From Arthrobacter sp. NicSoilC5 (GTDB lineage Bacteria > Actinomycetota > Actinomycetes > Actinomycetales > Micrococcaceae), in the NCBI RefSeq assembly GCF_019977395.1, contig NZ_AP024660.1, forward strand, positions 2,108,001-2,172,000: a DNA stretch of 64,000 bases, given 5' to 3'. Positions 1 to 64,000 of this stretch are shown piece after piece (position 1 is the first letter of the stretch; every line of letters begins with the position of its first letter). Both the position numbers and the translations under genes were made by a program. The notes beneath the pieces were generated by a model. That model had not been told where the DNA came from, did not search any database, and saw only the letters and a program-made list of their open reading frames with translations.

Positions 1-182
1 ACCTGCCTACGGGCGTTCGGACCCCACCAACAAGGAAAGCCTGCGGACCTGCGGTTGCAGCCATGGAAACACCCTTCACGCGATAAACAGCACTGTCATC
101 GGCGGCCGGCGCAGCGAAATTTCCCACTTACCGACCGTTCGTTCTGTAAATGGTACACGGGCAGCCCCGGCCGCGCATCCGG
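1..182. other. Left-edge stretch without a supported gene
   Basis: No gene can be supported here. One plus-strand frame enters from the left edge and stops at TAA 84-86, so it could be the last codons of a gene lying outside the window, but it shows no recognisable motif. The remaining bases lead up to the stop codon of the minus-strand pentapeptide-repeat gene. Confidence 0.3.
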
Positions 183-857
183 TTACAGGACCCTCACCCC
201 AAGATGCGCAGCGATCAGCGGCGCCAGGAGCCCCAACTGATACTCATCGATCACGAGCCCGGACAGGCTGCCAAGGCCGCTGACCCGGCGGAACTCCGTG
301 CCCCTGATGTCGAAGTCCTTCAGCCTGGCACCCGTCAGGTCAAGTGATCCAAGGGTGCAGTCTTCCAACCGCACGCGGGTGGCGCCGGCACCCCCCAGGT
401 CCAGTTCGTTGATGATGCACCCACTGATGAGCACGTCCGCGAGCTTGGCGCCGCGGAGGTTGAGGTAGTCCAGCTTGCCGCCTTCGATCCGGACGGACTG
501 CCAGCCGCTTTCATACAATTCGGCCGAGCCCAGGCGCGGGTTGCGAAGCTCCACGTCCCGCCAGGTACTGCGGGCACCCTGGAAGACCGGCGCGTACGCC
601 TCCGCCAGGATGCAGTCGCGGAACGAGGTGCCGCGGAGCTGCGCGTCGTTGAAAGAGGCAGCATCGAACCGGCACTCGGCAAATACGGCCTCACCCAGGT
701 CAAGGCCATCCAGGGCGGCGCGGTTGAACCGCAGATTTTCGTACCGGTCCCCGCGGCGGAATACCGGATCCTGCAGTTCTTCGAGATCCTGCAGTTCCAC
801 GGCGGAAAGCCGGGGCGGGGCCACCTTGGCCGCCGCCGTGCCACGTCCTTTATCCAT
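183..857 (-). CDS. Pentapeptide-repeat protein
   Basis: The 224-residue protein has a periodic A(D/N)Lxx-like pattern from about residue 40 to 200 (for example FNRAALDGLDLGEAVFAECR and LNLRGAKLADVLISG). This is the signature of the right-handed quadrilateral beta-helix of pentapeptide-repeat proteins. No signal peptide or membrane segment is visible, so it is probably cytoplasmic. Some family members mimic DNA and inhibit or protect gyrase, but nothing in this sequence shows a partner, so the specific role is unknown. The ATG at 857 has no Shine-Dalgarno sequence. A TAGGCT -10 element ends 6 nt upstream, so the message is probably leaderless. Confidence 0.85.
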   Translation of the reverse strand: MDKGRGTAAAKVAPPRLSAVELQDLEELQDPVFRRGDRYENLRFNRAALDGLDLGEAVFAECRFDAASFNDAQLRGTSFRDCILAEAYAPVFQGARSTWRDVELRNPRLGSAELYESGWQSVRIEGGKLDYLNLRGAKLADVLISGCIINELDLGGAGATRVRLEDCTLGSLDLTGARLKDFDIRGTEFRRVSGLGSLSGLVIDEYQLGLLAPLIAAHLGVRVL

Positions 858-863
858 AGGCCG

Positions 864-869
864 AGCCTA
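864..869 (-). promoter_or_regulatory. -10 element TAGGCT of a probable leaderless promoter
   Basis: TAGGCT on the minus strand is followed by 6 nt and then the ATG at 857. In actinobacteria a TANNNT -10 at this distance puts the transcription start on or next to the start codon. No convincing -35 is visible. Confidence 0.55.
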
Positions 870-983
870 GTGCCGCTGCAGCCAGCCGGCCGCAACTGCA
901 ACAGGGTACTTGAAATAGTAAGCAAGCTTTGTTTATGGTGAAAGGGCACGGTTGATCGACGGAAACGAAAGGAGGCCGGAACC

Positions 984-1160
984 ATGGGCCTCGGAGACAA
1001 GATCAGTAACGCGGCAGAGGACCTTGGCGGCAAGGCCAAGGAAGCTGCAGGCAACGCGACCGACAACGACCACCTGAAGGCAGAAGGCCAGGCCGACCAG
1101 GTCAAGGCAGACGCCAAGAAGGTGGGCGAAAGCGTGAAGGACGAGTTCAAGCGCAACTAG
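984..1160 (+). CDS. CsbD-like stress-response protein
   Basis: A 58-residue, highly charged protein beginning MGLGDKISNAAEDLGGKAKE. Lys, Glu, Asp, Ala and Gly dominate, and it lacks Cys and aromatic residues apart from one Phe, as expected of the small CsbD family. CsbD of Bacillus is a general-stress (sigma-B) gene of unknown biochemical function. A strong ribosome-binding site, AAAGGAGG at 968-975, sits 8 nt before the ATG. It is monocistronic: the preceding gene is divergent, and a hairpin at 1206-1240 follows the stop. The family call is secure; the function is not. Confidence 0.85.
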   Translation: MGLGDKISNAAEDLGGKAKEAAGNATDNDHLKAEGQADQVKADAKKVGESVKDEFKRN

Positions 1161-1205
1161 TCCTTGCTGCTGCAGCCGCAGCGAACGGCGTGCTGCAACA
1201 GCCCA

Positions 1206-1240
1206 AAACGGCGGCGGATCCAATGCATCTGCCGCCGTTT
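1206..1240 (+). terminator. Hairpin after the CsbD-like gene
   Basis: AAACGGCGGC (1206-1215) pairs with GCCGCCGTTT (1231-1240) around a 15-nt loop, 45 nt after the stop. The last three stem bases are TTT but no longer T run follows, so termination strength is uncertain. Confidence 0.5.
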
Positions 1241-1253
1241 CGCTGTCCACCCA

Positions 1254-1317
1254 CCATCGATTGCTGAGTAGATGCCGTTTTGGGGCCCCAAAACGGCATC
1301 TACTCAGCAATCGATGG
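1254..1317. repeat. 64-bp perfect palindrome with no loop
   Basis: The two 32-bp arms, centred between 1285 and 1286 in GGGGCCCC, are exact reverse complements. The outer part reads CCATCGATTGCTGAGTAGAT and the inner part GCCGTTTTGGGG. It lies between the converging CsbD-like and polymerase genes and ends 3 bp before the polymerase stop codon. It could act as a bidirectional terminator, but a terminator does not need 32 perfect pairs with no loop. A repetitive palindromic element or protein-binding site is equally possible. No second copy was found in this window. Confidence 0.9.
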
Positions 1318-1320
1318 GGT

Positions 1321-2391
1321 TCACCAGCCGCTGCGGGTTGGGGTGTGCCCCTTCCGGGAATCTTCGGGCATGGCCATCTCGGCCCGGACACCCAACAGCC
1401 GGACAGCGTTGCCGGGTTCGATCTTTGAGACCAGGCCAAGCACCCCTGCCAGCACCAACGCGGGATCGGAGGTCTCGGGGATCTTCCGCGCGTAAGTCCT
1501 GGTGGTGAAGGGAACGTAGCGGACCTTCAACGTCAGGCCGACCACCGGCCTGCCTTCGGCGGCAACATCCTCCAGGACGTGCGCAGCCAGCTCCCGGACG
1601 GCGTCCTCAATCTGCGCCCCGTCGGTCAGGTCCCGCTGGAAAGTGGTTTCGCGGCTGTGCCCGCGCGCCACCCACGGGGTGTCATCGACGGTCCGGGAAC
1701 CGTCGCCCCGTCCCAGTTGCGCATACCAGGGCCCCATTTTTGGACCGAATTCGGGAACCAGGTCATCGGGGTTCGCCGCTGCCAGTTCGGCAACGGTCGT
1801 GATCCCCAGGGTGGCGAGCCGGCGGGACACCGCCTTTCCCACACCCCAGAGGTCGATGGTGGGCCGCTCCCCCATGACCTCAAGCCAATTCCCTTGCGTG
1901 AGGCGGAAAACGCCCGCGGGTTTGCCGAACGTCGTCGCGACCTTGGCACGGACCAGGGTGTCCCCGATGCCGACGCTGCAGTGCAGCTGGGTTTCCGCCA
2001 GGACTGCCTCCTGCAGCCGGCGGGCAAAGGCTTCGGGATCGGCCGCCTCGAGCCCGACGAACGCCTCGTCCCAGCCGAGCACCTGGACGGTGGTTCCCGG
2101 CTGGGCACGCAGGACCGCCATCACCTTTTCGGATGCTTCCAGGTAGGCTTCGTGGTCCACCGGCAGGATGACCGCATCGGGCACTTTCCGCGCGGCGATG
2201 CGCAGCGGCATTCCGGACCCCACGCCGTAGGCCCGTGCTTCGTAGGACGCCGTGGACACCACTGCCCGCTCCGTGGGGTCGCCCCGGCCGCCGACGATTA
2301 CCGGCCTGCCCGCAAGCTCGGGACGGCGCAGTACCTCGACGGCGGCGATGAACTGGTCCAGGTCCACATGCAGCACCCACTGTTCGCTCAC
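1321..2391 (-). CDS. Y-family DNA polymerase (DinB/Pol IV-like)
   Basis: A translesion DNA polymerase of the Y family, about 356 residues. Visible motifs are the metal-binding start HVDLDQFIAAVE, the nucleotide-binding stretch STASYEARAYGVGSGMP, and a catalytic Asp-Glu pair in LGWDEAFV. Helix-hairpin-helix-like TIDLWGVGKAVSRRLATLGI and a C-terminal little-finger region follow. The catalytic motif reads WDEA where E. coli DinB has SxDE; actinobacterial subgroups of the family carry this form. The GTG at 2391 is chosen because it begins the conserved VSEQWVLHVDLD segment; an in-frame ATG at 2460 would add 23 unconserved-looking residues and run towards the divergent hydrolase promoter. No classical C-terminal clamp-binding motif was identified. 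Confidence 0.85.
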   Translation of the reverse strand: MSEQWVLHVDLDQFIAAVEVLRRPELAGRPVIVGGRGDPTERAVVSTASYEARAYGVGSGMPLRIAARKVPDAVILPVDHEAYLEASEKVMAVLRAQPGTTVQVLGWDEAFVGLEAADPEAFARRLQEAVLAETQLHCSVGIGDTLVRAKVATTFGKPAGVFRLTQGNWLEVMGERPTIDLWGVGKAVSRRLATLGITTVAELAAANPDDLVPEFGPKMGPWYAQLGRGDGSRTVDDTPWVARGHSRETTFQRDLTDGAQIEDAVRELAAHVLEDVAAEGRPVVGLTLKVRYVPFTTRTYARKIPETSDPALVLAGVLGLVSKIEPGNAVRLLGVRAEMAMPEDSRKGHTPTRSGW

Positions 2392-2489
2392 AAGCCCCAG
2401 TCTGCCCCCGCCATGCAGCGTGCACCACCCCGCCTCCCGCCGTCGAATACCCCGGGGCACAAACGCGGGACATCCCGGGCACCGCCGGT

Positions 2490-2495
2490 TAGCCT
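2490..2495 (+). promoter_or_regulatory. -10 element TAGCCT of a probable leaderless promoter
   Basis: TAGCCT is followed by 6 nt and the ATG at 2502, with no Shine-Dalgarno sequence between them. Confidence 0.5.
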
Positions 2496-2501
2496 TGGCC
2501 C

Positions 2502-3239
2502 ATGACGAACGTAGACCTCAGCGCTGCGGGCGCGGCTGCCGGCGGCTCCCCCTCCCTGCACGGCTACCTCGCCGTGCCTGTTGGACAGGGGCCGTTTCCC
2601 GGCGTCGTGATGATCCATGAAGCGTTCGGCCTGGACGACCAGACCCGGCGGCACGCGGACCGGCTGGCCCGGGCCGGGTACCTCACCCTGGCCGTGGACC
2701 TGTACAGCGACGGCGGTCCGCGGCGTTGCCTGGTGGGAACCATGCGCGCCATGGCGGCCCGTACGGGGCGTCCCTTCACCGACATCGCCACGGCCCGTAC
2801 CTGGCTCGCGGAGTCTGAACTGTGCAACGGCAAAACCGGGGTGATCGGCTTCTGCATGGGCGGCGGGTTCGCCCTGCTGGTGGCGCGTGACGGGTTCGAC
2901 GCCGCTTCCGTCAACTACGGCCGGCTCCCGGGCAAGCAGCAGCAGGAACTGGAAGACGCACTGCGCGGTTCCTGCCCCATCGTGGCCAACTACGGCGGCG
3001 CGGACAGGTCCCTGAAGAGGGCTGCGGCGCGCCTCGAAACTGCGCTGGACCAGTTGGGCATCGAGCACAGCGTGAAGGAGTTTCCCGGCGCCGGGCACGC
3101 CTTCCTCAACGACGAAGAAATCGGGCCGGTTCTCCTCAGGCCGCTGATGCGGGTCATGGGCGTGGGGCCGGACCCCGAGTCAGCCCCGGAGGCCTGGCAG
3201 CGCATCGAGGACCACTTCGCCAGGTACCTGAAGGACTAA
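2502..3239 (+). CDS. Dienelactone hydrolase family protein
   Basis: A 245-residue alpha/beta hydrolase. The nucleophile elbow is GFCMGGG (Cys at about residue 121), so Cys replaces the usual Ser, as in dienelactone hydrolases. HEAFGL near residue 42 supplies the conserved Glu, and GAGHAF near residue 197 the catalytic His. No signal peptide is present, so it acts in the cytoplasm. The family opens lactone rings in aromatic catabolism, but many members are general esterases, and no aromatic-pathway genes lie nearby, so the substrate is unknown. It is transcribed divergently from the polymerase gene. Confidence 0.85.
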   Translation: MTNVDLSAAGAAAGGSPSLHGYLAVPVGQGPFPGVVMIHEAFGLDDQTRRHADRLARAGYLTLAVDLYSDGGPRRCLVGTMRAMAARTGRPFTDIATARTWLAESELCNGKTGVIGFCMGGGFALLVARDGFDAASVNYGRLPGKQQQELEDALRGSCPIVANYGGADRSLKRAAARLETALDQLGIEHSVKEFPGAGHAFLNDEEIGPVLLRPLMRVMGVGPDPESAPEAWQRIEDHFARYLKD

Positions 3240-3284
3240 GCAGCAGCAGAGGGGCTGGACCTGTCCGGCACTCCGTGGAAACGC

Positions 3285-3323
3285 CGACGGCGGGCCACCC
3301 ACTGAAGGGGCGCCCCGCCGTCG
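3285..3323. terminator. Hairpin between convergent hydrolase and permease genes
   Basis: CGACGGCGGG (3285-3294) pairs with CCCGCCGTCG (3314-3323) around 19 nt. It sits between two converging genes and may serve both, although neither side has a long T run. Confidence 0.55.
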
Positions 3324-3341
3324 AACATTGTCCGGAAAGCG

Positions 3342-4805
3342 TTAGCTGAAGAGCTCGCTCTTAGGCTCGTTGTTCTTGACCTTCTGCCAGCCGAGCCACA
3401 GGAGCACGGCGAAGAACGGGATCGTGCCCAGGGTCCAGAGGCCCAGGTAGAACACCTCGCCGGTGGCCTTGTCCGTCATGGTGTCGAAGCCGATGAGGAT
3501 GGTGATGGCGAGCAGGCCCAGCAGTCCGGCCCAGCTGGTCCACGGCGAGCCGGGCATCGGCAGGGTGGAGGTGATGCCCTTGCGGCGGCGCAGCACGATC
3601 TGGCTGGCGAAGATGGCACCCCAGCAGAAGATCACGCCGATCGAGGCGCTGTTGAGCGCCAGGTCGAAGGCGTGCGAACCGCCCAGCCAGATATTCAGCA
3701 GGATGCCCACCAGGTAGAACGCCGCGATGGCCAGGATGGCGGCATACGGGACGTGCCGCTTGGACATTTTGGTAAGCCACTGCGGGGCGTGGCCGTTGTT
3801 GGCCATGGTGCGGAAGACCCGGCCAATGGAGTACAGGCCGGAGTTGCACGAGGACAGCGCGGCGGTGATGACGATCATGTTCATCACATCGCCCACCCAG
3901 CCCAGGCCCATCTGGCCGAAAACGGTCACGAACGGCGACGTGCCGGCCTTGTACTGGTCGGACGGCAGCAGCATGGCCAGCAGCAGCACGGAACCGACAT
4001 AGAACACCACGATGCGCAGGACGACGGCTCGGATCGCCTTGGGCACTTCGCGCTCCGGCTTTTGCATCTCGCCGGCAGTGACTCCGACCAGCTCGATGCC
4101 GTTGTAGGCGAAGATCACGGCGTTAAGGACCAGGACCATCACCAGCGCACCCTTGGGGAACATGCCGCCGTCGGCTGCGAAGAGGTTGGCCACCGAGGCA
4201 TGCCCGGTGCCCACCTGGGCATTGGTGACCACCATGAAGGTGCCCACGGCCAGGAAGATGACGATGGCGCCGACCTTGAGGCAGGACGCCCAGAACTCGA
4301 ATTCGCCAAACGCCTTAACGCTCAGCAGGTTGACCGCCACCAGCAGAGCCAGGGCCGCGATGGCCGAGGCTTCCACGGGGACGTTGGGGAAGAAGAACTG
4401 GAAGTACAGACCGATGGCGATGAGCTCCGCGATGCCCGTCATGCCCCAGTTGATGAAGTACATCCAACCGGACAGGTAGGCGCCCTTTTTGCCGAACATC
4501 TCCCCCGAATAGCTCACCAGGGAGCCGGAGGTCTGGCGGTACATGATGAGTTCGCCCAGGGCCCGCATGAGCAGGTAGGCAATGACGCCGGCAATGGCGT
4601 AGGAGAAAATCAGGGCCGGGCCGGTGGAGGCCAGGCGTCCGCCGGCTCCCATGAAGAGGCCCACGCCGATGGCGCCGCCCATGGCAATCATGGTGACGTG
4701 GCGTCGGCCCAGCGTCTTTTTGTAGCCCTCGGCGCTGAGGGACGGGTCGACGGCGGAGGATGGCGCCGTGCTGTTCTTGAGGTCTGTGGGGGTACTTTGA
4801 GGCAC
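3342..4805 (-). CDS. Amino-acid permease, AAT/APC family (AnsP-like)
   Basis: An integral membrane transporter of about 487 residues and 12 predicted membrane segments. The first helix carries the APC substrate-binding motif MGGAIGVGLFMGAGG. The stretches SYSGEMFGKKGAYLSGWMY and FGEFEFWASCLKVGA are typical of the AAT branch (asparagine, GABA, aromatic and D-Ala/Ser permeases). The sequence looks closest to asparagine permeases, but substrate cannot be fixed by eye. The GTG at 4805 is preferred because AAGGAAC lies a few bases upstream; an in-frame ATG at 4838 lacks such a site. It is transcribed alone, convergent with the dienelactone hydrolase. Confidence 0.9.
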   Translation of the reverse strand: MPQSTPTDLKNSTAPSSAVDPSLSAEGYKKTLGRRHVTMIAMGGAIGVGLFMGAGGRLASTGPALIFSYAIAGVIAYLLMRALGELIMYRQTSGSLVSYSGEMFGKKGAYLSGWMYFINWGMTGIAELIAIGLYFQFFFPNVPVEASAIAALALLVAVNLLSVKAFGEFEFWASCLKVGAIVIFLAVGTFMVVTNAQVGTGHASVANLFAADGGMFPKGALVMVLVLNAVIFAYNGIELVGVTAGEMQKPEREVPKAIRAVVLRIVVFYVGSVLLLAMLLPSDQYKAGTSPFVTVFGQMGLGWVGDVMNMIVITAALSSCNSGLYSIGRVFRTMANNGHAPQWLTKMSKRHVPYAAILAIAAFYLVGILLNIWLGGSHAFDLALNSASIGVIFCWGAIFASQIVLRRRKGITSTLPMPGSPWTSWAGLLGLLAITILIGFDTMTDKATGEVFYLGLWTLGTIPFFAVLLWLGWQKVKNNEPKSELFS

Positions 4806-5001
4806 AACTGTTCCTTGTGGGTTGGGGGTTGGCCGCATCCGGTCTTCGTATGATCAAGCTCACAAAATTCGGCCTTTAGGCCTTGGGACCAGCAGATGTG
4901 AGGGTGGATCGGCCGAACTGCCGAAGCTTCACGCGACCTGACCATCTTACAAGACGGTCCGGGGTGGTACGTGACGCGCACTACACCCCGGCGCCCGGCG
5001 A

Positions 5002-5007
5002 TAGGCT
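5002..5007 (+). promoter_or_regulatory. -10 element TAGGCT of a probable leaderless promoter
   Basis: TAGGCT is followed by 6 nt (GGGGGC) and the ATG at 5014. The G run is too close to the ATG to act as a normal ribosome-binding site. Confidence 0.5.
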
Positions 5008-5013
5008 GGGGGC

Positions 5014-5775
5014 ATGGCAACAGCCCACCGCTTACCGCCCGCCCCGCAACCCCAGCTGTACCGGTTTTCGCCCCTGGACCTGGCCACACTGTGCCTCTAC
5101 GTTGCCATTGCCGGGTTCTTCGCGGTGGCCGGCAATGTGCTGTCCCCACTGCTTCGGCTGGTGGCCCCGTCCCCGGCAGCGGCCTCTTATGCCGTGAACC
5201 TGCTGTTCTATGCCTCCGTGGGAATACTCGCGCTCCTGGCCGCCCGCCGGGTGGTGGCGCGGGACCTTAGAGTGCTGGGGACCCGGCCCTGGTTCACCCT
5301 GCTGATGGTGCCGGCAGCCGTGATCGCGATGATGATCCTGACCGCCGTCGTGGTGGCCGCGAACGGGCAGGTTGAAACCTCCGCCAACCAGGCCGGGCTG
5401 CAGGCGCTGATGCAGCAGGTCCCCGCATGGCTCATGGTGCCTTTGCTGGTGGTGGTGGGTCCGTTCGTGGAGGAGTACATCTTCCGCCACCTGCTCATCG
5501 GCAAGATGTCCAGGCGCGTGAACGTCTGGATCTGCTGCGCCCTGTCCGTGGTGCTGTTCGCCGCGCTGCACATCGTGGGGCAGGAGGCGCTGACCCTGAC
5601 TGCCCTGCTCCCCTACCTGGCCATGGGTGCCACCCTGGTGTCCGTCTACATGTGGACCGGGAAGAACCTCATGTTTTCCTACTTCGTGCACGCCGCCAAG
5701 AACCTGCTGGCCGTGATCCTGGTTTACGCCATCCCGCCGGAACTGTTCAACCAGATGCAGAACGTCCAGGCCTAG
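5014..5775 (+). CDS. CPBP family intramembrane metalloprotease
   Basis: A 253-residue membrane protein with about seven hydrophobic segments. All three CPBP (Abi/CaaX protease) motifs are present: EEYIFRH (EExxxR), FAALH (FxxxH) and HAAKN (HxxxN). Family members are membrane-embedded glutamate/metal peptidases; bacterial ones act in bacteriocin self-immunity, signalling or protein quality control. No bacteriocin gene is nearby, so the substrate is unknown. The gene appears leaderless and stands 51 nt before the VOC gene, which has its own -10 element. Confidence 0.88.
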   Translation: MATAHRLPPAPQPQLYRFSPLDLATLCLYVAIAGFFAVAGNVLSPLLRLVAPSPAAASYAVNLLFYASVGILALLAARRVVARDLRVLGTRPWFTLLMVPAAVIAMMILTAVVVAANGQVETSANQAGLQALMQQVPAWLMVPLLVVVGPFVEEYIFRHLLIGKMSRRVNVWICCALSVVLFAALHIVGQEALTLTALLPYLAMGATLVSVYMWTGKNLMFSYFVHAAKNLLAVILVYAIPPELFNQMQNVQA

Positions 5776-5814
5776 GCGCGCGCACAGGACCTTCCGCAAC
5801 GCCCCGGCCGCCCT

Positions 5815-5820
5815 TACCGT
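5815..5820 (+). promoter_or_regulatory. -10 element TACCGT of a probable leaderless promoter
   Basis: TACCGT is followed by 6 nt (GGACGG) and the ATG at 5827, matching the spacing seen at several other genes here. Confidence 0.45.
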
Positions 5821-5826
5821 GGACGG

Positions 5827-6267
5827 ATGGGACTAAACATCCAGATCGTTGTCGATTGCGCCAGCCCGCATGAGCTGGCCGACTGGTGGGCCGAAACCCT
5901 GCAGTGGGCGGTGGAACCGCAGGACGCAGGCTTTATCCGCTCCATGATTGAGCAGGGCTACGCCACCGAAAACCAGACCACGACGCACCGCGGAAACCTG
6001 GTGTGGAAGGACGGCGCCGCCATCCGGCCACCGGAGGAGATCGAGGCCAAGGATCCGCAGCGGCGCATCCTGTTCCAGACCGCACCCGAGGGAAAAACGG
6101 TGAAGAACCGGGTGCACTGGGACGTCCGGCTGGACGGCAGGGACAAGGATGAGGTGCGGCGCGAACTCGAGGCACGCGGGGCTTCCTTCCTCTGGTCTGC
6201 TCGGCAGGGACCGCATTCCTGGCACACCATGGCGGACCCCGAGGGCAACGAGTTCTGCATCAGCTAA
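5827..6267 (+). CDS. VOC/glyoxalase-like domain protein
   Basis: A 146-residue protein with two beta-alpha-beta modules of the vicinal-oxygen-chelate fold: IQIVVDCASPHELADWWAET at the start, and NRVHWDVRLDGRDKDEVRRE with a C-terminal MADPEGNEFCIS, the usual DPxGNxF ending. The His in VHWDV and the terminal region match metal-ligand positions of the fold. The family includes glyoxalases, dioxygenases and antibiotic-binding proteins, so no reaction can be named. It lies directly upstream of menB but probably has its own leaderless promoter. Confidence 0.75.
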   Translation: MGLNIQIVVDCASPHELADWWAETLQWAVEPQDAGFIRSMIEQGYATENQTTTHRGNLVWKDGAAIRPPEEIEAKDPQRRILFQTAPEGKTVKNRVHWDVRLDGRDKDEVRRELEARGASFLWSARQGPHSWHTMADPEGNEFCIS

Positions 6268-6277
6268 GCACGATTAC

Positions 6278-6283
6278 TAGACT
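6278..6283 (+). promoter_or_regulatory. -10 element TAGACT before menB
   Basis: TAGACT is followed by 6 nt (TGGACG) and the GTG start of menB at 6290. It is an exact -10/start spacing for a leaderless message. Confidence 0.55.
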
Positions 6284-6289
6284 TGGACG

Positions 6290-7243
6290 GTGAGCAACCA
6301 GATCCCCGCCCCCGTGTCCGATGTCTTCGATCCCACGCGCTGGCGGGTGGTTTCCGGCTTCGAGGACTTCCAGGACATGACCTACCACCGGCAGGTGGAG
6401 CGGGATTCCGGGGGCGGCTGGGTGCGTGACCTGCCCACGGTCCGGATCGCGTTCAACCGCCCGGAGGTCCGCAACGCGTTCCGGCCCGGCACCGTGGACG
6501 AGCTCTACCGCGCCATGGACCACGCCCGGATGACGCCGGACGTCGCCACCGTGCTGCTGACCGGCAACGGCCCCTCCCCCAAGGACGGCGGCCACTCCTT
6601 CTGCTCCGGCGGCGACCAGCGGATCCGGGGCCGGGATGGCTACCGGTACGCCGACGGCGAGACCCAGGAAACCATCGACCCCGCCCGGGCCGGCAGGCTG
6701 CACATCCTGGAAGTCCAGCGCCTGATGCGCACCATGCCCAAGGTGGTCATCGCCGTCGTCAACGGCTGGGCAGCCGGCGGTGGCCACTCGCTGCATGTCG
6801 TGTCAGACCTGACCATCGCGTCCCGGCAGCACGGAAAGTTCAAGCAGACGGACGCCACGGTGGGAAGCTTCGACGCCGGCTACGGCTCGGCGCTCCTGGC
6901 CCGGCAGGTGGGCCAAAAGACCGCCCGCGAGATCTTCTTCCTGGCCCGCGAATATTCCGCAGAAGACATGGTCCGCATGGGCGCGGTCAACGAGGCCGTG
7001 GACCACGAACGCCTGGAGGAGGTGGCGCTCGAGTACGCAGCTGACATCGCCCGGCAGTCCCCGCAGGCCATCCGCATGCTGAAGTTCGCGTTCAACCTTG
7101 CCGACGACGGCCTGGCCGGCCAGCAGGTGTTCGCCGGTGAAGCCACCCGGCTGGCCTACATGACGGACGAGGCTGTGGAGGGCAAGGAGGCCTTCCTGCA
7201 AAAACGCGACCCCGACTGGTCACGCTTCCCGCACTACTTCTAA
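6290..7243 (+). CDS. menB: 1,4-dihydroxy-2-naphthoyl-CoA synthase
   Basis: A 317-residue crotonase-fold enzyme that closes the second ring of the naphthoquinone head group in menaquinone synthesis, converting o-succinylbenzoyl-CoA to dihydroxynaphthoyl-CoA. Characteristic stretches are FCSGGDQRIRGRDGY, the oxyanion-hole region NGWAAGGGHSLHVVSDLTIA, and DATVGSFDAGYGS, which identify MenB rather than a general enoyl-CoA hydratase. The GTG start has no Shine-Dalgarno and follows a TAGACT -10 element by 6 nt. menE starts 12 nt after the stop and menA follows, giving the order B-E-A of a menaquinone operon. Confidence 0.96.
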   Translation: MSNQIPAPVSDVFDPTRWRVVSGFEDFQDMTYHRQVERDSGGGWVRDLPTVRIAFNRPEVRNAFRPGTVDELYRAMDHARMTPDVATVLLTGNGPSPKDGGHSFCSGGDQRIRGRDGYRYADGETQETIDPARAGRLHILEVQRLMRTMPKVVIAVVNGWAAGGGHSLHVVSDLTIASRQHGKFKQTDATVGSFDAGYGSALLARQVGQKTAREIFFLAREYSAEDMVRMGAVNEAVDHERLEEVALEYAADIARQSPQAIRMLKFAFNLADDGLAGQQVFAGEATRLAYMTDEAVEGKEAFLQKRDPDWSRFPHYF

Positions 7244-7255
7244 GGCAGGACGGCA

Positions 7256-8464
7256 ATGAACAGCGAAGCCTCACCGAGCACCGCCCACGGCGGCCCGCTC
7301 AACATCGAACCGGCCCTGAAAGCCCTCGCGGCCGCCCTCCACGGCGAGGGCCCCGCCGTCGAACTGTCCGTTGGACCGGACGGTGAACTGGTGGTGGGCC
7401 ACGTGGAGACCCCCGGCTGCGACGACGCCGTGGCCGTGGTCCGCACCTCCGGTTCCACCGGCACGCCCAAGGCAACCCTGCTGACCGTGGAGTCCCTGGC
7501 GGCATCCTCGATGGCCACCGCGCTGCGGCTCAAGGGCGAGGGCCAGTGGCTGCTGGCCCTGCCCGTGCAGTTCGTAGCCGGCATCCAGGTGCTGGTGCGG
7601 TCCCTCTTTGCCGGGACCCGGCCGTGGGTGATGGACATGTCCGGCGGCTTCACCCCGGAGGCCTTCACGGCGGCCGCGCTGGAACTCACGGACAAGATCC
7701 GCTTCACTTCCCTGGTTCCCACGCAGCTCCAGCGGCTCCTGGACGATCCTTCGCCGGACACGCTTGCCGTGCTCCGCCGTTTCAACGCCATCCTGCTGGG
7801 CGGGGCCCCTGCATCCCCGGCCCTGCTGGACGCCGCCCGCGACGCAGGAGTGCGGGTGGTCACCACGTACGGTTCCGCGGAAACCTCAGGTGGGTGCGTG
7901 TACGACGGCTACCCCCTGGAAGGCGTCTCGGTCCGGGTGGCGGAGGACGGCCGGATCCTGCTGGGCGGGGACACCGTGGCTGCCGGGTACATCGAGGCCC
8001 CGGACGAGGAAACCGGAACATTCTTCGAGGAGGACGGGGTTCGCTGGTACCGCACCAGCGACCTCGGCACGATTGACGACGACGGCCGGCTCACCGTGCT
8101 GGGCCGGGCGGACGACGTCATCATCACCGGCGGCGTCAAGGTATCGGCCGGCCACGTGCAGGAGCAGCTGGAAAAGTCCGACGCCGTCGCAGCGGCTTTC
8201 GTGGCCGGCGTCCCTTCCGCGGAATGGGGCCAGGCGGTGGCGGCCTACGTGGCGCTGGCACCCCAGGGTGCCGCCGGTGAAGCCGGACCCGGGCAGGAAG
8301 CCGGGGACCCCGGCGTCGTGCTTCAACAGCACTGGCAGCGGCAGTTGGGGGTGCTGGCGCCCAAAACGGTCCTCACCGCGCCTGCCCTGCGGATGCTGCC
8401 CAACGGAAAACCGGACCGGCTCGCCATGGCCGCCGAACTCAGCTCCCGGCACGGGGGAAAGTAG
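7256..8464 (+). CDS. menE: o-succinylbenzoate-CoA ligase
   Basis: A 402-residue adenylate-forming enzyme that activates o-succinylbenzoate to the CoA thioester used by MenB. The ATP-binding motif RTSGSTGTPKATLLT is near residue 63, TYGSAETSGG near 204, YRTSDLG near 264, and the catalytic-Lys ending LPNGKPDRL near the C terminus. It is shorter than the roughly 450-500 residues of many family members because the N-terminal region is compact, as is usual for actinobacterial MenE. An AGGA-type ribosome-binding site precedes the ATG. It lies between menB and menA. Confidence 0.93.
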   Translation: MNSEASPSTAHGGPLNIEPALKALAAALHGEGPAVELSVGPDGELVVGHVETPGCDDAVAVVRTSGSTGTPKATLLTVESLAASSMATALRLKGEGQWLLALPVQFVAGIQVLVRSLFAGTRPWVMDMSGGFTPEAFTAAALELTDKIRFTSLVPTQLQRLLDDPSPDTLAVLRRFNAILLGGAPASPALLDAARDAGVRVVTTYGSAETSGGCVYDGYPLEGVSVRVAEDGRILLGGDTVAAGYIEAPDEETGTFFEEDGVRWYRTSDLGTIDDDGRLTVLGRADDVIITGGVKVSAGHVQEQLEKSDAVAAAFVAGVPSAEWGQAVAAYVALAPQGAAGEAGPGQEAGDPGVVLQQHWQRQLGVLAPKTVLTAPALRMLPNGKPDRLAMAAELSSRHGGK

Positions 8465-8539
8465 AGTGGACCTGCACCACCGCGGCCGGTGCACACGTTC
8501 CATCCAGCCGTCTTACCGAAACAACACGAGGTACTAACC

Positions 8540-9421
8540 GTGGCAACAGCCGCCCAATGGATCCAAGGCGCCCGACTCCGGACGCTGCCGGCAGCGATCG
8601 CGCCGGTGCTGATCGGCACCGCCGCCGCCTACGAAATGGACTCGTTCCTCCTGCCCAATGCGATCCTCGCGGCGCTGGTGGCGCTCCTGCTCCAGGTGGG
8701 CGTGAACTTCGCCAACGACTACTCGGACGGCATCCGCGGGACGGACGATGACCGGGTGGGTCCGCTGCGGCTGGTGGGCTCCGGTGCCGCCAAGCCCGAA
8801 CACGTCAAGTGGGCGGCGTTCGGCGCCTTCGCCCTGGCCATGGTGTTCGGCCTGGTCCTGGTGGTCCTCACCCAGGCATGGTGGCTGATCCTGGTGGGCC
8901 TGGGCTGCGTCATGGCCGCGTGGGGCTACACCGGCGGCAAGAACCCCTACGGCTACATGGGCCTGGGCGACCTGTTCGTGTTCGTCTTCTTCGGCCTGGT
9001 GGCCACCCTGGGCACCACCTTCACCCAGGCAGGGCACATCAGCCTGTCCGCGGTCATCGGCGCCATCGGCACCGGGCTGATCGCCACCGCACTGCTCATG
9101 GCCAACAACGTCCGGGACATTCCCACCGACATGCAGGCCGGCAAGAAAACCCTGGCCGTGCGGCTTGGGGACAAGCACGCGCGCGAAAGCTACGTCCTGA
9201 TGCTTGCCGTAGCCATCCTGCTGGTGGTGATCCTGGCGCCGGGACGGCCGTGGATCCTGATCGTGCTGCTGCTCATTCCGGCCTGCCTGATGCCGGCCTG
9301 GCTGATGATCAACGGCCGCAAGCGCAAGAGCCTGATCCCGGTCCTGAAGCAGACCGGCCTGATCAACCTCGGCTACAGCGTGCTGTTCTCACTGGGGCTG
9401 GTCCTCAGCCACGGGTTCTAG
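8540..9421 (+). CDS. menA: 1,4-dihydroxy-2-naphthoate polyprenyltransferase
   Basis: A membrane enzyme of about 293 residues with eight or nine helices that prenylates dihydroxynaphthoate to demethylmenaquinone. The two Asp-rich motifs are NFANDYSDGIRGTDDDR (allylic diphosphate/Mg binding) and NNVRDIPTDMQAGKKTLAVR. The GTG at 8540 is chosen because GAGG lies 8 nt upstream and it begins the conserved WIQGARLRTLPAAIAPV; an in-frame GTG at 8489 adds 17 unlikely residues. It is 75 nt downstream of menE, and its stop codon overlaps that of the converging DUF4229 gene. Confidence 0.95.
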   Translation: MATAAQWIQGARLRTLPAAIAPVLIGTAAAYEMDSFLLPNAILAALVALLLQVGVNFANDYSDGIRGTDDDRVGPLRLVGSGAAKPEHVKWAAFGAFALAMVFGLVLVVLTQAWWLILVGLGCVMAAWGYTGGKNPYGYMGLGDLFVFVFFGLVATLGTTFTQAGHISLSAVIGAIGTGLIATALLMANNVRDIPTDMQAGKKTLAVRLGDKHARESYVLMLAVAILLVVILAPGRPWILIVLLLIPACLMPAWLMINGRKRKSLIPVLKQTGLINLGYSVLFSLGLVLSHGF

Positions 9422-9729
9422 CTCTTCTTGCCGCTGCCCTTGGCGTTGTTGATGGTGATGTCCGGGTTGGCGTCCAGCAGGGCGTCCTCGGCGTTGGCGT
9501 CCTGGACCTCGCCGGCGGAACGCATCGGCTTGGCCTTCCCGGAGAAGCGGTGCTGCAGGGCTGCCGAGGCGGCGTCGCGCTGCTTCTGGAAGAACAGGTA
9601 GCTGATGGCAAACGCAATGAGTGCGGCGCAGATAACCGCCATCAGCGCCCCGACCTGCAGGAGCGCAAACAGGACAAACAGGGGCACGAAGATTGCCAGG
9701 CGGATCAGGGAGTATTTCAAAAAGGCCAC
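9418..9729 (-). CDS. DUF4229 small membrane protein
   Basis: A 103-residue protein with two adjacent hydrophobic helices (about residues 8-28 and 30-47) followed by a charged cytoplasmic tail, FFQKQRDAASAALQHRF and onwards. This matches the actinobacterial DUF4229 family, which has no known function. Its TAG stop overlaps the menA TAG through the shared tetramer CTAG at 9418-9421, so the two genes converge with no intergenic DNA. Proximity to menA recurs in related genomes as far as I recall, but a functional link is only inferred. Confidence 0.8.
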   Translation of the reverse strand: MAFLKYSLIRLAIFVPLFVLFALLQVGALMAVICAALIAFAISYLFFQKQRDAASAALQHRFSGKAKPMRSAGEVQDANAEDALLDANPDITINNAKGSGKKS

Positions 9730-9777
9730 TATTCAAGTTTAGCCGCCCCGGCCAGCAGCCCCTGCGCGTCCTGACGA

Positions 9778-9783
9778 TAGACT
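9778..9783 (+). promoter_or_regulatory. -10 element TAGACT of a probable leaderless promoter
   Basis: TAGACT is followed by 7 nt (TAATGGC) and the ATG at 9791; there is no Shine-Dalgarno sequence. Confidence 0.5.
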
Positions 9784-9790
9784 TAATGGC

Positions 9791-10180
9791 ATGCTCTTCC
9801 GTGTGGCTTTGGCCGTCGCAGTCCTCGTCATCTTTGTGTATGGCCTGGTGGACGTGATCCGCACTGAAGGCCGCCTGACCCGGGGCATTTCGAAACCCGC
9901 GTGGATCATCGTGCAGATCGTCCTCCCCGTCCTCGGCGCCGTCCTGTGGCTGCTGATCGGCCGGCCGCGCGGCACTGCGCAGCCGCGGCCCAGCTACCCG
10001 CACCCCACCGCCCCGGATGACGACCCGGACTTCCTGCGCAACCTGGAGGCACGCCGCCGCAACCAGGCCGAGGCCGAGCGGCTGAAGAAGCTGCGTGACG
10101 AGCTGGAGTCCAAGGCCAAGGAGGACGGCGGGAAGCACCCGCGCGGCACGGACGAACACGATACCGACGGACTGAAATAA
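9791..10180 (+). CDS. PLDc_N-domain small membrane protein
   Basis: A 129-residue protein with two membrane segments (about residues 4-22 and 38-57). The second ends in the motif VLPVLGAVLWLLIGRP of the phospholipase-D nuclease N-terminal (PLDc_N) domain. In larger proteins this domain anchors cardiolipin-synthase-like enzymes; alone, as here, it has no known catalysis. The C-terminal half is a charged, probably helical cytoplasmic tail rich in Arg, Lys and Glu. The next gene starts 5 nt after the stop, suggesting co-transcription. Confidence 0.8.
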   Translation: MLFRVALAVAVLVIFVYGLVDVIRTEGRLTRGISKPAWIIVQIVLPVLGAVLWLLIGRPRGTAQPRPSYPHPTAPDDDPDFLRNLEARRRNQAEAERLKKLRDELESKAKEDGGKHPRGTDEHDTDGLK

Positions 10181-10185
10181 CGCCC

Positions 10186-10755
10186 ATGGCGTCCCCTTCC
10201 GGAGGAGAAGAGCGGCGGCTGTCCGCTCCCCCACCGAGGCCCGGCCTGTCCTACTCAGCGCCACCGCCCATCCCGGTCGCTCCCCCTGTGCCGCGGACTG
10301 TCCGCACCGCCCGGTCGCTGTGGCTCTTCAGCTTCGCCGCCGGGCTGGCAGTCCTGCTGGGCTCCTTCGTGGCCCGTGACTCCAACCTGCAGCGGCTTCG
10401 CGGAGTGGTGGCGGACATGGCCTCGGGAAGCGACGCCGGATCGGTGGGAACCGCAGCGAACATCGTGTTCTGGGGCAGCATCGGCGCCCTGCTCCTGGTG
10501 ACCGTGCTGGAGGCCGCTGTCCTGGCCGCAGTAATGGGCCGCCGGACCTGGGGCCGCTGGGCCCTGGTGCTGCTGCTGGCCGGCCATCTGCCCGTCATGG
10601 TCCTTGCGTCCGCGTTCCTGGTCCCCAGTGGCGCCGCGGGCAGTTACGTGGTGATGCTGTGGGGCGCCGAACTTCTCCTGGCCTTCGCCGGGCTGGTGCT
10701 CCTGTTCCTGCCGCCCGCGGGAGCCTGGCTGAAGCGTCAGCGTCCGCGGGGCTGA
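10186..10755 (+). CDS. Hypothetical four-helix membrane protein
   Basis: I do not recognise a family. The 189-residue protein has a Pro-rich N-terminal 40 residues (SAPPPIPVAPPVPRTVR) followed by four hydrophobic segments at about 46-64, 93-115, 122-142 and 150-172, ending in a basic tail. No catalytic motif is visible. It begins 5 nt after the PLDc_N gene and converges with the dynamin gene (28-nt gap), so it probably forms a two-gene unit with the PLDc_N protein. Confidence 0.65.
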   Translation: MASPSGGEERRLSAPPPRPGLSYSAPPPIPVAPPVPRTVRTARSLWLFSFAAGLAVLLGSFVARDSNLQRLRGVVADMASGSDAGSVGTAANIVFWGSIGALLLVTVLEAAVLAAVMGRRTWGRWALVLLLAGHLPVMVLASAFLVPSGAAGSYVVMLWGAELLLAFAGLVLLFLPPAGAWLKRQRPRG

Positions 10756-10783
10756 GCCGCCCGTCCTTGCCTTGCCGGCCGCA

Positions 10784-12277
10784 CTATGCCGATTGCGGCT
10801 GCCGCGTCCTGCCGGTGCAATCGGCCAGCACGCCCTCGCAGCTGCGGATCACCACCCGGCAGGCCTCCACGGCTGACCGTGCAGTCAGGGGGCTTTCAGC
10901 GACCGCGCGCCAGCGGCCCAGCACCTGGCGGGCCTGCGCCGCCAGGACCTCCGGAGGCGAATCGGAGGGCACGCCCAGCCGCTGTGACGCCGCGGCGCCC
11001 TGGCCGCCGATGAGCCGTTCAGCTTCCGCCGCCAGTTCCGGAGCAAGTTCCACCCCTGTGGTCCGCAACGCCGCCAGCAGCCGGAGCTCGCGGAATTCGT
11101 GCGCGCCGGCCTGCAGCCGCTCCAGGGATGCCGCCAGCTGCTCCGTTCCCTGCCGCGGCCGGGTGGCCAGGAGGTCTTCCACCGCTGCCAGCGCGGTCCT
11201 GGCCTTCAGCGCCCCCGCCCTCGCCTGGAACTGGCGGTCCAGCAGCTCCAGCAGCGGGTCCAGGCCGCTGCGCCGGGCGAGTTCATGGGCCAGGGCTGTT
11301 GGCTCCCCGAATCCGTTGCGGACCAGGACCATGGCGAGCCGGATGCCGAAGAGCCCGTAGCGCTCCAGCAGTGATGTCCGGGCCTCTTCCGTCAGTCCGT
11401 CCGGTTCAGCGGAGCGGCGGAACCTGTCGGCGGAAAGCAGCATCCGTTCGCGCGCGGCGCGGTCCAGGGTGGCAAGCAGCTGGAGGGCCTCGAAGTCCGC
11501 CTGGCGCAGGGTGCGGGCGCTTTGCGCCAGGAGCCCTGCCACCGGGACAACGCCCAGGGCCAGCTTCCGTAGGTTGGGGTCCCGGCTGTACCGTTCCGCG
11601 ATGGTGCCGGCGGACAGCAGGGAGTCGATGCGACCGGCTCCCACCTCATCGGCCCGGGACAGCACCGCGATGGCGTTGACGGTGCCTGAGCGTCCCGCCC
11701 CGATGTCTCGGAAGGATTCCAGGAACCGGATATCGGATTCGTGCAGGTGCCGCATCAGGTAGATCACGGCATCAGCCTCCGACGGCGTATCCTCCGGGGT
11801 CAGGAACCGAATGGACCGTGCCGACACATCCTGGGAGAGGGAAGCGATGCCGGGGGTGTCGATCAGCGTCATGGCCTTCAGCGCCGGCGACGGCCATTCG
11901 ACGTCGAGGCGCTCCACCTCCTCCGCACGCACGCCGTCCAGGACGAACACCAGGCGCCCGTCCACGCGCTTCAACGGGAGGTTCCGGGGCAGGCCGTCCG
12001 TGGGGTGCAGGGTGATGCGGGGCGTGCGTCCGTGCCGGTACCAGGTGACAATCCGGGTGCATTCGCCGGTGTCCGTGGGCGCGATCTCCTCGCCGATGAT
12101 GGCATTCAGGAGGGTTGATTTCCCTGCTTTCACCATGCCGGCAACGGCAATCCGCAGGGGCTCGGCCAACCGCTGCGCGTAGCCTTTCAGTGACTGGACG
12201 GCGTCCGGGTCATCCGCATAGGCCTCCAGCGCTTCGCGGATCAGTGCCGCCGCTCCGGCTGTGGTGGACGCCGTCAT
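10784..12277 (-). CDS. Dynamin-like GTPase, IniC-like
   Basis: A 497-residue dynamin-family GTPase. The P-loop AGMVKAGKSTLLN is at residues 46-58. The switch-II motif is DTPGIAS, and LSRADEVG stands at the G4 position in place of NKxD. The remainder is helical with no clear membrane segment, as in the smaller partner of paired bacterial dynamins. The first four bases overlap the end of the upstream dynamin gene (ATGA), so the pair is translationally coupled. Paired dynamins of this kind, mycobacterial IniA/IniC, remodel or repair the inner membrane under cell-wall stress. The IniC assignment rests on order and size, not on alignment. Confidence 0.85.
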   Translation of the reverse strand: MTASTTAGAAALIREALEAYADDPDAVQSLKGYAQRLAEPLRIAVAGMVKAGKSTLLNAIIGEEIAPTDTGECTRIVTWYRHGRTPRITLHPTDGLPRNLPLKRVDGRLVFVLDGVRAEEVERLDVEWPSPALKAMTLIDTPGIASLSQDVSARSIRFLTPEDTPSEADAVIYLMRHLHESDIRFLESFRDIGAGRSGTVNAIAVLSRADEVGAGRIDSLLSAGTIAERYSRDPNLRKLALGVVPVAGLLAQSARTLRQADFEALQLLATLDRAARERMLLSADRFRRSAEPDGLTEEARTSLLERYGLFGIRLAMVLVRNGFGEPTALAHELARRSGLDPLLELLDRQFQARAGALKARTALAAVEDLLATRPRQGTEQLAASLERLQAGAHEFRELRLLAALRTTGVELAPELAAEAERLIGGQGAAASQRLGVPSDSPPEVLAAQARQVLGRWRAVAESPLTARSAVEACRVVIRSCEGVLADCTGRTRQPQSA

Positions 12278-14190
12278 CCCACCCCTGCCGCGGTACGGAT
12301 TCCGGCGGCGGCAACCTCCGCTGCCACCGCTTCCGCCGCGCGGTGCAGCGCGTCCACCCGCTTGAGCTCGGCCCTGATGTCCCGGATGCGGCCTTCCTTC
12401 TCCTGGGCATACGAGTTGGCTGCCTTTTGGGCTGCTGCCACCGAGTCCGACAGCGACCGGTGGTATTCATCGGCGATCTCGGTGAAGTGGTCCCTGATGG
12501 TCCGCTGGACCAGGCGCAGCCTGTCCTTCAGCTGCTTGCCCACCTGGAAGGTGACATCGTCCAGTTGGCGCCTGACCAGCGCCTTCGCTTCGCCCTGGCG
12601 GCGCTTCAGCCGCGTTTCCTTGTCCTCACGGTAGGCCTTGCGTCCCAGCAGCAGCCCGGCACCCACGGACAGCGGATTGATCAGGGCCATCCCGAAAATC
12701 CCGGTCAGGAGGCCAAACATCAGGACGCCGCCATAGGATCCCCGCATGCCGATGAGGACTTTTTGGATCGGGTTCACGCGGCCGGGATCCAACCCGGGCA
12801 TCTGGTCCACCGGGTCCAGGGCGTCCCCGGAGTCGGACACGTGCAGGACGGGCAGTGACACCTCGTCTGCGGCGAAGTGCTCAGCCACCTGCGCGGCCAG
12901 CCATTGCGACCGCTCGCTGGTCCAGACAAAGGTGTCCGAGACCGCCGCGGCAACGCACTCTTCGAGCCACGCGGAAAACTGCGTCCAGACAGGACCGGGA
13001 TCGCCCTGGTCGATGGCGTTCTCGGCTTCCCGTTGGATCCGGCGCAGGCGGTCGCGGAGGTCGTATTCCATGTCGGCGATGAGATCGTTGATGCCGTCAC
13101 TGAGCGTCAGCTGCCAGCGCGCGGACCGCTTCCGCAGCTCGTCCGCCTCCGTTTTGGCCTGCTCCAGGGCTGCGAGCATCTGCGGCGTACCGTCGGGGTT
13201 CTCCAACGCGTCCAGTTCGGACTGCAGGGACAGGCGCAGGTTTTCGGTGACGGAGAGCAGGTCCTGGCTGACGGAGCGGCGCTGGATGCGCTGCGCCTTG
13301 CCCACAATGTCGTTGCGCAGGTGGGACACCAGGGCTGGGAAGCCTGATTCGGCGTTGAGCTCGGCGTCCTGGAGGCGTGAGGCCTCGAGGCGGAGGTCTG
13401 CGGACAACGCGAACAAGGGGATGTCCGGTGACACCTGGTCCAGGTGGTTCCTGTCCAGCTCTTCAACCCGGCGCCAGTCCGGGTACAGGTCCGTTTTGGA
13501 GAGGACGGCGGCAACGCTGGGGGTGATCCGCATGGCCTGGCGCAGGAACCGCAGTTCCGGTTCCGTGTATTCCTGGGAGGCGTCCGAGACCAGCAGCATG
13601 GCATCCGCGGTGGGAAGGGCGGTGAGGGTGGTCAGCGTGTGGGTGGAGCCCATGCCGCCCACACCCGGGGAGTCGATGATGGTCAGGCCCCCAGTGAGGA
13701 CGCGGCGGGGCAGGCAAACTTCCGCGGCCGCGAGCTTCCGGCTGTTTCCCGGGTTGCCCTGCTCGGAGACGAGCGCCGGCAGCTCTGACAGCTCAATGGG
13801 CCGGCGCTCGATGCTGCCGTCCCCGCCGTCGCCCGCAGGGTTGGCCGCCTGGTTGCCGGCCTGGTTGTCCGCCGTGGGGACCAGGACGGCGGCCGAGGCC
13901 GGTTCGCCGTAGCGGACGATGGTGGGCAGCGACGTGGCAATATCGTCATCCACCGGGCACACCGGGGCGTTCACCAGGGCGTTGATGAGCTTGCTCTTCC
14001 CCTGCTTGAACTCCCCCACCACAATGACCCTGATGCTGGGGTCCTGCAGCCGGACCATGGCCTGGCCGAGCCTCCTGCGCAGGTCCTCGCGGTCCCCGGC
14101 ACCCACCAGCTGCAGGCCCTGCTCCACGAGCTTGGCCAGCTGTCCGGCCGTCATGGGCGCCGCCGGCCGTGCCGGTTCTGCATCTGCCAC
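12274..14190 (-). CDS. Dynamin-like GTPase, IniA-like
   Basis: A dynamin-family GTPase of about 638 residues. P-loop GEFKQGKSKLIN lies at residues 59-70, the switch-I region at DDDIATSLPT, G3 at DSPGVGGMGSTHT and G4 at SKTDLYPDW. A hydrophobic stretch, VLMFGLLTGIFGMALINP, near residue 475 fits the membrane-insertion paddle of bacterial dynamins such as IniA. The GTG at 14190 is chosen because GGGGGGAGAGG lies just upstream. In addition, an intrinsic terminator at 14226-14264 makes the in-frame start at 14259 impossible on a separate transcript. Downstream it overlaps the second dynamin gene by 4 nt. Confidence 0.88.
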   Translation of the reverse strand: MADAEPARPAAPMTAGQLAKLVEQGLQLVGAGDREDLRRRLGQAMVRLQDPSIRVIVVGEFKQGKSKLINALVNAPVCPVDDDIATSLPTIVRYGEPASAAVLVPTADNQAGNQAANPAGDGGDGSIERRPIELSELPALVSEQGNPGNSRKLAAAEVCLPRRVLTGGLTIIDSPGVGGMGSTHTLTTLTALPTADAMLLVSDASQEYTEPELRFLRQAMRITPSVAAVLSKTDLYPDWRRVEELDRNHLDQVSPDIPLFALSADLRLEASRLQDAELNAESGFPALVSHLRNDIVGKAQRIQRRSVSQDLLSVTENLRLSLQSELDALENPDGTPQMLAALEQAKTEADELRKRSARWQLTLSDGINDLIADMEYDLRDRLRRIQREAENAIDQGDPGPVWTQFSAWLEECVAAAVSDTFVWTSERSQWLAAQVAEHFAADEVSLPVLHVSDSGDALDPVDQMPGLDPGRVNPIQKVLIGMRGSYGGVLMFGLLTGIFGMALINPLSVGAGLLLGRKAYREDKETRLKRRQGEAKALVRRQLDDVTFQVGKQLKDRLRLVQRTIRDHFTEIADEYHRSLSDSVAAAQKAANSYAQEKEGRIRDIRAELKRVDALHRAAEAVAAEVAAAGIRTAAGVG

Positions 14191-14225
14191 AGCCTCTCCC
14201 CCCTGCCCCAGCGCCAAAAGATCTG

Positions 14226-14264
14226 TTCCCGTGAGGCGGATCTGGGCGGTTCGCCTCACGGGAA
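14226..14264 (-). terminator. Intrinsic terminator after the IniB-like gene
   Basis: TTCCCGTGAGGCG and its exact complement form a 13-bp stem around 13 nt, 7 nt after the IniB-like stop. On the minus strand the stem is followed by CAGATCTTTT. It separates iniB from the dynamin pair and implies partial read-through or a second promoter for the GTPases. Confidence 0.75.
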
Positions 14265-14271
14265 TAGCGTG

Positions 14272-15390
14272 TTACAGCACGGTGGAGTCGTCAACCACCG
14301 AATCGTCGATGGTGGCGTGGTTGTCCAGGTCAACATCCGTGTGCGTGGAGTTGTCCTCCGTGAAATCGAGCTGGTTGTCCGCCACCACCAGGTTGTCTTC
14401 AACGATGCTGGTGGCGGGGTTGTCCTGGAACGAGTCGTCCACGTGGACCTCCACCGCGGTAGTGGTGGAGCTGTCCTGGTTGAAGGAATCCTCAACCAGG
14501 GTGGAGGTGTCCTGGTTGTAGGAGTCGTCCACCGCCACGGAGTTGTGGGTGGAGTTGTCGGAATTGTCGTTGAACGAGTCCCGGACGTCCACGTCCACGT
14601 CGGTGCTGGTGGAATGGTCCGAGTAATCCGTGTGGTGGGAATTGTCGGAGTTGTCGTTGAAGGAATCGTCCACGTCCAGGCCGAGATCGGTGTTGAAGGA
14701 GTCGGAGATGTCCGTCTGCTCGTTGCCGATGCTGACGTCGCTGCCGGCATGGATGGAGTTGTCCGTGGAGTTATCGGTCGAGTGGTCGGTGTTGTAGGAG
14801 TCCCTGACGTTGTAGGAGTCCCGCACGTTGTTGGAGTCCCTGACGGCGGCGTCATCACCGGCGGCCACGGCCTGGTCGCCGGAGGCCACCACGGCATCGT
14901 TGTCGAACCACTGCTCCACGTCCCCGTGCGCCCAGATGTTTTGGTTGACGGACTGGTCGGTAATGGTGACGCGGTCATCCAGCATGGTGGTGTTGGTGGT
15001 GTAGGAGAAGTGGTTCACCACGTGGTGGAGCTGCTGGACCGCGTGGGCGTGGTCGTCCTGGTCATAGCCGGCGCCCCCCTGCCCGGCAACCGCCCCTCCG
15101 CCGTGGAGGGCGGAGGGGCCTGCGCCGTGGCCGCCCAGCGTCCCCGTCTGCCCGGCCCACACACCGTTGCCGCCGGTGGTGTGCTCCCGGGCGAAGGAGG
15201 TGGCATTGACGGTGATGGGAGCGTAGTCGAGGACCACCGGCATGGCGGCGTCAACGTCAGCCGAGCACACGTTGGCCAGGCCGTGTTCCTGCAGTGCCCT
15301 CTCCGGGTCATCCAGGAACTCCTGGATCGCCTCCCGGTCGCCGAAGAGCTGCATCAGGAACTGAACAAGGTCATTTGCGAGTGTTGGCAT
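14272..15390 (-). CDS. IniB-like protein with Asp/Asn/Ser repeat region
   Basis: A protein of about 372 residues in two parts. Residues 1-75 are an IniB N-terminal-type domain (LANDLVQFLMQLFGDREAI, then FLDDPERALQEHGLANV). The rest is extremely rich in Asp, Asn, Ser, Thr, His and Val, with repeating units such as VRDSYN and DDSFNDNSDNS. It has no signal peptide and almost no Lys or Arg in the repeats, so it is strongly acidic and may form a beta-solenoid or a disordered polymer. IniB of mycobacteria is induced by cell-wall inhibitors and sits upstream of iniA-iniC, as here. ATG 15390 is preferred over GTG 15405 because GTGAGGA precedes it by 8 nt. Confidence 0.8.
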   Translation of the reverse strand: MPTLANDLVQFLMQLFGDREAIQEFLDDPERALQEHGLANVCSADVDAAMPVVLDYAPITVNATSFAREHTTGGNGVWAGQTGTLGGHGAGPSALHGGGAVAGQGGAGYDQDDHAHAVQQLHHVVNHFSYTTNTTMLDDRVTITDQSVNQNIWAHGDVEQWFDNDAVVASGDQAVAAGDDAAVRDSNNVRDSYNVRDSYNTDHSTDNSTDNSIHAGSDVSIGNEQTDISDSFNTDLGLDVDDSFNDNSDNSHHTDYSDHSTSTDVDVDVRDSFNDNSDNSTHNSVAVDDSYNQDTSTLVEDSFNQDSSTTTAVEVHVDDSFQDNPATSIVEDNLVVADNQLDFTEDNSTHTDVDLDNHATIDDSVVDDSTVL

Positions 15391-15554
15391 ATGCGTGGTC
15401 CTCACATCTTCGTGGAGTTGTGGATCATCCGGTGTACGTATCCGGTTGCTTCAAACCTAGATTCGCCGCCGGGGACGGTGCATCGGGCGCTTTCCCCCTA
15501 CCCCCGGGCGCTGTTCCGGGGCACTGGCACCCCCGTGTCTAGGGGGGTTAGGGG

Positions 15555-17639
15555 TTATTCCTGCTGCGGATTCAGCGGCTGGGAATGTTCCACGCCAAGG
15601 GCCAGGCGCAGACGGGCCAGCAGGTCGGAACGGTTTTCCGCTCCCAGCCGGCGCCGGATCCTGGCAATGTGGTGCTCCGCGGTCCTGGGCGATATGTAGA
15701 TTGCCTCGCCGATCTCCCGGTAGGTCTTGCCCTCAAGCACCAGCCTGGCCACTTCCTTTTCGCGCTCGCTCAAACCGGAGGCGTCGGGCTGCCCCGCTTT
15801 GCCGGCGTCGGTACCGGTTCCTGCCTGCACCTCCGCCGCCCCTGATGCTCCGGCAGCAGGGCTGCCTTGGGGGTGAAGGTCCCGGGCACAGGAGAGCAGG
15901 CGCATCATGTCCCGACGCTCGTCGGCCCGGGCGGCAGCGTGCCCGGCCAGCCGTGCACCCTCCCAGGGCATCCCCACCGCACCGAGCAGCCGGGCAGCAC
16001 CCTCCACATCGGCGGTCCGGAACCGGCCGGCGAGCACCGAGACCCAGGCTTTGCCGGCCGTGGCGAGCACCGCGGCAAGCTGACTGTGGGCAGAGGCCCG
16101 CGCCAGTGCCGTTGCGTGGGGAGCAAGATCGGCGGGGCTTTCATTCAGCAGCGCAGCCTGGACGGCGGACCAGTGCAGGGGAACGGACCACAGGGCAGGA
16201 CCACCCAGGCGGCCCAGCAGTTTCCAGGCGTCCTCCAGGTACTGCGCCACCCGGCGTGTCTCGCGCAGCCGGGCCGCGGCGATCAGCAGTTCGCCCCACG
16301 GCAACAGGTTGTAGAGGTCCACCGAGGTGTGGAGCATGGCTTCGCGTGCCCGTTCCCATGCCCTGAGCAGCTCCGGCACGTCGCCGTTCCGGCGCGCAAG
16401 CCCCACCTCCAGGGCGGCGCACATGAACTCGTCGCGCGGGACCAGCGGCCAATGATTGGCTTTGGCCGCTTCCGTGGCTGCCAGGCGGGCGTCCTCGAGT
16501 TTGTCCTGCATCATCGCCGCCCAGGCCTGGAGCAGCAGGAGCCTTGGCTGGGCGGCGTTGCCGCCCTGTCCGGCTGCGGCTGCCGCCTTGCAGACCGTCT
16601 CCGCCAGGTGCGGCTCACCGCTCTGCAGGGCCAGCAGGGCTGCCAGGGCCGCCGGTGTTTCCGGCAGCGGAAGGGCCGTGCCCGCCGAGTTCAGCATGTC
16701 CGAGGCGTGGATCAGGATGGAGATGCCCTGTTGCGGCTTGTCCCCCAGGGAGGCCAGGATTCCCTGTCCGGTCTGGACCAGGGCGGCCGCAAGCAGCGTC
16801 GGCGAGGCCGCCGGAGCATCGGGCCGGAAGAAGGCCTCCGCAGCCGCCCGGTCACCGGCGCCGATCATGGCGACGGCGGCAAGAGGTGCGGAGGGGCCCA
16901 CCCGTCCGGGACCAAGCCAGCTGTATACGTCGGCTCCGCGGGCCAGCATTCCCCGCTGCGCCCAGACGGAGGCAGCGACATCGGCTCCGCGGCGCACGTC
17001 CGGCGGGTCCGGGCTGACCAGGAGCGCGTCGATGATGCGGGCCGCGGCGTCGAGTTCCCCGTCGCCGGCTGCGGCCTGGGCGCGCCTGGCTGCGGTGGCC
17101 AGCGGGTCGGCGCCGGCCAGGAGTGCTTCCTCGTAGAGTTGGGACGCCAGCCTGGGGTCATTCTCCAGCACGGCGTTCCCAGCCTGCTCCAGTTCCGCGG
17201 CCACCCGTGGATCGGCAAGGCCTCCCCTGGCCAGCTCGCGGGCGAGGTTCCCCAGCGGCTGTCCTGCGGATGTGAAGACGGTTACGAGCTCCCGCTGGAG
17301 CGCGTGCACCTTGGCCGTGGGGGTGGCGGTCAGAAGGGCGTGTTGGGCCGTCCCCACCACCGTGCCGTCCGGCCGCAGCAGGCCTGCGGCTTCGGCGCGG
17401 TCCACCAGGGCATCAAGGTCCTCCACCGTTCCGCTGATGAACTTGTGCTGGAGGTCCGCCGGAAGCGGTCCCGGCAGGGCGAAGCCCACCGAAAGTGCCA
17501 GCAGCAGCTCCCGGACGGCAGCGTTTGCGCCCTTCAACTGCTTGGCCATCAGCTCCGCGGCGTGGGGCGGATGGCCCTGGTGGTCAGGTGCGGTGAGCAG
17601 GGGTACGGGCCGTTCCGCCCGCTGGATGTGTCCGTCCAT
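15555..17639 (-). CDS. LuxR-family regulator with helical sensor region (IniR-like position)
   Basis: A 694-residue regulator. Residues 623-681 form a clear LuxR/FixJ winged helix-turn-helix: LSEREKEVARLVLEGKTYRE, followed by IGEAIYISPRTAEHHIARIR. Upstream lie about 550 residues of Ala/Leu-rich TPR-like helices. No P-loop was found, so the STAND ATPase that precedes the TPR region in MalT-type regulators appears missing. In mycobacteria a LuxR-type protein, IniR, activates iniBAC, and the same placement suggests this gene controls the adjacent iniB-dynamin genes. The ATG at 17639 follows GGGGG by 7 nt and lies 1 nt after the Hsp70 stop. A 164-nt gap to iniB, with a possible TAGGTT -10, could hold its target promoter. 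Confidence 0.85.
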   Translation of the reverse strand: MDGHIQRAERPVPLLTAPDHQGHPPHAAELMAKQLKGANAAVRELLLALSVGFALPGPLPADLQHKFISGTVEDLDALVDRAEAAGLLRPDGTVVGTAQHALLTATPTAKVHALQRELVTVFTSAGQPLGNLARELARGGLADPRVAAELEQAGNAVLENDPRLASQLYEEALLAGADPLATAARRAQAAAGDGELDAAARIIDALLVSPDPPDVRRGADVAASVWAQRGMLARGADVYSWLGPGRVGPSAPLAAVAMIGAGDRAAAEAFFRPDAPAASPTLLAAALVQTGQGILASLGDKPQQGISILIHASDMLNSAGTALPLPETPAALAALLALQSGEPHLAETVCKAAAAAGQGGNAAQPRLLLLQAWAAMMQDKLEDARLAATEAAKANHWPLVPRDEFMCAALEVGLARRNGDVPELLRAWERAREAMLHTSVDLYNLLPWGELLIAAARLRETRRVAQYLEDAWKLLGRLGGPALWSVPLHWSAVQAALLNESPADLAPHATALARASAHSQLAAVLATAGKAWVSVLAGRFRTADVEGAARLLGAVGMPWEGARLAGHAAARADERRDMMRLLSCARDLHPQGSPAAGASGAAEVQAGTGTDAGKAGQPDASGLSEREKEVARLVLEGKTYREIGEAIYISPRTAEHHIARIRRRLGAENRSDLLARLRLALGVEHSQPLNPQQE

Positions 17640-17640
17640 G

Positions 17641-19779
17641 TCAGGCCCCCGGAGAAGTGGTCGTGGCCGTTGCGACGGCAGTGTCCGTCGGAGTCACGGT
17701 GGACTCCTCCGGCGTGGGTGAAGGTGCAACGGTCGGGGTGGGCGTTAGGTCGGCCGTGGGGGACACGAGCGGGTCACCTGTGGGGGCCGGAGCCGCCATG
17801 GTGGTGGGCAGGATGGTGGGGGTCGCTCCCCCGGTGGTGGGGGAAGACGTCCCCGGGTCGGCGGGAGCGGTTCCGGAGCCAAGCGTGGGGTCGACGGTCG
17901 TGCCGGGCGAGGATGTGCCCGGCGGCGGCGTCGTCGGTGTTGGCGTGGCAGTGGACGTGGGCGGGGCGGTTGTTGGGGCCGGGGTGGCAGTGGGGGCAGG
18001 CGCGGTAGGGACGGGTTGCGTGGTGGCCGTTGGCGTTGCGGGGCCTATGGTGGCTGAATCGGGAACGATGACTGTCCCCGGAGTGCTGCCCCCGGCTGCT
18101 GACGGCGGATTCGCTGCAGGGGCTGCGCCGGCGGCCGCAGGCCCACCCGCCGTGGCGCCGCCGGCCGCGGCCTGGCTGCTGGTGGGTGAGGCGGACACGT
18201 CGAGCCCGGGCTGCTGCGCGATTGGCTTTTTGGCGCTGGCCTCCACGCCCGCGAGCGGCTGGGGGGCGCCAACGGCTGCAGCTCCTCCTCCCCCTCCACC
18301 TGGTGCTTCCGCCCCGCCGGTGCCTGCGGATCCGCCGTCGGTGCTCGCTCCCGCCTGCGGTACAAACATGGCGGTGAGGCTTCCGAAGCCGTCGGGGCTC
18401 TGCGCCGCAGTGGCGGTGAGGACCGTCAGGAGGGCTGCGGCAGCGGCAACAGCCGTGACCCGGACCGTGGGTTTCGGGGCGTGTGCCCCTCTTTCCCCCC
18501 GCCGCGCAGTCCGGACGGCGCCGTGCCCCGCGCCGGCTTCAGCCGTCGTCGCATATTTGCGTGACCAGCTGGGCAGCCCTGGTCCGGAGGTTGCCGGTGG
18601 CACTGCGGAAGGCACGACGGCGGGCGGCGCCTGAGCGGCGGACGTTTCAATTCCTGCCGCGTCAGTTTGGGGCGCTGCCGTTTCTGCGCGGGCTGCGGCG
18701 TGCGCGAGAAGCGCGGCCACGGCCGCGCCGAGGCAAATGGAGGACTTGGGATCCGCGTCAACGGCGATGGGCCGGTCCAGTTCCTCCGACACCACCTGGG
18801 CTACCAGGGGGATCCGGGACGAGCCGCCAATCAGCAGCACCGCGGACAGGTCTGCCGGTTCCAGGTGCAGCTGGGCCAGGGAGCGCTCCAGCGCGTCCAC
18901 CGTTTCCCGTACGGGCTCTTCAATCAGGGCCTCGAACTCGGAACGGACCAGGCGGATTTGCTGCTGGACGCCGGGCAGGAGCACGGGAATGCTTGCCTCG
19001 CTGTCGGAGGACAGGGCTTCCTTGGCCTCCACGCATTCGCGCCGGAGGCGGGCCAATGCCCCGAGGACCGCGGGGTCGGCGGGGTCGAGGTCTGCCAGGG
19101 CGGTGCCGGTGTGCCCGGCAACATAGCTGAACACCGCGGCGTCGAAGTCGGCCCCGCCCAGGTCTTCGATGCCCTCCGGACGGCCCAGCAGTTCGAAGCG
19201 GCTGCTGCCGGACTTCCGCAGGACCGCGGTATCGAAGGTGCCGCCGCCGAGGTCGTACACCGCGATGGTGCTGCCCTCCTCCACCCGCACCTGCGAGGCG
19301 TAGTGCAGCGCCGCGGCCTCGGGTTCGGGGAGGAGGGTGACGTTTTCCAGGCCGTGGGCGGCAAGGGCGGCGCGGATGACGGACAGGCGGTGGATGCCCC
19401 AGGCAGCGGGGTGGGTGAGGTAGACGGCCGACGGCGGGCCCCCCTCGCGTTCGGCCGCGCGGTCTGCCACCCAGCGGGCCATGGTGGCGAAGACGTCCTC
19501 CGGCTGCAGCGCCAGGGTGCCAAGGATGATGGGAACGTCGTCGCCGATGCGGCGTTTGAATTCCCGCACCACGCGTTCTGGCGAGTCCAGACCGCGGCGT
19601 TCCGCGACCTCGCCCACCAGGACAGTGCCTTCCTCCGGGAAGTACACCACGGAGGGAACCGACGCTCCACGCGCGCCCAAAGGCAGGCACTCAGGCACAG
19701 CGGAGGGACCTTGGTGAAAACGAACAACGGCGGCTGCCGTGAAACTGGTCCCGACGTCTACGGCGAGAGCGTAGCTCAT
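17641..19779 (-). CDS. Membrane-anchored Hsp70-like ATPase with Pro/Thr-rich extracellular tail
   Basis: A 712-residue protein. Residues 1-365 are an Hsp70/actin-type ATPase: phosphate-1 VDVGTSFTAAAVV (8-20), phosphate-2 DLGGGTFD (176-183) and adenosine motif LIGGSSRIP (316-324). There is no DnaK substrate-binding domain. An Ala/Pro linker (about 366-438) leads to one hydrophobic helix at 439-460, then a 250-residue tail made almost wholly of Pro, Thr, Ala, Gly and Ser. Topology by inference: ATPase inside, tail in the wall, as for serine/threonine-kinase-type wall sensors. ATG 19779 is preceded by GAGG with 5 nt spacing; GTG/ATG codons further upstream add residues before the conserved MSYALAVDVG. 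It is first in the Hsp70-LuxR-IniB-dynamin locus. Confidence 0.88.
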   Translation of the reverse strand: MSYALAVDVGTSFTAAAVVRFHQGPSAVPECLPLGARGASVPSVVYFPEEGTVLVGEVAERRGLDSPERVVREFKRRIGDDVPIILGTLALQPEDVFATMARWVADRAAEREGGPPSAVYLTHPAAWGIHRLSVIRAALAAHGLENVTLLPEPEAAALHYASQVRVEEGSTIAVYDLGGGTFDTAVLRKSGSSRFELLGRPEGIEDLGGADFDAAVFSYVAGHTGTALADLDPADPAVLGALARLRRECVEAKEALSSDSEASIPVLLPGVQQQIRLVRSEFEALIEEPVRETVDALERSLAQLHLEPADLSAVLLIGGSSRIPLVAQVVSEELDRPIAVDADPKSSICLGAAVAALLAHAAARAETAAPQTDAAGIETSAAQAPPAVVPSAVPPATSGPGLPSWSRKYATTAEAGAGHGAVRTARRGERGAHAPKPTVRVTAVAAAAALLTVLTATAAQSPDGFGSLTAMFVPQAGASTDGGSAGTGGAEAPGGGGGGAAAVGAPQPLAGVEASAKKPIAQQPGLDVSASPTSSQAAAGGATAGGPAAAGAAPAANPPSAAGGSTPGTVIVPDSATIGPATPTATTQPVPTAPAPTATPAPTTAPPTSTATPTPTTPPPGTSSPGTTVDPTLGSGTAPADPGTSSPTTGGATPTILPTTMAAPAPTGDPLVSPTADLTPTPTVAPSPTPEESTVTPTDTAVATATTTSPGA

Positions 19780-19953
19780 GGTTACCTCGGAAGGCTGGCG
19801 GTCCACATGCAAGCTTCATCACAGTGAACGTCACCAACGTAGCATTTCCGACGGACCCGCGGACAGCCCTGTTGCTACATCGAATGGTTATTTAGCGGCC
19901 AGTTGCCGCGATGCGGGTGGATTCCCCGCCCAGGGCCCGGAAAGGGCCCGTTT

Positions 19954-21042
19954 CTAGAGGCCGGAGTAGGAGTGAAGCCCGTTGAAGAACTGGTTCACGA
20001 TGGTGAAGTTGAAGATCACGCACAGGTACCCCACGATCGACAGCCACGCGGCGCGTGTCCCGGTCCAGCCGCGGGTGGCACGGGCGTGCAGGTAACCTGC
20101 GTAGACAACCCAGATCACGAACGTCCAGACCTCTTTGGTGTCCCAGCCCCAGAACCGGCCCCATGCCTTTTCTGCCCAGATGGCACCGAACATGAGGGTG
20201 AAGGTCCAACCGATGAAGGCGATGGCGTTGATCCGGTAGGAGAGGTTCTCCAGGCTCAGCGCGGAGGGCACCAGGCGCATGAAACCGAGCTTGTCGGCGC
20301 CGCCGGCTGCAACGGTCTTCTGCCGGTGGGACTGCACCAGCTGCAGGGCGGACATCGCGAACGTCAGGGTGAACAGGGCCGAGGAAAGCACGGCAATGGA
20401 TACGTGGATGACCAGCCAGTAGCTCTGGAGTGCGGGGACCAGGTGGCCCACGGGGGTCCAGAAGGCCACCGAGGCAGCCACCAGCATGATGATCACCAGG
20501 CCCACGACGAAGGTGCCCAGGAAGCGCAGGTCGCGCCGGATCAGCGAAAGCAGGAAGACGGCCGCCACCAGGAACGCGCCGGTGGTGAGGAACTCGTACA
20601 TGTTGCCCCACGGCACCCGCCCCGCGCCCAGGGCCCTGGTGACCACGCCGGCGCCGTGGATGAGGACGGCGAGGGTGGTCAGGGCCACGGCGACCCGCGC
20701 CGGAACCCGGCGCTCCGTGGCGTACTTCATGTCGCCGTCGGCCGTTACGACACCGCCTGCCCCCGCGCCGCCGGCCTTGGCAGCGGACGACGACGGACGC
20801 TCGGCCCGGTCGGCGGGCCCGTCCAGGCGCGCCCCGGCAGAGCCGGCGCCAACACCGGCGGCCACGGGAACCTTGGTGGCAGCCCCGGCCTGGGCGGCCT
20901 TCAGGTCAACTGCGCGCAGGGCCTTGCTGCTCTTGGCCAGGTCCCAGGCGAAGGCTATGAAGGCCACTGTGTAGGTGCCCGCCGCCAGCAGCATGAAGAG
21001 TTCGCTGTACTGGCCCATGGTTTCGTTGATTCCAAATGGCAT
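19954..21042 (-). CDS. ccsB: Cytochrome c biogenesis protein CcsB (CcsA/CcmF-like)
   Basis: A 362-residue membrane protein with about eight helices, the heme-handling partner of ResB in System II cytochrome c maturation. The WWD-type motif WGRFWGWDTKEVW, flanked by membrane His residues, marks the heme-binding site. Between helices 1 and 2 lies a long Ala/Gly/Pro-rich loop (about residues 40-95). Its ATG overlaps the resB stop codon by one base (TAATG). Symbol usage varies; actinobacterial annotations call this ccsB, other lineages ccsA. Confidence 0.92.
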   Translation of the reverse strand: MPFGINETMGQYSELFMLLAAGTYTVAFIAFAWDLAKSSKALRAVDLKAAQAGAATKVPVAAGVGAGSAGARLDGPADRAERPSSSAAKAGGAGAGGVVTADGDMKYATERRVPARVAVALTTLAVLIHGAGVVTRALGAGRVPWGNMYEFLTTGAFLVAAVFLLSLIRRDLRFLGTFVVGLVIIMLVAASVAFWTPVGHLVPALQSYWLVIHVSIAVLSSALFTLTFAMSALQLVQSHRQKTVAAGGADKLGFMRLVPSALSLENLSYRINAIAFIGWTFTLMFGAIWAEKAWGRFWGWDTKEVWTFVIWVVYAGYLHARATRGWTGTRAAWLSIVGYLCVIFNFTIVNQFFNGLHSYSGL

Positions 21043-22820
21043 TACTGGTCCTTTTCGGGCCCGGTGGGGCCTGCTGGGGTGGTGACGGAGCCTTCGGCCT
21101 TTTCGGCGGAGCCTGCGACATTATCGCCTGTCCGGCTGGGAGTTTGCTGGGACGGGGCAGTATTTTCGGGGGCAGCAGCGTCAGGCGCGGCCTCGTCGGC
21201 CAGCTGCCACTCGGTGGCGAACAGTTTCCGCAGCGCGGCCGCCTCGCCCGCCAGCCGGTGGTCCTCGCCGCGGGCCAGCAGCCCGTATTCCACCATGGTG
21301 CGGCCGTCGTCAGCGGTGCCGGTGCGCACCCAGACGCGGCGGCGGTTGACGTAGAGCGAAAGGATCAGGCCGGCCACAGCCAGCAAGGCGAAGATCAGGG
21401 CGTACAACTGCCCGGGGTTGTGGTGGATGTCCACGCCGATGTACCGCTTCACGCCGTCAAAGCTGATGCTGCCCTTGCCGTCCGGGAGGGTGTAGGTGGA
21501 GCCGGGCGCCAGCGTGATGCCCCCGGCGGCCAGGTTCCTGGCGTTGAGCGGGGTCAGGTTCTTGACGTCCAGTTCGAAGACGTTCTGCGGAGCACCCTTG
21601 TTCAGACCCAGGTCGCCGTAGTAGGAGTTCAGGGTCAGCTGCGGGTTGAAGAGCTCAGGGTCGGCGCTGAAGGAGACGTTCTTGTCCGTCACGAACGCGG
21701 TGGGGAGGAAGAAGCCCACGAAGCCCAGCTGGTCCGGCTGGGCGTCGGGGACCTTGATCACCACGGAGGAGTAGTAGTTCTCGCCCTGCAGCTTGGCCAC
21801 CACCGGGCCCTGCATGGCCACGTTGCCCGCCCCGTCCCGGATGGTCACCACCGGCGCGTAGCCGTTGCCCGTGAGGTAGATGCTGGTGCCGCCCAGGCTC
21901 ACGGGGTCGTTGACCTTCAGGATCTCCTGCTTGGGCGGAGCGTCCGGGTTTTCCTTGGTGGTCACGGTGGCGGCGAAATCGATGGGCTGGCCGAACTTGC
22001 CCCGGGACTCGCGGTCGAAGGTGATGTTGAACTTGTCCAGCTGGAGCGAGTACGGCTGGAGCTGGCTGGACTGGAAGTTGGTGCCCGGGTTGAACTGGTC
22101 ATAGCCCACCAGGGTGTTCACGAAGGTGTCGCCTTCCACCAGGATGCGCTGGCCGCTGTATCCGAACAGGCCGCCGGCGGCCACGGACACCAGCACGCCG
22201 ATGAGCGAGGTGTGGAAGACCAGGTTGCCCACTTCCTTCATGAAGCCGCGTTCGGCACCCAGGGACGGAAGGGCGCCGTCGGCATCCCTGACCTCCACCC
22301 GGTAGCCGCGCTTGCGCAGCAGGCCGGCCGCACCGTTGATGGCGTCCGACGCCGGGACGGCGGCACTGGCGGGGATCACCAGGGTGCCGTATTCCGGCAG
22401 CCTGGAGAGTCGCTGGGGGGTCCGCGGCGGCTGTGAGCGCATGGCCTTGTAGTGGGCGATGGCCCGCGGCACCACGCAGCCGATCAGGGAGATGAACAGC
22501 AGGAGGTAGATCGCGGAGAACCACGCCGAGGAGTAGACATCGTAGAGCTGCAGGGAATCGAGCAGCTTGCCGTAGTCCGGATGGTCCTTGATGTATTGGG
22601 TCACCACGGCCGGGTTTGCCGGCCGCTGCGGGAACAGTGATCCGGGGACGGCGGCGACGGCGAGGAGCAGCAGCAGGAACAGCGCGGTGCGCATGCTGGT
22701 CAGCTGGGTCCAGGCCCACCGGAGCATGCCCTTGGGTCCCAGGGCCGGGAGGGCAGCCTGGGCCTTTGCCTCTGCGACAGGGGCGGATTGCTTCTTCTTT
22801 ACGTTCACACGCTCGCTCAT
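21042..22820 (-). CDS. resB: Cytochrome c biogenesis protein ResB
   Basis: A protein of about 592 residues with three N-terminal membrane segments, a large extracytoplasmic domain and a final C-terminal helix (ALIFALLAVAGLILSLYV). With CcsB it forms the System II heme-export and ligation complex. Features include WTQLTSMRTALFLLLLLAVA near the start and KTYIGV-like VKRYIGVDIHHNPGQ near the end. The ATG at 22820 starts MSERVNVKKKQ and shares its A with the ccdA stop (TGATG); the open frame continues upstream inside ccdA but is non-coding there. The protein ends in a Thr/Pro/Glu-rich tail. Confidence 0.93.
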   Translation of the reverse strand: MSERVNVKKKQSAPVAEAKAQAALPALGPKGMLRWAWTQLTSMRTALFLLLLLAVAAVPGSLFPQRPANPAVVTQYIKDHPDYGKLLDSLQLYDVYSSAWFSAIYLLLFISLIGCVVPRAIAHYKAMRSQPPRTPQRLSRLPEYGTLVIPASAAVPASDAINGAAGLLRKRGYRVEVRDADGALPSLGAERGFMKEVGNLVFHTSLIGVLVSVAAGGLFGYSGQRILVEGDTFVNTLVGYDQFNPGTNFQSSQLQPYSLQLDKFNITFDRESRGKFGQPIDFAATVTTKENPDAPPKQEILKVNDPVSLGGTSIYLTGNGYAPVVTIRDGAGNVAMQGPVVAKLQGENYYSSVVIKVPDAQPDQLGFVGFFLPTAFVTDKNVSFSADPELFNPQLTLNSYYGDLGLNKGAPQNVFELDVKNLTPLNARNLAAGGITLAPGSTYTLPDGKGSISFDGVKRYIGVDIHHNPGQLYALIFALLAVAGLILSLYVNRRRVWVRTGTADDGRTMVEYGLLARGEDHRLAGEAAALRKLFATEWQLADEAAPDAAAPENTAPSQQTPSRTGDNVAGSAEKAEGSVTTPAGPTGPEKDQ

Positions 22821-23575
22821 CAGATCGGCAACTTCACGTCGGTTTGGAACCAGTACTGCAGCCCGGTCACCCAGGCACCCCACACGCCGGTGGCCATCAG
22901 CAGCCCGAGGACCACCAGGATCCCGCCGCCGGTCCGCTGGATGGCCAGGCGGTGCTTGCGGAAGAACGCCATGACGCCCATCCCCCGGCGCAGGGCCAGC
23001 GCGATCAGCAGGAACGGGATGCCCAGTCCCAGGCTGTACACAAAGGCAAGGAAGGCGCCCTTGGCGGCGGAGGATCCGCCGGAAAGGCTCAACAGCTGCA
23101 CGGCGGAGTATGTGGGGCCGATGCACGGGGCCCAGCCCAGGCCGAAGGTCAGGCCCAGCAGGGGCGCTCCCCAGAGCCCGGCGGGCGGCTTGGCATGGAT
23201 CTTCGCGTCGCGCTGCAGCCAGCTGAAGCCGCCCATGAAGACGATGCCCATGATGATGACCAGGATCCCCAGGAGTTGGGTGATCCAGGCGTTCTGGCTG
23301 CCGGTGATCAGGGTACCCAGCTGGCCGAACGCGCCGCCCAGCAGGACGAAGATCACCGAGAAGCCCAGGACGAACAGTCCGATGCCTGCCAGCATCCGGC
23401 CGCGTTTCTGCTTTTGCAGGTCCACGCCGCTCAGTCCGGTGACATATCCCAGGTAACCGGGCACCAGGGGAAGGACGCAGGGGGAAAGGAAAGACACAAG
23501 TCCGGCGAGCAGGGCCACCGGAATGGCCAGCAGGAGGGAGCCACTGAGGATGGCTTCGGCGAAGGGGCTGTTCAC
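22820..23575 (-). CDS. ccdA: Cytochrome c biogenesis protein CcdA
   Basis: A 251-residue, six-helix thiol-disulfide transporter that passes reducing power from cytoplasmic thioredoxin across the membrane to the adjacent TlpA-type protein. Signature stretches are LVSFLSPCVLPLVPGYLGYV, with the first redox Cys in SPCVLP, and GLGWAPCIGPTYSAV, with the second. It starts 15 nt after the tlpA stop and overlaps resB by one base, so the operon is tightly coupled. Confidence 0.95.
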   Translation of the reverse strand: MNSPFAEAILSGSLLLAIPVALLAGLVSFLSPCVLPLVPGYLGYVTGLSGVDLQKQKRGRMLAGIGLFVLGFSVIFVLLGGAFGQLGTLITGSQNAWITQLLGILVIIMGIVFMGGFSWLQRDAKIHAKPPAGLWGAPLLGLTFGLGWAPCIGPTYSAVQLLSLSGGSSAAKGAFLAFVYSLGLGIPFLLIALALRRGMGVMAFFRKHRLAIQRTGGGILVVLGLLMATGVWGAWVTGLQYWFQTDVKLPI

Positions 23576-23590
23576 GGTCCCGGCCTGTCC

Positions 23591-24202
23591 CTATTCCGCC
23601 ACGGCGGCGGTGATGAGGGCTTTCAGGGTGCCCTTCTCGATTTCGCCGAGGACGCGGGAGGCCACCCGTCCCTGCTTGTCCAGCACCAGGGTGGTGGGCA
23701 CGGCCCCGGGCGGCACCAGGCCGGACACGGACAGCAGGACGCCGCCGTCCTTGTCGTCGAAGCTGGGGTAGGTGAGGTTGAAGGTCTTTTCGAAAGCCTC
23801 TGCCGTGGGCTTCTCGTCCCGGAGGTTGACGCCGAAGAACTGCACGCCCTGGTCCTTGAACTCCTGGTGCAGTTCCTCAAGGAGCGGCGCTTCCACGCGG
23901 CAGGGGGCGCAGGCGGCAAACCAGAAGTTCAGGACGCTGACCTTGCCCTGGAAGTCGGCCGGGGTGACCGCGGCGCCACTGAAGAGCGCGCCCTGGATCT
24001 GCACGGCTTCCTTGCGGTCCCCGGCGGCGAACTCGGTCACGGAACCGTCGCCGGCAACGTAGTTCTTGTTGTCTCCCGCCTTGGCCTGCTTGGCCAGCGC
24101 ATCCTCCTGGGCACAGCCGGAGAGGCCAAGGATCAGCGCGGTCAGGGCCATGCCGCCTGCTGCAAGCATGCTGCGGCGCGAGGGAAGGTTGTTGTTGCTC
24201 AC
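23591..24202 (-). CDS. TlpA/ResA-type thiol:disulfide oxidoreductase lipoprotein
   Basis: A lipoprotein of about 203 residues. A twin-Arg-like RRSMLAAGGMALTALILG stretch leads to lipobox LSGC, and a thioredoxin fold follows with active-site CAPCR inside WFAACAPCRVEAP. The cis-Pro segment is GAVPTTLVLD. It keeps apocytochrome c heme-binding cysteines reduced, fed by CcdA. GTG 24202 is used because GGAG is 8 nt upstream and it directly precedes NNNLPSRR; the start lies 2 nt after the phosphatase stop. Confidence 0.92.
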   Translation of the reverse strand: MSNNNLPSRRSMLAAGGMALTALILGLSGCAQEDALAKQAKAGDNKNYVAGDGSVTEFAAGDRKEAVQIQGALFSGAAVTPADFQGKVSVLNFWFAACAPCRVEAPLLEELHQEFKDQGVQFFGVNLRDEKPTAEAFEKTFNLTYPSFDDKDGGVLLSVSGLVPPGAVPTTLVLDKQGRVASRVLGEIEKGTLKALITAAVAE

Positions 24203-24204
24203 TG

Positions 24205-24885
24205 CTAGGCTCCAGGGGTGCTGGCGGCACCGGGAAGAAGGGACGCCGCGGGTTCGCTGTACTCGACCCGCACCAGCGAGCCGTCGTCGTCGAAAACCAG
24301 GGACGTGACGGATGTCAGGGTGCACTCGCGCTTGCGCGGGTCATGCCACAGCGGCCGGCCCTCCGCGCTCAGCCGTGCCGCCCAAATGGGCAGCTGGTGG
24401 CTGACCAGGATGGCCTCAGGGCCTGCGGCGCCGAAGTCGCCGGCAGCCAGTTCGATAGCCTTCAGCCGGGCGTCCTGGACGGCAGCCGCCACCCTCGCGG
24501 CCTGCTGCTTGTACGGCTCGCCCCATGACGGGCGCAGCGGGTTGACCAGGCGCGGCCAGTGCCTCGGCCGGCGGAGTTCGGCTTTGGTGACCTTCATGCC
24601 CTCGAAGTAGTTTTCCGCTTCGATGATGCGCCCGTCGGTGTGGATCTGCAGGTGCAGCGCCTCCGACGTCGGCCGCGCGGTTTCCTGCGCACGGTCCAGC
24701 GGCGAGGCGGCCAGGTAGGTGATCCGGGCGCCGCCCGCGGCACGCTCGCGGAAGTGTTCGGCAAGCATCCGGGCCATCTCCTGCCCCAGTTCGGAGAGGT
24801 GGAATTCCGGGAGCCGTCCGTAGAGAACGCCGTCGGGATTGTGGACCTCGCCGTGGCGGAGCAGATGGACAGTGGCTTGGGGCAT
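24205..24885 (-). CDS. Histidine phosphatase family protein
   Basis: A 226-residue phosphoglycerate-mutase-like enzyme. The phosphorylated His is in LLRHGEVHNPDG (residues 8-19). A second conserved His lies in SHQLPIW and the typical Arg in ASPLDRAQETA. Substrate unknown: the family covers mutases, phosphatases of small molecules and regulators. First gene of the tlpA-ccdA-resB-ccsB operon, but no biochemical link to cytochrome maturation is established. No clear ribosome-binding site precedes the ATG. Confidence 0.88.
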   Translation of the reverse strand: MPQATVHLLRHGEVHNPDGVLYGRLPEFHLSELGQEMARMLAEHFRERAAGGARITYLAASPLDRAQETARPTSEALHLQIHTDGRIIEAENYFEGMKVTKAELRRPRHWPRLVNPLRPSWGEPYKQQAARVAAAVQDARLKAIELAAGDFGAAGPEAILVSHQLPIWAARLSAEGRPLWHDPRKRECTLTSVTSLVFDDDGSLVRVEYSEPAASLLPGAASTPGA

Positions 24886-25031
24886 GTTTACCAGTTTCTC
24901 AAAGATGGCGTGCGATCCGAAATCTTCCGCACGTGCTTTCTACAAAGAGTAGAACTCAAGTTTCTGAAGAAATGTTCCGAAACCGGGAACAAAAGATGCA
25001 AACGCATGTTTATACTGGATGCAGCAAGTTA

Positions 25032-25045
25032 GTTGAGACTTCAAC
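25032..25045 (+). promoter_or_regulatory. Candidate MarR-type operator before the YceI gene
   Basis: GTTGAGACTTCAAC is a near-palindrome with 5-bp arms GTTGA/TCAAC. It lies 55 nt before the YceI start and just after a TATACT element (25011-25016). MarR-family sites often have this TTGA...TCAA form. No MarR gene lies in the window, so the regulator is unidentified. Confidence 0.4.
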
Positions 25046-25099
25046 CGATGAAGGTTCAACCCCCCGACCCGAGCAGCATTCACACCAAGGAGCAACATC

Positions 25100-25648
25100 A
25101 TGGCACTTCCCGCAGACGTCACCACCGGCACCTGGACCCTGGACAACTCCCACAGCGAGATCGGCTTCACCGTCCGCCACGCGGGCATCAGCAAGGTCCG
25201 CGGCCAGTTCAAGGAAGCCGAGGCCACCCTGGACCTCGCCGAGAACGTGGCCGACTCCAAGGTCAACGCCACCATCAAGACCGCCAGCTTCGACTCCGGC
25301 GACGTCAACCGCGACGGCCACGTCCGCGGCGAAGACTTCTTCGACGTCGAGAAGTTCCCGGAAATCTCCTTCGTTTCCAACTCGATCGTCCCCAAGGGCG
25401 ATGCCTACGAACTCCAGGGCGACCTCACCATCAAGGGCGTCACCCGTCCCGTGGCCCTTGAGACCGAACTCCACGGTGTGGCCGTCGATCCCTTCGGCAA
25501 CACCCGCGCCGGCCTCACCGCCGAAACCACCATCAGCCGCAAGGACTTCGGCCTGACCTGGAACGCCGTCCTCGAGGCCGGCGGCGTGCTGGTCAGCGAC
25601 AAGGTTGCCATCAACCTGGAACTGGCCTTCATCGCCCCCGCAGCATAA
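25100..25648 (+). CDS. YceI family protein
   Basis: A 182-residue lipocalin-like protein: TWTLDNSHSEIGFTVRHAGI at the start, then VRGEDFFDVEKFPEISFVS and LTIKGVTRPVALE, all hallmark YceI segments. The beta-barrel binds isoprenoid-type lipids in structurally studied members. There is no signal peptide, so it is cytoplasmic here, unlike periplasmic E. coli YceI. AAGGAG at 25087-25092 precedes the ATG. The gene is monocistronic with a strong terminator after it, and the possible MarR operator upstream suggests inducible expression. Confidence 0.92.
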   Translation: MALPADVTTGTWTLDNSHSEIGFTVRHAGISKVRGQFKEAEATLDLAENVADSKVNATIKTASFDSGDVNRDGHVRGEDFFDVEKFPEISFVSNSIVPKGDAYELQGDLTIKGVTRPVALETELHGVAVDPFGNTRAGLTAETTISRKDFGLTWNAVLEAGGVLVSDKVAINLELAFIAPAA

Positions 25649-25659
25649 GTTTCCCCGTT

Positions 25660-25708
25660 CACGGCACCCCGGTACCAGGCCATCCCGGCCCGGTACCGGG
25701 GTGCCGTG
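25660..25708 (+). terminator. Strong intrinsic terminator after the YceI gene
   Basis: CACGGCACCCCGGTACC (25660-25676) pairs perfectly with 25692-25708 over 17 bp with a 15-nt loop, followed by TTTAA. Confidence 0.85.
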
Positions 25709-25881
25709 TTTAACCAAGGGCCTTTCCCCCGGGTTCACCTGCCGGCCGCGGGCGTGGATCCCGCCTGAATCACCCACAACGCCACCCGCCGGGGGTACGG
25801 TGGACTTAAGCCACGCTGGGGGGAAGGCTGAGGACCGATTCCCGGCAGCCTACCTGGATCCCGACCTGCAGAAGGAACGCC

Positions 25882-26709
25882 ATGAGTACTCCTCCCGTCC
25901 CGCCTCCCGCGCCCCAAGACCCCCACTCCGGCAATGGCCAGCCAGGGAACGGCCAGTCCGGCAGCCAGCAGCCCGGACCACAGCAGCCCCGCTACGGCCA
26001 GAACGCGCCGCAGTATGGCCAGAACGCTCCCCAGTACGGGCAGAACCAGCCCCAGTACGGTTCCCAGCCGCCCGCAGCGCCGCAGTACGGGCAAAACGCG
26101 CCGCAGTACGGTTCCCCGTACGGGCAGAACGCTCCGCAGGCCCCGGGCTACGGCCAGAATGCACCCCAGTACGGGCAGTCGCCGTATGGCCAGTCCCCTT
26201 ACGGCCAGTACCCCTCGGAGCAGCCGCAGCCGGCCGGAAGCAACGGCGTCCCCCAGCTGGTGAACATCGCATTCTGGCTGCTGATCGCTGCCACCGCGAT
26301 CTACGTCATCTCCATCCTCGTCAACCTCACCCAGCTGGATGCCCCGCAGTTCCGGCAGGAATTTGAACAGCAGGTCCGGGCCAGCGGGGCGGACATCACC
26401 TACGACGACATCAAGCCCTTCATCGCCGGCTCCCTGGTGGTCTTTGGCATCATCGGCGCCGCCCTCTACCTGCTGGTGGCCTTCTTCATCCGCAAGGGCA
26501 AGAACTGGGCACGCATCCTGGGAACCGTCTTTGCTGCACTGTCGGTCTTCGGCCTGTTCGGAATCCCCTCCTTTGCAACGATCGGGACCGTCCTGGGGAT
26601 CGCCGCCATCGTCCTGCTCTACCTCCCTGCCGCTGCCCCCTACTTCCGGAAGCAGCAGCCCTTCGCCAACCCGTATTCCGGTGGCTTCGGCAACCCTTAC
26701 GGGCGCTGA
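25882..26709 (+). CDS. PQYGQN-repeat membrane protein
   Basis: A 275-residue protein. Residues 1-115 are low-complexity with repeated PQYGQNAPQYGQN-like units, rich in Gln, Pro, Tyr, Gly and Asn. Then come a hydrophobic helix (VNIAFWLLIAATAIYVISIL), a short charged loop, and two or three more helices ending in a cytoplasmic NPYSGGFGNPYGR tail. Such Tyr/Pro/Gln-rich N-termini occur in many actinobacterial membrane proteins of unknown role and may drive clustering. AAGGAACGCC precedes the ATG. Function not recognised. Confidence 0.75.
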   Translation: MSTPPVPPPAPQDPHSGNGQPGNGQSGSQQPGPQQPRYGQNAPQYGQNAPQYGQNQPQYGSQPPAAPQYGQNAPQYGSPYGQNAPQAPGYGQNAPQYGQSPYGQSPYGQYPSEQPQPAGSNGVPQLVNIAFWLLIAATAIYVISILVNLTQLDAPQFRQEFEQQVRASGADITYDDIKPFIAGSLVVFGIIGAALYLLVAFFIRKGKNWARILGTVFAALSVFGLFGIPSFATIGTVLGIAAIVLLYLPAAAPYFRKQQPFANPYSGGFGNPYGR

Positions 26710-26730
26710 CCACCAACCACAGAACGCAAC

Positions 26731-26763
26731 GGCGGCCCGGGATGTCCAGCATCCCGGGCCGCC
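26731..26763. terminator. Bidirectional terminator between the membrane-protein gene and rex
   Basis: GGCGGCCCGGGATG pairs exactly with CATCCCGGGCCGCC around TCCAG. A CCTTTAAA sequence follows on the plus strand. It lies between two converging genes, 22 nt after one stop and 17 nt before the other. Confidence 0.8.
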
Positions 26764-26780
26764 GCCTTTAAACCGTGCCC

Positions 26781-27491
26781 CTAGGCTGTCTGCCCCGGCG
26801 CCTGCGCCCGCTGGGCGTGGTAGGCCAGGATCTGCAGCTCCGTGGCCATGTCCACCTTGCGGAGGTTGACCCCTTCCGGAACCTGGAGCATTACCGGTGC
26901 GAAGCTGAGCACGCTGTGCACGCCCGCCGCCACCACCCGGTCGCAGATGCCCTGCGCCACCGCCGCAGGAAGCGCCAGCACCACCATGTTGGCCCCGGTG
27001 CGGTGGAGGACGGTCTCAAGGTCCGCGACGTCGCTGACCCGCAGCCATCCCACCTCGTTGCCCACCACCATCTGGTCCGCGTCGAAGATGGCCACCACAT
27101 CGAAGCCACGCGATTCAAAGCCGCCGTAGCGTGCCAGCGCCTTGCCCAGGTTTCCGGCTCCGACGATGGCCACTTTCCAGTCATGCGTGAGCCCCAGGGC
27201 CGCGGCAATGTGGCGGCTGAGGTACTGGACCTCGTACCCTACTCCCCTGGTGCCGTAGGACCCCACGTGGGACAGGTCCTTGCGCAGCGTTGAGGAACTG
27301 ACGCCGGAGGCTTCCGCCAAAGAGTCAGAGGAGACGCGCTCAACACCCTCGGCCAGCAGCGTGTTCAGGGCCCGGAGGTACAGGGTCAACCGGGCCACGG
27401 CAGCAGGGGGAATTTGCTTTGCCGGTGCACCCGCGGCATCCGGGATGCCCGGGACAGGCTGGGACGTTGAATCCAAGGACGTCACTCGCAT
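26781..27491 (-). CDS. rex: Redox-sensing transcriptional repressor Rex
   Basis: A repressor of about 236 residues that reads the NADH/NAD+ ratio. The N-terminal winged helix includes VSSDSLAEASGVSSSTLRKD and LSHVGSYGTRGVGY. The Rossmann domain begins VAIVGAGNLGKALARYGGF and contains FDADQMVVGNEVGWLRV. Two starts compete. The ATG at 27491 touches the GGGGG run (27492-27496), while the GTG at 27485 stands 6 nt from that run, a normal spacing, and removes only two residues; GTG may be the real start. It follows a glutaredoxin gene by 4 nt, a natural redox pairing. The open frame extends upstream past 27491 but is spurious. Confidence 0.93.
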   Translation of the reverse strand: MRVTSLDSTSQPVPGIPDAAGAPAKQIPPAAVARLTLYLRALNTLLAEGVERVSSDSLAEASGVSSSTLRKDLSHVGSYGTRGVGYEVQYLSRHIAAALGLTHDWKVAIVGAGNLGKALARYGGFESRGFDVVAIFDADQMVVGNEVGWLRVSDVADLETVLHRTGANMVVLALPAAVAQGICDRVVAAGVHSVLSFAPVMLQVPEGVNLRKVDMATELQILAYHAQRAQAPGQTA

Positions 27492-27495
27492 CCCC

Positions 27496-27750
27496 CTAAT
27501 TGGCCATGGCGCGCTGCAGGACGCGTTCCAGCCGGGCTTCGTCGATCTTCCAGAAGTCGCGCTGCACCCCGTCAACCAGGACCACGGGGATCTCTTCGGC
27601 GTAACGCTCCCGCAGTTCGGGCTGGTTGTCCACCAACTCTTCGCTCCAGGTAAGGCCCAACGAGGCAGTGACCCGGCCGACGGCGTCGCGCGCCTCCTCG
27701 CAAAGGTGGCAGTCAGCTTTGGTGACCAGGACGACGCGGGGGGTAGCCAT
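27496..27750 (-). CDS. Glutaredoxin-family protein
   Basis: An 84-residue thioredoxin-fold protein with the redox motif CHLCEEA near residue 15 (VTKADCHLCEEARDAVG) and the cis-Pro segment EEIPVVLVDG. This is the DUF836/glutaredoxin-like group. It probably reduces disulfides with a low-molecular-weight thiol, which in actinobacteria would be mycothiol. It is immediately upstream of rex and likely co-transcribed. Confidence 0.88.
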   Translation of the reverse strand: MATPRVVLVTKADCHLCEEARDAVGRVTASLGLTWSEELVDNQPELRERYAEEIPVVLVDGVQRDFWKIDEARLERVLQRAMAN

Positions 27751-27815
27751 GGCTTAACGGTATCGCCGTTCGCGCCGTGCGGGTGACGCCGACGGCGGCC
27801 AGCGGGTGGATTGAC

Positions 27816-27821
27816 TAGACT
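27816..27821 (+). promoter_or_regulatory. -10 element TAGACT of a probable leaderless promoter
   Basis: TAGACT is followed by 7 nt (CAAGTCC) and the ATG at 27829; no ribosome-binding site is present. Confidence 0.5.
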
Positions 27822-27828
27822 CAAGTCC

Positions 27829-28647
27829 ATGCCCGAGGAGAAATACGTCGCCGTCGTCACGCGGCCGGTTGCTGCGCCGCAGCCCGGTGAAGCGGCGTTT
27901 TTCGATGTGGACAATACTTTGATGCGCGGGGCCAGCCTCTTCCACGTGGCGCGGAAGATGCACCAGCGCGGCGCGTTCACCCTGGCCCAGGCGGCCGGAT
28001 TCGCGTGGAAGCAGTTCAAGTTCGTGGCGCGCGGTGAGAATATCGACGACGTCCATGCGGTCCGTGATTCGGCCCTGACGCTGGCCGCCGGCATCACCGT
28101 TGACGACATCAAGGCCCTCGGCGAAGAAGTCTACGACGAGATGATCGCATCGCGGATCTGGCCCGGCGCCAAGGCGTTGGCGGAACAGCACCTGCGGGTG
28201 GGCCGCCGCGTCTGGCTGGTGACGGCCACCCCCATCGAAGTGGCAACAGTCATCTCCACCCGGCTGGGGCTGACCGGAGCGCTCGGGACAGTAGGTGAGG
28301 TGTCGGACGGCATGTACACCGGGCGCCTGGTGGGGGACATCCTGCACGGCTCGGCCAAAGCCGTAGCGGTCCAGGGAATTGCGGACCAGGAGGGCCTGGA
28401 CCTCAAGCGCTGCTGGGCGTACAGCGATTCCTACAACGACGTGCCGCTGCTGTCACTGGTGGGACACCCCGTGGCCATCAACCCGGACGCCAAGCTTCGC
28501 CGGCACGCCCGGGACCGGAACTGGCCCGTTTATGACTTCCGCGCGGGCCGCCGCGCTGCCACGCTGGGCCTCAAGGCAGCAACCTTCGGCGGTGCTGTCT
28601 ACGGCCTCTGGAAGGGCTTCGCCCGCATCCGCGGTCCCCGGGCATAA
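27829..28647 (+). CDS. HAD-IB family phosphatase (SerB-like)
   Basis: A HAD hydrolase of about 272 residues. Motif I is FFDVDNTLMRG (nucleophile DxDxT), motif II VTATPIEVA, motif III the Lys in SAKAVAVQGIADQEGLDL, and motif IV SYNDVPLL. The subclass resembles phosphoserine-phosphatase-like HAD-IB enzymes; many bacterial members act on lysophosphatidate-type or sugar phosphates, so the substrate is open. The ATG at 27829 is preferred over a TTG at 27811 because the latter would lie inside the promoter. Confidence 0.88.
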   Translation: MPEEKYVAVVTRPVAAPQPGEAAFFDVDNTLMRGASLFHVARKMHQRGAFTLAQAAGFAWKQFKFVARGENIDDVHAVRDSALTLAAGITVDDIKALGEEVYDEMIASRIWPGAKALAEQHLRVGRRVWLVTATPIEVATVISTRLGLTGALGTVGEVSDGMYTGRLVGDILHGSAKAVAVQGIADQEGLDLKRCWAYSDSYNDVPLLSLVGHPVAINPDAKLRRHARDRNWPVYDFRAGRRAATLGLKAATFGGAVYGLWKGFARIRGPRA

Positions 28648-28696
28648 AACACCCTGCCGCAGCCAAAAGCCTGCAGTCTAAACCCTGACGACAAAA

Positions 28697-28731
28697 AAAT
28701 GCCCGCCGCCTTTGGAAGGCGACGGGCATTT
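28697..28731 (-). terminator. Intrinsic terminator after the bS22 gene
   Basis: A 14-bp stem with one C:A mismatch (28697-28710 with 28718-28731), loop TTTGGAA. On the minus strand it runs into seven T residues (complement of A at 28693-28699), a strong terminator for the ribosomal-protein gene. The plus-strand side also ends in TTT. Confidence 0.85.
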
Positions 28732-28751
28732 CCACGCTGTTCGAAGTATCT

Positions 28752-28850
28752 CTACTTCTTGTTGCGGCGCTGGTGACGGGTCTTGCGAAGCAACTTGCGG
28801 TGCTTCTTCTTGGCCATACGCTTGCGACGCTTCTTGATAACTGAACCCAC
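28752..28850 (-). CDS. Small basic ribosomal protein bS22 (AURKAIP1/COX24 domain)
   Basis: A 32-residue, extremely basic protein with Lys/Arg-rich segments KKRRKRMAKKKHRKLLRKTR and a C-terminal HQRRNKK. This matches the AURKAIP1/COX24-type peptide found in actinobacterial 30S subunits and named bS22. The start is GTG at 28850 with AGGAA 5 nt upstream; the stop TAG is at 28754-28752. It is too short for ordinary gene-length cut-offs. It sits downstream of a small HTH gene in the same direction, a neighbourhood widely seen in actinobacteria. Confidence 0.92.
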   Translation of the reverse strand: MGSVIKKRRKRMAKKKHRKLLRKTRHQRRNKK

Positions 28851-29001
28851 GAAAGTTCCTTACAAACTAGATGCAGTACCTGCCTGATGGGGAATGTCCG
28901 CGGACAAAGCTACGAACTGAACAACTGACAGATTCTTACAATGACGTAAAACGTTCCTTAACAGGGTACCGCTTATCGGGGGCGGCTCGGGACAGGCCGC
29001 C

Positions 29002-29214
29002 TCAGGCGGTCTCGGTGTGGCCGTCCACAACAGCACCTTTGAGGTACTGTTCGACGGCGTTTTCGGGGACACGGTAGGAGCGGCCGAAGCGCACCGCGGG
29101 CATTTCGCCTGAGTGAACCAGGCGGTAAACAGTCATTTTGGAGACGCGCATGACCTCGGCCACTTCAGCCACGGTCAGGAACTTCGCGTTGGAGAAGTTC
29201 TGTTCTGCCGACAT
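29002..29214 (-). CDS. Excisionase-type helix-turn-helix DNA-binding protein
   Basis: A 70-residue protein. The MerR/excisionase-like winged helix FLTVAEVAEVMRVSKMTVYR is followed by LVHSGEMPAVRFGRSYRVPE, and the protein ends in an acidic tail. No integrase or phage gene lies nearby, so this is a chromosomal regulator rather than a true excisionase. The ATG at 29214 is preferred because AAGGAA lies 9 nt upstream. It precedes the bS22 gene by 151 nt in the same direction. Confidence 0.88.
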   Translation of the reverse strand: MSAEQNFSNAKFLTVAEVAEVMRVSKMTVYRLVHSGEMPAVRFGRSYRVPENAVEQYLKGAVVDGHTETA

Positions 29215-29368
29215 TTCCCTATTTTCCTTTGCTGACGGATGGACAACAGTGACCCCAGGTACGTGCCAATGCGGTGTTCCGATGCTGAGCCATCCACCAA
29301 CCACCTAAACAGATACTCTAGATGTTCATGTGGCAGATGTGAAAGTAGTGTTTCCCCTATTTCGCCCC

Positions 29369-30484
29369 CTAATTCGAGGCCCGGCGCTTCCGTGCCGACG
29401 CCGCCAGCTGCTCCAGGACTGACGCGGAAACATCCCAGTCCATGCAGGCGTCGGTAACGCTCTGGCCGTAGACCAGTTCCGCCCGTCCCGCGGCGTGTTC
29501 CGCAACGTCAAGGTTCTGGGCGCCGCCCACCAGGAAGCTTTCCAGCATCACACCGGCCACTGCCCGGGCCGCTGCGCCGCCTTCCTCAAGCTGGGCACCG
29601 ATCTCCAGCGCCACCTCAGCCTGCCGGTGGTGGCTCTTGCCGCTGTTGGCGTGGCTCGCATCAACGATCAGGCGGGGGTTGAGCCCCTTGCCCGCCAGTT
29701 CGGTGGAGGCGCGTTCCACATCGGCCGCCGAGTAGTTGGGGCCCTTCCGGCCGCCGCGGAGGATGACGTGCGTGTCGGGGTTTCCTGCCGTTGCCACCAG
29801 CGCGGCCCGGCCTTCGCCGTCGATCCCCAGGAAGGCCTGGGCCGCCGCGGCGGCACCGCAGGCATCGATGGCAACCTGCAGGCCGCCGTCGGTCCCGTTC
29901 TTGAAGCCAATGGGCATGGAGAGCCCGGAAGCCAGCTGGCGGTGGATCTGGCTCTCGGTGGTGCGGGCACCGATGGCTCCCCAGGAGATCAGGTCCGCCA
30001 TGTACTGCGGGCTGATCGGCTCCAGGAATTCAGTGGCGGTGGGCAGGCCCAGCGCCGTGACCTGCTGCAGGAACTGCCTGGCGGTGCGCAGGCCGGTCAC
30101 CATGTCATGGCTGCCGTCCAGCCGCGGATCGTTGATCAGGCCCTTCCAGCCCACCGTGGTGCGCGGCTTCTCGAAGTAGGTCCGCATGACGATCAGCAGG
30201 TCTTCCTTGTGCTTCTCGGCCTGGCTGACCAGCCGGCGGGCGTACTCCAGCCCGGCCTTGGGATCGTGAATGGAGCAGGGGCCCACGATGACCAGCAGGC
30301 GGTCGTCCACGCCGTCCATGATGGCGCGCACTTCGTCGCGTCCGCGTTCGACGACGGCGGCCTCCCGGTCCCCCAGCGGCAGTTTGGTGAGAAGCGCCGA
30401 CGGGGCGGGCAGCGCAGTGAATTCGCTGACGCGCAGGTTGGACGTGGACTTGGTGGCGCTGGCGGCTGCTGTTGCGGTGCTCAT
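29369..30484 (-). CDS. aroG: 3-deoxy-7-phosphoheptulonate (DAHP) synthase, class I
   Basis: A 371-residue enzyme condensing phosphoenolpyruvate and erythrose-4-phosphate, the first step of aromatic amino-acid synthesis. Conserved segments are VGPCSIHDP, EFLEPISPQYMADLISWGAIGARTTESQ (read in two parts), the SGLSMPIGFKNGTDG loop, ILRGGRKGPNY and DASHANSGK. These place it in the AroF/AroG/AroH class, normally feedback-inhibited by an aromatic amino acid. Most other actinobacterial DAHP synthases are class II, so this is likely a second isoenzyme. AGGA lies 8 nt before the ATG. A 112-nt leader carries an aromatic-rich leader peptide and competing hairpins, indicating attenuation-type control. Confidence 0.95.
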   Translation of the reverse strand: MSTATAAASATKSTSNLRVSEFTALPAPSALLTKLPLGDREAAVVERGRDEVRAIMDGVDDRLLVIVGPCSIHDPKAGLEYARRLVSQAEKHKEDLLIVMRTYFEKPRTTVGWKGLINDPRLDGSHDMVTGLRTARQFLQQVTALGLPTATEFLEPISPQYMADLISWGAIGARTTESQIHRQLASGLSMPIGFKNGTDGGLQVAIDACGAAAAAQAFLGIDGEGRAALVATAGNPDTHVILRGGRKGPNYSAADVERASTELAGKGLNPRLIVDASHANSGKSHHRQAEVALEIGAQLEEGGAAARAVAGVMLESFLVGGAQNLDVAEHAAGRAELVYGQSVTDACMDWDVSASVLEQLAASARKRRASN

Positions 30485-30549
30485 GTTCGGGGTCCTGTTC
30501 CAGATGGGAAGCGGGCCCGGATTTCAGAACCCGCCGGAGAAACGGCGAA

Positions 30550-30631
30550 GGGCAGAGAATGATCTCTGCCCTGTTGGCTCTGAAGGAAGTTGGATGCGTG
30601 TCAGTTAGACGCGGGCCCCTCCAGAGCCAAC
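30550..30631 (-). promoter_or_regulatory. Attenuator-like competing hairpins upstream of DAHP synthase
   Basis: In transcript order: segment 1, GTTGGCTCTG (complement of 30622-30631), lies in the leader peptide just after its aromatic codons. Segment 2, CAGAGCCAAC (complement of 30573-30582), pairs with segment 1 over 10 bp. Segments 3/4 form hairpin GGGCAGAGA-TCAT-TCTCTGCCC (30571 to 30550). CAGAG occurs in both segments 2 and 3, and CTCTG in 1 and 4, so alternative pairings compete. A ribosome stalled at the aromatic codons would cover segment 1. No long U run follows hairpin 3/4, so termination may be weak or Rho-aided. Confidence 0.6.
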
Positions 30632-30660
30632 GAAAAATACGCATACCAACGGTTAGTCAT
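30601..30660 (-). CDS. Leader peptide MTNRWYAYFSLALEGPASN upstream of DAHP synthase
   Basis: A 19-codon open frame ending TGA, with Trp-Tyr-Ala-Tyr-Phe at residues 5-9, all three aromatic amino acids within five codons. It starts 7 nt after a TATGGT -10 element with a 17-nt spacer to TTGCGG, so the transcript would begin at or next to its ATG. It ends 116 nt before the aroG start. Its codons overlap segment 1 of the competing hairpins. This is the classical design of an amino-acid attenuator leader; expression is inferred. Confidence 0.65.
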   Translation of the reverse strand: MTNRWYAYFSLALEGPASN

Positions 30661-30667
30661 GGAAGAG

Positions 30668-30696
30668 ACCATAAACCCGGCACACGGCGGCCGCAA
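30668..30696 (-). promoter_or_regulatory. Promoter for the aroG leader: TTGCGG-17-TATGGT
   Basis: On the minus strand, -35 TTGCGG (complement of 30691-30696) and -10 TATGGT (complement of 30668-30673) are separated by exactly 17 nt. The leader-peptide ATG lies 7 nt downstream of the -10. Confidence 0.6.
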
Positions 30697-30727
30697 AATC
30701 GGTTGCGTCACATTCCGGCGCCGCAGC

Positions 30728-31747
30728 CTACCCCAGGAGCTTCCGCAGGAACTGCAGCTGGCGGATCCAGTGGTGTTCCTGGCCGCCCTCATGGTTGTTA
30801 AACCGGTACACCTCAATGTCCTTCACGGCACCGGTGGCCGATGAGGCGTGGGTGCCGGTCCCGTAGGCGTTGTAGCTGGCGAACACCGTGGACGGCGGGC
30901 AGATGTCATCCATTTGCGCAGCTGAGTACAGCGCCGGAACGGTGGCCCAGCGGGCCAGGTTGACGCCGTCGAAATAGTTCAGGACGCCAAGTGCGGCGTC
31001 GTAGCGGTCCCGGTGCCGCGCCAGGAACTGGGCGATCTCCGGATAGGGCCCCCGCGGAGTGATGTCGATGGCACGGGGAAAGTCCTGCAGGAAGGGGACG
31101 TCGGGCAGCGCGGCGATGACGCCGTCGAGCCGTCCCGCGGTGAGCCCCGCCGTGGCCACCACCAGGCCACCGCCCTGGCTGACACCGGCCAGCACCACTT
31201 TGGCGGGATCGACGGCGGGGTGGGCCTGGGCAGCCTCCACCGCGCGGAAGGCGTCCACGTAGACACGGCGGTAGTAGTAGTCCTCCCGGCTGGCGATGCC
31301 CCTGGTCATGAGGCCCGCGTGCGCCACATCCCCCGCGGAGGGGTGGGGATCCGCGGTGTCCCCCAGCGTGCCGCCGTACCCCTGGCCCCGGGTGTCCATG
31401 ATCAAGTGTGCGTACCCGGCCTGTGCCCACCGTGTGTCCTGGTTGGCCAGGCCGCGGCCGCCGGAATAGCCAATGTAGTTCACCACCACCGGCAGCCTGA
31501 CGCCTGCCTCCCGGTTGGCCGGCAGGTGCAGCCAGCCTTTGACGGGCGCGCCGCCGAAGCCGGAGAAGGTGACGTCGAACGTATCGATCACCGTGAGGTA
31601 GTTGTCCACCGGTTCGAAGGTTGCGTCGAGCGGAAAGGCCCGCGCTTCGTCCAGGGTGGCATCCCAGAACGCCTTGAGGTCACCCGGCGGTGTGACCTCG
31701 GAGGTATAGCTGCGGAGCTGGGACAGGGGAAGGTCGAAGAGGGGCAT
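30728..31747 (-). CDS. Acetylxylan esterase/cephalosporin-C deacetylase family (CE7)
   Basis: A protein of about 339 residues, typical for CE7 esterases (about 320). Nucleophile elbow GVSQGGG, oxyanion region MDTRGQGYGG, Asp in AAQMDDICPPST and His in FNNHEGGQEHH. These enzymes remove acetyl groups from imported short oligosaccharides and lack signal peptides, as here. It is last in the rhamnose operon, starting 2 nt after rhaB (TAG-GA-ATG), so it probably deacetylates rhamnose-containing pectic fragments rather than xylan. An ATG at 31762 would overlap rhaB by 13 nt and is less likely. Confidence 0.88.
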   Translation of the reverse strand: MPLFDLPLSQLRSYTSEVTPPGDLKAFWDATLDEARAFPLDATFEPVDNYLTVIDTFDVTFSGFGGAPVKGWLHLPANREAGVRLPVVVNYIGYSGGRGLANQDTRWAQAGYAHLIMDTRGQGYGGTLGDTADPHPSAGDVAHAGLMTRGIASREDYYYRRVYVDAFRAVEAAQAHPAVDPAKVVLAGVSQGGGLVVATAGLTAGRLDGVIAALPDVPFLQDFPRAIDITPRGPYPEIAQFLARHRDRYDAALGVLNYFDGVNLARWATVPALYSAAQMDDICPPSTVFASYNAYGTGTHASSATGAVKDIEVYRFNNHEGGQEHHWIRQLQFLRKLLG

Positions 31748-31749
31748 TC

Positions 31750-33234
31750 CTAATTCACGCATCCTTGGCGCGCAGCGACAAGTGGCTGGTACCGGTCCAG
31801 GCTGGTCCCGGTGGCGACTATCCGGCGGAGCTCGGCCAGCCCGCCGTCGACGGCTCCGGCGGCCCGTGCCTGGACCAGCACGTTGCCCAGGGCGGTGGCT
31901 TCGACGGGTCCGGCCACCACCGGGCGCCCGGTGGCGTTGGCGGTGAGCTGGCAGAGCAGGGTGTTCTGGGAGCCGCCGCCCACCACATGCACCACGTCCA
32001 CTTCACGGTTGGCGAGGCGTTCCGCAGTGGTGATGGTCCTGGCGTAGCCGGCCGCGAGGCTGTCCATGATGCAGCGGGTGATGGCCGCGGGATCATCGGC
32101 CAGGACCTCGCCGGTACGGCGGACCGCCGCGCGGATGCGCCCTGGCATGTTGTCCGGGGCGATGAAGTACGGGTCGTCGGCATTAATCCGCGGCCCGCCG
32201 ACGGGGAGGGCCGCAGCGGCGGTGAGCAGGGCGGCGAGGTCGGGCTGGAAGCCTTCACCGGCCCAGGTGCGCTGGCATTCGCTCAGCAGCCACAGTCCGC
32301 CCACGTTCCGCAGGTAGCGGATGGTGCCGTCCACGCCGCGTTCATTTGTGAAGTTGGCTTCCCGGCTGGCCCCGGTGAGGACCGGATGCTTCAGTTCCAG
32401 CCCCACCAGGGACCACGTGCCGGAGGAGATGTACGCGAAGTTCTCCCCGCGGCCACCGTCTGCCACGGCGGGAACGGCCGCGACGGCGGAGGCAGTGTCG
32501 TGCGAGCCCACCGCCACCACAGGGGTCTCCGGCGGGAGGTCCACTTGCCCGGCGATGTCCGGCAGGAGTGTTCCGACGGTTTCGCCGGGCTGGATCAGCG
32601 GCGGGAACAGGTCCTTCCGCAGTCCCAGCGCCGCGAAGAATTCGGTGGCCCATTCCCCCGCCACGGCGTCAAACAGGCCGGTGGTGGAGGCGTTGGTGGC
32701 CTCGGTCCGCCGCACCCCGGTGAGCAGGAACGCAATCAGGTCCGGGATCAGGAGGGCCTGCAGCCCGTCCAGGTCCTTCTCGGTGGCCAGCTGGTAGATG
32801 GTGTTGAACTGCAGGAACTGCAGCCCCGTGGTTTGGTACAGGCGGGCGGGGTCCAGCTTGGCGTGGACGGGCGCGACGGCGGTCCTGCTGCGGTCGTCGC
32901 GGTAGCTGTACGGCTGCGCCACGAGGTTCCCCGCGCTGTCCACCAGCCCGTAGTCCACGGCCCAGGTGTCGATGCCAACGCTGGCGATCTTTTCGCCCCG
33001 GGCTGCCGCCGCCGCGGCGGCCGCACGGAGTCCCGCCAGCACCTCCGCGAACAGTGCATCGAAGTCCCAGCGGAGGCCGCCGTCGCGCTCCACCACGCCG
33101 TTGGGGAACCGGTGGACGGTTTCCAGCGCCACCCCGGCGGAGGTAACGCGGCCCAGGATCACCCGCCCGGATGAGGCGCCGATGTCGACGGCGGCGAACA
33201 CCCCGCCCTCGGCCGCCCCTGCCCCCGTACTCAC
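31750..33234 (-). CDS. rhaB: Rhamnulokinase
   Basis: A 494-residue FGGY-family kinase that phosphorylates L-rhamnulose. The N-terminal phosphate loop is VDIGASSGRVILGRV and a conserved SHDTASAVAAVP and VVGGGSQNTLLCQLTAN mark the ATP and FGGY regions. The stretches WDFDALFAEVLAGL and GIDTWAVDYGLVD are typical of RhaB. The GTG start overlaps the rhaDE stop by 4 nt (GTGA). It is the fourth gene of the rhaM-rhaI-rhaDE-rhaB-esterase operon. Confidence 0.95.
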   Translation of the reverse strand: MSTGAGAAEGGVFAAVDIGASSGRVILGRVTSAGVALETVHRFPNGVVERDGGLRWDFDALFAEVLAGLRAAAAAAAARGEKIASVGIDTWAVDYGLVDSAGNLVAQPYSYRDDRSRTAVAPVHAKLDPARLYQTTGLQFLQFNTIYQLATEKDLDGLQALLIPDLIAFLLTGVRRTEATNASTTGLFDAVAGEWATEFFAALGLRKDLFPPLIQPGETVGTLLPDIAGQVDLPPETPVVAVGSHDTASAVAAVPAVADGGRGENFAYISSGTWSLVGLELKHPVLTGASREANFTNERGVDGTIRYLRNVGGLWLLSECQRTWAGEGFQPDLAALLTAAAALPVGGPRINADDPYFIAPDNMPGRIRAAVRRTGEVLADDPAAITRCIMDSLAAGYARTITTAERLANREVDVVHVVGGGSQNTLLCQLTANATGRPVVAGPVEATALGNVLVQARAAGAVDGGLAELRRIVATGTSLDRYQPLVAARQGCVN

Positions 33235-35267
33235 CGCAGGAAGGCTGCCGCCACTCCGGCGTCCACGGGAATGTGCAGGCCGGTGGTGTGGGACAGTTCG
33301 TTGCTGGTGAGGACGGCGGCCGCGTTGGCCACGTGTTCGGGCAGGACTTCGCGCTTGAGCAGGGTGCGCTGCGCGTAGTACTCGCCCAGCTTTTCCTCGT
33401 CCACGCCGTAGACCGCGGCACGTTTGGCGCCCCAGCCGCCGGCGAAGATCCCGGAGCCGCGGACCACACCGTCGGGGTTGATGCCGTTCACGCGGATGCC
33501 GTGCTCACCCAGCTCGGCGGCGAGCAGGCGCACCTGGTGGGCCTGGTCGGCCTTGGTGGCGGAGTAGGCGATGTTGTTGGGGCCGGCGAACACGGAGTTT
33601 TTGGAGGAGATGTAGATGATGTCCCCGCCCATGCCCTGCGCGATCATGACCTTCGCCGCGGCCTTGGCCACCAGGAACGAGCCTTTTGCCATGACGTTGT
33701 GCTGGAGGTCCCAGTCCTTTTCGGTGGTTTCCAGCAGCGGCTTGGAGATGGACAGGCCGGCGTTGTTGACCACCAGGTCCACGCCGCCGAACGCCAGGAC
33801 AGCAGCGTCGATGGCCGCGGACACCTGCGCCTCGTCGGTGACATCTGCCTGGACGCCGATGGCGACGTCGGCACCGCCCAGCTCCTCGGCGACCTTTTGT
33901 GCGTTTTCAAGGTTGAGGTCGGCAATGACGACGCACGCGCCGTCGGACGCCAACCGTGTGGCGATGGCCTTGCCGATGCCGGACGCGGCACCGGTCACCA
34001 GGGCAACCCGGGTGGCGTGGGACTTCGGCTTGGGCATCCGGGCCAGTTTGGCTTCCTCCAGCGCCCAGTACTCGATGCGGAACTTTTCGGATTCCTCGAT
34101 CGGGGCGTAGGTGGAGATGGCCTCCGCGCCGCGCATGACGTTGATTGCGTTGATATAGAACTCGCCGGCCACCCGGGCGGTCTGCTTGTTCGCCCCAAAG
34201 GAGAACATGCCCACGCCGGGGACCAGCACGATGGCCGGATCCGCGCCGCGCAGGGCCGGGCTGTCCGCGTCCTTGTGGCGGTCGTAGTAGGCCTGGTAGT
34301 CCTCGCGGTAGTCGGCGTGCAGTTCGTGCAGCCGGGCGATCGAGTCCTCCGCGCTGGCGTCGGCGGGCAGGTCCAGGATGAGCGGCTTGACCTTGGTGCG
34401 CAGGAAGTGGTCCGGGCAGGAGGTGCCGAGCGCGCCGAGACGCGGGTGTTCGGCTGCCTCGAGGAAGTCCAGGACGACGGCGTCATCACTGAAGTGCCCC
34501 AACTGCGGCCTGTCCGTGGAGGCCAGGCCGCGGATCACCGGTGCCAGGGCTGCGGCCTTGGCACGGCGTTCGGCTTCGGTCAGGGCGGCATAGCCGGGAA
34601 GCCTGGCACCGAAGGGCTCGGCCTTCCCGTTCTCTGCGATGTACTTTTCGGCCTGGTCGATGATCCAGAGCGAATTCTGCTCTGCTTCTTCGCTGGTGGC
34701 GCCCCAGGCGGTGATGCCGTGGCCGCCCAGGACGGTGCCGATGGCCTGCGGGTTGGCGTCCTTGATCGCGGCGATGTCCAGGCCCAGCTGGAAACCGGGA
34801 CGGCGCCAGGGAACCCAGACCACCTTGTCACCGAAGATCTTGGTGGTCAGCGCCTCCCCGTCCACAGCCGTCGCAATGGCGATGCCGGAGTCCGGGTGCA
34901 GGTGGTCAACGTGCGCGGCGTCCACCAGGCCGTGCATGGCAGTGTCGATCGATGGGGCGGCCCCGCCTTTGCCGTGCAGGCAGTAATCGAACGCGGCCAC
35001 CATCTCGTCTTCCCGTTCCACGCCCGGGTAGACATTCTTCAAAGCATTCAGCCGGTCCAGGCGCAGCACCGCAAGGTTCTGCTCCTTCAGGGTGCCCAGG
35101 TCACCACCGGAACCCTTGACCCAGAGCAGCTGGACGTCGTCGCCCGTGACGGGGTCCTTTTCGGTGCCCTTGGCGGAGGTGTTGCCGCCGGCGTAGTTCG
35201 TGTTCCGCTTGTCCGCGCCAAGGCGGTTGGAACGGGAGATCAGGTCTTCCACAGTTTTGTTCGTCAT
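33231..35267 (-). CDS. Bifunctional rhamnulose-1-phosphate aldolase / lactaldehyde dehydrogenase
   Basis: A fusion of about 678 residues. The N-terminal class II aldolase half (NTNYAGGNTSAKG, metal-binding HLHPDSG, VTGDDVQLLWVKGSG) cleaves L-rhamnulose-1-phosphate to dihydroxyacetone phosphate and L-lactaldehyde. The C-terminal short-chain dehydrogenase half starts about residue 425 with LVTGAASGIGKAIA, has IYISSKNSVF and YSATKADQ (YxxxK), and oxidises lactaldehyde to lactate. The fused form is known in Bacillus and actinobacteria. The ATG at 35267 begins MTNKTVEDLISRS; the frame continues upstream inside rhaI but is not coding. It lies 7 nt after rhaI. Confidence 0.95.
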   Translation of the reverse strand: MTNKTVEDLISRSNRLGADKRNTNYAGGNTSAKGTEKDPVTGDDVQLLWVKGSGGDLGTLKEQNLAVLRLDRLNALKNVYPGVEREDEMVAAFDYCLHGKGGAAPSIDTAMHGLVDAAHVDHLHPDSGIAIATAVDGEALTTKIFGDKVVWVPWRRPGFQLGLDIAAIKDANPQAIGTVLGGHGITAWGATSEEAEQNSLWIIDQAEKYIAENGKAEPFGARLPGYAALTEAERRAKAAALAPVIRGLASTDRPQLGHFSDDAVVLDFLEAAEHPRLGALGTSCPDHFLRTKVKPLILDLPADASAEDSIARLHELHADYREDYQAYYDRHKDADSPALRGADPAIVLVPGVGMFSFGANKQTARVAGEFYINAINVMRGAEAISTYAPIEESEKFRIEYWALEEAKLARMPKPKSHATRVALVTGAASGIGKAIATRLASDGACVVIADLNLENAQKVAEELGGADVAIGVQADVTDEAQVSAAIDAAVLAFGGVDLVVNNAGLSISKPLLETTEKDWDLQHNVMAKGSFLVAKAAAKVMIAQGMGGDIIYISSKNSVFAGPNNIAYSATKADQAHQVRLLAAELGEHGIRVNGINPDGVVRGSGIFAGGWGAKRAAVYGVDEEKLGEYYAQRTLLKREVLPEHVANAAAVLTSNELSHTTGLHIPVDAGVAAAFLR

Positions 35268-35274
35268 AGCTGAA

Positions 35275-36441
35275 TCAGGCGCCCCATCCGGCTTGCTGGC
35301 CGCCCACGCGGTCCTCGTTGATCTGTTTCTGGTAACCGCTCGCCTTGAAGGCGGCCATTGGGTCCGCGGGCAGGCCGCGGGATTCACGCCACTCGGCCAG
35401 GATGGGCCGGACGTCGGTGTAGAAGGCATCGTTGAAGATGCCGTTGGCGGCCAGGACATCGCCGGCACGCTGCGCTTCGCCCAGGGCGGCGGTGTCCACC
35501 AGCAGGGCGCGCAGCGTCATTTCCTGGACATTGAGCACGGAGCGGATCTGGCCGGGGATCTTCTCTTCCAGGTTGTGGCACTGGTCCAGCATCAGGGCCA
35601 CGCCGGAGTCCTTGCCGTAACCGCCGCCCCGTATCACTTCGTGCATGATGCGGAACAGCTGGAACGGGTCGGCGGCACCCACGATCAGGTCATCGTCCGC
35701 GTAGAAGCGGGAGTTGAAGTCGAAGGAACCCAGCTTGCCCAGGCGCAGCAGCTGCATCACGATGAACTCGATGTTGGTGCCCGGCGCATGGTGGCCGGTG
35801 TCCAGGCAGACGAACGCCTTCTCCCCCAAGGCCAGGGTCTGGGCGTAGGAGGTGCCCCAGTCCGGCACGTCCGTGTGATAGAACGCCGGCTCAAAGAATT
35901 TGTACTCCAGCACCAGGCGCTGCCCATCCCCCAGGGCCGCATAGATCTCCTGCAGGGACTCGGCCAGCCGGTCCTGGCGGCCGCGGATGTCATCCTGGCC
36001 CGGGTAGTTGGTGCCGTCCGCCAGCCAGATCTTCAGGTCCTGCGAACCCGTGGCGTGCATGATGTCGATGCACTCGAGGTGGTGGTCGATGGCCCGGCGC
36101 CGGACGGCCTGGTTGGAGGAGGTGAGGGAGCCGCACTTGTACTCATCATCCTGGAAGGTGTTGGAGTTGATGGTGCCCAGGCCCACGCCCAGTCCCGCCG
36201 CATACTCCCGGAGGGCGGAGTAGTCGTCCACCTTGTCCCACGGGATGTGCAGCGCCACAGTGGGGGCCAGGCCGGTCAGCTCGTGGACCTTGGCGGCGTC
36301 CGCCAGCTTCTCCTGGACCGTCCGCGGCGTGCCGGGCGTGCCGAACACCTTGAACCGCGTACCTGAATTTCCATAGGCCCACGAAGGGACCTCGATGGCA
36401 AGCTCCCCGAGCCTGCCCAGCGCCGTTGCTACGTCGTTCAT
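35275..36441 (-). CDS. rhaI: L-rhamnose isomerase
   Basis: A 388-residue xylose-isomerase-like TIM barrel converting L-rhamnose to L-rhamnulose. Metal and catalytic regions include LEYKFFEPAFYHTDVPDWG, CLDTGHHAPGTNIE, FDFNSRFYADDDL and LMLDQCHNLEEK. This is the RhaI (Pseudomonas/Bacillus/actinobacterial) type rather than E. coli RhaA. Second gene of the operon, separated from rhaM by 127 nt without a recognisable gene. Confidence 0.95.
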   Translation of the reverse strand: MNDVATALGRLGELAIEVPSWAYGNSGTRFKVFGTPGTPRTVQEKLADAAKVHELTGLAPTVALHIPWDKVDDYSALREYAAGLGVGLGTINSNTFQDDEYKCGSLTSSNQAVRRRAIDHHLECIDIMHATGSQDLKIWLADGTNYPGQDDIRGRQDRLAESLQEIYAALGDGQRLVLEYKFFEPAFYHTDVPDWGTSYAQTLALGEKAFVCLDTGHHAPGTNIEFIVMQLLRLGKLGSFDFNSRFYADDDLIVGAADPFQLFRIMHEVIRGGGYGKDSGVALMLDQCHNLEEKIPGQIRSVLNVQEMTLRALLVDTAALGEAQRAGDVLAANGIFNDAFYTDVRPILAEWRESRGLPADPMAAFKASGYQKQINEDRVGGQQAGWGA

Positions 36442-36568
36442 GTTGGTTCTTTCCGGTGTTGAGCGTCTGTCTGATGCTTTTGGTTGGTGCCCCGCTGCTG
36501 GAGCGTGCCTGCTGGCAGTTGCCTGCTGTTCCGGTGCGCCGGTGGTCCTGCGTCCCGCGTCCTGCCGG

Positions 36569-36913
36569 TCAGCCTGCGGGGGGCTGTGCCGCCAGCTGGC
36601 TGTTGAGATTGAAGACTTCTTCCAGCACCTGGAACCCTTCGTCGGGCGCCTGGCCGGAGTCCTCGAACAGGGTTGCCATCTCGGCCTGCCAGCGGGCGTT
36701 CACATCCGTCAGGGCCATGCGGGCACGGACGGCGTCAAAGTCGTCGCACTCCACGTACCCCACCAGGAGCCCGTCTCCACCAAGGAACAGGGAGTAGTTG
36801 TGCCAGCCCGCCTCCTTGAGGGCGTTCAGCATTTCCGGCCACACTGCGGCATGCCTGCGCCGGTATTCGTCGATCAGCGCCGGCTGGACCGAGGAACGGA
36901 AACACACCCTCAT
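36569..36913 (-). CDS. rhaM: L-rhamnose mutarotase
   Basis: A 114-residue ferredoxin-like-fold enzyme interconverting rhamnose anomers. The His in YRRRHAAVWPEML, the NYSLFLGGDGLLVGYVE stretch and the Trp in VNARWQAEMATLFE match the RhaM family. GAGGAGG lies 7 nt before the ATG. First gene of the rhamnose operon, directly downstream of the LacI operator pair and divergent from the regulator. Confidence 0.95.
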   Translation of the reverse strand: MRVCFRSSVQPALIDEYRRRHAAVWPEMLNALKEAGWHNYSLFLGGDGLLVGYVECDDFDAVRARMALTDVNARWQAEMATLFEDSGQAPDEGFQVLEEVFNLNSQLAAQPPAG

Positions 36914-36943
36914 GCGGACTCCTCCTCAAACTTCCCAAAGTTT

Positions 36944-36968
36944 TGAATCGTTTCATTGGTACGATTCA
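36944..36968. promoter_or_regulatory. Double LacI-type operator between rhaM and the regulator gene
   Basis: TGAATCGTTTCA (36944-36955) and TGGTACGATTCA (36957-36968; reverse complement TGAATCGTACCA) lie side by side. Together they make an inverted repeat, TTTGAATCG-N11-CGATTCAAA. The position between divergent genes suits repression of the rha operon and autoregulation of the LacI gene. Confidence 0.7.
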
Positions 36969-37065
36969 AAGTACTCTTGGAGTTGAGCAGGTGTCAAGCA
37001 ATGGCAGAAACTTTTGATTTCCCGCGCGGAAGCTCCCGCGGCGGGCAGGTCGGCACGGAGAATCG

Positions 37066-38088
37066 ATGAACCGCACAGCCAGTATCAAGGACGTGGCCAC
37101 CCACGCGGGCGTGGCCGTGGGGACGGTGTCCAATGTCCTCAACTATCCCGACAGGGTGTCCGACCGGACCAAGGAACGGGTCCTGCGCTCCATCGACGAA
37201 CTGGGGTTTGTCCGCAACGATGCCGCCCGCCAACTCCGTGTTGGCCACAGCCGCACCATCGGGCTCATCGTCCTGGACGTAGGCAACCCGTTCTTCACCT
37301 CCGTGGTCCGCGCGGCGGAGGACGCCGCAGCGCTGCAGGGAAGCGCCGTCCTGCTGGGCGACAGCGGCCACAATGCCGGCCGCGAGGCGAATTACATTGA
37401 CCTCTTCCAGGAGCAGCGCGTGCAGGGCCTGCTGATCTCGCCGGTGGGCGATGTAACGGAAAGGCTGGACCTCCTCCGCGAGCGCGGCGTGCCAACGGTC
37501 CTGGTGGACCGGCTGGCTGACGAGTCCAAGTTCAGCTCGGTAGCCGTGGATGACGACGCCGGAGGCTACCTGGCTGCCCGGCACCTGCTGGACACCGGCC
37601 GCCGTCGGCTGGCTTTTGTTGGCGGCCCCATGTCCATCCGGCAGGTCGCGGACCGGCTCCAGGGGGCCCAGCGGGCCGTGAAGGAGGAGCCGGACGCCAG
37701 CCTCGAGGTGTTGGATGCTGAAGGGCAGACCGTCCTGGCTGGGCGCAGCGTGGGCGACATGCTGGTGGAGCGCGGGCGGGCTGAACTGCCCGAGGGGATT
37801 TTCTGCGCCAACGACCTCCTGGCCCTGGGCGTCATGCAGTCGCTCACTATGACGCACACGTTCCGGATCCCGGAGGACGTGGCGCTGATTGGCTATGACG
37901 ACATCGACTTTGCCATCTCCGCGGTGGTTCCCCTGTCCTCCATCCGCCAGCCCACCGAACTGCTGGGCCGGACAGCCATCGAACTGCTGTCCGAAGAGGT
38001 GGAGTCCCAAAATCCCGTCCACCGGTCCGTAGTGTTCACGCCGGAGCTGGTGGTCCGCCAGAGCACGGCCGCGCCGGCCGCCGGCTGA
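37066..38088 (+). CDS. LacI-family transcriptional regulator (rhamnose/pectin)
   Basis: A 340-residue LacI/GalR repressor. The DNA-binding head is SIKDVATHAGVAVGTVSNVL with hinge region YPDRVSDRTKERVLRSIDEL. The periplasmic-binding-protein-like core contains IGLIVLDVGNPFF and ends ELVVRQST. GGAG at 37057-37060 precedes the ATG. Divergent from rhaM across a double operator, it most likely senses rhamnose or a rhamnose-containing oligosaccharide. Similar operators at 44284, 45143 and 51726 suggest it also controls the downstream uptake clusters. Confidence 0.92.
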   Translation: MNRTASIKDVATHAGVAVGTVSNVLNYPDRVSDRTKERVLRSIDELGFVRNDAARQLRVGHSRTIGLIVLDVGNPFFTSVVRAAEDAAALQGSAVLLGDSGHNAGREANYIDLFQEQRVQGLLISPVGDVTERLDLLRERGVPTVLVDRLADESKFSSVAVDDDAGGYLAARHLLDTGRRRLAFVGGPMSIRQVADRLQGAQRAVKEEPDASLEVLDAEGQTVLAGRSVGDMLVERGRAELPEGIFCANDLLALGVMQSLTMTHTFRIPEDVALIGYDDIDFAISAVVPLSSIRQPTELLGRTAIELLSEEVESQNPVHRSVVFTPELVVRQSTAAPAAG

Positions 38089-38101
38089 TCAGCCGGGCGC
38101 T

Positions 38102-38479
38102 CTACTTTCCCGTCTGCTGCAGCCACTTCATGGACTCGTCCCGGGACGTGAAGAAGCGGGTAGGGCAGGGCGGATTATGGACTCCCAGGAAGAAATTCGC
38201 GATGATCCGGTCCACCGGGCTCGATCCAAGCAGGGCAATCCGGTTGGCGGCGCAGGGGATGGAGAACACCGAGCGGGCCTGGATACTGACGTTCTCCGTG
38301 GTGGCCATGTCCACCAGCATTGGATAGTTGCCGTCTCCTGCTATGCGGTTCACCGCAGCCATCGCCGCCTGTGCGTCCTCGACTTCTATGCGGACTTTGG
38401 GCTCCCACATGAGGTGGATGACGCCGTCAGCGCTCAGTTCCACGGTTCCCTTGCCGCCGTCGACCATTATGGGCTCCAT
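38102..38479 (-). CDS. STAS/SpoIIAA-like hypothetical protein
   Basis: A protein of about 125 residues with a compact alpha/beta pattern: GTVELSADGVIHLMWEPKV, a helix AQAAMAAVNRIAGDGNYPM, LVDMATTENVSIQ, and a helix ending RDESMKWLQQ. The pattern resembles SpoIIAA/STAS-like proteins (DUF7793-type) in actinobacteria. No phosphorylatable Ser can be assigned with confidence. ATG 38479 follows GGAGGGAGG; codons upstream (to 38575) lack a site. Converges with the LacI gene (13-nt gap). Confidence 0.65.
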   Translation of the reverse strand: MEPIMVDGGKGTVELSADGVIHLMWEPKVRIEVEDAQAAMAAVNRIAGDGNYPMLVDMATTENVSIQARSVFSIPCAANRIALLGSSPVDRIIANFFLGVHNPPCPTRFFTSRDESMKWLQQTGK

Positions 38480-38785
38480 ACCCCGCCTCCCTCCAGTGGG
38501 CAGTTCCTGAACCCCTCTATCTTGCACCAGGCCGCCCGGCCCAGGCATCCTGGCGCCCGACAAACAGCGCCGCAACCCCGACTTGACTACTCAGCATGCT
38601 TACTAATAGGTTGATCGACGTGCCCGTGGCCTGGATCACCATCCGGAGCTGCGTGTCGCGGCCCGACAGGGCTGCATCTGAAACAAGTGCATTTGAAATA
38701 ACCAGTTCCGCCGGGGTTCTCCATGGGGGCGGAGCCTCGGGGGGTTCAGAGCGCCGCAACCCGGCGCTGAAAGGATTTACCGAAA
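38480..38785. other. Intergenic region with a candidate promoter for the secreted-protein gene
   Basis: No gene is supported in these 306 bases. TTGACT (38583-38588) and TAGGTT (38607-38612), 18 nt apart, form a plausible plus-strand promoter about 175 nt before the secreted-protein gene. A long 5' untranslated region would result. Short frames on both strands here lack ribosome-binding sites and motifs. Confidence 0.4.
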
Positions 38786-39352
38786 ATGCGAACAAAGGTC
38801 TCAGCTTCAGTCACTGCCATTGCCCTCTCCGGCGCCATGCTCTTCGGCATGGCAGGCCCGGCGACGGCAGCAGCACCCGCGGCTCCTTCTGCCGCTTCCC
38901 AGTCATCCCAGACAGCCAACGTCACTGGAACCATCAACCAGACCATTGACGGCGTGGGCACCTTCGTGGGCTCGTTTACGCCATCCAACTTCAGCGTCCA
39001 GAACGGCCAGCTGACCGTCACCGGCTTGGTGCAGGGTACCTTCACCGATCTTGCCGGCGTGGCCACTCCGGTGAGCCAGACCGTGACCACCACGGCTGCT
39101 GCGGCCCCCACCACCAACGCCGCGACGGCCACAGGAGGCGGTTGCGACATCGTGAACCTGGTCCTCGGGCCGCTGCACCTGGACGTGCTGGGGCTCAATG
39201 TCGACCTGAACCAGGTGGTCCTGGACATTGTTGCGCAGTCGGGAGCGGGCAAACTTGTCGGCAACCTGCTCTGCGCCGTCACCGGGCTCCTTGACGGCGG
39301 CAATGGCCTCAGCGGCCTGGCCAACCTGCTCAACCGGCTGCTGGGGCTCTAG
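38786..39352 (+). CDS. Secreted hypothetical protein with two cysteines
   Basis: A 188-residue protein with a clear signal peptide (MRTKVSASVTAIALSGAMLF, cleavage near ATA-AA at about residue 29). The mature part is Thr/Val/Asn-rich beta-like sequence (GTINQTIDGVGTFVGSFTPS) followed by a hydrophobic Leu-rich C-terminal half with Cys in GGGCDIVNLVLGPLHLDVLG and in GNLLCAVTGLL, probably one disulfide. Family recognised only as a recurring actinobacterial secreted protein; function unknown. AAGGA precedes the ATG by about 10 nt. A strong terminator follows. Confidence 0.75.
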   Translation: MRTKVSASVTAIALSGAMLFGMAGPATAAAPAAPSAASQSSQTANVTGTINQTIDGVGTFVGSFTPSNFSVQNGQLTVTGLVQGTFTDLAGVATPVSQTVTTTAAAAPTTNAATATGGGCDIVNLVLGPLHLDVLGLNVDLNQVVLDIVAQSGAGKLVGNLLCAVTGLLDGGNGLSGLANLLNRLLGL

Positions 39353-39377
39353 TTCCCGGCAGTCCACAAGGCAGCAA

Positions 39378-39405
39378 GATGGGCAGTCCCCCGGGACTGC
39401 CCATC
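39378..39405. terminator. Bidirectional intrinsic terminator
   Basis: GATGGGCAGTCCC and its exact complement (39393-39405) form a 13-bp stem around CC, followed on the plus strand by GTCGTTTT. It separates the secreted-protein gene from the converging DUF1961 gene. Confidence 0.85.
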
Positions 39406-39416
39406 GTCGTTTTCGC

Positions 39417-40088
39417 CTAAATCTTCGCCACCACCAGGTTGCGGTAAGCCGCCCGGAGCGGGGCCATCTGCCGGAAACCAATCCGGCCGCCGCCGAGCAC
39501 CTTCGACGACGGATCCTGCCACTTGAAGAGCAGCAGCCCATTGATGGAAAACGCCGCCAGGGGCCCGTCCTTCACCAGTTCCAGGCGGTAGAAGTCCGTG
39601 GCATCCTCCGCGGGCGGCAACGGGTCCGCGCCCTGCGCCACCAGCTCGAAGCCGGCACTTTTGCGCAGGTTGCAGGTGCGGAACGCGCGCTCGGACGGGA
39701 ACTTGTGGCGGAAATAGGAGACGTGCAGGGCATCGATATCACCCGAATGGTACTGGGGGTAGTAGCCCGTCCTGGGCGGGAGGGCCGGGCTGAAGAGGTC
39801 CTGCCCGCGGTGTCCGGTGGCCGCGAAGAACAGCATGGCCAGGCCCGGCTCGGCGAGCGGGCGGAATTCCCAGCTGATGCGGATGCGGTCCGGGAAGTTC
39901 TCCGGGCACCACAACGTCCAGTGCGCGTGGTCGCCGAATTCCTGGTCGTCCAGCGCACCGGAGAGCTCCAGGGAACCCTCGTGGCTGCCGCCGCGCAACG
40001 GCCCTTCCGCTACCCATCCAGCCACGTCATCGGGCCCCGCCAGCGGGTTGCTGTAGAGGATCCGCTCCCTAACCGCTGCGGCCCCCAC
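39417..40088 (-). CDS. DUF1961 family protein (YesU-like)
   Basis: A protein of about 223 residues with a concanavalin-like jelly-roll pattern, LYSNPLAGPDDVAGWVAEGP then WTLWCPENFPDRIRISWEFR, PRTGYYPQYHSGDIDALHVS and a C-terminal GGGRIGFRQM. This matches DUF1961, typified by Bacillus YesU in the rhamnogalacturonan-utilisation region. Function is not established; a sugar-binding or lyase-related role is inferred. GTG 40088 overlaps the acetylesterase stop by one base (TAGTG). Last gene of the transporter operon. Confidence 0.82.
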   Translation of the reverse strand: MGAAAVRERILYSNPLAGPDDVAGWVAEGPLRGGSHEGSLELSGALDDQEFGDHAHWTLWCPENFPDRIRISWEFRPLAEPGLAMLFFAATGHRGQDLFSPALPPRTGYYPQYHSGDIDALHVSYFRHKFPSERAFRTCNLRKSAGFELVAQGADPLPPAEDATDFYRLELVKDGPLAAFSINGLLLFKWQDPSSKVLGGGRIGFRQMAPLRAAYRNLVVAKI

Positions 40089-40816
40089 TAGGCGCGTCCC
40101 GCCGTCGTACTCATTCCCCAGGTGCCGGCCGGCTCCGCCTCTCCAGCCGGCCCGTACCCCAGCCGGCGCAGCTGCCGCGCCACCTCCCCGGCCACCAGCG
40201 AGGCACCGTGCCGGGAGAAATGCGTATTGTCCGCCAGGCCGCCCGGCCAATGCGCATGCTCCCCCGGCGCGAAGTGGCAGAAGAGCTCCCTCGATCCGTC
40301 CCGGCCCAGCCGGAGATACAGGTGGCGGGTCCACGCGTTGAGGTCCACCACGGGGACCCCGAGCTCCTGCCCCAGTTCGCGGACCACCTCCGGATAGTCC
40401 TCCAGGCTCTCTGCGAGGACGTCCGACGACGGCCCCTCCCCCGGGTGCCTGCCGTCCAGGAAGTGCCGGCGCTCCACGGAGGTGCACAGCACCACTGCCG
40501 AGCCCCGGGCGCGCACCTCCCCCACCATGGTTCGCAGGTTGGCCGCGTAGCCGGTGCGGGCGGCCAGGTGCGGCTTCTTCTGGTCGTTGTGGCCGAACTG
40601 GATGAGCACGGCATCGTCCGGGCCTGCTTCGGTGAGCAGCTCCGCCCAGAGCCCCTCAGTGCGGAAGGATTCGGTGTCGGCGCCGCCCTTGGCGAAGTTG
40701 TGTACCGTGCCCCACGTGCAGGTGAAGGGTGCCAGCTGCGCTCCCCAGCCGCTCATGGGGAACTCGTGCGTGGGACAGTTGGCAACGGTGGAATCTCCGG
40801 CCAGCAGGATTTTCAT
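40088..40816 (-). CDS. Rhamnogalacturonan acetylesterase (SGNH/GDSL family)
   Basis: A 242-residue SGNH hydrolase: Ser block LLAGDSTVANCP, Gly in NFAKGGADTESF, Asn block IQFGHNDQKKP, and His near the C terminus in DNTHFSRHGA. This matches RhgT/YesT-type rhamnogalacturonan acetylesterases (CE12). No signal peptide is present, so it acts on oligosaccharides after import. It follows the permease genes by 33 nt. AAAGGAA lies upstream of the ATG. Confidence 0.9.
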   Translation of the reverse strand: MKILLAGDSTVANCPTHEFPMSGWGAQLAPFTCTWGTVHNFAKGGADTESFRTEGLWAELLTEAGPDDAVLIQFGHNDQKKPHLAARTGYAANLRTMVGEVRARGSAVVLCTSVERRHFLDGRHPGEGPSSDVLAESLEDYPEVVRELGQELGVPVVDLNAWTRHLYLRLGRDGSRELFCHFAPGEHAHWPGGLADNTHFSRHGASLVAGEVARQLRRLGYGPAGEAEPAGTWGMSTTAGRA

Positions 40817-40849
40817 GGTGGTTCTTTCCTTTGATGCCCGCGGGCAGAG

Positions 40850-41722
40850 TCAGCCTTTGACGGAGCCGATGAGCATACCCTTGGCGAAATGCTTTTGCAG
40901 GAACGGGTAGAAGATGAGGATGGGCAGCGTGGCCACCACGATCACGGCGAACTTGATGCCCTGTTCGGGCGGGATGTAGTTGGGATCAACGTTGCCGGTG
41001 CCCAGCAGGTCCGAGGCGGCGGTGACCTGGCGCAGGTACATCTGCAGGGTCCACTTGGAGTTGTCGCTCAGGTATAGCAGGGGTGACATGAAGTCGTTCC
41101 AGATGCCCACCGCATAGAACAGGGCAAAGGTGGCCAGGACGGGCTTGGACAGCGGCAGCAGGATCCGCCACAGGATGCCGATCTCGGTGGCGCCGTCCAT
41201 CTTGGCGGACTCTTCCAGTTCGGCAGGGAGCTCCTGGAAGAAGTTCTTGATGATGATCAGGCTGAACGGGTTGATGGCCGCGGGCAGGATCAGGGCCCAA
41301 TAGGAGTTGAGCAGGCCCAGGTCCTTGACCAGCAGGAACGTGGGGATCATGCCGCCGGAGAAGACCATGGCAAAGACCACCAGGGACAGGATGGCGTTCC
41401 TGCCCCGCAGGGTTTTCTTGGCCAGCGGATAGGCCATGGTCACGGTGAAGGCCAGCTGGACCAGGGTGCCCACCGCGGTGACCAGGATGGTGGTCACCAG
41501 GGCGCGGACGAACGCCGGGGTGGCGAAGATGTATTCGTAGGAGCCCAGGGTGAACTGCTCGGGCCAGACGAAGAATGCCCGGCGCGTAATTTCGGCTTCG
41601 GTGGCAAACGATCCGGCGAAGACGTACACGAACGGCAACAGGGTAATGAGGCCGATCAGGGACAGGAAGACGTAGTTGGCGGCGTCAAAGATCCGGCCGC
41701 CGCGGGTGTTGTGGATTTTCAT
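40850..41722 (-). CDS. Carbohydrate ABC transporter permease (LplC/YtcP-like)
   Basis: A 290-residue permease with six helices and the CUT1 EAA loop in the segment ELPAELEESAKMDGATEIGI followed by LWRILLPLSKPVLA. N-terminal NTRGGRIFDAANYVFLSLIG and the C-terminal KHFAKGMLIGSVKG ending are typical of the LplC/YtcP group. Pairs with the adjacent LplB-like permease (2-nt gap). Lpl/Yte transporters of Bacillus import rhamnogalacturonan oligosaccharides. No ATPase gene is in the cluster. Confidence 0.9.
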   Translation of the reverse strand: MKIHNTRGGRIFDAANYVFLSLIGLITLLPFVYVFAGSFATEAEITRRAFFVWPEQFTLGSYEYIFATPAFVRALVTTILVTAVGTLVQLAFTVTMAYPLAKKTLRGRNAILSLVVFAMVFSGGMIPTFLLVKDLGLLNSYWALILPAAINPFSLIIIKNFFQELPAELEESAKMDGATEIGILWRILLPLSKPVLATFALFYAVGIWNDFMSPLLYLSDNSKWTLQMYLRQVTAASDLLGTGNVDPNYIPPEQGIKFAVIVVATLPILIFYPFLQKHFAKGMLIGSVKG

Positions 41723-41724
41723 GG

Positions 41725-42699
41725 CTAGAACAGTCCGCTCTGGTTGAATCGCTTGGCCAGCCAGTTGGTGCCGAAGATCAGCACGATGCCCACCAGCGAT
41801 TTGAACAGGCCCACGGCGGTGGAGTAGCTGTAGGCGCCCTGCGTGATGCCTACGAAGTAGACGTACGTGTCAAAGACATCCGCCACCTCACGGTTCAGCG
41901 CGTTGGTCATCAGATAAATCTGTTCGAACCCGGTGTTGAGCATCTGCCCGATGGCCAGGATCAGCATCACGATGATCGTGGAACGGATCGCGGGAAGCGT
42001 GATGTGCCAGACGCGCCGGAACCGGCCCGCGCCGTCGATGATCGCGGCTTCGTACTGGTCCTGGTCCACGGTGGAAAGGGCGGCCAGGAAGATGATGGTG
42101 CCCCAGCCGGTGTTCTTCCAGATCTCCTGCAGCACGATCAGGGGCCGGAACCAGGCGGGATCTGACAGGAAGTCGACGTGCGTGCCCATGGCGTTGTTCA
42201 GGAACTGGAACAGCGGCCCGATGTCCAGGGCAAACAGCAGGAAACTCAGCGACGCCACGATGGTCCAGGACAGGAAGTGCGGGATGTACACCAGCGTCTG
42301 GACCGTGCGCTTGAGGATGGACAGCCGGACTTCGTTCAGCAGCAGCGCCAGGATGATGGTCAGCGGGAAGGCCACCCCCAGGTTCAGGAAGGCCAGGATC
42401 AGGGTGTTGCCCAGCAGCCGCGGGAAGTCCGGGTTGGCGAAGAAGTCCTCGAAGTTCCGGAACCCCACCCACGGGCTGCCGTTGACGCCCAGGAACGGGA
42501 CGTAGTCCTTGAAGGCGATGCTGACACCGTACATGGGGGCGTAGCGGAACACCGCGAAGTACACCACGCCAGGCAGCAGCAGAAGGTACAGCCATTTGTA
42601 GTGCGCGAAATGGACGGAGAACCTGCCCCCGTTCCGGGGAGCGGGAGCGGTCCTGCGCGTCCGCTCCCCGGCGAGGGTGTCAATGACAGGGGCTGCCAT
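41725..42699 (-). CDS. Carbohydrate ABC transporter permease (LplB/YteP-like)
   Basis: A 324-residue permease. After a 35-residue cytoplasmic N terminus come six helices; the EAA loop reads QYEAAIIDGAGRFRRVWHIT followed by LPAIRSTIIV. FRYAPMYGVSIAFKDYVPFL is characteristic of the LplB subfamily. It begins immediately after the solute-binding-protein stop codon with no gap, so expression is coupled. Forms the membrane channel with the LplC-like permease. Confidence 0.9.
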   Translation of the reverse strand: MAAPVIDTLAGERTRRTAPAPRNGGRFSVHFAHYKWLYLLLLPGVVYFAVFRYAPMYGVSIAFKDYVPFLGVNGSPWVGFRNFEDFFANPDFPRLLGNTLILAFLNLGVAFPLTIILALLLNEVRLSILKRTVQTLVYIPHFLSWTIVASLSFLLFALDIGPLFQFLNNAMGTHVDFLSDPAWFRPLIVLQEIWKNTGWGTIIFLAALSTVDQDQYEAAIIDGAGRFRRVWHITLPAIRSTIIVMLILAIGQMLNTGFEQIYLMTNALNREVADVFDTYVYFVGITQGAYSYSTAVGLFKSLVGIVLIFGTNWLAKRFNQSGLF

Positions 42700-44229
42700 T
42701 TACTTGTTGTCCTGCCAGAGCTTGTTGATTTCTTCCTTGACCTTGTTGCCGCCGCTGGTGTCCCACAGCTTGATGGCATCCTTGAGGCCCTGTTCATCGA
42801 TCTGTCCGGCCAGGTACTTGATCCGGGCGTCGGCCACAATGTTGTCCAACTGGGCACCCTTGGCCACATAGGTGGCCGAAACGTAGGGTGCGGCCGGGTT
42901 GTAGACGGCGCTCTTGAGGTCTTGGGCCATGACGTCGGTCCGCTTGTCGAAGACCTGCTGCTCGTAGTCGGAGGCCTGCTTCACCGGGTAGAACTCGTTG
43001 CCGGCAACGTTCATGCCCAGCTGGGCGTAGCTCTTGATGTCGGTGGTGACGGCCTTGCCCTCCGGCGTCTCCGGTTTGATGGTGGCGGCCTTGCCGGCCT
43101 CCACCGAAAAGTTCACGCCCTCGATGCCGTTGTTCAGCAGGACCGCAACATCCTTGCCGTTCACGGTGTTGAGGAAGGCCAGGACCTTGTCCAGTTCGGG
43201 CTCGCTCTTGACGCTGGCCTTGGGGATCGCAAGGAAGCCTGAGTAGCCGTCGGTGGGGTGGGCGTGCAGTTTGCCGTCCGGGCCTTCGAGGTTGCCCACG
43301 AAGCCCACTTTGTTCTGGAAGTTGGTGGGGTCTGCCTGCTTGAAGAGGTTGATGAGCACGCTCACCCGGGAATCGACGTCGACGATGATGCCGCCCTTGC
43401 CGTTGAAGAACGGCTCGTTCCACTTGGTGCTGTCGAAGGTGGCGAAGTCGGGGTTGATGAGCTTTTCGTCAACCATCTTCTTGATGAAACGGTCCGCCTC
43501 GAGGAACTCGTCGGTTTCGAAGCTGGGAATGAGCTTCCCGTCCCGCTCCGTCCAGCGGTTCCCGGCGCCGTACCATTCCTCGATCAGGTCGTAGGGGCTG
43601 TTGGTGCCCAGCGCACCCCACTTGGGGATGGTGATGCCGTAGGTGTCATTGACGCCATTGCCGTCCGGATCCTGCTCGGTGAAGGCCTCTGCCACCTTGT
43701 ACAGGTCCTCCGTGGTTTTGGGCGGCTGCAGGCCCAGCTTGTCCAGCCAGTCCTGCCGGAACATGACGGCCGCACGCATGGGGGAACGGCCGCGGAAGAC
43801 GCCGTAAACCTTGCCGTTGACGCTGGCGTTCTTCTGGATGTCCGGGAAAGTGGTCTTGAGGTTGGGGTACTTGTCCAGCTTGTCGGTGAGGTCCCAGAAC
43901 GCGCCCGCCTGGGCGTTCTTGACGAAGCCGGGTGTTTTGCCCTGGATCACCATGACCTGCGGAATGTCGGATCCCGCCAGCGTGATGTTGGTCTTGTCCT
44001 CATAGGAGGCGTTCGGCGCCCAGTTGATTTTGACCTGTTTGCCGGTGAGCTCCTCCAGCTTCTTCTGCACCGCGCCGTCCGCTGCAGGCGGCTGGGCCTC
44101 CAGGAACGGGGCCATGATGGACACCGAAGTGAGGTCCGCGGCCGGGGCGTCCCCGCCGCTGCACGCGGTGAGGGACAGCGCCGTGGCCGTTACGACGGCG
44201 GCGGCCAGGGAGAGTTTGCGATGGATCAT
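42700..44229 (-). CDS. Extracellular solute-binding lipoprotein (LplA/YtcQ-like)
   Basis: A 509-residue lipoprotein with signal peptide MIHRKLSLAAAVVTATALSL and lipobox TAC, mature Cys at residue 23. The body contains RSPMRAAVMFRQDWLDKLGL and PKTTEDLYKVAEAF, typical of LplA/YtcQ-class oligosaccharide-binding proteins, longer than the usual 430-residue CUT1 proteins. AAAAGGACG lies before the ATG. First gene of the operon SBP-LplB-LplC-acetylesterase-DUF1961; operator TGATACGTTTCA lies 55 nt upstream. Inferred ligand: unsaturated or acetylated rhamnogalacturonan oligosaccharide. Confidence 0.88.
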   Translation of the reverse strand: MIHRKLSLAAAVVTATALSLTACSGGDAPAADLTSVSIMAPFLEAQPPAADGAVQKKLEELTGKQVKINWAPNASYEDKTNITLAGSDIPQVMVIQGKTPGFVKNAQAGAFWDLTDKLDKYPNLKTTFPDIQKNASVNGKVYGVFRGRSPMRAAVMFRQDWLDKLGLQPPKTTEDLYKVAEAFTEQDPDGNGVNDTYGITIPKWGALGTNSPYDLIEEWYGAGNRWTERDGKLIPSFETDEFLEADRFIKKMVDEKLINPDFATFDSTKWNEPFFNGKGGIIVDVDSRVSVLINLFKQADPTNFQNKVGFVGNLEGPDGKLHAHPTDGYSGFLAIPKASVKSEPELDKVLAFLNTVNGKDVAVLLNNGIEGVNFSVEAGKAATIKPETPEGKAVTTDIKSYAQLGMNVAGNEFYPVKQASDYEQQVFDKRTDVMAQDLKSAVYNPAAPYVSATYVAKGAQLDNIVADARIKYLAGQIDEQGLKDAIKLWDTSGGNKVKEEINKLWQDNK

Positions 44230-44283
44230 ATGTCGTCCTTTTCCACTTCTTTGGGGTTTGTTGGGCTGGCTGGCCCACGGTTT

Positions 44284-44295
44284 TGATACGTTTCA
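44284..44295. promoter_or_regulatory. LacI-type operator before the LplA-like gene
   Basis: TGATACGTTTCA is centred on CG and differs from TGAATCGTTTCA (rha operator) at two positions. It lies 55 nt before the solute-binding-protein start. Confidence 0.6.
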
Positions 44296-44352
44296 TTCAT
44301 GCGTCCGCCCAGGGCAGCGCCCACCATCGGCAACCAAGGGCGGGGAGCAGCG

Positions 44353-45021
44353 TCAGGCGGCGGTGGCCCCCTGCAGGGCGGTGCGCGCGGCAGGCTCCCC
44401 CGCTGCGGCCGCCGACTCGTCATTGGCCGCGAAGAAGCGGTCACACAACCAGCCGGTGAGGTAGAGCCAGGCCCCGATGCTGAAGAATGGAACCAGGCCC
44501 GGAAGGCAACTGCTGGCGTAAAGTACCGCGGCGGAAACGAAGAGCAGGATGACCGTTCCCGCCAGGTGCCGCAGGGCGAACCGGGACGACATCAGCAGGT
44601 ACTGGAACAGGGGCAACTCGTACCGGGCATACATGGGGAACACGTAGCAAACGGCCCCCGCCAGGAAGATGGCGGCAACCAGGATGCCGACGGCCATGAA
44701 CTGCGCCAGGACTCCCCTGCCTCCCGAAAAATAGTTCCAGTTCAGGACAAGGGCCGCCGCGACGGCCATGACCGGGAGCGCCAGGGCGTTGGCCCGGAGG
44801 AAGTTCCGGAAGTATGCGGAGGCAAACCCCCGCAGCAGCGGAACAGCATCGCCTGCGGCCCGCTTGCGCACCGCAATCTGTGCCGCGGCGGTGGCCGGAC
44901 CTGCACCAAAAATGCCAAAACCCAGCAGGGTGAAGGCGATCCACAGCAGGTTCAGGCCGGCGATCCACACTAGCGTGTCAAAAAATGAGTAGGCGCGCGC
45001 ACTGAAGGTCCCGGACAGCAT
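44353..45021 (-). CDS. YesL-like DUF624 membrane protein
   Basis: A 222-residue protein with five or six helices. The segment FGIFGAGPATAAAQIAVRK, with the PAtaA motif, followed by FASAYFRNFLRANALAL, identifies DUF624, the family of Bacillus YesL. YesL is encoded with rhamnogalacturonan transporters; its role is not established but is thought to aid the transporter. AAGGGAG precedes the ATG by 7 nt. It is 123 nt upstream of the solute-binding-protein gene and possibly shares regulation through the operator at 45143. Confidence 0.88.
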   Translation of the reverse strand: MLSGTFSARAYSFFDTLVWIAGLNLLWIAFTLLGFGIFGAGPATAAAQIAVRKRAAGDAVPLLRGFASAYFRNFLRANALALPVMAVAAALVLNWNYFSGGRGVLAQFMAVGILVAAIFLAGAVCYVFPMYARYELPLFQYLLMSSRFALRHLAGTVILLFVSAAVLYASSCLPGLVPFFSIGAWLYLTGWLCDRFFAANDESAAAAGEPAARTALQGATAA

Positions 45022-45142
45022 GGCACGGCTCCCTTCTGTTCTCCATCGTTGCAGAGGCGAAGCGGAAAGTGTCCCGCATCACGCCGGTAATCGGTTTCTC
45101 GAAAATGTAGACCCCCTATCCGGCCGCGGTCAAGCGGAACTT

Positions 45143-45154
45143 TGAATCGTTACA
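45143..45154. promoter_or_regulatory. LacI-type operator between YesL-like and Gfo/Idh genes
   Basis: TGAATCGTTACA matches the rha operator at 11 of 12 positions. It lies 122 nt from each of the divergent starts at 45021 and 45277, so it may control both. Confidence 0.6.
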
Positions 45155-45276
45155 TAGCTGGACGGCGGCTTGCCGTTTGCCTCACACTAAAAGGTGGAAA
45201 GCGCTTGCTGACTCGATGCACGCGCAGATGATGCCGGTGCCCGCAAGGCGGGAGCCGGTGGGCAGAACGGAGAACC

Positions 45277-46482
45277 ATGGAAACGGCAACGGAAGCCGCC
45301 GGCAGCGCCGCCGCGGCTTCAGCAACAACCCCGGCACGGGTTGCACTGGTGGGAGTGCACGGCTTCGGCACCCACCACCTGCGGAACCTCCAGCGCCTGC
45401 AGGCGGCAGGCAGTGTCAGCCTGGTCGCCGTGGCGGACCCGCAGCCCCCGGCACCCGGCGCCCTCCCGCCGTCGGCCGCCGTCTACCCGGGGCTCGAGGA
45501 GCTCCTCACCGCCACCCGGGACCTGGACCTGGTCATCGTGGCCACCCCCATCCAGACGCATGCTCCGCTGGCCCTGGCCGCCCTGGCCACTGACGCTGAG
45601 CTGTACCTTGAGAAGCCACCCGTCGCCTCCCTGGCCGACTTCAACCGGTTGTGCACGGCAGCCGCCAGGTCCGGCCACGGGGTGCAGATCGGCTTCCAGA
45701 GCCTGGGCTCGCACGCGCTTGGAGCCATCGAAGAACTGCTTGCCGCCGGGACCATCGGAACACTGGAGGGCATCTCCGCCACCGGCCGCTGGGTCCGGGA
45801 CCGGGCCTACTACACGCGCTCCCGTTGGGCAGGAAAACGCAGCATCAATGGCGTGGATGTGGTGGATGGCGTGGTCACCAACCCCTTGGCGCACGCGGTG
45901 GCAACCGCCCTCCGGATTGCCGGGGCGCGCACCACAGCAGACCTCGCATCAGTGGAAACCGAGCTGTACCGCGCCAATGACATCGAGTCGGATGACACCT
46001 CCGTGATCCGGATCCGCACCGCCTCGGGCCTGCCCATCACCTGCGCCCTGACCATCTGCGCCGCGGAGTCCGTTGAACCGTACGTCACGCTGCAAGGTTC
46101 GGGCGGCACGGCGGTGTTCCACTACACCGAGGACCGGCTGACGGTGGAGACGGCGGCCGGGCGCACGGAGGAAACCTTCGGCCGGGACGACCTGACGGAG
46201 AATCTCCTGGCCCACCGCGGCCACGGCGTTCCGCTGGCCAGCAGCCTGGCGGACAGCGGAGCCTTCATGCTGGTGCTGGAAGCCATCCGGACCGCACCGC
46301 CGCCGGCCCCCATCGATCCCGCCTGCGTCCGCTGGGAAGGCGAAGGAGACGCTGCGCATGCCGTGGTGGTAGGCATCGAGGAAGCCCTGGAGCGCGCCGG
46401 CCGGCAGCATGCCACGTTCAGCGAAATTGGGCTCCCCTGGGCTGTGGCCGCGCCGGTGGCCTTCGACATCCCTGTGTCCTGA
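45277..46482 (+). CDS. Gfo/Idh/MocA family oxidoreductase
   Basis: A 401-residue NAD(P)-dependent sugar dehydrogenase. The Rossmann motif VALVGVHGFGTHHLRNLQRL is unusual in having VGVHGFG, and ATPIQTHAPLALAAL plus YLEKPPVASLADF supply the EKP motif. The C-terminal domain includes SRWAGKRSINGVDVVDGVVT. It is very similar along its whole length to the first 400 residues of the protein encoded at 62023, but lacks the DUF6807 extension. GGAG precedes the ATG. Probably oxidises a uronic acid or sugar from pectic oligomers; substrate inferred only from context. Confidence 0.88.
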   Translation: METATEAAGSAAAASATTPARVALVGVHGFGTHHLRNLQRLQAAGSVSLVAVADPQPPAPGALPPSAAVYPGLEELLTATRDLDLVIVATPIQTHAPLALAALATDAELYLEKPPVASLADFNRLCTAAARSGHGVQIGFQSLGSHALGAIEELLAAGTIGTLEGISATGRWVRDRAYYTRSRWAGKRSINGVDVVDGVVTNPLAHAVATALRIAGARTTADLASVETELYRANDIESDDTSVIRIRTASGLPITCALTICAAESVEPYVTLQGSGGTAVFHYTEDRLTVETAAGRTEETFGRDDLTENLLAHRGHGVPLASSLADSGAFMLVLEAIRTAPPPAPIDPACVRWEGEGDAAHAVVVGIEEALERAGRQHATFSEIGLPWAVAAPVAFDIPVS

Positions 46483-46492
46483 TGCGGTTCAG

Positions 46493-46521
46493 GACCCGGC
46501 GGCGCAGCCGGCCGCCGGGTC
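46493..46521. terminator. Terminator between converging Gfo/Idh and MFS genes
   Basis: GACCCGGCGGC pairs exactly with GCCGCCGGGTC over 11 bp with a 7-nt loop, followed by TTTC on the plus strand. Confidence 0.75.
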
Positions 46522-46526
46522 TTTCA

Positions 46527-47795
46527 CTATCGTGCAGCAACACCCCGGCGCCGTCCGTGGCGCCACAGGAGCAGGCCCACCACGGCCGCGGAGAGCATGC
46601 CCAGTCCGCCGGTGACCACCAGCCCGGTCCGGACGCCGAACTGTTCCGTCAACCAGCCCGCCAGGAGGCCGCCGCAGGCGTGGCCGCCCAGCAGGAGAGG
46701 AAGGTACAGGGCCATCACCCGGCCGCGGATGGCAGGCCCGGCCTCGAGCTGGACGGCCGTGGCTGCGCTGGTGAGGAACAGCAACGTCATGATGCCCACC
46801 ACCGCCAGCATCGCCACAAACAAAACCAGGGTGGGCATCAGGGCGGCCACCAGCTGGGACAGCCCAAAAAGCCCCGCCGCGGCCACAATGCCCCTGCGGC
46901 CCATGGTCCCCAGCCGGGCTGCCAGGAGGGCACCGGCCAGGGCGCCGCCGGCGCTGACCATGTTGAAGAGGCCAAAGCCCTCCACGCCGTTGTGCCACAC
47001 GTCCTGGGCGAAGGCCGCGAGGACCACCGGCCCGTTCATGCCGAAGGCGCCCAGCAGGCCGGCCAGCAGGATGAGGAGCAGCAGGCGCGGGCGTTCACGG
47101 ACGTAGCGGAAGCCGGCAAGCACCTGCCCGCGGCCCCGCTCGGCGGGTGTACCGGGATGCAGTTCGTGCGGCCGGATGCCGGCGATCAGGCCCAGCACCA
47201 CCAACCCGATCACTGCGTTTGAGGCGAAGGCGGCGGCCGGCCCTGCCTGCGCGATCAGCACGCCGCCCAGCGCGGGGCCGGCCATGGCGCCCAGCTGGGC
47301 GAGGGCGTTGTTCAGTCCGATGGCGGGACGCAGGGCGGCGTCGCCCACCACCTCATTGACGAAGACCTGGCGGGTGGGCTGGTCAACCGCCGCGGTGATG
47401 CCCAGCGCCATGCAGCTGGCGTAAACAACCCAGACCGTAATGGTGCCGCTGGCAGCCCAGGCCGCCAGCCCAAGGCCGAGCAGCACAATGACGGACTGGC
47501 ACACCATCATGATCCTGCGCTTGGGGAAGATGTCCACCACCAGGCCGGCAAGCGGCCCCACCACGAGCATGGGAAGGAACTGAAGGGCGACGGCGGCCCC
47601 CACCGCTGCCGGGCTCCCCGTCAGTTGCAGCACCAGCCAGTCCTGCGCCAGCCGCTGCATCCAGACGCCAAGGCTGCCGGCGAGCTGCATGCCCAGGAAG
47701 AGCCGGTAGTTGTACTGCTTAAGGGGGTGGAACCAGCGCGGCTGGCTGATACCCGGGCGTGCAGACGGTGCGGGACGGGTGCGGCGGGACGGCAC
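46527..47795 (-). CDS. MFS transporter
   Basis: A 422-residue protein with about 12 helices of the MFS_3/EntS-like type: YNYRLFLGMQLAGSLGVWMQ, then RLAQDWLVLQLTGSPAAVG, and motif-A-like GLVVDIFPKRRIMMVCQSVI. Members export small molecules or drugs; substrate unknown, and sugar efflux is conceivable given the context. GTG 47795 lies 2 nt after the stop of the preceding membrane-protein gene, so it is the last gene of the beta-galactoside uptake operon. Confidence 0.87.
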   Translation of the reverse strand: MPSRRTRPAPSARPGISQPRWFHPLKQYNYRLFLGMQLAGSLGVWMQRLAQDWLVLQLTGSPAAVGAAVALQFLPMLVVGPLAGLVVDIFPKRRIMMVCQSVIVLLGLGLAAWAASGTITVWVVYASCMALGITAAVDQPTRQVFVNEVVGDAALRPAIGLNNALAQLGAMAGPALGGVLIAQAGPAAAFASNAVIGLVVLGLIAGIRPHELHPGTPAERGRGQVLAGFRYVRERPRLLLLILLAGLLGAFGMNGPVVLAAFAQDVWHNGVEGFGLFNMVSAGGALAGALLAARLGTMGRRGIVAAAGLFGLSQLVAALMPTLVLFVAMLAVVGIMTLLFLTSAATAVQLEAGPAIRGRVMALYLPLLLGGHACGGLLAGWLTEQFGVRTGLVVTGGLGMLSAAVVGLLLWRHGRRRGVAAR

Positions 47796-47797
47796 GG

Positions 47798-48430
47798 TCA
47801 GGTTCGGGCGCGGCTGGAGCGCAGTTTCACTGCGGCGGCGGCAAGGATCAGGGTACCGGGGACCACAACGAAGAGCGCGGCGAGCATCCAGACAAACACC
47901 ACGGCGCAGAACAGGGCGGCCGCCAGCAGCAGCGACCCCGTCCAGTCGCGCAGGGAGACGTCCTTACCCACCTGGAGGGCCTGGCCCCAGGTGTCCTTGC
48001 CCGTGGCACCGGAAGCCGTGGCGTCGGACCAGGCGGATGCGGTGCGCAGGAGCAGGATGGCACCGCATCCGGCGAGTATCAGCGTGGCTGGAAGGACCAC
48101 TTCGCGGCCCGGCAGCTGCCCCACCCATGCGAGCAGGAGGTTGAGGACAATCACGACGCCGGCTCCCGCCGTTGCGATTCCCAGCTTCCAGCTGCCCGGC
48201 AGGGCAGCCCTGAACAGGCCCCACAGCCCCCAGACGGAATCGTCCCTGCCATTGAGGTGCCGTTCAAGGTGCGCGGTCCCGGCCGCGTAGGCGGCGGGGA
48301 TGGTGGCCAGCGGTACGGACAGCACCAGCACCAGCACCCCCGCCAGGAGGGTTTCGGAGAACAGGGCGAACCGGTTCACCGGGATTGGTTCGTGGCCTGG
48401 GGCGGATGTGGTGCTGTCCATGGCGCTCAT
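47798..48430 (-). CDS. YesL-like integral membrane protein of the galactoside operon
   Basis: A 210-residue protein with five or six hydrophobic segments. The N-terminal third, LVLSVPLATIPAAYAAGTAH followed by LERHLNGRDDSVWGLWGLFR, parallels the PAtaA-plus-amphipathic-helix pattern of the DUF624/YesL protein at 44353, though more divergent. I infer a distant YesL relative with an accessory role for the adjacent ABC transporter. It starts 10 nt after the MalG-type permease. AAAGGA lies close to the ATG at 48430; a second ATG at 48421 is possible. Confidence 0.65.
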   Translation of the reverse strand: MSAMDSTTSAPGHEPIPVNRFALFSETLLAGVLVLVLSVPLATIPAAYAAGTAHLERHLNGRDDSVWGLWGLFRAALPGSWKLGIATAGAGVVIVLNLLLAWVGQLPGREVVLPATLILAGCGAILLLRTASAWSDATASGATGKDTWGQALQVGKDVSLRDWTGSLLLAAALFCAVVFVWMLAALFVVVPGTLILAAAAVKLRSSRART

Positions 48431-48440
48431 TGTCCTTTGC

Positions 48441-49358
48441 CTAGCCCTTCAGTCCCTGGGTGGAGACGCCTTCGACGATGTAGCGCTGGAAGATCAGGAA
48501 GAAGATCAGCACAGGCAGCAGGGCCAGGACGGACATGGCGATCATGGCGCCGTAGTCGGAGGACTGGGTCTGGTCCACGAACAGCCGCAGGGCCAGCGGC
48601 AGCGGGTACTTGTCCGGGGTGTTCAGGTACAGCAGCGGGCCCAGGAAATCGTTCCAGCTCCAGATGAAGGAGAAGATGGAGGTGGAGATGAGGGCCGGCT
48701 TCATCAGCGGCAGCATGATGGATCCAAAGATCCGGGCGTGCCCCGCGCCGTCGATCCTGGCGGCTTCATCCAGTTCCGCGGGCAGGCCGCGCATGAACTG
48801 GACCATCAGGAAGACGAAGAACGCGTCCCCGGCCAGGAACTTGCCGATCAGCAGCGGGACGTAGGTGTCCACCAGGCCCAGCTGCTGGAAGATGATGTAC
48901 TGCGGGATGATCACCACGTGGAAGGGCAGCAGCAGGGTGGCGATCATCATGCCGAAGAACAGGCTGCGGCCGGGAAAGTTGATCCGGGCGAACGCGTACG
49001 CCGACACGCTCGCGGACAGGATGGTGCCGACGACGGCGCCGAGGGCCAGGATCAGCGAGTTGGTGAAGAACTGCAGGGTGGACACCCCGCCGATCCCCTC
49101 CATGGCGGTCACGAAGTTATCGAAGCTGAAGTTGTTTGACCACAGCGACGTGTTCTGGCCGCCGATCTCCGAGTTGGGCTTGAAGGACGAGGCGATCATC
49201 CACAGGCCGGGGTAGAGGACGATGGCAGTGAGGACAAGGGCCACCAGGTGGAAGATGGCGCTCTTGGCCCGTTTGGCTGCCACCGATTCGGATTTCGGGT
49301 TGTAGGCCGGGGCGGCGGCGTCCGGTGTGGACTGGGTGGGGGTTGCCGTGGTTGTCAT
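48441..49358 (-). CDS. Carbohydrate ABC transporter permease (MalG-type)
   Basis: A 305-residue CUT1 permease with six helices. The EAA loop is LPAELDEAARIDGAGHARIF followed by GSIMLPLMKPALI. Ends in VEGVSTQGLKG as usual. The ATG overlaps the partner permease stop by 4 nt. With the MalF-type subunit and the solute-binding protein at 50359 it makes an importer, probably for beta-galactosides or galacto-oligosaccharides given the divergent GH42 gene. Confidence 0.92.
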   Translation of the reverse strand: MTTTATPTQSTPDAAAPAYNPKSESVAAKRAKSAIFHLVALVLTAIVLYPGLWMIASSFKPNSEIGGQNTSLWSNNFSFDNFVTAMEGIGGVSTLQFFTNSLILALGAVVGTILSASVSAYAFARINFPGRSLFFGMMIATLLLPFHVVIIPQYIIFQQLGLVDTYVPLLIGKFLAGDAFFVFLMVQFMRGLPAELDEAARIDGAGHARIFGSIMLPLMKPALISTSIFSFIWSWNDFLGPLLYLNTPDKYPLPLALRLFVDQTQSSDYGAMIAMSVLALLPVLIFFLIFQRYIVEGVSTQGLKG

Positions 49359-50308
49359 TTTGAATCACCGCTGTAGTGGACCCAGGACTTGGACGTGCGG
49401 AAGAAGATCAGCGTGATGATGCCCACCACGATCACCAGCAGCCATGCCATGGCCGAGGCGTAGCCCATCCGGAAATCGCTGAAGCCCCGCAGGTACAGGT
49501 AGAGGGTGTAGAAGAGGGTGGATCCGGCGGGGCCGCCGTCACCGTTGGAGATGATGTAGGCCGACGCGAAGATCTGGAACGCGTGGATGGTTTCCATCAG
49601 CAGGTTGAAGAAGATCACCGGGGAGAGCATGGGCCAGGTGATGTTGAAGAACTTGCGCACCGGGCCGGCACCGTCCATTGACGCTGCCTCGTACAGCTCA
49701 CCGGGGATCTGCTTGAGGCCGGCCAGGAAGATCACCATCGGGGCGCCGAACTGCCACACGGTCAGGAGAATGAACATCGGCATGGTCATCGAGGGGTTGC
49801 CCACCCAGCCGCCCAGGTTGATCCCGAAGAAAGACAGGCCCTGGTCCACCGGTCCGGAATCGCCGAACATGGCCTTCCAGACGATGGCGATGGAGACGGA
49901 CGCACCGATCAGGGACGGGGCGTAGAAGGCAGAGCGGTAGAAGCCCTGGCCGCGGCGCTTGCTGTTCAGCAGCATGGCCACCGCCAGTGCCGCCGCGAGC
50001 TTCAAGGGGGTACCGAACACCACGTAGCCCACGGTCACGCCCACGGACTGCAGGAAGCGTTCGTCCTGGAACAGGGTGGTGTAGTTGTCCAGGCCGATCC
50101 ACTTGGGCGGCTCGAACAGGTTGTAGTTGGTGAAGGACAGGTACAGCGAGGAAATCATCGGCCCCACCGTGAGGGCAATGAATCCCAGCAGCCAGGGCAG
50201 CAGGAAGGTATAGCCGGCGCGGGCGTCCGAGCCCCGCTGCCGCGACTTGCGCGGCAGCGGGGAACCGGACGACGCCGGGCGCCTGCTCAGGGTTGGAGTT
50301 TGAGTCAC
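49355..50308 (-). CDS. Carbohydrate ABC transporter permease (MalF-type)
   Basis: A 317-residue CUT1 permease: LLPWLLGFIALTVGPMISSL, YLSFTNYNLFEPPKWIGLDN, and EAA loop GELYEAASMDGAGPVRKFFN followed by ITWPMLSPVIF. Overlaps the MalG-type gene by 4 nt and starts 50 nt after the solute-binding-protein stop. Confidence 0.92.
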   Translation of the reverse strand: MTQTPTLSRRPASSGSPLPRKSRQRGSDARAGYTFLLPWLLGFIALTVGPMISSLYLSFTNYNLFEPPKWIGLDNYTTLFQDERFLQSVGVTVGYVVFGTPLKLAAALAVAMLLNSKRRGQGFYRSAFYAPSLIGASVSIAIVWKAMFGDSGPVDQGLSFFGINLGGWVGNPSMTMPMFILLTVWQFGAPMVIFLAGLKQIPGELYEAASMDGAGPVRKFFNITWPMLSPVIFFNLLMETIHAFQIFASAYIISNGDGGPAGSTLFYTLYLYLRGFSDFRMGYASAMAWLLVIVVGIITLIFFRTSKSWVHYSGDSK

Positions 50309-50358
50309 AAGATCATTCCGTCAGTCGTAAAACCTGGGTGGGAGTGCACGGCGCCGGA

Positions 50359-51648
50359 TCAGGCGTTCTGCTTGATGAGGTCTTCGGCTTCCTTGAACCA
50401 CGCGTCGACGGCTCCGTCAACCGTGAGCTTGCCGTAGTTCAGGTCGGAGGCGATCCGGCCGAACGACGCTTCCAGCGTGCCGAAGCCAACGATGGGCGGC
50501 TCCGGAGCGTCCTTGAGGTACTGCGCAATTGATTTCTCGTAGTCCACCACGAGCTTGTCGGCGCCTTCGAACGTGGTGCCGTCGCGCTGGGTCTTGGAGG
50601 CCGGAACGCCGCGGGAGGTCTTGAAGATCTGGCCTACTTCGGGGTCGTTGACCATGAAGTCGATGAAGCGGGCGGCGGCGTCCTTGAACTTGGTCTTGGC
50701 ACTGGCCACCATCAGCATGGAGGGCTTCAGGAATAGGCCCAGGTTGTTCGGGTCGTCCGACGGCACCGGAACAAGCTTGAGTGATTTGGCCCCGCTGTCG
50801 GCCAGGTAGCCCGCCATGAAGTTGTCCCAGGTGACCTCAGACGCTGTGACGTTGGAACCGAAAGGCGACTTGGGCTTGAGCTGGGTTACCCTGTCTTCCG
50901 GGACGAGGGCCTGCGTGCCGCGCAGCTTCGAGTTGAGGTTCCACCAGCTCTTCAGGTCGTCCTTGCTGAAACCAAGCTTCCCATCGCTGTTGAAGGCCTG
51001 GATGTTCTTCTGGCGGAGCCAGATGTTGAACTGCCACCACACGCCCGTGAAATCCGTGGAGCCGAACAGGGTCCCGTTGCCCTTGTCCCCTACCTCCTTC
51101 AGGAATGCCTGGTATTCCGACCAGGTCCAGCTGCCGTCCGGCTCCGCTATGCCCAGGGAGGCGAGTTTGGCGGGGTCGTAGTAGACGGCGAAGGCGTTGG
51201 TGCTGGTGGGAATGCCGTAAGTCTTGCCCTTGATCTGGCCGGAAGGCAGGAGTGACTTTTCGAAGGCGTCAGTGTTGATCTTGACCGTGCCCAGGTCCAG
51301 GAGCTGGTTGCGCTGGCCGTAGTCCCGCAGGTAGGACAGGTCCCACTGCATGACGTCGGGAAGGCCGCCGCCGGCCGCCTCGGTGGCGCGCTTCTGCCAG
51401 TAGCCGGCGAAGTCCGTGAAGTTGCCGTTGACCTTGATGTCCGGGTTCTTCGACTCGAAGAGGGCAATGGCCTTGCGGGTGCGCTCGGCGCGGTCGTCGT
51501 TGCCCCACCAGGTGTAGTTGATGGTGACGGGTTTGTCGGCCGATCCGGTCTGGCCGGAAGAGCTGGATCCGTTCCCACAGGCCGCCAGGGCTGCGGCAGA
51601 TGCGGTGCCGATGGCCACGGTTGTGAGGAAATGCCTTCTGTTGATCAC
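50359..51648 (-). CDS. Extracellular sugar-binding lipoprotein (galactoside-type)
   Basis: A lipoprotein of about 429 residues with signal NRRHFLTTVAIGTASAAALA and lipobox AAC. The mature part begins with Ser/Gly and then VTINYTWWGNDDRAERTRKA, a CUT1 hallmark. GTG 51648 is chosen because AAGGAGG (51653-51659) lies 5 nt upstream. The frame stays open further upstream, through the promoter region, but is not coding there. First gene of an operon continuing with two permeases, a YesL-like protein and an MFS transporter; divergent from the GH42 gene. Confidence 0.92.
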   Translation of the reverse strand: MINRRHFLTTVAIGTASAAALAACGNGSSSSGQTGSADKPVTINYTWWGNDDRAERTRKAIALFESKNPDIKVNGNFTDFAGYWQKRATEAAGGGLPDVMQWDLSYLRDYGQRNQLLDLGTVKINTDAFEKSLLPSGQIKGKTYGIPTSTNAFAVYYDPAKLASLGIAEPDGSWTWSEYQAFLKEVGDKGNGTLFGSTDFTGVWWQFNIWLRQKNIQAFNSDGKLGFSKDDLKSWWNLNSKLRGTQALVPEDRVTQLKPKSPFGSNVTASEVTWDNFMAGYLADSGAKSLKLVPVPSDDPNNLGLFLKPSMLMVASAKTKFKDAAARFIDFMVNDPEVGQIFKTSRGVPASKTQRDGTTFEGADKLVVDYEKSIAQYLKDAPEPPIVGFGTLEASFGRIASDLNYGKLTVDGAVDAWFKEAEDLIKQNA

Positions 51649-51725
51649 GGGAGCCTCCTTGCTCGATGTGTGTTGCTCTTCCGCTCCGCCTACAACGTGA
51701 GTAGTGAGCTGGCTTACACGGCTTC

Positions 51726-51737
51726 TGAAACGATACA
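51726..51737. promoter_or_regulatory. LacI-type operator in the galactoside divergent promoter region
   Basis: TGAAACGATACA (reverse complement TGTATCGTTTCA) matches the rha-type operator at 11 of 12 positions and overlaps TACAAT (51734-51739), a good plus-strand -10 for the GH42 gene. A second palindrome-like site, CAAGCGTTTTCC at 51761-51772, lies downstream. Confidence 0.55.
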
Positions 51738-51824
51738 ATATCCGCATTCCCGGAATTGGGCAAGCGTTTTCCAAACGTCTGGCCAATGCCCCCGTTCCGC
51801 CTTGCGAGCAGACAAAGGAGTCAC

Positions 51825-53840
51825 ATGACACAGCAGGAAACCAGCTCCCCTTCGAGCGTTTGGAACAGGGTTGAGGGCGTGGCCTTCGGAGGTGATTACA
51901 ACCCTGAGCAGTGGCCGGTGAGCATCCGCCTGGAAGATCTGGACCTCATGCGGGAAGCTGGCGTGAACTTCCTCAGCGTGGGGATCTTCTCCTGGGCGCT
52001 GCTGGAACCCGCCGAGGGGCAGTATGACTTCGGGTGGCTGGACGACGTGATGGACAACCTCGCAGGGATCGGCGTGAAGGTGGCACTGGCCACCGCCACG
52101 GCCGCTCCCCCTGCCTGGCTGGTCCGCAAGCACCCGGAGATCCTGCCGGTCACGGCTGACGGGACCGTGCTGGGACCGGGCTCGCGGCGGCACTACACGC
52201 CGTCGTCGTCCGTGTACCGGCGCTACGCCGCGGGCATCACGCGCGTCCTGGCCGAACGGTACAAGGACCACACCGCGCTGGCCCTGTGGCACGTGGACAA
52301 CGAACTGGGCTGCCACGTCTCAGAGTTCCACGGGGAGGAGGACGCCGCGGCCTTCCGTGCCTGGCTGGAGCGCCGGTACGGGAACATCGATGCGCTCAAT
52401 GCCTCCTGGGGCACGGCGTTCTGGTCCCAGAACTACGGTTCCTTTGACGAAATCCTGCCGCCGTCTGTCGCCCCGTCCACGCTCAACCCGGGCCAGCAGC
52501 TGGACTTCCAGCGGTTCAGCTCCTGGGCCCTGATGGACTACTACCGGGACCTCGTGGCGGTGCTGCGCGAAGTGACGCCGGACATCCCCTGCACCACCAA
52601 CCTGATGGCCTCCAGCGCCACCAAGTCCATGGACTACTTCGACTGGGCCAAGGACCTGGACGTCATCGCCAATGACCACTATCTGGTGGCCGCTGACCCC
52701 GAACGGCACGTGGAACTCGCGTTCAGCGCGGACCTGACCCGCGGCATTGCGGGCGGTGACCCATGGATCCTGATGGAACATTCGACGTCGGCCGTGAACT
52801 GGCAGCCGCGCAACCAGCCCAAGATGCCCGGTGAGATGCTGCGCAACTCCCTGGCGCACGTGGCCCGCGGCGCCGACGCCGTCATGTTCTTCCAGTGGCG
52901 CCAAAGCTTCGCCGGCTCGGAAAAGTTCCATTCCGCGATGGTGCCGCACGGCGGACGGGACACGCGGGTGTGGCGCGAGGTGGTGGAGCTGGGCGCCGCG
53001 CTGAGACGGCTGGAACCCGTGCGCGGTTCACGGGTTCATTCCCTGGCCGCCATTGTTTTTGACTATGAGGCGTGGTGGGCCAGCGAGATCGATTCGAAGC
53101 CCAGTATCGACGTGAAGTACCTGGACCTGCTGCGGGCGTTCCACCGCGCCCTGTTCCTCCGCGGGATCTCCGTGGACATGGTGCACCCGTCTTCTTCGCT
53201 GGATGGGTATGACCTGGTGCTGGTGTGCACGCTGTACGCGGTATCGGACGGGAACGCCGCCAACATCGCTGCTGCCGCCGCTGCCGGTGCCACGGTACTG
53301 GTGAGCTACTTCAGCGGGATCGTGGACATGCAGGACCGCGTGCGGCTGGGCGGCTACCCCGGGGCGTTCCGCGAGCTGTTGGGCGTGCGCGTGGAGGAGT
53401 TCCACCCCCTGCTTGCCGGGTCACAGCTGAAGCTCAGCGACGGGACGGTTTCCTCGGTGTGGAGCGAGCATGTCCATCTGGCCGGCGCCGAGGCGGTACA
53501 GACCTTTACGGAGTATCCGCTGGACGGCGTGCCTTCCCTCACCCGGCGGCCCGTGGGTTCCGGGGCGGCCTGGTACATGGCCACCTTCCCCGATCCCGAT
53601 GGCATCGAGTCCGTCCTTGACCGGCTGCTCGCCGAGTCGGGCGTCACGCCGGTTGCCGACGCCGATCCCGGGGTGGAGCTGGTCCGCCGGATGGCCGCCG
53701 ACGGACAAAGCTTCCTGTTCGCCATCAACCACACGCGTTCGGCTGCCTCGGTTTCCGCCACGGGCGCCGACCTGCTGACGGGTGAGCCGTTTGCGGGCAC
53801 TGTGCCGGCAGGCGGCGTGGCGGTGGTTGCGGAGGGCTAG
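51825..53840 (+). CDS. Beta-galactosidase, glycoside hydrolase family 42
   Basis: An enzyme of about 671 residues, the usual GH42 length. The N-terminal TIM barrel begins FGGDYNPEQWPVSIRLEDLD. The acid/base Glu lies in LWHVDNELGCHV and the nucleophile Glu in ILMEHSTSAVNWQPRN. A trimerisation domain and a small beta domain follow. No signal peptide: cytoplasmic hydrolysis of imported galactosides, possibly arabinogalactan or galactan side-chain oligomers of pectin. AAAGGAG lies 5 nt before ATG 51825. Confidence 0.95.
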   Translation: MTQQETSSPSSVWNRVEGVAFGGDYNPEQWPVSIRLEDLDLMREAGVNFLSVGIFSWALLEPAEGQYDFGWLDDVMDNLAGIGVKVALATATAAPPAWLVRKHPEILPVTADGTVLGPGSRRHYTPSSSVYRRYAAGITRVLAERYKDHTALALWHVDNELGCHVSEFHGEEDAAAFRAWLERRYGNIDALNASWGTAFWSQNYGSFDEILPPSVAPSTLNPGQQLDFQRFSSWALMDYYRDLVAVLREVTPDIPCTTNLMASSATKSMDYFDWAKDLDVIANDHYLVAADPERHVELAFSADLTRGIAGGDPWILMEHSTSAVNWQPRNQPKMPGEMLRNSLAHVARGADAVMFFQWRQSFAGSEKFHSAMVPHGGRDTRVWREVVELGAALRRLEPVRGSRVHSLAAIVFDYEAWWASEIDSKPSIDVKYLDLLRAFHRALFLRGISVDMVHPSSSLDGYDLVLVCTLYAVSDGNAANIAAAAAAGATVLVSYFSGIVDMQDRVRLGGYPGAFRELLGVRVEEFHPLLAGSQLKLSDGTVSSVWSEHVHLAGAEAVQTFTEYPLDGVPSLTRRPVGSGAAWYMATFPDPDGIESVLDRLLAESGVTPVADADPGVELVRRMAADGQSFLFAINHTRSAASVSATGADLLTGEPFAGTVPAGGVAVVAEG

Positions 53841-53976
53841 GCACACGCGCGTTCGGGAACGTTCGACGGCGGCCGGTTGCGGCGCGATCCAGGGGTACGC
53901 CTTCCACGGGGGTGCGTTTTCCACATAGGGGTTTGAGCGAGCTGGGATTGTCAGAGGGTGCTGGAAGACTCTGGTT

Positions 53977-55479
53977 ATGGAAGCGGTTGTGTGGGCGGCA
54001 GCAGTACTGAAGGCGGAACCTCAGGTGCCTTCCATCGCTGACGTCCTGAACCTGCTCGCCCGCGTCCCGGTCCCTGCGGATGGTGCGGGCATGATTGATC
54101 AGATTCGTGGGTTGGAGGATCTGAAGTCCTTGGCGGGTGCCCGGCAGGCTGATACCGCTGTCGCTTTTGATTTATCCCAGCGGCGGGAGCAGGCCGAGGC
54201 CGGGGTCCCGGCTGACGAGCGGGGCGCCGGGGTCGCGGCGCAGATCGCGTTGGCCCGGCGTGAGTCCCCGGCCCGGGGTTCCCGGTTGCTCGGCCTGGCC
54301 AAGGCATTGACCGGCATGCCGCACACGTTCGCCGCGTTCCGGACCGGCCTGTTGAGCGAGTGGCGGGCCACGCTGATCGTGAAAGACACCATCTGCCTGT
54401 CGTCCCCGGACCGGGCGGGGGTGGATGAAGAACTCGCCGCCGACACCGGCGCCCTGGACGGCCTGGGCGACAGGGCCATCATCGCCGCGGTCCGCGCCGC
54501 CGCGTACCGGCGGGACCCCGCCTCGGTCGCGAAGCGCGCCAGCCGGGCCATGGGCGAACGGTGCGTGAGCCTGCGCCCGGCCCCGGACACCATGACCTAC
54601 CTGACCGCCCTGCTCCCCGCCGCCCAGGGCGTCGCCGCCTACGCCGCGTTATGCCGGGACGCCGACACCGCCCGCTCGAACGGGGATCACCGGTCCCGGG
54701 GCCAGGTCATGGCAGACACCCTCGTCCAACGCGTCACCGGCACCCCCGGCGGCGTGACCGGGGTCCAGATCCAGCTCGTCATGACCGACCACACCCTCCT
54801 GCAGGCCGGCGCCGAACCCGCACGGCTGCCCGGCTACGGCACCATCCCCGCCGAACAGGCACGGCACATCGCCCTCACCGGCGGATCCCCCGTGCCCACG
54901 GCCCCGGCGGCCGGGCCGGCGGGTGCGGAGGAACTCAAGCTGTGGGTGCGCCGGCTCTATACCGCCCCCGGCACCGGTGAATTGGTGGCGATGGACTCCA
55001 CAGCCCGGCTCTTCCCGGCGGGGTTGAAGCGCTTCCTCCAGGTCCGGGATGACACCTGCCGGACCCCCTACTGCGACGCCCCCATCCGCCACCACGACCA
55101 CATCGCCGCCTGGCACCATAGCGGACCCACCACCGCCGGAAACGGGCAGGGCCTCTGCGAAGCCTGCAACCACACCAAAGAAACACCGGGATGGACCGCA
55201 AAAGCAGTCCCCGGCCCGCGGCACACGGTAGCGACCACCACCCCAACCGGCCACACCTACCACTCCACAGCACCACCACTCCCCGGCACCGGCATGGGTA
55301 AGCGGCTCAATGAACAGCTTCTGCACGGGGAGTCCTCCCCACCCTGCCCTCCGGCACGAACCCTCTCCGTCCAGGTCCTGGGGCGGGTCCTGCCGTCCGA
55401 ACCGGTCCGGCGTCCGGCTGAACCGGAACGACGACATAACGAGCTTCGGACCAGGCGAAGGGAACGCGCCGCCCCATAA
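53977..55479 (+). CDS. DUF222 / HNH endonuclease-domain protein
   Basis: A 500-residue protein. DUF222-type helical region occupies about residues 30-330 and an HNH nuclease-type zinc fold lies at about 355-400: DDTCRTPYCDAPIRHHDHI, then WHHSGPTTAGNGQGLCEACN with paired Cys, the DHI His and the Asn-His ending. Actinobacterial genomes carry many divergent copies of this family; some are linked to mobile DNA, but function is unproven. There is no ribosome-binding site; AAGACT sits 6 nt before the ATG, again suggesting a leaderless message. It is an outsider between two sugar-uptake clusters. Confidence 0.88.
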   Translation: MEAVVWAAAVLKAEPQVPSIADVLNLLARVPVPADGAGMIDQIRGLEDLKSLAGARQADTAVAFDLSQRREQAEAGVPADERGAGVAAQIALARRESPARGSRLLGLAKALTGMPHTFAAFRTGLLSEWRATLIVKDTICLSSPDRAGVDEELAADTGALDGLGDRAIIAAVRAAAYRRDPASVAKRASRAMGERCVSLRPAPDTMTYLTALLPAAQGVAAYAALCRDADTARSNGDHRSRGQVMADTLVQRVTGTPGGVTGVQIQLVMTDHTLLQAGAEPARLPGYGTIPAEQARHIALTGGSPVPTAPAAGPAGAEELKLWVRRLYTAPGTGELVAMDSTARLFPAGLKRFLQVRDDTCRTPYCDAPIRHHDHIAAWHHSGPTTAGNGQGLCEACNHTKETPGWTAKAVPGPRHTVATTTPTGHTYHSTAPPLPGTGMGKRLNEQLLHGESSPPCPPARTLSVQVLGRVLPSEPVRRPAEPERRHNELRTRRRERAAP

Positions 55480-55558
55480 AAGCTGCGCCATGGAACGCGG
55501 CTGCTCAATTCCACCACCCCGCCCGGGCAGCCTGACAACTGCGCTTTAAACAGCTCCA

Positions 55559-55589
55559 CCCCGGAAGGAACCATGGGTTCCTTCCGGGG
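55559..55589. terminator. Hairpin between HNH gene and solute-binding-protein gene
   Basis: CCCCGGAAGGAACC (55559-55572) pairs exactly with GGTTCCTTCCGGGG (55576-55589) around ATG. Additional AGCTC/GAGCT pairs extend it outward. It stands between converging genes; no T run is seen. Confidence 0.65.
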
Positions 55590-55670
55590 CAGAGCTACCA
55601 CCCGCCGTCGGACGTCTGTGATGAGGAGGCACCATACAGACGGTCCGGAGCCGTGTCGGCGGGGTGGGGA

Positions 55671-57056
55671 CTAGCTGCTGATGGCGGACTTCATTTCATC
55701 GGTCGCCTTCTTGCCGGCATCCTCCGGGGACAGCCGCTCGAAGAGGACTTCGGAGGTGTAGCGCTTGATGATTTCCTGGATGGCGCCCGCACCCTTCGGC
55801 GGCGGTGCCGGCGCCTCGCCGAGTTCGTCCTTGATCTGGTCGATGAAGTTGACCACCTTGACGTCGGCGGGGGTCAGTTTCGGCTGGATGGCTGCCCGGA
55901 CCTCGGAGTTGGGGTAGACGCCGCGGTCTGCAAGCAGGGCCTCGCCGGCCTTGACGTTGTTGGTGAGGAAGTTGATGAACTTGGCGGTTTCCTGCGGGTG
56001 CTTGGTGCGCGATGATGCTGACCAGAACTGTGAGGCCTTGTACCAAAGCTCGGTGTCCGCGGATGATCCGGTCTTGGTGGGGAACCGCAGGATCTTCAAG
56101 TCCCCGCCGCTCGCCTTTTCGAGGGCCGGGGCCTGGTTAGACCACCAGAAGGCCATACCGTTCTTGCCTGTTGCCAGTCCGCTCTGGTCGAGCGGTGCAG
56201 CCTCGGCCTCCACCACCTCGGATGCGGACGGCACTGCCTTGTCCTTGCTGAGCTTCTTCAGGAAGGCCCACCACTCGGCGATGTCGCCCGGCTCGAAGCC
56301 CAGCTTGCCGTCGGACGTATACAGCGACTTGCCTTCCTGCCGGAGCCAGACTCCCAGGGATGCCTCGTCCGTTCCGTAGGCCGCCGCACCATAGGTTCCC
56401 TTGGGCGACTTTGCAGTGATCTCGGCGGCGATGCGGCCAAAGTCTTCCCACGTCCACTTGGTGTCGTCCGGAAGTGGGACTCCGGCAGCCTGGAAGACGG
56501 CGGGGTTGGCCAGGATGGTTGCAGCATTGATGCCGGCGGCGATGCCGGTCAGGCCTTTTTCGCCCTTGCCTGCGTTCAGTGCTGCCTCATCCAGCTTGGA
56601 CGTGTCGATGTCGTACTTGGACAGGTCCAAAAGGGCACCCCGGCTTGAGTATTCCGTGATGTACTTTTCGTCCATCTGGATAACGTCGGGGGCATCGTTG
56701 GCCGCCACCTGCGTGGCCAGTTTGTCCCAGTAGCCGCTCCAGTCCCCAAACTCCGGCTTGATCTTGATCTTGGGGTTTTCGGCCTCGAACTGCTTGATTG
56801 CTTCCTGCGTGAGCTGCGCGCGCTTATCACCGCCCCACCACGAGAAGCGGAGCTCGACGGTGCCGTCCGCACTCTGCGGTGCGGCTCCTCCACCGCAGGC
56901 ACTGAGGGCCATAACGGCGGCGACGGCGGCAACCGCGCCGGCCTTGCGGGTCCGGACACTGCGGGTTTGGGCACCGCGGCGTTGGGGGTCAGGGCCTGAA
57001 GCGGGTGCCCCTGCTGTTTGCTTGGCAGCAGATGCAGGACGGGGAAAAAGCGGCAC
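55671..57056 (-). CDS. Extracellular sugar-binding lipoprotein, first of two paralogues
   Basis: A lipoprotein of about 461 residues with an unusually long 48-residue region before the lipobox SAC (VRTRKAGAVAAVAAVMALSA precedes it). GTG 57056 is supported by GGAG 6 nt upstream; a later GTG just before RTRKAG would give a normal-length signal peptide and cannot be excluded. The mature protein, VELRFSWWGGDKRAQLTQEA onward, is clearly similar to the protein at 59524 (shared WTWEDFGRIAAEIT and SYWDKLATQ-like segments). It has its own promoter region with operators at 57168 and 57192 and is separated from the permease genes by a terminator. Confidence 0.88.
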   Translation of the reverse strand: MPLFPRPASAAKQTAGAPASGPDPQRRGAQTRSVRTRKAGAVAAVAAVMALSACGGGAAPQSADGTVELRFSWWGGDKRAQLTQEAIKQFEAENPKIKIKPEFGDWSGYWDKLATQVAANDAPDVIQMDEKYITEYSSRGALLDLSKYDIDTSKLDEAALNAGKGEKGLTGIAAGINAATILANPAVFQAAGVPLPDDTKWTWEDFGRIAAEITAKSPKGTYGAAAYGTDEASLGVWLRQEGKSLYTSDGKLGFEPGDIAEWWAFLKKLSKDKAVPSASEVVEAEAAPLDQSGLATGKNGMAFWWSNQAPALEKASGGDLKILRFPTKTGSSADTELWYKASQFWSASSRTKHPQETAKFINFLTNNVKAGEALLADRGVYPNSEVRAAIQPKLTPADVKVVNFIDQIKDELGEAPAPPPKGAGAIQEIIKRYTSEVLFERLSPEDAGKKATDEMKSAISS

Positions 57057-57167
57057 TGTGTACTCCGATCTTCGTTGATCCAGGTGCGGGTGGTGGGTCT
57101 CAGCTGTGTGGTTGAGGGGCAAAACTCGGCGGCGGGACAGCAGCCTCCCGGCTGTGCGAAGGTCCCT

Positions 57168-57179
57168 GAAAGCGCTTTC
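57168..57179. promoter_or_regulatory. LacI-type operator GAAAGCGCTTTC
   Basis: A perfect 12-bp palindrome 112 nt upstream of the solute-binding-protein start. It is a textbook LacI/CcpA-type site, distinct from the TGAATCGTTTCA operators further left. Confidence 0.65.
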
Positions 57180-57191
57180 TGGTACAGATAC

Positions 57192-57217
57192 TACAAGTTC
57201 AACACTTGTAATACAAG
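57192..57217. promoter_or_regulatory. Triple TACAAG/CTTGTA half-site array
   Basis: TACAAG (57192-57197), CTTGTA (57205-57210) and TACAAG (57212-57217) alternate in orientation. The last two form the perfect palindrome CTTGTA-A-TACAAG. The spacing and form suggest a GntR-type regulator. No GntR gene is in the window. Confidence 0.5.
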
Positions 57218-57258
57218 ATGCGTCGTGGCCGGTGCCGGGAATGTCTTGCCCAACGGCA

Positions 57259-57285
57259 AACGGCCCGCCACCAGGGCGGGCCGTT
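57259..57285 (-). terminator. Intrinsic terminator after the permease operon
   Basis: AACGGCCCGCC pairs with GGCGGGCCGTT over 11 bp around ACCAG; on the minus strand the stem is followed by TGCCG, with TTT completing the stem end. It isolates the downstream solute-binding-protein gene from the permease transcript. Confidence 0.7.
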
Positions 57286-57308
57286 CAGACCGGGATTGTC
57301 TTTGAGTT

Positions 57309-58253
57309 TTACTTGATGCCCGTAGTCGCGATGCCCTTGATGAGGAACCGCTGGCCAAAAAGGAACACCAGGAAGACCGGCAGCAGCGAGACGATGGACA
57401 TGGCAAACAAGGAACCCCAACTCGTGGCCGACTGGGAATCCACGAAAGCCCGGAGGGCCACCGGAACGGTGAACATGTCCGGATCCGTGAGGTAGATCAG
57501 GGCACCAAAGAAGTCGTTCCAGGTCCAGATGAAGGTGAAGATGGTGGTGGTGGCCAGCGCCGGCACCATCAGCGGCAGGATGACCCGCAGAAAGATGCGC
57601 GGATGGCCGGCACCGTCGATGCGGGCTGCCTCGTCAAGCTCCCGTGGAATACCACGGATGAACTGGACCATGAGGAAGACGAAGAATGCGTCCGTGGCCA
57701 GCAGCTTGGGCACCAGCAGGGGCCAGAAGGTGTTCACCCAGCCAATCTGCGAGAACAGGATGTACTGCGGGACGATTACCACGTGGAACGGCAGCATGAT
57801 GGTGAGAAGCATGATGCCAAAGAACAGTTTCTTTCCCGTGAACTGGAGCCGGGCAAAAGCGTAGGCGGCCATGGAACAGGAAACGAGGTTTCCCAGGATG
57901 GAGCCGATCACCACGATGGCCGAGTTCAGCATGTAGTGGCCAAAGGGGTGGGTCAGGGCCGACCAGCCGGACGTGTAGTTGCTCATTTCCAGGCTGTTGA
58001 GCCAGAGGCCCGGCTCCCGGAAGATCATCTCGTTCGGCCGCAGCGATGACACCACCATCCACAGGAGTGGATAGATCATCAGCGCGCCGGCCAGGATCAG
58101 GATGCCGTGCTTCATGAGGGATTTGCCCCGCTGGGCCCGGCTGAAGGCCAGGGTTCCCCGGGACTCGCGGACCCGCGGCTTGCGGTTGTTAGGCTTGCCG
58201 GCACCCGCGGTCTTCTTGTCCGCGGCGGGCAGCGTCTCCAGGTTAGTCGTCAT
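57309..58253 (-). CDS. Carbohydrate ABC transporter permease (MalG-type)
   Basis: A permease of about 314 residues. A basic N-terminal 45 residues precede six helices; the EAA loop is IPRELDEAARIDGAGHPRIF followed by LRVILPLMVPALA. ATG 58253 begins MTTNLETLPAADKK and lies 11 nt inside the partner permease gene, so translation is probably coupled; the frame open further upstream is the shadow of that gene. Confidence 0.92.
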   Translation of the reverse strand: MTTNLETLPAADKKTAGAGKPNNRKPRVRESRGTLAFSRAQRGKSLMKHGILILAGALMIYPLLWMVVSSLRPNEMIFREPGLWLNSLEMSNYTSGWSALTHPFGHYMLNSAIVVIGSILGNLVSCSMAAYAFARLQFTGKKLFFGIMLLTIMLPFHVVIVPQYILFSQIGWVNTFWPLLVPKLLATDAFFVFLMVQFIRGIPRELDEAARIDGAGHPRIFLRVILPLMVPALATTTIFTFIWTWNDFFGALIYLTDPDMFTVPVALRAFVDSQSATSWGSLFAMSIVSLLPVFLVFLFGQRFLIKGIATTGIK

Positions 58254-59187
58254 AGAAAACCCAATACTTAGAAGCGATGAAGTTGATGGCGGTAAAGACG
58301 CCGATGATGAGCAGCAGCACCCACGCCATGGCGGACGCGTAGCCCATGTCGAACTGGCCGAAGCCCTTTTGGTACAGATACAGGGTGAAGAACATGGTGG
58401 AGTCTGAGGGCCCGCCATTGCCGCCGGAGACGATGAACGCCTGCGTGAAGGACTGGAAGGACCCGATGATCTGCAGCACCAGGTTGAAGAAGATGATCGG
58501 GCTCAGCATCGGCATGGTGATCCGCCAGAACTGCTGGAGCGTGCTGGCGCCATCCACCTTGGCGGCCTCGTAGTACATGGCGGGAATCTGCCGCAGGCCT
58601 GCCAGGAAGATGATCATGGGTGCGCCGAAGGTCCAGACGTGCAGCAGGATGATCGATCCCAAAGCGGTGCTGGGATCCGAGATCCAACCCGGACCCTGGA
58701 TCCCGAACATGGCCAGCACCTGGTTGACCAGGCCCGTGGTGCCAAAGATCTGCTTCCACAGGATGGCCACGGCAACGGATCCGCCCAGGAGGGACGGCAA
58801 GTAGAACACCGAACGGTAGAACGGGAGGCCGCGGAGGCCCTTGTCCAGCACGAGGGCTATGAGCAGTGCAACGGCGAGCTGCAGGGGGACGCCGACGAAG
58901 ACATAGGTGAAGGTGACCCGCAGCGAGTTGTGCAGCCGGGCGTCACTGAGCATCCGGGTGAAATTGTCCAGCCCGGTCCATTCCGGCGGCTGCAGCAGGT
59001 TGTAGTCCGTGAAGGACAGGTAGAGGGACATCAGCATCGGGCCGATGGTGATGGCCACCAGGCCCACCAGCCATGGCAGCAGGAAGATGTAGGCGGCCTT
59101 GTTATCCCGCCTGTTGGCCTTCTTTTCCTCGGCGGTGACTCCGCCCTTCCGCCGGGTAATGGAGCTGAGCTCGCTGATGGCGCTCAT
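58243..59187 (-). CDS. Carbohydrate ABC transporter permease (MalF-type)
   Basis: A permease of about 314 residues: NKAAYIFLLPWLVGLVAITI, YLSFTDYNLLQPPEWTGLDN and EAA loop AMYYEAAKVDGASTLQQFWR followed by ITMPMLSPIIF. ATG 59187 has GGAG 8 nt upstream; GTG 59214 would add nine residues. Divergent from the solute-binding-protein gene at 59524 across a 336-nt regulatory region. Confidence 0.92.
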   Translation of the reverse strand: MSAISELSSITRRKGGVTAEEKKANRRDNKAAYIFLLPWLVGLVAITIGPMLMSLYLSFTDYNLLQPPEWTGLDNFTRMLSDARLHNSLRVTFTYVFVGVPLQLAVALLIALVLDKGLRGLPFYRSVFYLPSLLGGSVAVAILWKQIFGTTGLVNQVLAMFGIQGPGWISDPSTALGSIILLHVWTFGAPMIIFLAGLRQIPAMYYEAAKVDGASTLQQFWRITMPMLSPIIFFNLVLQIIGSFQSFTQAFIVSGGNGGPSDSTMFFTLYLYQKGFGQFDMGYASAMAWVLLLIIGVFTAINFIASKYWVFYDD

Positions 59188-59418
59188 CGGAGCTGCTCCG
59201 TCCGAGACAGGCACACTGCGTCCGGCGCCAGGGCCGGACGATGCGTCCTCGGGATGTGTTTTGCGGCCATGTGGTCTCCTTTGGTCATCGTGGCCTCCAC
59301 GTTGCGGTCATCGCCAGGCGATGGGGTGTGCGGCACCTCCGGCACGGTCAGCTGCTGCCGGGAATGGCTGCGGATTCCGGCGCCGCGGGTGCCTTCGAAA
59401 ATGCGGCTCGGTACCAAA

Positions 59419-59475
59419 GTAAACGCTTTCTTGACTCCTGTATAGCCCTTTGTTAGTTTTTGAGAAACCGTTTTC
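59419..59475 (+). promoter_or_regulatory. Promoter bracketed by two LacI-type operators
   Basis: A plus-strand promoter, TTGACT (59431-59436), 17 nt, TAGTTT (59454-59459), is flanked by GTAAACGCTTTC (59419-59430) and GAAACCGTTTTC (59464-59475). Each operator matches GAAAGCGCTTTC (57168) at 10 of 12 positions. The first abuts the -35 and the second covers the start site, a clear repression layout for the gene at 59524. The rest of the 59188-59523 interval contains no gene. Confidence 0.7.
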
Positions 59476-59523
59476 TGCTGGACGCATCACTCCACCCTAA
59501 ATGAGAAGCCGAGGGGCACAACA

Positions 59524-60819
59524 ATGAAGTTTGGTCTCAGAAAATCCGCCGTCGGAGTAACCGGCGCCATTGCCGCCCTGGCCATTGCCCTGACCGGCTG
59601 CGGCAACAGTCCCCAGGCGGGAAAGGTGGGGACGGCGGAAGATCCCGTCACCATCCGGTTCGCCTGGTGGGGCAATGACTCCAGGGCCAAAACCACGATG
59701 GAGGTCATCAAAGCCTTCGAAGCCGCCAACCCCACCATCAAGGTCCAGGGCGAAAACACCGAATACAGCTCCTACTGGGACAAGATGGCCACCCAGATCG
59801 CAGGTGGAACAACGCCCGATGTCATTGCCATGAGCGGCGCTTACCCCAGTGAGTACGCCAGCGGCGGCGTCCTGCTGAACCTGGACAAGGTCAAGGACCA
59901 GATCGACACGTCGAAGTTCGCGGAAGGCACCGTGGACCTGGGCAAAATCGATGGCAAGCAGTACACCATCACCGCAGGCGTCAATTCCATGTCGATGGTC
60001 CTGGACCCCAAGGTGTTTGAAGCGGCAGGCGTCCCCATGCCGGATGACGAAAAGTGGACCTGGGACGACTACGCGCAGATCGCCGCCGAGATCACCCGGA
60101 AGTCACCCGCCGGCACCTTTGGCACCACCCCCACGGCCAACGATTCCTTCCTTGCTGTCTGGGCCCGCCAAAACGGCGAAGATCTCTACACCGACGACGG
60201 GAAGAAAATGGGCATCAGCGAGGACACCCTTGCCCGCTGGTTCGAGCTCAACAAGAAGCTGATGGATACCGGCGGCGCACCTTCCGCATCACAGACGGTG
60301 GAGGACGGGTCCGCGCAGCCGGAGATGACCCTGATGGGGCAGGGGAAACAGGGCATGAAGATCTCCTGGAGCAACCAGATGACGTCCTACTCCGGCGCGC
60401 CCCTGGTCATGGCAAAGCTGCCGGGCGAGAGCGGCAAGCCGGGTGCCTGGCTCCGGTCCTCGATGGAATACGCCATCTCATCCAAGTCCGCACAGCCCAA
60501 GGAAGCGGCCCTCTTCATCAACTACCTGGTCAACAACATGGACGCCGCTTCAAAAATCAAGAGCGACCGCGGCATGCCCGCCAACACCGAACTCAAGGCC
60601 GGCATCACTCCCCTGCTGAAGGAAACCCAGCAAAAGGAAGCCGCCTACCTGGACCGCATCGCCGCCCTCAAAGTCCAGGCCCCCAAGCCGTTCCCGGCGG
60701 GATCATCGGCAACCATGGAAGTTTTGAACCGTTACAACACGGATGTACTCTTCGGGAAGATCTCTCCGCGCGACGCGGCCAAGGGCATGATCTCCGAGGT
60801 AAACCAGAACCTCTCCTGA
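59524..60819 (+). CDS. Extracellular sugar-binding lipoprotein, second of two paralogues
   Basis: A 431-residue lipoprotein: MKFGLRKSAVGVTGAIAALA leads to lipobox LTGC, and the mature part starts VTIRFAWWGNDSRAKTTMEV. Segments such as AEITRKSPAGTFGTT and YNTDVLFGKISPRDAAKGM have counterparts in the paralogue at 55671. GAGGGG precedes the ATG. It is the first gene of a plus-strand operon with an esterase and the Gfo/Idh-DUF6807 fusion, and divergent from the permeases it presumably serves. Confidence 0.92.
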   Translation: MKFGLRKSAVGVTGAIAALAIALTGCGNSPQAGKVGTAEDPVTIRFAWWGNDSRAKTTMEVIKAFEAANPTIKVQGENTEYSSYWDKMATQIAGGTTPDVIAMSGAYPSEYASGGVLLNLDKVKDQIDTSKFAEGTVDLGKIDGKQYTITAGVNSMSMVLDPKVFEAAGVPMPDDEKWTWDDYAQIAAEITRKSPAGTFGTTPTANDSFLAVWARQNGEDLYTDDGKKMGISEDTLARWFELNKKLMDTGGAPSASQTVEDGSAQPEMTLMGQGKQGMKISWSNQMTSYSGAPLVMAKLPGESGKPGAWLRSSMEYAISSKSAQPKEAALFINYLVNNMDAASKIKSDRGMPANTELKAGITPLLKETQQKEAAYLDRIAALKVQAPKPFPAGSSATMEVLNRYNTDVLFGKISPRDAAKGMISEVNQNLS

Positions 60820-60874
60820 CCGCAGCGCCCAACGGCGGCAGCAGGCAGGACCATCACCGAAAGGAGCCGGCCAC

Positions 60875-62026
60875 ATGACTCCAGCACGGCCCAGCGCCAT
60901 CGCGGGCTATAACGACTGGCCGGCCTACGTAAGAAACAACCCGCGCCATCAGGCCCCAACCGCCGCGGCGCAGGAGCTTTCGGACGCGCTGGGCGTACCG
61001 GGCGCGGGCGCACTGCCGGAGGTCACGGTGCACTGGGAGGAAACGTACGACGGCGCCACCACCTCCCAGCTCAGCTGGCAGTTGGGTTTCGGGCCACGGA
61101 CTACGGGCTGGCTGGTGCGGCCGGCTGGACGTCCCGGTCCCCTGCCGGGCGTCCTGGCTCTCCACTGCCATGGCGGCAACAAGTTCGGCGGCGCGGACCG
61201 GCTGGTGGACCTCCCGGAAAGCCACCCGTCGGCGGCCGCCGCCCGTGCCGGGCTCTATGACGGGCGGGCCCTGGCCACGGACATCGCCCGCCGCGGTTTC
61301 GCAGTGCTGGCCCACGACACCTTCGCCTGGGGCAGCCGCAAATTCGACCTCTCAACGCCGCCGTGGCGGACCGCCGCCGCAGCGGCGGCGAGGCAGGCGC
61401 AGTGGCGGGAGGACGGCGTCGTACCCACCGACGCGGACCAATACAATGCCGCCGCCGGCTTCCACGAGGACACCGTGGCCAAGGCCGCAGGCCTGCTGGG
61501 CACCAGCCTGGCCGGCATGGTGGCGTACGACGACCTCGCAGCCCTGGAAATCCTGGCAGCCCTGCCCGGGGTCGACCCGGAGAACCTGGGCTGCATCGGG
61601 TTCTCGGGCGGAGGTGGCCGGTCGCTGGCCCTGGCAGCCCTCAGTCCCCGAATCCGGGCCGCAGTGGTGACCTGCATGATGACCACCTTCGAGTCCCTCC
61701 TCCCCGCCTACCTGGATGCGCACTCGTGGCTGCTGCAGACCCCCGGGCTGTGGAGGCTGGGCGATTGGCCGGAGCTTACCGGCCGGTCAGCGGCCGCCCA
61801 GTTCCTGGTGCAATACGCTCTAGCGGATGAGCTCTTCCCGGAGGACGGGATGCGCCAGGCGCACCACCTGCTGGAATCCCTGCACGCCGGTACGGACAAG
61901 TACACAGGCGCCCTTTGGCCCGGGGGGCATATCTTCACTGGGCCCATGCAGGACGAAGCACTCGAATTCCTGGCCCACACCCTGGCCCTCCGGCCCACCT
62001 ACAACACATCCCAAGGACCGTTATGA
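60875..62026 (+). CDS. Alpha/beta-hydrolase esterase (acetyl-esterase-like)
   Basis: A 383-residue alpha/beta hydrolase: oxyanion region LALHCHGGNKFGG, nucleophile elbow GCIGFSGGGGRSLALAAL (Ser in GFSGG), Asp in YALADELFPEDG and His in WPGGHIFTG. No signal peptide, so it acts on imported substrates. The family includes dienelactone-hydrolase-like and carbohydrate acetyl esterases; the precise group was not resolved. AAAGGAG precedes the ATG. Its TGA overlaps the ATG of the next gene by 4 nt. Confidence 0.82.
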   Translation: MTPARPSAIAGYNDWPAYVRNNPRHQAPTAAAQELSDALGVPGAGALPEVTVHWEETYDGATTSQLSWQLGFGPRTTGWLVRPAGRPGPLPGVLALHCHGGNKFGGADRLVDLPESHPSAAAARAGLYDGRALATDIARRGFAVLAHDTFAWGSRKFDLSTPPWRTAAAAAARQAQWREDGVVPTDADQYNAAAGFHEDTVAKAAGLLGTSLAGMVAYDDLAALEILAALPGVDPENLGCIGFSGGGGRSLALAALSPRIRAAVVTCMMTTFESLLPAYLDAHSWLLQTPGLWRLGDWPELTGRSAAAQFLVQYALADELFPEDGMRQAHHLLESLHAGTDKYTGALWPGGHIFTGPMQDEALEFLAHTLALRPTYNTSQGPL

Positions 62027-64000
62027 CCACACAGCACTCCGCCGCCGCGGACCAGCCGCAGCAGCAGGCCGCTTCCCCAGCCGTCCCGCGGGTAGCCCTG
62101 GTGGGCGTGCACGGCTTCGGCGAGCGCCACCTTGCCAACCTGTCCCGGCTCGAACAGGCCGGCGCCCTGGAACTGGTGGCCGTCGCCGATCCCAACCCGC
62201 CGCAAGCCGGCACCCTCGCCGCCCCGGTGGCCGTGTTCCCCGATTTGGATGGACTGCTGGCCGCCCGGCCGGGGGTCGACGTCGTCATCATTGCCACGCC
62301 CATCCAGACCCATGCCCCGCTGGCGGTAACCGCGCTGGAAGCCGGGATGGACGTCTACGTCGAAAAGCCGCCGGTGGCCTCCCTGGCACAGTTTGAAGAG
62401 GTCCTTGCCGCTGCCCGGAAAAATGGGCGGCTGGTCCAGGTTGGCTTCCAGAGCCTGGGGTCCCACGCGTTGCCTGCCATCACGGAGATGGTGGCTGCCG
62501 GGGATGTCGGCACCGTCCTGGGCATCAGCGCCACCGGCCAGTGGCTGCGGACCAAGGCATATTTCAAGCGCTCGCGCTGGGCCGGGAAGCGCACCCTGGA
62601 CGGCACCGATGTGGTGGACGGCGTGGCAACAAATGCGCTGGCCCACGCCGTTGCCACTGCACTCCACGTCGCCGGCGCCCGCACCCTGGCAGATGTGGCC
62701 TCCGTGGAAACAGACCTGTACCGGGCCCACGGGACCGAAAGCGACGACACGTCCGTACTCCGCATCCGCACGGCCAACGGAGCCACGGTGCTGTGCGCCC
62801 TGACCCTCTGCGCCCCGGAACAGCAGGATCCCACCGTGACCGTCCACGGAACCCTGGGCGACATCACGCTTTCCTACACAAAAGACGAGGTGGTCATCAC
62901 CACTGCCGATGGCGAACGCCGCGAGACATATGGCCGCACCGACCTCTCGGAGAACCTGCTGGACGCCCGCGCCACCGGGGCGCCGCTCCTGTCCGCGCTG
63001 CAGGACACCGGCGCCTTTACCGCCGTCCTCGAAGCCATCCGCACCTCCCCCGCGCCCGCCCCGATCGACCCCGGATCCATTTCCTGGGAAGGCGCGGGCG
63101 ACGACGCCCACCCGGTGGTCCAGGGCATCAGCGACCTCATCGGACGGTCCGTCAAAGCGCAGGCAACGTTCGCCGAGCTCGGTGTCCCGTGGGCGCGGGC
63201 CATTCCGCCCGTCCGCACGCTGACCATGGACAGACGGCCGGTGGCGGACTGCCAGGATGGCAGCCACATCCGCGCGGTCTCCTCCCCGCGGCCCTACCTG
63301 CACCCCGTCAGGACCCTGGGCGGCACCGTGGTGACGGACCACCAGCCGCTGGACCACGTATGGCACCTTGGTGCCGGCGTGGCCCTGCAGGACGTGGACG
63401 GCGTGAACTTCTGGGGCGGCCGCACCTATACCCGGGAGGCCGGAGCGTACGTCTGGCGCCCGGACCACGGCACCATCAGCGCCACGGCCGTACAGCAGAC
63501 CGATGCGGCCGGCGGGCACGGGGGCACGCTTCAGGAAACCCTGAGCTGGAACGGCCCGGACGGCGCCCCGATCCTCCTGGAGGAACGCTCCTGGGCGTGG
63601 TCCGGCGTCGCGCCCTCCACGTGGCGCCTGTCCCTCGACTTCGCGCTGTCCCCTGCCGGCAGTACGCCTGTCAGCCTGGGCAGCCCGGGCTCCAATGGCC
63701 GCTTTGAAGGCGGCTACGGCGGCTTCTTCTGGCGCCTGCCGGCCTGCGACGCCGCCACGGTCTGGACGCCCGATGGCAGTGGCGAGGCGGAGACCCACGG
63801 CAGCGTCACGCGCTGGCTCGCGTGGTCGGGAACGTTCGACGGCGGCCCGGCCACCCTGGTGTTCGTGGCCCCGGAAAGCTGCACGGATCCGTGGTTCGTC
63901 CGCGTGGAGGGCTACCCGGGCGTAGGCCAGTCGCTGGCATGGGAGGCGCCCGTCATCGCCCAACCAGGCGAGCCGGTCCGGCGGAGCGTCACCGTTTTTG
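62023..64000 (+). CDS. Gfo/Idh/MocA oxidoreductase fused to a DUF6807 (PmoA-like) domain, partial
   Basis: The gene runs off the right edge after about 659 codons. Residues 1-400 are a Gfo/Idh dehydrogenase: VALVGVHGFGERHLANLSRL, ATPIQTHAPLAVTALEAG, VYVEKPPVASLAQF and SRWAGKRTLDGTDVVDGVAT, nearly the same as the protein at 45277. From about residue 410, HIRAVSSPRPYLHPVRTLGG and DHVWHLGAGVALQDVDGVNF, WGGRTYTR and GGYGGFFWRLP match DUF6807/PmoA. ATG 62023 overlaps the esterase stop (ATGA), with AAGGA 7 nt upstream. The fusion suggests oxidation and a second step on the same sugar; function not established. Confidence 0.88.
   Translation, partial: MTTQHSAAADQPQQQAASPAVPRVALVGVHGFGERHLANLSRLEQAGALELVAVADPNPPQAGTLAAPVAVFPDLDGLLAARPGVDVVIIATPIQTHAPLAVTALEAGMDVYVEKPPVASLAQFEEVLAAARKNGRLVQVGFQSLGSHALPAITEMVAAGDVGTVLGISATGQWLRTKAYFKRSRWAGKRTLDGTDVVDGVATNALAHAVATALHVAGARTLADVASVETDLYRAHGTESDDTSVLRIRTANGATVLCALTLCAPEQQDPTVTVHGTLGDITLSYTKDEVVITTADGERRETYGRTDLSENLLDARATGAPLLSALQDTGAFTAVLEAIRTSPAPAPIDPGSISWEGAGDDAHPVVQGISDLIGRSVKAQATFAELGVPWARAIPPVRTLTMDRRPVADCQDGSHIRAVSSPRPYLHPVRTLGGTVVTDHQPLDHVWHLGAGVALQDVDGVNFWGGRTYTREAGAYVWRPDHGTISATAVQQTDAAGGHGGTLQETLSWNGPDGAPILLEERSWAWSGVAPSTWRLSLDFALSPAGSTPVSLGSPGSNGRFEGGYGGFFWRLPACDAATVWTPDGSGEAETHGSVTRWLAWSGTFDGGPATLVFVAPESCTDPWFVRVEGYPGVGQSLAWEAPVIAQPGEPVRRSVTVF

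Follow-up and report, generated by a model that had tools for sequence, protein, structure and literature searches.

A candidate ribosome-mediated attenuator with an aromatic leader peptide upstream of the DAHP synthase gene in Arthrobacter and related actinobacteria

In Corynebacterium glutamicum, the aromatic leader peptide AroR lies directly upstream of aroF, which we take to encode a 3-deoxy-7-phosphoheptulonate (DAHP) synthase of class I, and the primary paper on AroR is that of Neshat (2014). Regarding its regulation, passages of a 2025 review report that transcription of aroF rises on phenylalanine limitation and that tyrosine has no effect (PMC11802643), passages of a further paper call AroR a translational regulatory leader peptide and name both Phe and Tyr (PMC7356990), and a passage from small-RNA work in C. 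glutamicum gives an aroF leader peptide with Phe-Tyr-Phe (PMC4046766). The locus described here, from the 64,000-nucleotide stretch of Arthrobacter sp. NicSoilC5 DNA that was analysed (the window), likewise has an aromatic leader peptide directly upstream of a class I DAHP synthase gene. It differs from AroR, as the latter is represented in one review and in paper passages, in having Trp-Tyr-Ala-Tyr-Phe (WYAYF) in place of Phe-Tyr-Phe and in RNA segments that have diverged. The Corynebacterium-like locus L178, which has Phe-Tyr-Phe, matches the covariance model of the element (R1, see below) over its full length (28.4 bits, E 0.00037 for 299 kb searched), and the attenuator described here is probably related to the Corynebacterium case.

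In trp-type attenuators, such as trpL of Escherichia coli and the trpL leaders of C. glutamicum and Streptomyces, the regulatory codons stand beside the first arm and alternative 1:2, 2:3-like and 3:4-like helices are formed; the present locus shares both traits, whereas its output hairpin, 5:6, is without a U-tract and an extra hairpin, 3:4, stands between segments 2 and 5. Leader peptides of biosynthetic genes without a typical Rho-independent terminator include LeuL1 of Streptomyces, which is reported to be leaderless (PMC8079986), and the mycobacterial cys leaders (Seliverstov 2005, PMC1262725). These resemble the present leader in the lack of a clear terminator and differ from it in amino acids and genes, and no set of competing helices was found for them in the passages of the two papers. 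Among the matches listed in the open-access literature, there was no report on this leader in relatives of Arthrobacter.

The original prediction, which covered positions 30550..30696, had placed promoter-like hexamers, an ATG, a WYAYF leader and hairpins upstream of a DAHP synthase, and all of these were found on the minus strand where they had been placed, in the order TTGCGG, 17 nt, TATGGT, a leader ATG 7 nt further on, the leader ORF, the hairpins and then the DAHP synthase gene (Table 1). The leader ORF thus carries codons for products of the pathway that it precedes. The interval ends before segments 5 and 6 (30511-30535). The enzyme encoded at 30484-29369 was identified by the NCBIfam model aroFGH (475.6 bits, cutoff 173.2) and by PF00793 (E 3.6e-85), and close named relatives as judged by this protein include Pseudarthrobacter sp. 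C4D7 (95%) and Fe7 (97%). Downstream of it, a short ORF (29002-29304) contains a stretch, EVAEVMRVSKMTVYRLVHSGEMPAVRFGRSYRVPENAV, that looks excisionase/MerR-like by eye.

Table 1. Features of the leader region and the DAHP synthase gene, in window positions
Feature	Position	Strand	Basis
-35-like TTGCGG	30691..30696	-	Sequence; TTTGC/TTGC near the same place in many Micrococcaceae loci (by eye)
-10-like TATGGT, 7 nt ahead of the leader ATG	30668..30673	-	Sequence; TANNNT conserved across relatives
Leader ORF, MTNRWYAYFSLALEGPASN*, 19 codons, probably leaderless	30601..30660	-	ORF and conservation
Trp-Tyr-Ala-Tyr-Phe, leader codons 5 to 9, with Tyr8 and Phe9 as sensing codons in the model	30634..30648	-	Stall modelling
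Segment 1, GTTGGCTCTGGAGG, leader nt 30-43, within the ORF	30618..30631	-	Comparison of helix 1:2
Segment 2, CCTTCAGAGCCAAC, partner 1 or 5	30573..30586	-	Alignment and alignment-free test
Hairpin 3:4, GGGCAGAGA tcat TCTCTGCCC, then TTCGCCGTTT; suggested RNA-polymerase pause element	30550..30571	-	Compensatory changes; U content
CGCC, 5' strand of helix C, partner GGCG 30535-30532	30544..30547	-	Compatible with 2:5, excluded by 5:6
Segment 5, GGCGGGTTCTG, partner 2, 6 or (long RNA) the Shine-Dalgarno region	30525..30535	-	Comparison and folding
Segment 6, GGGCCCGC, 3' strand of output hairpin 5:6, without U-tract	30511..30518	-	Comparison and folding
ACAGGA, presumed Shine-Dalgarno of aroG	30493..30498	-	Sequence; before the start in most of 30 aligned relatives (by eye)
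Class I 3-deoxy-7-phosphoheptulonate (DAHP) synthase, ATG at 30484	29369..30484	-	NCBIfam and Pfam

For comparison, 80 loci were fetched by protein, their related DAHP synthases being the best 80 of 578. One single TANNNT was present within the 40 nt upstream of the leader ATG in 77/77 scored loci from this set (L062, L074 and L079 were missed by the pattern), and it ended 6 nt from the ATG in 38 loci, 7 nt in 38 and 8 nt in one, while the same offsets taken 40 nt farther upstream gave TANNNT in 1/77. This fixed spacing makes the leader AUG the probable start of transcription, with a leader ORF that is probably leaderless. A stricter E. coli-type promoter scan gave no match for the leader promoter, so the promoter call is based on position and conservation.

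Regarding RNA structure, the region 30660-30485 folds with z = -5.0, and none of 200 shuffles was equally stable. The first long arm, segment 1, begins 2 nt past the Phe9 codon, in agreement with the original prediction that it lies inside the leader right after the aromatic codons, and it pairs with segment 2; the competing partner of segment 2 is segment 5, outside the interval first reported. The motif CAGAG/CTCTG, proposed as common to the arms of both hairpins, is present in the window, but it is not conserved and was rejected as the switch, since L103 and L105 keep helix 1:2 and have another sequence in 3:4.

In a MAFFT alignment of 29 sequences made without use of structure (A2), the set of helices 1:2, 3:4 and 5:6 was paired in 98.3% of cells, compared with 37-57% when the set was slid along the alignment. 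Cells changed on both sides numbered 44, against 14.2 in shuffles, while the 18 further pair types were not above shuffles (19.2). Helix 1:2 was paired in 98.5% of cells, with two pairs changed on both sides, and hairpin 3:4 in 98.9%, with compensatory change in five of its nine pairs. Helices 2:5, C and 5:6 were paired in 96.6-100% of cells (C in 100%) with one-sided changes only among the 29 sequences, and for these three helices A2 therefore gives consistency and not covariation; in the wider set described next, C has CG, TG and TA types. Column-shuffle controls were uninformative (500/500 for 2:5, and for 5:6 a covariation score at least as high in 493/500 shuffles).

The covariance model R1 was built from 29 sequences and contains helices 1:2, 3:4 and 5:6, without 2:5 or C. 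A search of 100 sources gave 129 matches, of which 95 were kept (94 distinct), and in the resulting alignment, which is fitted to R1, the paired fractions over the 95 were 0.95 for 1:2, 0.99 for 3:4, 0.94 for 5:6, 0.82 for 2:5 and 0.92 for C. An alignment-free test compared each lineage's own partner with those of other lineages in 37 representatives, hand-picked from the 95 and, being related, not independent. Segment 2 paired with its own tail, which holds segment 5, at -19.15 versus -17.05 kcal/mol (0/20000 permutations as low), with the own tail in the best quartile for only 17/37; the corresponding values for segments 1 and 2 were -28.89 versus -21.56 kcal/mol (0/20000; 34/37). The negative control of segment 1 with the tail, where no pairing is expected, went in the opposite direction (19377/20000), and a reversed-tail control for 2:5 was weakly significant (-15.19 versus -14.43, 210/20000), so composition accounts for part of the signal between segment 2 and the tail. 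Overall, comparison and modelling support the competing helices 1:2, 2:5 and 5:6. Conservation of the aromatic codons and compensatory stem changes were both seen in relatives, which excludes that the leader and its stems lack conservation. A further possible helix, 0:0', joins leader nt 11-22 and 62-72 (30639-30650 with 30589-30599; GTTGGTATGCGT with ACGCATCCAAC), so that the Trp-Tyr codons pair with post-stop sequence; it crosses 1:2, and visual inspection suggests that its two strands have changed together in some relatives (L065, L076).

The consequence of covering segment 1 was modelled on RNAs ending just beyond segment 6, for 61 hand-chosen leaders of the 78 extracted, of which 60 were scored (L069 was dropped by the pattern). 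Masking weakened 5:6 in 60/60 homologs, from a mean of 9.0 to 0.19 pairs, and raised 2:5 from a mean of 0.02 to 7.6 pairs. With no ribosome, the means were 7.0 pairs for 5:6 and 1.1 for 2:5, and 2:5 was already ahead in some Microbacterium-type relatives. In the wider set, 5:6 dropped by more than one pair in 82/95 and 2:5 gained more than three in 70/95, a full flip being absent in 25/95. With dinucleotide-shuffled tails, segment 2 still gained at least 5 pairs in 221/384 controls, compared with 40/48 real sequences; in such GC-rich RNA, masking alone is thus weak evidence, the analysis was downgraded as a stand-alone proof, and the case for a switch is carried by conservation and co-variation. 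Taken with these, the models point to mutually exclusive helices of which the first arm is within reach of a stalled ribosome.

For individual codons, the ribosome edge was set at the first base of the A-site codon +12, an assumption taken from toeprint distances. The predicted flip in the window occurs as this edge moves from leader nt 32 to 33, so that stalls at Trp5 (edge 25) and Tyr6 (28) would leave 1:2 intact, while stalls at Tyr8 (34) and Phe9 (37) would flip the switch. The 26-nt occlusion centred on the codon that is used in a model of M. tuberculosis ilvB1, as given in a passage of that paper (PMC13236596), moves the edge by ~2 nt and returns the same verdict for each codon. Across 93 leaders, with 1:2 counted as lost when below 5 pairs, predicted loss occurred at 62/92 Phe, 15/135 Tyr and 4/97 Trp codons. 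The proposal that one cluster senses tryptophan, tyrosine and phenylalanine jointly is therefore not upheld: stalls at Trp5 and Tyr6 do not reach far enough into segment 1, and in the modelling phenylalanine is the best candidate signal. This is consistent with what the review cited above says of AroR in Corynebacterium. In L178 (leader MRNWRFYFEWGSGR), Phe8 is predicted to flip the switch while Tyr7 and Phe6 are not, which is agreement with the C. glutamicum report and not proof. In Brachybacterium-type leaders, no aromatic codon flips the modelled switch.

The reading that we prefer, at a probability of about 0.62, is a ribosome-mediated attenuator that responds mainly to charged Phe-tRNA, with Tyr codon 8 as a second input, and controls the DAHP synthase gene. 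Its conserved elements and pairings come from comparison and computation, its switch and codon specificity from modelling. Transcription would start at the AUG of the leader, and ribosomes would load on the 5' end; RNA polymerase would then make segments 1 and 2, followed by hairpin 3:4, where it may pause before reaching segment 5. With aromatic tRNAs charged, the ribosome would reach the stop codon and leave segment 1 free, 1:2 would form, and segment 5 would be left for segment 6, hairpin 5:6 lowering expression. A ribosome stalled with its A site on codon Tyr8 or Phe9 would cover enough of segment 1 to let segment 2 pair with 5 together with helix C, making 5:6 impossible and allowing the gene to be expressed. 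As the output, transcription would end early at 5:6, a hairpin lacking a U-tract, possibly with the help of a factor.

Regarding this output, a pattern scan detected no intrinsic terminator in 30420-30760, and the 10 nt past segment 6 had a mean U fraction of 0.14, with at least 5 of 10 in 2/95 sequences, so that, in this region and this set, the output hairpin does not have the form of an intrinsic terminator ending in a U-tract. The logic of trp and his attenuators that had been ascribed to the locus thus holds in that a ribosome-mediated aromatic attenuator is well supported, while the intrinsic terminator that this logic requires was not found by the scan. Because of this, the output step is left as either termination at 5:6 or translational control.

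Translational attenuation would use the same 1:2/2:5 switch, with segment 5 (GGGTTCTG with CAGGACCC) covering the aroG Shine-Dalgarno unless paired with segment 2. Like ermC-type translational attenuation, in which a stall in the leader also re-pairs segments and exposes the start region, the full window leader is predicted to open: the probability that the Shine-Dalgarno region is unpaired was 0.02 with no ribosome, 0.34 with the leader released, 0.61 on a Tyr8 stall and 0.71 on a Phe9 stall. The absence of a U-tract terminator from the scanned region also speaks for this explanation, as does the term translational given to C. glutamicum AroR in the passages of PMC7356990. However, among 31 homologs hand-chosen from the 78, masking gave a Shine-Dalgarno access gain of >0.2 in only six, all of Arthrobacter type including the window and none of Microbacterium type (the counting regions of segments 6 and 7 overlap partly in short leaders); in the Microbacterium-type homologs, the segment 6 region pairs with the Shine-Dalgarno region in both states. 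The element thus differs from the ermC type in this limited release and in sensing an amino acid rather than a drug, sequestration by segments 5 and 6 was dropped as the common output, and we regard translational attenuation as rather unlikely. We lean towards transcriptional attenuation at 5:6 as the output: among the modelled effects of a stall, the loss of this hairpin is the most general, and the review reports transcriptional control of the Corynebacterium relative.

Less probable still is a reading in which hairpin 3:4 is the actual terminator and is influenced by the leader in some way that does not involve the 2:5 switch. The 10 nt past 3:4 are U-rich (mean U fraction 0.48, at least 5 of 10 in 65/95), and L132, L134, L149 and L103 have a clear terminator form there, but 3:4 is present in both modelled states, no conserved pairing of it with segments 1 or 2 was seen by eye, its sequence is wholly different in L103 and L105 where 1:2 is kept, and an unregulated terminator at this place would leave the conserved downstream segments pointless. 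As it forms in both states and has no visible conserved pairing to 1 or 2, hairpin 3:4 is read as a putative pause element that separates the two parts of the switch.

The leader peptide itself is widely conserved. A leader of the same type was detected by rule (three or more aromatics in a stretch of 5 residues) in 78/80 of the loci from the best 80 of 578 and recognised by eye in the remaining two, L062 and L074, and the distance from leader ATG to downstream start was ~159-185 nt in 61 of them with start sites assigned by hand. Third codon positions were compared among 59 leaders of Micrococcaceae type, which comprise the window and L002-L061 minus L029 (frameshift) and L059 (shorter leader); at codons 4-14 they were identical in all pairs, compared with 0.703 in three conserved blocks of aroG. 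An NCBIfam search with the peptide gave nothing useful.

The near invariance of the peptide in Micrococcaceae-type loci could suggest that the short ORF makes a functional small protein and that the RNA structure is secondary. This is very improbable, as the wobble bases are invariant too and the frame is not kept: L029 and L089 carry one extra base after codon 11 that shifts the frame past the aromatic codons (MTNRWYAYFSLCSGGARV), leaving the WYAYF codons and RNA segments intact, and in L107 and L178 the RNA of segment 1 lies in a different reading frame, again with aromatic codons and RNA retained. Given these cases, the C-terminal peptide sequence is probably conserved for the sake of the RNA. 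The frameshifts in L029 and L089 represent a natural test that the C-terminus of the leader peptide is dispensable.

A chance ORF beside unrelated hairpins has next to no probability: the window does contain many short ORFs (726 overlapping entries of 10-30 aa), but conservation across families with compensatory changes refutes a pure chance origin. Four of these entries, from two loci of which the leader is one, have 4 aromatics in 5 residues, and ten Markov-1 random windows gave one such entry in total.

Regarding distribution, R1 gave this locus as its only match within the window's genome and matched in 43/297 genomes of the order and 31/394 of the class, the two samples overlapping. Among the matches listed, 51/55 loci (window included) precede a class I DAHP synthase, while L132-L135 do not. 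The proteins downstream in L132 and L133 have DAHP_synth_1 (scores of 26.2 and 57.9 bits, cutoff 25.5) and chorismate mutase type II domains of Pfam. In L132-L135, the leader RNA thus stands before a gene that in L132 and L133 encodes a fusion of chorismate mutase with part of a DAHP-synthase-like domain, a dnaE-like gene lies downstream (by eye), and in L132 and L134 hairpin 3:4 has a U-tract. Of 51 further stretches picked by their DAHP synthase (L137-L164, L174-L196), 33 have an aromatic leader (3 in 6 residues), a count that leaves out an unrelated-looking ORF in L143; none of the 33 is among the 12 stretches from family f35. The DAHP synthase of L052, from a record titled Sporosarcina beigongshangi, is 79% identical to that of the window and follows an Arthrobacter-type leader; the name or the assembly of this record is probably wrong.

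Rfam 15 gave no gathering matches in the 64 kb window, the best sub-threshold match on the strand of the element having E 3.6. As judged by comparison of sequences, the element is an RNA family across several actinobacterial families, without an Rfam 15 match. The "pheA" candidate cis-regulatory motif (Weinberg 2010), which shares with it the occurrence in Actinobacteria and an aromatic gene name, is represented here by its entry in Table 1 of that paper rather than by its sequence, and is given there as ambiguous as an RNA and with no Rfam accession (PMC2864571); it may be a previous record of the present element or have nothing to do with it.

The element belongs to a known kind of switch, with a less usual output. 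Tentatively, at what we consider less than even odds, it would represent an actinobacterial RNA family that is not yet catalogued. Its single leader peptide, in which Phe comes last among the aromatic codons and decides the outcome, would control entry into the entire aromatic pathway, and would do so by way of an output hairpin other than an intrinsic terminator; a distinct pause-like hairpin would separate the two parts of the switch, and the element would also occur ahead of a DAHP-synthase-like/chorismate-mutase fusion. Should the output be an ordinary terminator missed by the scan, this would be an ordinary attenuator. If true, the finding would show that control of the Corynebacterium type is shared by related leaders across several families of actinobacteria, at the point of entry into a pathway that is used industrially; it would offer the rule that the aromatic amino acid sensed is set by the distance from codon to segment 1, and it would provide a system for studying attenuation in bacteria with few predicted intrinsic terminators.
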